Below are positions 1 to 8,720 of a stretch of DNA of 8,720 nucleotides, piece after piece (the first letter of the stretch is position 1; every line of letters starts with the position of its first letter). This DNA is from Candidatus Aerophobota bacterium (GTDB lineage: Bacteria > Aerophobota > Aerophobia > Aerophobales > B3-G15), in NCBI GenBank assembly GCA_030607765.1, contig JAUWJJ010000031.1:1-8720 (forward strand). Direction: 5' to 3'. The notes under the pieces were generated by a model that saw nothing but the letters and a program-made list of their open reading frames with translations, did no database searches and was not told the DNA's origin. Both the position numbers and the translations under genes were made by a program.

Positions 1-353
1 TTAAGCAAAATATGGTCCCAATATATAGGATAGGGTTTATCACAGCCCATCCCGGTTAAAAGTATACCACCACTCTCAGCTTGTTTGGTGATATTATTAA
101 TTACTTGAGCTGTCCAATTGGCATTAGCCTTAAATTCTGAAGGATTGTACCTTATAATAATTGCATCTGTTGGACAAAGTGTCTCGCAAAAATGGCAGCC
201 AACGCATCTCGTAGAATCACTATTTACCTCATCAAACTCTGGGTCATATGTATGGACATCATTGGAGCACATTCGACAACAGACTTGACACCTGATGCAC
301 TTATCATCATCCCGCTCCACTATAAACTCTGGACGAACCTTTGGTTTGGCCAT
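1..353 (-). CDS. gltB: Glutamate synthase, archaeal-type ferredoxin/FMN subunit (N-terminal part)
   Basis: This is the N-terminal 117 residues of a stand-alone glutamate synthase catalytic subunit, the part that uses ammonia released by an amidotransferase to aminate 2-oxoglutarate. Two [4Fe-4S] ferredoxin motifs are visible: C19-x2-C22-x2-C25-x3-C29, then C50-x2-C53-x2-C56-x3-C60-P. They are followed by the start of the FMN-binding synthase domain, with the stretch GGILLTGMGCDKPYPIYWDH at about residues 95-114. Family members of this type are around 500 aa, so most of the gene lies beyond the left edge. The ATG at 353 is preceded by a modest AGGA/GAAG site, and an in-frame TAG lies four codons upstream, so no earlier start is possible. 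The amidotransferase gene upstream supplies the glutaminase half. In this family electrons are expected from ferredoxin or an NAD(P)H partner. The first cluster lacks the usual Pro after its last Cys, a small deviation. A third subunit (the GXGXG domain) is expected outside the window. Confidence 0.88.
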   Translation of the reverse strand, partial: MAKPKVRPEFIVERDDDKCIRCQVCCRMCSNDVHTYDPEFDEVNSDSTRCVGCHFCETLCPTDAIIIRYNPSEFKANANWTAQVINNITKQAESGGILLTGMGCDKPYPIYWDHILL

Positions 354-441
354 AACTTCATCCTATTTAAGTTAAATCCGAATTCGACAAAACCATTAAT
401 TTATTAAATCGCTCACCGAGGCTGTTTCACAACGATAACCA

Positions 442-516
442 GTGAGAAGTAATATGTAAAGGGTAAAAAAACGCTTTTACTTCTTTACTTATCACTTACC
501 ACTCATTACCAACCAC
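442..516. repeat. Inverted array of 7-bp units inside the glutamate synthase operon
   Basis: The 234-bp gap between the amidotransferase and synthase genes holds a phased heptad repeat. Four units of form GTRANNN lie back to back at 442-469 (for example GTGAGAA and GTAATAT). After a short centre containing acgc come units of the opposite orientation, NNNYYAC, at 482-516 (for example TCTTTAC, TTATCAC, TCATTAC). One further TTTTAC copy at 475-480 is out of phase by one base. The arms can pair imperfectly around the centre (GTAAAA with TTTTAC, GTAAAG with CTTTAC), giving a long, bulged hairpin in the operon mRNA. The same unit type recurs at 5937-6036. No ORF or clear terminator was seen in the rest of the gap. 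The function is unknown. Confidence 0.7.
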
Positions 517-587
517 AAGAGGGAAGCGACTGTTCTAAGACACTGAAGGAAAGGAACAACAATAAAACGCCGAATCCAGGTTAAAAA

Positions 588-1667
588 TTAATTTAGTTTT
601 GCTATAATTGCTTCACCTGCCTTAGGACTCCACACTCTATTCGGAAAAGAGCAAACTTCCCTTATCGCTGATTCCTCAGATGCAATATAAAGATTATCGC
701 CCTTGGTAGCAGCAACTAAAGGCCTTAGCTTAATTCTATCATTTAATCCCATCATTGTATCATTATTTGCTACAATGATAGAAAAAGGACCGTTAAGCAA
801 TGCACTTGCATAGATGATGCGCAGCATCTTAAAGATTTTTTGTTTATCCTTGTCCATCCTATCTATCTCATCCCAAAAAGGAGGAGCCAAGATATTGGTT
901 ACTGTTTCAAGAGATAAGTTATGTTTTCTCACTAAAAGATCAAAAAGATAGGTTATGACCTCAGTATCAGTAAAAAACGAACAGCGATATCCATAGTTTA
1001 AAAGAAACCTTCTATTTATCCCATAAGATGAAATTTCCCCATTGTGTACAACTGACCAACTCAAAAATCCAAAGGGATGTGCTCCACCCCACCAACCAAC
1101 AGTATTGGTAGGGAATCTACCATGAGCTATCCAGATGTATCCCTCGTACTCCTCTAATTTGTAAAATTTAGCTATATCCTTGGGATACCCTACTCCCTTG
1201 AATATGCCCATATTTTTGCCACTTGATGCTACAAATGCACCTTTAATTCGAGCATTTATGTTCACTATAGTTTTTGCCACAAAGTCTCCTTCCGTTAAAT
1301 CGTAATCCAGTTTTCTTCTTTTTTCCTTTGGCCGCAGGAAATACCTCCATAGAAGGGGTCTATATTTTATAGATTCAACCTCACGTGTGGGTATAAGCTC
1401 ATCTTTTTCAATGTTATAATTGTCCCTGAGATGATTCTCTGTCTCATTCATACTGGATCTGTTTTCATACATTATATGAAAACAGTAAAGGTTTTTAAAT
1501 TCTGGGTATATGCCATAGCCAGCAAATCCACCACCCAAGCCGTTGGCTCGCTCCCTCATAGAGGATATCATCTCAATGATATCCTTGCTCGAAAATCTCT
1601 TGCCGCTCTGGCTCATTACCCCAGCTATTCCACAACCACCTATCTGTTTTTCTCTAAATTCATTCAT
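588..1667 (-). CDS. Class II glutamine amidotransferase, glutaminase subunit of split glutamate synthase
   Basis: This is a 359-residue Ntn-type glutamine amidotransferase corresponding to the N-terminal domain of bacterial GltB. It should hydrolyse glutamine and pass ammonia to the synthase subunit encoded next. The nucleophile is Cys12 in GGCGIAG; the 11 residues before it would have to be removed as a propeptide, as in Bacillus PurF. Further family signatures are GRFPTNTVGWWGGAHPFG, then VHNGEISS (oxyanion and glutamine-binding Asn-Gly), then TDTEV, and SEESAIRE near the C-terminus. The start is uncertain. The reading frame is open from a TTG at 1679 and a GTG at 1676, but the ATG at 1667 is preferred because it gives the short propeptide and has a GGTG about six bases upstream. 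Only about 19 bp separate it from glnA, so the genes are probably cotranscribed. Function as a glutamate synthase subunit is inferred from family resemblance and context. Confidence 0.85.
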   Translation of the reverse strand: MNEFREKQIGGCGIAGVMSQSGKRFSSKDIIEMISSMRERANGLGGGFAGYGIYPEFKNLYCFHIMYENRSSMNETENHLRDNYNIEKDELIPTREVESIKYRPLLWRYFLRPKEKRRKLDYDLTEGDFVAKTIVNINARIKGAFVASSGKNMGIFKGVGYPKDIAKFYKLEEYEGYIWIAHGRFPTNTVGWWGGAHPFGFLSWSVVHNGEISSYGINRRFLLNYGYRCSFFTDTEVITYLFDLLVRKHNLSLETVTNILAPPFWDEIDRMDKDKQKIFKMLRIIYASALLNGPFSIIVANNDTMMGLNDRIKLRPLVAATKGDNLYIASEESAIREVCSFPNRVWSPKAGEAIIAKLN

Positions 1668-1686
1668 TAAAGACACCAAATCCGGG

Positions 1687-3018
1687 TTAAAGCATAGGAA
1701 ATAGTTTTTTCATTTCATATTCGGTTAATTGGATACGGTAATCCTCCCACTCCTTTTTTTTTAACTCGATAAGCCTTGAAAGGATATGATCACCCAGGGT
1801 CTTTTTAACAAGTTTACTTTGCTCACATATAGATATTGCCTCTCCTAAATTCCCCGGAAGGGATTCTATCCCTAACTCCTTTCTCTCCTCACCAGAGAGA
1901 TGATATAAGTTTTTCTCAATCGGCTCTGAAATCCCGTACTCCTTTTCTATTCCCTCTAATCCTGCATTGAGCATCACGGCAAAAGTAAGGTAAGGATTGC
2001 AGGATGGATCAGGGCATCTAAATTCTGCCCTGGTTGCCTTTTCTTTTCCCGGATAGTACTCTGGGACACGAATCAAGGCTGAGCGATTTCTCTTCGACCA
2101 GGCGATATAGATTGGTGCCTCATACCCTGGAATAAGCCTTTTATATGAATTTACCCATTGAGCAAAAATAAGGCTCATCTCAGGAGCATGTTTAAGCTCT
2201 CCAGCAATGAATTTTTTGCCCACATCGCTCAGATAATATTTATCATCCGGAGAAAAAAATACATTCTTATCTTTATTGAAGAGTGATTGATGGATATGCA
2301 TACCGCTTCCATTCTGGCCAAATAATGGCTTTGGCATAAAGGAAGCATACACCCCATACTTATGGGCTATTTCCTTAACCACGATTTTATAGGTAATGAC
2401 ATTATCGGCCATTGCCAGAACATCGGTGTATTTTATATCGATCTCGTGTTGACTTGGACCAACTTCATGGTGAGAATATTCAACGGGAATACTCATAGAT
2501 TCCAGGGCAAAGATTGTATCTCTGCGAAGGTCACTTGCCACATCCAGAGTGGTCAAATCGAAATATCCGCCCTTATCCAATGTCTCTGGAACCTGATCAT
2601 CCTTGAAATAAAAATACTCTATCTCTGGTCCAACATAGTAATGCTCAAAACCCATTTTTCTCATCCGTTTTAAGGCCCTTTTTAAGACATACCTTGGATC
2701 GCCTTCATAGGGCTGCTTTTCCGGAGTCAAGATGTCACATATCATTCGAGCAACTTTTCTTTCCTGGGGTCGCCAGGGAAGTATCTGAAAAGTAGTCGGA
2801 TCCGGGAAGGCTATCATATCGCTTTCCTCAATTGGCTGATAGCCAGTAATTGATGAGCCATCAAAGCCCATACCATTTTCCAATGCTCTTTTTAACTCCC
2901 CATCGGTAATGGCGAAACTCTTAACCTGGCCAAGAATATCTATGAACCATAACCTGATAAATTTGACACCCTTCTCTTTTGCTATCCTTAGCACATCTTC
3001 TTTAGTTTTTGTATTCAT
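1687..3018 (-). CDS. glnA: Glutamine synthetase, type I-alpha
   Basis: This gene encodes a 443-residue glutamine synthetase (ATP + glutamate + NH3 to glutamine), expected to form a cytosolic dodecamer. Active-site elements appear in order: the Asp loop FDGSSITGY (52-60), metal ligands E132 and E134 in GPEIEYF, E185 and E192 in HHEVGPSQHEID, H241 in NGSGMHIH, the flexible-loop Glu300 in PGYEAP, and E332/R334 in AEFRCPDPSCNPYL. The length matches the alpha subtype (Bacillus subtilis 444 aa) and there is no room for the insertion of the beta subtype. NLYHLSGEER at 370-379 has a Tyr at the place of the enterobacterial adenylylation site, but the surrounding motif is not the modified one. Arg62, needed for glutamine feedback inhibition and inter-subunit signalling in B. 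subtilis, is Pro62 here in a gap-free alignment of that region. The ATG is preceded by AAGGAG at a six-base spacing. The glnK gene lies 45 bp upstream. Confidence 0.97.
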   Translation of the reverse strand: MNTKTKEDVLRIAKEKGVKFIRLWFIDILGQVKSFAITDGELKRALENGMGFDGSSITGYQPIEESDMIAFPDPTTFQILPWRPQERKVARMICDILTPEKQPYEGDPRYVLKRALKRMRKMGFEHYYVGPEIEYFYFKDDQVPETLDKGGYFDLTTLDVASDLRRDTIFALESMSIPVEYSHHEVGPSQHEIDIKYTDVLAMADNVITYKIVVKEIAHKYGVYASFMPKPLFGQNGSGMHIHQSLFNKDKNVFFSPDDKYYLSDVGKKFIAGELKHAPEMSLIFAQWVNSYKRLIPGYEAPIYIAWSKRNRSALIRVPEYYPGKEKATRAEFRCPDPSCNPYLTFAVMLNAGLEGIEKEYGISEPIEKNLYHLSGEERKELGIESLPGNLGEAISICEQSKLVKKTLGDHILSRLIELKKKEWEDYRIQLTEYEMKKLFPML

Positions 3019-3063
3019 CCTCTTCTCCTTAATAATTTGAGATTTTTAATTATAAGACTTATC

Positions 3064-3402
3064 TTAGATTACGATTTCTCCTCTTTCCCCTGTTCTTATC
3101 CTTACTGCATCTTGCACCGGGATGATGAATATCTTTCCATCACCAATCTCACCTGTCTTTGCTGCAGTGGAAATAGCTTCTACAACATCTTCTACCTCTT
3201 TATCTTTAACCACAATTTCAACCTTCATCTTTGGTAAAAATTCTCGTTTGTATTGTCTGCCCCTGAACTGCTGAATCCTACCCTTTTGTTTTCCATGACC
3301 TTCCACATGGGATATCGTCAACCCAGGATAACCTATTTTCTTTAGTTGTTCTTTTACTTCATTGAATTTATTAACCCGCATTATCACTTCAATCTTCTTC
3401 AT
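3064..3402 (-). CDS. glnK: PII nitrogen signal protein GlnK
   Basis: This gene encodes a 112-residue PII protein, the trimer that senses 2-oxoglutarate and ATP/ADP and plugs the AmtB ammonium channel when nitrogen is plentiful. The core landmarks are MKKIEVIMR at the start, the Walker-like GHGKQKG (35-41), the T-loop RIQQFRGRQYKREFLPK containing Tyr51 (the uridylylation position in proteobacteria), and the C-terminal signatures TGEIGDGKIFIIPV and RIRTGERG. Three ATG codons stand in a row. The third is chosen because the AGGAGG site lies seven bases before it but only one base before the first; this start also gives the standard 112-residue length and puts the T-loop Tyr exactly at position 51. 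Coupling directly behind amtB is the classic arrangement and supports GlnK rather than a paralogue for another target. Whether Tyr51 is modified cannot be told; no uridylyltransferase gene is present here. Confidence 0.97.
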   Translation of the reverse strand: MKKIEVIMRVNKFNEVKEQLKKIGYPGLTISHVEGHGKQKGRIQQFRGRQYKREFLPKMKVEIVVKDKEVEDVVEAISTAAKTGEIGDGKIFIIPVQDAVRIRTGERGEIVI

Positions 3403-3409
3403 CATCATA

Positions 3410-3415
3410 CCTCCT
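3410..3415 (-). promoter_or_regulatory. Shine-Dalgarno site that fixes the glnK start
   Basis: A consensus AGGAGG lies one base before the first of three consecutive ATG codons, four before the second and seven before the third. Ribosome spacing rules favour the third ATG at 3402. Confidence 0.85.
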
Positions 3416-3422
3416 ATAGTCC

Positions 3423-4796
3423 TTACTCTTCAATAGAAATAAAATTAGGATAAGCACTTGTTCCATGCTCAACAATATCCAGACCCTGAAGTTCTTCCTC
3501 GGGAGAGACACGGATGCCGAAAGTCCTATCCATTACTTTAAAGACAAGATAACCCATACCAAAGGCCCAACCAGCGCACACTGCGGCACCAATTATCTGA
3601 GCAATCAACTGTCCCCAGCCCCCACCATAAAATAAGCCAGTGACATAGGGTAGCTCTAAGGAATAATTTCCATAGGTTCCATCAGCAAATAAGCCTAAAG
3701 CGATTAATCCCCAGATGCCATTTATACCGTGAACGCTCACTGCTCCCACTGGATCATCGATTCCCCGGGATTCGAGGAAAAGCACGCCTAATACCACCAA
3801 CACTCCAGCGATGAGACCAATTACCACTGCAGCCCAAGCCTCAACCCAGGCACAGGAAGCAGTAATAGCTACCAATCCTGCCAATGCACCGTTTAAAGTT
3901 ATACCCAGATCGTATTTTTTTGTCCTAAGAAATGTAATTACCATTGCTATAAAGGCTGCTGCAGCAGCTGCCAAATTGGTATTTGCTACAATTACAGAAA
4001 TTCTTAAATGATGAGCGGAGAGAGTGCTCCCCCCGTTAAATCCGAACCAACCAAACCAAAGGAGGAATGTTCCCAGAGTGGCTAAGGTCATACTGTGTCC
4101 AGGGATGGCTTGTGCTTTACCCTTTATGAACTTTCCAAAACGCGGGCCTAATACTATTGCTCCTGCTAAACCAACCATCCCTCCAATGGTGTGAACTATT
4201 CCTGAGCCAGCAAAATCCAAGTGTCCCATACCAAAGGGTAATTTGGAGAGCCAACCTCCACCCCAGACCCAATGACCATAAATAGGATAAATAACCGCAC
4301 TTATTACCACAGTATAGATAAGATAAGCCTTAAACTTAAGCCTTTCCGCCACTGCACCAGAAACGATAGTGGCCGCTGTAGCACAAAAGACAATTTCAAA
4401 CATATAAAGCAGATATCTACCCACATCATATTCCTTGCCCGCTAAAAACCAACCTGTTGTTCCAAATAATCCAGCTTTATCGACACCAAACATTAGAGCA
4501 AATCCCACTGCCCAATACACCAGAGAGCCGATAACATAGTCCATCGTATTTTTGGTCATAAGATTGGTAGCATTTTTGGCCCTGCAGAATCCCGCCTCTA
4601 CCATAGCAAATCCTGGCTGCATCAAGAACACCAAGAAAGCACAGATAAGAATCCAGACATAATCTACCGGAGCGCCTGGATTCACCCTGAGAGTCTCTAC
4701 TCCAACAGGGTCTCCTGCGGCGAAAGCCGCCAATGGAAATAGGATCAAGCACCCAGTTAATATCATTAATGCAGCTTTTCTTAGTTGTTTATACAT
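3423..4796 (-). CDS. amtB: Ammonium transporter Amt/AmtB
   Basis: This gene encodes a 457-residue inner-membrane ammonium channel. From the ATG at 4796 it begins with a signal-peptide-like segment (MYKQLRKAALMIL..., small residues AFA/AG near 24-28), followed by about eleven hydrophobic helices. Family motifs are EAGFCRAKNATN, the pore tryptophan in GHWVWGGGWL (W178), the DFAG aspartate (D194), and the twin pore histidines H202 (GIVHTIGG) and H357 (SVHGINGIWG). WFGFNGGS and the C-terminal tail EEELQGLDIVEHGTSAYP, which contacts PII, are also present. The frame is also open from a TTG at 4829 and an ATG at 4812-4814, but the TTG lies in the U-rich tail of a terminator hairpin. Only the 4796 ATG has a good ribosome site (AGGAAG, nine bases away) and gives a normal signal peptide. 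It is the first gene of the nitrogen operon, followed by glnK after about 20 bp. Confidence 0.96.
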   Translation of the reverse strand: MYKQLRKAALMILTGCLILFPLAAFAAGDPVGVETLRVNPGAPVDYVWILICAFLVFLMQPGFAMVEAGFCRAKNATNLMTKNTMDYVIGSLVYWAVGFALMFGVDKAGLFGTTGWFLAGKEYDVGRYLLYMFEIVFCATAATIVSGAVAERLKFKAYLIYTVVISAVIYPIYGHWVWGGGWLSKLPFGMGHLDFAGSGIVHTIGGMVGLAGAIVLGPRFGKFIKGKAQAIPGHSMTLATLGTFLLWFGWFGFNGGSTLSAHHLRISVIVANTNLAAAAAAFIAMVITFLRTKKYDLGITLNGALAGLVAITASCAWVEAWAAVVIGLIAGVLVVLGVLFLESRGIDDPVGAVSVHGINGIWGLIALGLFADGTYGNYSLELPYVTGLFYGGGWGQLIAQIIGAAVCAGWAFGMGYLVFKVMDRTFGIRVSPEEELQGLDIVEHGTSAYPNFISIEE

Positions 4797-4827
4797 TTTT
4801 ATTTTCTTCCTCATTTTAATTTTTTCC

Positions 4828-4885
4828 AAAATAAAAGGGCGTCCAATCCATAAGCCTTACTTTGGCTGTTAAATTGGACGCCCTT
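4828..4885 (-). terminator. Intrinsic terminator (attenuator) in the amtB leader
   Basis: In the minus-strand transcript a perfect 13-bp stem is formed by AAGGGCGTCCAAT (4885-4873) and ATTGGACGCCCTT (4847-4835). It closes a 25-nt loop that contains a small inner AGCC/GGCT hairpin. The stem is followed at once by a U-rich tail (UUAUUUU). The amtB ribosome site and start lie only about 20-35 nt beyond, which leaves no room for another promoter. RNA polymerase must therefore read through this hairpin to express the operon, making it an attenuator rather than merely the end of the upstream sigma gene. Confidence 0.85.
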
Positions 4886-4956
4886 GCCCATTTCATTAAG
4901 CAACTATGCCTGTATTAAAATATTAAACGTTTTTCCTCATCGAACACCTTTGTTCG
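4875..4956 (-). promoter_or_regulatory. Candidate ANTAR-type antitermination RNA site of the amt-glnK-glnA-glt operon
   Basis: Three short hairpins line up before and into the terminator on the minus-strand RNA. The first (4956-4941) is CGAAC-AAAGGU-GUUCG. The second (4911-4898) is AGGC-AUAGUU-GCUU, containing one G-U pair. The third (4890-4875) is UGGGC-AAGGGC-GUCCA, also with one G-U pair. All three have six-base loops with A at position 1 and G at position 4, the known loop signature recognised by ANTAR-domain antiterminators such as EutV and NasR. Hairpins two and three are only seven bases apart. The third occupies most of the 5' arm of the terminator, so the two structures exclude each other, as in known ANTAR targets. 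The assignment is inference from structure; stems two and three are short, and no ANTAR gene is in the window. Confidence 0.6.
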
Positions 4957-4969
4957 TAATAGTTTAGCT

Positions 4970-4999
4970 TTTCTAAAATTTTCCTCTTTTCTCTGTCAA
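4970..4999 (-). promoter_or_regulatory. Possible promoter for the amtB operon
   Basis: A perfect -35 box TTGACA lies at 4999-4994 on the minus strand. The best -10 candidate is TAGAAA (4 of 6 matches) after 18 bases. Placed here, transcription would start just upstream of the leader hairpins and yield a leader of roughly 160 nt. The weak -10 keeps confidence low; read-through from the sigma gene's strong promoter is an alternative. Confidence 0.35.
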
Positions 5000-5075
5000 T
5001 TAAGAAGTAGCTGCCCAATTCATTGGGCGAATTTAATGTGCCGATAAATCGGCAAGCTACAGCTCGCAATGACGG
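4993..5075. repeat. Palindromic repeat element able to form a two-hairpin cruciform
   Basis: An outer stem GTAGCT (5007-5012) / AGCTAC (5055-5060) encloses two perfect hairpins: GCCCAAT-tc-ATTGGGC (5013-5028) and GCCGAT-aa-ATCGGC (5040-5053). The outer flanks are weakly inverted copies of each other: CTGTCA at 4993-4998 against TGACGG at 5070-5075, the latter within CTCGCAATGACGG. From memory, ends of the type CGTCATTGCGAG are common in dispersed palindromic repeats of many bacterial genomes, so this is probably a small non-coding mobile or REP-like element. The 5076-5183 stretch beside it, up to the sigma gene stop, shows no gene. Confidence 0.6.
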
Positions 5076-5183
5076 ATGTGTAGTTCCACATTTTTTTAGG
5101 AAAACTTACCTATTGCCTTTGTTCTAACTATAATAATGTACGCTCAATTATATAAAGTAAAAATCTCTCACTTTTGGTAACCT

Positions 5184-5693
5184 TTATCTTTTTACCTTTG
5201 CCTGACATTTCTTTACTATGCCTTGTTTCAATTTAACAATCCTTACATGAGAAACCCTCAATTTATATCCTACTTCTCTCACTGTGTAACCCTCTAACAA
5301 AAGAGAAAAGACATTTTTCTCCTTTTCTGAAAGCTCCCCTTTTACTTCCCCAAAGGTTAATTTTTTGTACCCATCCAAAGAATCTCTTTCATTATTACTC
5401 GGTAAAATGTCCCTTAATATACCTCCATTCTCATCAATAGGTGTCTCTAAGCTTAAAATCTTTATGTTATCTTTTGCTTTTCGAAGATAGTTTAATATAT
5501 GAAATTCACAACCTTTAATTATATAAACCTCATTCATATTTGCAGGTATCCCATCCTTAAAATTATTCCATAGATGAACCAACATCTCCTGATAAAGGTC
5601 TTCTTCGTCGACAAAAGAGACATAGCCTTTGTAGCGGCTAGATAACCGCTTTAACTTTGGCGATACTTTTTCAGATAATGCTTGAAAGTCCAT
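5184..5693 (-). CDS. Small sigma-70 family RNA polymerase sigma factor
   Basis: This gene encodes a 169-residue protein with the two-domain layout of small sigma factors. A region 2-like helical segment spans about residues 25-75 (FVDEEDLYQEMLVHLWNNF, then a segment with HILNYLRKAKD). After a linker, a region 4-like helix-turn-helix covers about 120-160 (LSEKEKNVFSLLLEGYTVREVGYKLRVSHVRIVKLKQG). It would direct RNA polymerase to a specific promoter set, or act as a sigma-like DNA-binding regulator; its targets are unknown. The ATG at 5693 is preferred: it follows a run of seven G five bases upstream and gives the compact start MDFQALSEKV. The frame is open further upstream, with a GTG at 5738 and an ATG at 5726, but that part overlaps a T-rich terminator-like element and would encode an unusual hydrophobic extension. 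No anti-sigma gene is adjacent. It precedes the amtB operon on the same strand, with about 390 bp between. Confidence 0.8.
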   Translation of the reverse strand: MDFQALSEKVSPKLKRLSSRYKGYVSFVDEEDLYQEMLVHLWNNFKDGIPANMNEVYIIKGCEFHILNYLRKAKDNIKILSLETPIDENGGILRDILPSNNERDSLDGYKKLTFGEVKGELSEKEKNVFSLLLEGYTVREVGYKLRVSHVRIVKLKQGIVKKCQAKVKR

Positions 5694-5710
5694 ATCAACC
5701 CCCCCATTCA

Positions 5711-5784
5711 AAATAAAAAAAGGCATTCCCTCGCTCACCTTGCGTAGAAAACACCTTTGTTTTTTCGATACCGACTTTGTATCG
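5711..5784 (-). promoter_or_regulatory. Hairpin leader with possible attenuator before the sigma gene
   Basis: On the minus-strand RNA, a 6-bp hairpin CGATAC/GTATCG with the seven-base loop AAAGUCG (5784-5766) is followed two bases later by AAAAC-AAAGGU-GUUUU (5763-5748). The second loop has the same sequence as the first hairpin loop of the amtB leader. Downstream, UGCCUU followed by U-rich sequence (UUUUUAUUUU) at 5725-5711 could pair with AAGGUG at 5741-5736, or with AAAGGUG at 5758-5752 inside the second hairpin. Either pairing gives a weak terminator-like stem with two G-U pairs. The layout resembles the amtB leader, but P1 has a 7-base loop and the terminator stem is poor, so ANTAR control is only a possibility. 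Confidence 0.4.
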
Positions 5785-5787
5785 CCT

Positions 5788-5816
5788 AAGTAGCTTTTTA
5801 TCTAAAAAAACTACTT
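5788..5816 (-). other. AT-rich hairpin in the sigma gene leader
   Basis: AAGTAG (5816-5811) pairs with CTACTT (5793-5788), and the stem continues inward through a U-run and an A-run to about 11-12 bp with a small UAGAU-type loop. It lies just upstream of the two smaller hairpins and may be part of a structured leader. On the plus strand the same sequence ends in TTTT and looks terminator-like, but no plus-strand gene precedes it. Confidence 0.4.
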
Positions 5817-5890
5817 TTTCCCATTGGATATCTTTTCTAAAAGATTATTCCTTCTCCCCCTTTTAAAGCATCCTCTATCTTACATAAATA

Positions 5891-5918
5891 ATTATAATAT
5901 AAATTTGAGAGCTGTCAA
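5891..5918 (-). promoter_or_regulatory. Strong sigma-A type promoter for the sigma gene
   Basis: A perfect -35 TTGACA (5918-5913) and a perfect -10 TATAAT (5896-5891) are separated by 16 bp of AT-rich sequence. Transcription would start near 5884, leaving an untranslated leader of about 190 nt before the ATG at 5693. That length fits the hairpins seen there and suggests post-initiation control. Confidence 0.85.
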
Positions 5919-5936
5919 GATATCGCAAAAATTGTA

Positions 5937-6036
5937 GTAATGATTAATGAGTAATAAGATTTTTACACATTACATATTACACATCACCCGTCACCCATTA
6001 TCCTTCACATATTACTCATTACATATCACTTTTCAC
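5937..6036. repeat. Phased 7-bp repeat array with inverted halves
   Basis: Three units of GTRANNN type (GTAATGA, TTAATGA, GTAATAA at 5937-5957) are followed by eleven exactly phased units of the opposite orientation at 5960-6036. The consensus is NNNTYAC, for example ACATTAC, ATATTAC, ACATCAC, CCGTCAC and TCATTAC. T at position 4, a pyrimidine at 5 and A at 6 hold in all eleven units, and C at 7 in ten. The array fills most of the space between the divergent sigma and activase-operon promoters. No ORF spans it. The variable first three positions argue against recent slippage of one unit and for selection or an unusual origin. The role is unknown. Confidence 0.8.
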
Positions 6037-6055
6037 TTCTTGCTATTTAGCGGGA

Positions 6056-6083
6056 TTTACATATCAGGATTTTTAGCTATTAT
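6056..6083 (+). promoter_or_regulatory. Promoter of the activase-related operon
   Basis: TTTACA (6056-6061) and TATTAT (6078-6083) each match the sigma-A consensus at five of six positions and are 16 bp apart. Transcription would start near 6090, giving a short leader of about 43 nt before the first gene. The region around the boxes also has small TAGC/GCTA inverted repeats that might serve as an operator. Confidence 0.6.
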
Positions 6084-6116
6084 TAGTCTGAAGAAGAAAA
6101 TTTTTATCATGCTCTA

Positions 6117-6123
6117 AGAGGAG
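6117..6123 (+). promoter_or_regulatory. Shine-Dalgarno site supporting a TTG start
   Basis: AGAGGAG lies nine bases before the TTG at 6133. An in-frame TAA at 6127-6129 excludes any earlier start, so the TTG is the only start consistent with the conserved MKIGIPRAL N-terminus. Confidence 0.75.
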
Positions 6124-6132
6124 TTTTAAGAA

Positions 6133-7065
6133 TTGAAGATAGGGATTCCCCGGGCTCTTTATTTTTTCAAGTATGGGAATATCTGGGAAAATTTCTTTAA
6201 AAAATTAGGCTGTGAGGTAACTATTTCTCCTCTCACTAACAAAAAAATACTGGAGGAGGGTATTAGCCTGGCTGTAGAGGAGGCTTGTATTCCCCTGAAG
6301 GTTTTCTATGGACATTGCAAGAGTTTAATGGGAAAGTGTGATTTTGTCTTTATTCCCCGCTACATAACCCTTGTGAAGGATACCTATACCTGCCCAAAGC
6401 ATCTGGTTTTACCTGATGTGACTAAATTCTTGCTGCCGAATCTACCTATTTTAACCACTTCCATCAAAGGAGAAAAAGGACCTGGTATCTCCCAACTTCT
6501 CTTTATGGGGGTGAGGATGTGGAAAAAAAGCCGCTGGCTGGAAGGAAAAAATTTCCTTAATGCAGCAAAGATGCAACGTATCTTCCGAGCAGTCCAGGAG
6601 GAAAGGAGGCAAAGGGAAAGTAAAACTCATCTTTATTCACTCCTTGACACCTCTAAACCTCGGGTAATGGTGGCAGGCCACCCCTACAATTTAAAAGATT
6701 CCTACATTAATCGGGACCTTTTAAAAAAACTGGATAGCCTGGGAGTTGAAGTTATCACTCCAGAGGAGGTTCCTTTTAATTTCATTCAGCACCAGCTTGA
6801 TGAGCTGCCCTTTATTTACTGGAGTGAAGAAAGAGAAATTGCAGGTTCTGCCTACTTTAGCTTAAAAGAGCCTTTGATACAGGGAATTATACTTGTTTCC
6901 AGTTTTGCCTGTGGTCCAGATTCTCTTGTTAGCGAGCAGATAATAAGAGATGCCCGGAAATTTGGCAAACCAGTGATGCAGTTATTTTTAGATGAGAATA
7001 CAAGTGATGTAAATATTCAAACAAGACTGGAAGCCTTTTTGGATATGCTGGAGAGAAAAAAATGA
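6133..7065 (+). CDS. 2-hydroxyacyl-CoA dehydratase activase-related protein (DUF2229/COG3580-like)
   Basis: This 310-residue protein belongs to the family found beside, or fused to, HgdC/BadF-type activases. The N-terminus MKIGIPRALYFFKYGNIWENFFKKLGCEVTISP is typical. Cysteines suited to iron-sulfur binding are C52 (EEACIPLK), C62, C69, C87 (TYTCPKH) and C260 (SFACGPDS); C52, C87 and C260 sit in the conserved family motifs. The C-terminus ends in LFLDENTSDVNIQTRLEAFLDML. By analogy with 2-hydroxyacyl-CoA dehydratases it may bind a [4Fe-4S] cluster and receive electrons from the ATPase encoded third in the operon, but no substrate is known. The start is TTG. The stop overlaps the next ATG (ATGA), so translation is coupled. 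The next gene shares the C-terminal motif and is a distant paralogue. Confidence 0.8.
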   Translation: MKIGIPRALYFFKYGNIWENFFKKLGCEVTISPLTNKKILEEGISLAVEEACIPLKVFYGHCKSLMGKCDFVFIPRYITLVKDTYTCPKHLVLPDVTKFLLPNLPILTTSIKGEKGPGISQLLFMGVRMWKKSRWLEGKNFLNAAKMQRIFRAVQEERRQRESKTHLYSLLDTSKPRVMVAGHPYNLKDSYINRDLLKKLDSLGVEVITPEEVPFNFIQHQLDELPFIYWSEEREIAGSAYFSLKEPLIQGIILVSSFACGPDSLVSEQIIRDARKFGKPVMQLFLDENTSDVNIQTRLEAFLDMLERKK

Positions 7066-8150
7066 ACCCTATTTTTACCTCTCCCCATATGGGTAACACC
7101 TATATTGCGATGAAAGCTTTTCTGGAAACTATGGAGTGCAGGTATTTACCTCCTCCTCCCACTTCCAGAAGAACAATTGAGCTTGGTGTTAAATACAGCC
7201 CTGAGTTTGCCTGTTTCCCCTACAAGGTCACCCTGTGTAATATGATTGAGGGCCTGGAGGGGGGAGCTAATATTATCTTAATGGCGGCAGGTAAAAAAGG
7301 ACTTTGTCGGCTGGCTTACTATCATATCCTCCAGGAAAAGACCCTTAAAGACCTGGGTTTTAACTTTGAGATGGTAGGATTAGGGGAAAACATCTGGGAT
7401 GTTCTTTTTCATAAATTAAAGCTTTGTTCAGCCAATCCCTCTCATCATCTACACAGATTAATAAAAGCTGCCAGGATTACCTTCAAAAAGCTGAAGCTCA
7501 TTGAAGAAGTGGAAAACCGCGCCAGAGAAACCCGTCCCTATGAGATTGAAAAGGTAGAAACCAGTAAGGTTTACCAGATATCCCTTAAATTGATAGAAGA
7601 GGCAAGAACTTTATCTCAGCTCAGGAAAGTTAAAAAGAAGATAGATGTTCTCTTTTCCTCTATACCAAAAGATACTAAAAGGGATGTTTTAAAAATGGTA
7701 CTGGTAGGGGAGTTTTTCTGCTGTCTTGAACCGGTAGTTTCTCACCATATAGAAACCATTCTGGGAGATCTGGGAACTGTGGTTAAGCAAAATATGAGCT
7801 CTTATCGGCTGGCTAAAGGCTTTCTATTTCCCGACCTTAAAAAGTGGTGGCTTAATCACTTTGTGGTGAGAAAGTATCTTAAATACAGCGGAGGGGGAGA
7901 AGAAAGAAGAAGTTTAGGGGAGGCGGAAGTTTACGCTAAAAGAGGCTATGATGGGGTTATCGCCTTAAGGCCCTTTACCTGTCTTCCAGAAAACACGGCC
8001 GAGGCTATATTTCCCCATTTAAGCAGGAAATTTAAGATTCCTGTTTTAAGCTTCTCCCTTGATGAGAATTTTTCCGAGGTCAATATGCTCACCCGAATAG
8101 AATCATTTGTGGATATGCTGAGGAGGAAAAGAAATGTTTCTGGGAATTGA
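7062..8150 (+). CDS. Activase-associated CoA dehydratase-like protein (COG3581-like)
   Basis: This is a 362-residue partner of the preceding protein. The N-terminal part has SPHMGNTYIAMKAFLE and GVKYSPEFACFPYKVTLCN, with C51 in a position typical of the family, plus C59 and C82 (GKKGLCRLAYY). A middle helical, Lys/Glu-rich segment (about 130-215) is followed by EFFCCLEPVVSHHIE (C220/C221), RPFTCLPENTAEAI (C307) and a C-terminal LDENFSEVNMLTRIESFVDMLRRK. This tail is nearly the same as in the upstream protein, which points to ancient duplication. The ATG overlaps the previous stop and has GGAGAG a few bases upstream. Its own last 17 bases overlap the start of the ATPase gene. Its role is probably an iron-sulfur subunit of a complex energised by the downstream activase; the reaction is unknown. 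Confidence 0.8.
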   Translation: MNPIFTSPHMGNTYIAMKAFLETMECRYLPPPPTSRRTIELGVKYSPEFACFPYKVTLCNMIEGLEGGANIILMAAGKKGLCRLAYYHILQEKTLKDLGFNFEMVGLGENIWDVLFHKLKLCSANPSHHLHRLIKAARITFKKLKLIEEVENRARETRPYEIEKVETSKVYQISLKLIEEARTLSQLRKVKKKIDVLFSSIPKDTKRDVLKMVLVGEFFCCLEPVVSHHIETILGDLGTVVKQNMSSYRLAKGFLFPDLKKWWLNHFVVRKYLKYSGGGEERRSLGEAEVYAKRGYDGVIALRPFTCLPENTAEAIFPHLSRKFKIPVLSFSLDENFSEVNMLTRIESFVDMLRRKRNVSGN

Positions 8151-8720
8151 CGTTGGTTCAGTTACTACCAAAGCGGTGATATTAAATAAGAGAAAAGAAG
8201 TTGTGGACAAGGTGTATCTTCTCACTCAGGGTTCTCCAATCCAGGCCATCAAATCTTGCCTAAGCAAATTAAAAAACCCACTCTTAGGAAATAAAATTAA
8301 AGCAGCAGGTGCCACCGGAAGTGGCAGAAGATTAGCCCAGGTAGTAGCGGGAGTGGATGTGGTGAAAAATGAGATCACCGCTCAGGCTGTTGCCGCTTTA
8401 GATACCAATTCCCTGGTTCAAACTGTAATTGAAATTGGAGGACAGGATAGTAAAATAATTATTATACGTCAGGGGGTAGTAATTAACTTTGCTATGAACA
8501 CCCTTTGTGCAGCTGGCACTGGTTCTTTCCTGGATCATCAGGCCAGAAGGATAAATATTTCTATTGAGGAATTTGGGAAATTAGCCCTTACCTCCAGGAA
8601 TAGAGTAAGTATCTCCGGACGATGCACCGTTTTTGCTGAATCGGATATGATTCAAAAAGCTCAGTTAGGATACGCCAAAGAGGACATCATCAGAGGATTG
8701 TGCGAAGCTTTAGTGCGTAA
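8134..8720 (+). CDS. BadF/BadG/HgdC-family ATPase, acyl-CoA dehydratase activase (5' part)
   Basis: The first 195 residues are visible; the gene runs off the right edge. It belongs to the ASKHA-fold activases that use ATP hydrolysis to drive a low-potential electron from a bridging [4Fe-4S] cluster into a partner dehydratase or reductase. Visible motifs are phosphate-1 GIDVGSVTTK (4-13), GATGSGRRLA (59-68) and EIGGQDSK (100-107). The two cluster cysteines are C125 in NTLCAAGTGSFLD and C164 in GRCTVFAES. Their 39-residue spacing equals that of C127/C166 in Acidaminococcus HgdC. The ATG is preceded by AGGAGG seven bases upstream and overlaps the end of the previous gene by 17 bp. Context suggests it energises the two upstream proteins rather than a classical HgdAB pair, which is not seen here. 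Confidence 0.92.
   Translation, partial: MFLGIDVGSVTTKAVILNKRKEVVDKVYLLTQGSPIQAIKSCLSKLKNPLLGNKIKAAGATGSGRRLAQVVAGVDVVKNEITAQAVAALDTNSLVQTVIEIGGQDSKIIIIRQGVVINFAMNTLCAAGTGSFLDHQARRINISIEEFGKLALTSRNRVSISGRCTVFAESDMIQKAQLGYAKEDIIRGLCEALVR

Follow-up and report, generated by a model that had tools for sequence, protein, structure and literature searches.

The 8,720-nt stretch of DNA analyzed here, referred to as the window, probably carries a nitrogen-assimilation module with two nested layers of control, in which an ECF-like sigma factor gene lies behind an ANTAR-type attenuator of its own and a second ANTAR-type leader precedes the amt-glnK-glnA-GOGAT operon. The hairpins, terminators and promoter-like motif described below, as well as family membership, co-occurrence and covariation, are observed directly in the sequences. 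A previous sequence-only reading of this DNA had proposed that one ANTAR antitermination switch controls the whole amt operon. The ANTAR part of that proposal is supported by the loops, covariation and ANTAR genes of relatives, but the idea of one switch is not, because the sigma gene has its own, better-scoring ANTAR attenuator and a sigma-linked motif precedes the amt leader.

The operon order amt-glnK-glnA-glutamate synthase given in that reading agrees with our Pfam analysis, which identified amt-glnK-glnA-GATase-4Fe-4S protein, all encoded on the minus strand:

3423-4796, minus strand: amt, ammonium transporter (PF00909)
3064-3408, minus strand: glnK, PII protein (PF00543)
1687-3018, minus strand: glnA, glutamine synthetase type I (PF00120, PF03951)
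588-1679, minus strand: glutamate synthase amidotransferase subunit (PF00310 and homologue names)
3-353, minus strand: 4Fe-4S N-terminal part of a protein, cut by the window end (Fer4 matches)

The start of amt is best placed at the ATG at 4796, 38 nt past the terminator stem of its leader, because a 99%-identical homologue (P0001) is 457 amino acids long. The product of the ORF at 3-353 is presumably the ferredoxin-type glutamate synthase subunit (GOGAT), which we assign by position. On the plus strand of the window (6133-8718), divergently oriented genes encode proteins of the 2-hydroxyglutaryl-CoA dehydratase type and an activase ATPase of the BadF/BcrA type. Among the matches listed, the five best organism-named homologues of the glutamate synthase subunit were all from Omnitrophota, as were 8 of the 9 organism-named homologues of the sigma factor, and the organism names of the Amt homologues were mixed. 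The best four Amt loci by E-value (65-69% identity) belong to two Omnitrophota genomes, one Thermodesulfobacteriales genome and one Caldatribacterium genome. The DNA thus probably stems from an Omnitrophota-like bacterium.

The leader of amt harbors a terminator-proximal attenuator composed of two hairpins with A at position 1 and G at position 4 of a hexaloop (A1/G4), followed by an intrinsic terminator:

4898-4911, minus strand: P1, aggc-ATAGTT-gctt, 4 bp including one G-U (hairpin scan and covariance model)
4875-4890, minus strand: P2, tgggc-AAGGGC-gtcca, 5 bp including one G-U (hairpin scan and covariance model)
4835-4885, minus strand: intrinsic terminator overlapping P2 (fold; P2-plus-terminator unit at 4885)

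The 13-bp terminator with a U-rich tail and the three A1/G4 hexaloop hairpins reported earlier were all recovered on the minus strand, the former at 4885-4835 and the latter at 4956-4941, 4911-4898 and 4890-4875. In the terminator, AAGGGCGTCCAAT pairs with ATTGGACGCCCTT over 13 bp and is followed by TTATTTT, the tail becoming TTTTATTTT if the last two stem bases are counted in; its minimum-energy fold has 16 bp (z -5.9, with none of 200 shuffles as good), and the fold of the whole leader has a z of -4.9. The 5' arm of the terminator starts inside the loop of the third hairpin (4890-4875) and consumes the 3' arm of that hairpin, and the two folds are therefore mutually exclusive, an arm overlap that the earlier reading had correctly noted. 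The leader contains the two hairpins of at least 3 bp with A1/G4 hexaloops that define a dual-hairpin target, and their linker of 7 nt falls inside the eut rule of about 5-12 nt. Its weak points are the 4-bp stem of P1 with a G-U pair and the second closing pair of the hairpin pair, which is not the A-U common elsewhere. With a stem of at least 4 bp and at least two G-C pairs required, the minus strand of the 8.7-kb window has four A1/G4 hairpins in total, three of them in the amt leader, and the plus strand has another four.

Upstream of amt, we identified a gene preceded by a similar arrangement and followed by a promoter-like motif:

5891-5918, minus strand: sigma70-type promoter before the sigma gene, TTGACA-16-TATAAT (matching the consensus at 12 of 12 positions)
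5766-5784, minus strand: P1 of the sigma-gene attenuator, CGATAC-AAAGTC(G)-GTATCG (within the best covariance-model match)
5748-5763, minus strand: P2 of the sigma-gene attenuator, AAAAC-AAAGGT-GTTTT (covariance model; A1/G4 loop)
5719-5758, minus strand: sigma-leader terminator with TTTTATTTT behind it, its 5' arm originating inside the P2 loop (P2-plus-terminator unit at 5758)
5184-5693, minus strand: ECF-like sigma-70 family factor gene, 169 amino acids (TIGR02937, structure model)
5154-5181, minus strand: putative promoter of the ECF-like sigma factor, GTTACC-N15-TTACTTT (motif match, co-occurrence)

The gene at 5693-5184 is predicted to encode an ECF-like sigma factor. All 25 aligned members of its family match TIGR02937 at E<=0.01 (the window member scores 42.0 bits for a cut-off of 42.9), and Sigma70_r2, Sigma70_r4 and GerE HTH domains were detected in 17, 12 and 24 of the 25, respectively. 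The structure model (pLDDT 80, pTM 0.45) matches PDB sigma factors with a best E-value of 2e-5 and poor global superposition. The TTGACA-16-TATAAT site is the best of 22 sites found, and shuffled sequences yield 21.4 sites of any grade. In the sigma leader, as in the amt leader, P2 overlaps and excludes the terminator. The sigma-leader P1 has a hexaloop only with one bulged G, and a 7-nt loop otherwise, and the P1-P2 linker of only 2 nt falls outside the eut rule. Within 260 nt upstream of the sigma gene, 30 relatives together have 47 A1/G4 hairpins versus 3-16 for each of 15 other loops, and 22 of the 30 leaders have a P2-plus-terminator unit; ANTAR control of the sigma gene thus looks conserved across relatives.

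A covariance model (R1), built from 17 dual hairpins of relatives with the window excluded and run on both strands of the window without filters, gave 13 matches at E<=10 (E-values are rough). Its four top-scoring matches fall within leaders of this locus: the sigma leader (5782-5749; 27.0 bits, E 9.7e-5), which is the sole individually significant match, the amt-leader pair (4911-4876; 13.8 bits, E 0.085), and matches at 4976-4942 (13.4 bits, E 0.1) and 5141-5102 (7.9 bits, E 1.7). By this model the amt pair, where an ANTAR target had been proposed earlier, falls short of significance when taken alone. An Rfam scan of the window at E<=10 returned six unrelated chance-level matches and no ANTAR match; Rfam may lack a family for such targets.

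The putative promoter begins 2 nt past the sigma stop codon, and the motif co-occurs strongly with the sigma family. The motif GTTACC-N15-TTACTTG is present in 90 of 384 Omnitrophota genomes and the sigma family in 115, with both in 74 (Fisher p 2e-33, uncorrected for kinship among genomes, which the covariation statistics given below likewise ignore); read backwards, the motif is found in 17 of 384 genomes, 5 of them with the sigma family. A sigma gene was not detected in 16 of the 90 motif genomes. Among the 115 sigma genomes we examined 30 sigma loci, and in 26 of them GTTAC-N16-TTACT lies near the end of the sigma gene. The sigma proteins of relatives (for example L197, L200, L213, L214, L215) often end in GYQK or GYQN, which a box of the GGTTACCAAAA type would encode; in relatives, the last codons of the sigma gene and the upstream box of the motif apparently overlap. 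Beyond Omnitrophota, the sigma family was found at E<=1e-15 in 4 of 50 genomes from the phylum of G004, 0 of 8 from that of G010 and 1 of 99 from that of G003, and GTTACC-N15-TTACTT occurs in none of the five sigma-family loci from outside Omnitrophota. One of these loci, L371 (from one of 99 genomes in the phylum of the Thermodesulfobacteriales relative), has a sigma-family match with E 8e-60 and no motif in its locus; we read it as transfer or contamination.

The stretches behind the motif are rich in ANTAR-type elements. Counted over 169 motif sites (which include the window, scored as a miss in both counts because the insert described below shifts its leader past the scanned stretch), an A1/G4 hairpin follows within 200 nt at 124 sites versus 16.6% of random 200-mers, and two or more follow at 61 sites versus 2.0%. 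A P2-plus-terminator unit follows within 240 nt at 104 sites versus 4.8% of random 240-mers, and 27 sites have two or more; 45 sites are without an A1/G4 hairpin and 65 without a unit. Hairpin totals after these sites are 199 for A1/G4 versus 19 to 90 for eight other loops (G1/G4 being the one with 90), and unit totals are 136 versus 2 to 63 (G1/G4 again the highest, with 63). The genes that follow are amt (43), GS-III (27), GS-I (17), Fis-HTH (16), glnK (12), porin (10) and others (43), with one cut. The small Fis-HTH gene precedes GOGAT in several loci. In several relatives, among them L330 (533-907) and L344 (2607-2984), a small protein is encoded between the ANTAR leader and GOGAT, the one in L344 having a Fis-type HTH (PF02954), and it is possible that this protein is a further regulator.

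An alternative, which we consider unlikely but the strongest of those weighed, is that control resides in the RNA layer only, the motif serving as the site of an activator that works alongside the housekeeping sigma factor, with the sigma gene as a passenger. TTAC does occur twice in the motif, at a distance of 20 nt, and may form a direct repeat; TATAAT follows the motif in the window, and TA-N4-T appears in the logo. The logo of 122 sites reads gGTTACCARAA and then TTTTTACTTGTA, where GTTACC, TTACTT and largely the following G are fixed by site selection and the flanking A, T and TA positions are free. Against an activator site stand the TTACTTGTA block and the finding that no housekeeping-type -10 hexamer is conserved in these 122 sites, in which the TA after TTACTTG was not selected for. 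The strong co-occurrence of the motif with the sigma family and its place near the sigma gene end likewise argue for a promoter of the sigma factor.

The sequence-only reading had regarded the additional hairpin upstream of the amt attenuator as unusual for the two-hairpin rule. It need not be an exception, as it matches the P2 of the first of two consecutive attenuators in relatives. The elements concerned are:

4941-4956, minus strand: extra hairpin, cgaac-AAAGGT-gttcg, read as P2 of the first attenuator (hairpin scan, covariance model, comparative layout)
5126-5141, minus strand: putative decayed P1 of the first amt-leader attenuator (the weak R1 match at 5141-5102, comparative layout)
4916-4949, minus strand: putative decayed terminator T1 of the first attenuator (by-eye comparison with L164)
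4956-5115, minus strand: 160-bp MITE-like insert (terminal inverted and direct repeats)

In 13 leaders of relatives located behind the sigma gene, which were picked for widely spaced hairpins and are not a random sample, we recognized by eye the layout P1-P2-T1-P2'-T2, with some loops off consensus (G1 in L306, irregular in L312 and L342). The window shows a P1-like remnant at 5141, the extra hairpin in the place of P2, a T1 remnant, and then P1'-P2'-T2. The T1 remnant was not detected as a unit in the P2-plus-terminator scan. The insert has 21-bp terminal inverted repeats (5114-5094 and 4978-4958; 17 of 21 identical) with a score of 22, whereas 1000 mononucleotide shuffles reach 21 at most. 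On its two sides stand copies of a 9-bp direct repeat, GAACAAAGG, at 5124-5116 and at 4955-4947; the window contains two copies where 0.12 would be expected. The insert therefore resembles a MITE whose insertion into P2 produced a target-site duplication. Blastn found no further copy among the fetched loci, with matches of only 15-26 nt. Within the insert (window 4956-5115) lies CGTCATTGCGAGC, an intergenic repeat of wide distribution, together with a terminator-like hairpin on the plus strand at 5012-5029. The R1 match at 4976-4942, which combines the extra hairpin with a pentaloop hairpin in the right inverted repeat of the insert, was taken as coincidental. Based on this comparison, the extra hairpin is best read as the P2 of a decayed upstream attenuator split by the MITE-like insert.

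It is also conceivable, and in our view improbable, that the three hairpins of the amt leader act jointly as a multi-dimer or alternative-partner ANTAR target for which the extra hairpin is still needed. The 5-bp stem of this intact hairpin is perfectly paired, its closing pairs are AC/GU, and hairpins about 50 nt apart also occur in relatives. It lies, however, 29 and 50 nt from the other two, and in eutP linkers of 3 or 14 nt lower induction drastically (PMC3369931); moreover, its own P1 and terminator look decayed. Given the P1-P2-T1-P2'-T2 layout of relatives, we judged this reading less likely than a decayed first attenuator and kept it as a rival.

The RNA element itself is well represented in relatives. 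We scanned both strands of 65 loci (659 kb in all, the window among them, with L183/L184 and L176/L177 as near-duplicates) for paired hexaloop hairpins overlapped by a terminator. Such arrangements occur at 25 sites with A1/G4 loops versus 0-6 sites for each of 15 other loop pairs, and the mapped gene downstream, where present, is amt, glnK or glnA, some sites being without one. The sequence-only reading had also proposed covariation of the hairpins as a check, and stem covariation was found in relatives. At 280 C-A..G..-G sites after the motif, chosen by loop and closing pair only and with the window excluded, pairs 2, 3, 4 and 5 are paired in 86, 86, 65 and 45% versus 70, 43, 52 and 41% in shuffled sequences, the sites coming from related genomes and not being independent; pairs 2-4 lie above every one of 500 shuffles and pair 5 does not lie above the shuffles. 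Pair 3 is represented by CG (92), AT (77), GC (28), GT (24) and TA (12). Seven control loops were compared with these: C-T..G..-G, with 39 sites, shows pairing in 59-69%, and most of the others show less. The high covariation of A2 was dropped as evidence because its rows had been selected for pairing, which makes it circular. Taken across relatives, the enriched A1/G4 loops and covarying stems, mostly before amt, PII, GS and GOGAT genes, indicate that the element is real.

Some variation of the element should be noted. The P1-P2 linker is longer than 12 nt in several relatives, and the long linkers of L143 (12233-12280), L161 (9138-9189) and L162 (3412-3364) share a central AGGC; by hand count, long linkers form two classes with loop-to-loop distances of about 16-23 nt and 29-36 nt. 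The second hairpins before the second terminators of L138 (about 7950), L140 (about 7750) and L148 (about 1190) have, by eye, YAAGRC loops (pyrimidine at position 1, G at position 4), and the A1/G4 rule may be relaxed at loop position 1 in Omnitrophota.

An ANTAR protein, on which the antitermination reading depends, is encoded by many relatives: PF03861 was detected in 284 of 384 Omnitrophota genomes versus 0 of 14 control genomes, counts that come from relatives, the window's own genome lying outside the sample. Among 11 genomes searched, PF03861 is present in 4, which are those of the best four Amt loci. It was not found in the remaining seven, L005 (Amt 65%) and L019 (70% over part of the protein) among them. 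An ANTAR gene is found in 108 of 115 sigma genomes versus 176 of 269 other genomes, and of 28 ANTAR-sigma pairs on one contig, picked by eye among the matches listed, 24 lie within 3 kb. Gene orders in relatives include ANTAR-glnA, glnA-sigma and ANTAR-sigma, and for each of G397 and G229, two loci taken together give the order ANTAR-glnA-sigma, beyond which amt is located. The ANTAR proteins examined have a GAF-ANTAR architecture in the two Omnitrophota and Caldatribacterium and a receiver-ANTAR architecture in Thermodesulfobacteriales. The GAF parts match PtsP-type (PRK11061) and NifA models far below cut-offs, hints that may point to nitrogen or carbon status as the signal. An ordinary terminator, or an unregulated attenuator whose hexaloops arose by chance, with no ANTAR control in either case, would agree with the amt pair's lack of significance with R1 but is very improbable in view of the A1/G4 enrichment, the stem covariation and the ANTAR gene distribution in relatives.

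From these features we infer ANTAR binding, promoter recognition by the sigma factor, the order of events and a nitrogen signal. A housekeeping promoter would transcribe the sigma gene through its ANTAR-type attenuator, and by default, with no signal, both leaders would form terminators. An active ANTAR protein would bind the paired A1/G4 hexaloops of P1 and P2, P2 would block the terminator, and the sigma factor would be made. The sigma factor would then use GTTACC-N15-TTACTT behind its own gene to transcribe amt-glnK-glnA-GOGAT, and the same ANTAR protein would let polymerase through the second terminator, in the amt leader; one protein acting at both steps would constitute a coherent feed-forward switch. 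In the window, the first unit of this leader would have decayed and been interrupted by the MITE-like insert, leaving the extra hairpin and then P1-P2-terminator before amt. For many Omnitrophota, we give about even chances to the broader proposal that one GAF-ANTAR sensor gates the ECF-like sigma factor and its regulon twice, via attenuators on the sigma mRNA and on all of its target operons.

The locus resembles the GnfK/GnfR nitrogen-fixation cascade of Geobacter sulfurreducens, in which an ANTAR-type response regulator acts on the leaders of nitrogen genes. The input of that cascade is a two-component sensor kinase/response regulator, whereas relatives here have GAF-ANTAR proteins, and it is not known to include a dedicated ECF sigma factor. 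Like ECF sigma factors of the TIGR02937 superfamily, the predicted sigma factor is small, has regions 2 and 4, is associated with a two-box promoter-like motif and is encoded next to its putative targets; unlike them, it is apparently controlled by RNA attenuation of its own mRNA, and no anti-sigma-like ORF lies beside its gene in the window among ORFs of at least 80 amino acids.

Two short A1/G4 hexaloop hairpins, the second overlapping an intrinsic terminator, are also found in EutV/eut, NasR/nasF and AmiR/amiE (PMC3369931), and the closing pairs are important in eut. Published work already describes ANTAR elements in front of PII, amt, GS and glutamate synthase genes, several per transcription unit, with predicted nitrogen regulons in Desulfotomaculum and Pelobacter that share these targets and this multiplicity with the present locus, D. 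acetoxidans having 13 elements in six units (PMC3369931). By contrast with these systems, a GAF-ANTAR architecture, a configuration uncharacterised at the time of PMC3369931, is found in three of the four proteins examined in relatives, and the sigma gene itself is under apparent ANTAR control, with its putative promoter preceding target leaders. Among the titles and abstract beginnings listed for open-licence PMC papers, none reports that ANTAR controls a sigma factor or that a sigma factor is combined with ANTAR leaders, and no open-licence PMC paper was found that treats ANTAR and Omnitrophota together.

If the proposal is true, this would be the first ANTAR-controlled sigma factor, as far as the open-licence papers searched show. 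It would provide a specific promoter motif (GTTACC-N15-TTACTTG), a defined target RNA and a GAF-ANTAR sensor of the one-component kind, so that GAF-ANTAR function would become testable in vitro. An uncultured phylum would then run its central nitrogen control via an RNA-attenuated sigma factor, a route that may replace sigma54/NtrC control of nitrogen genes.
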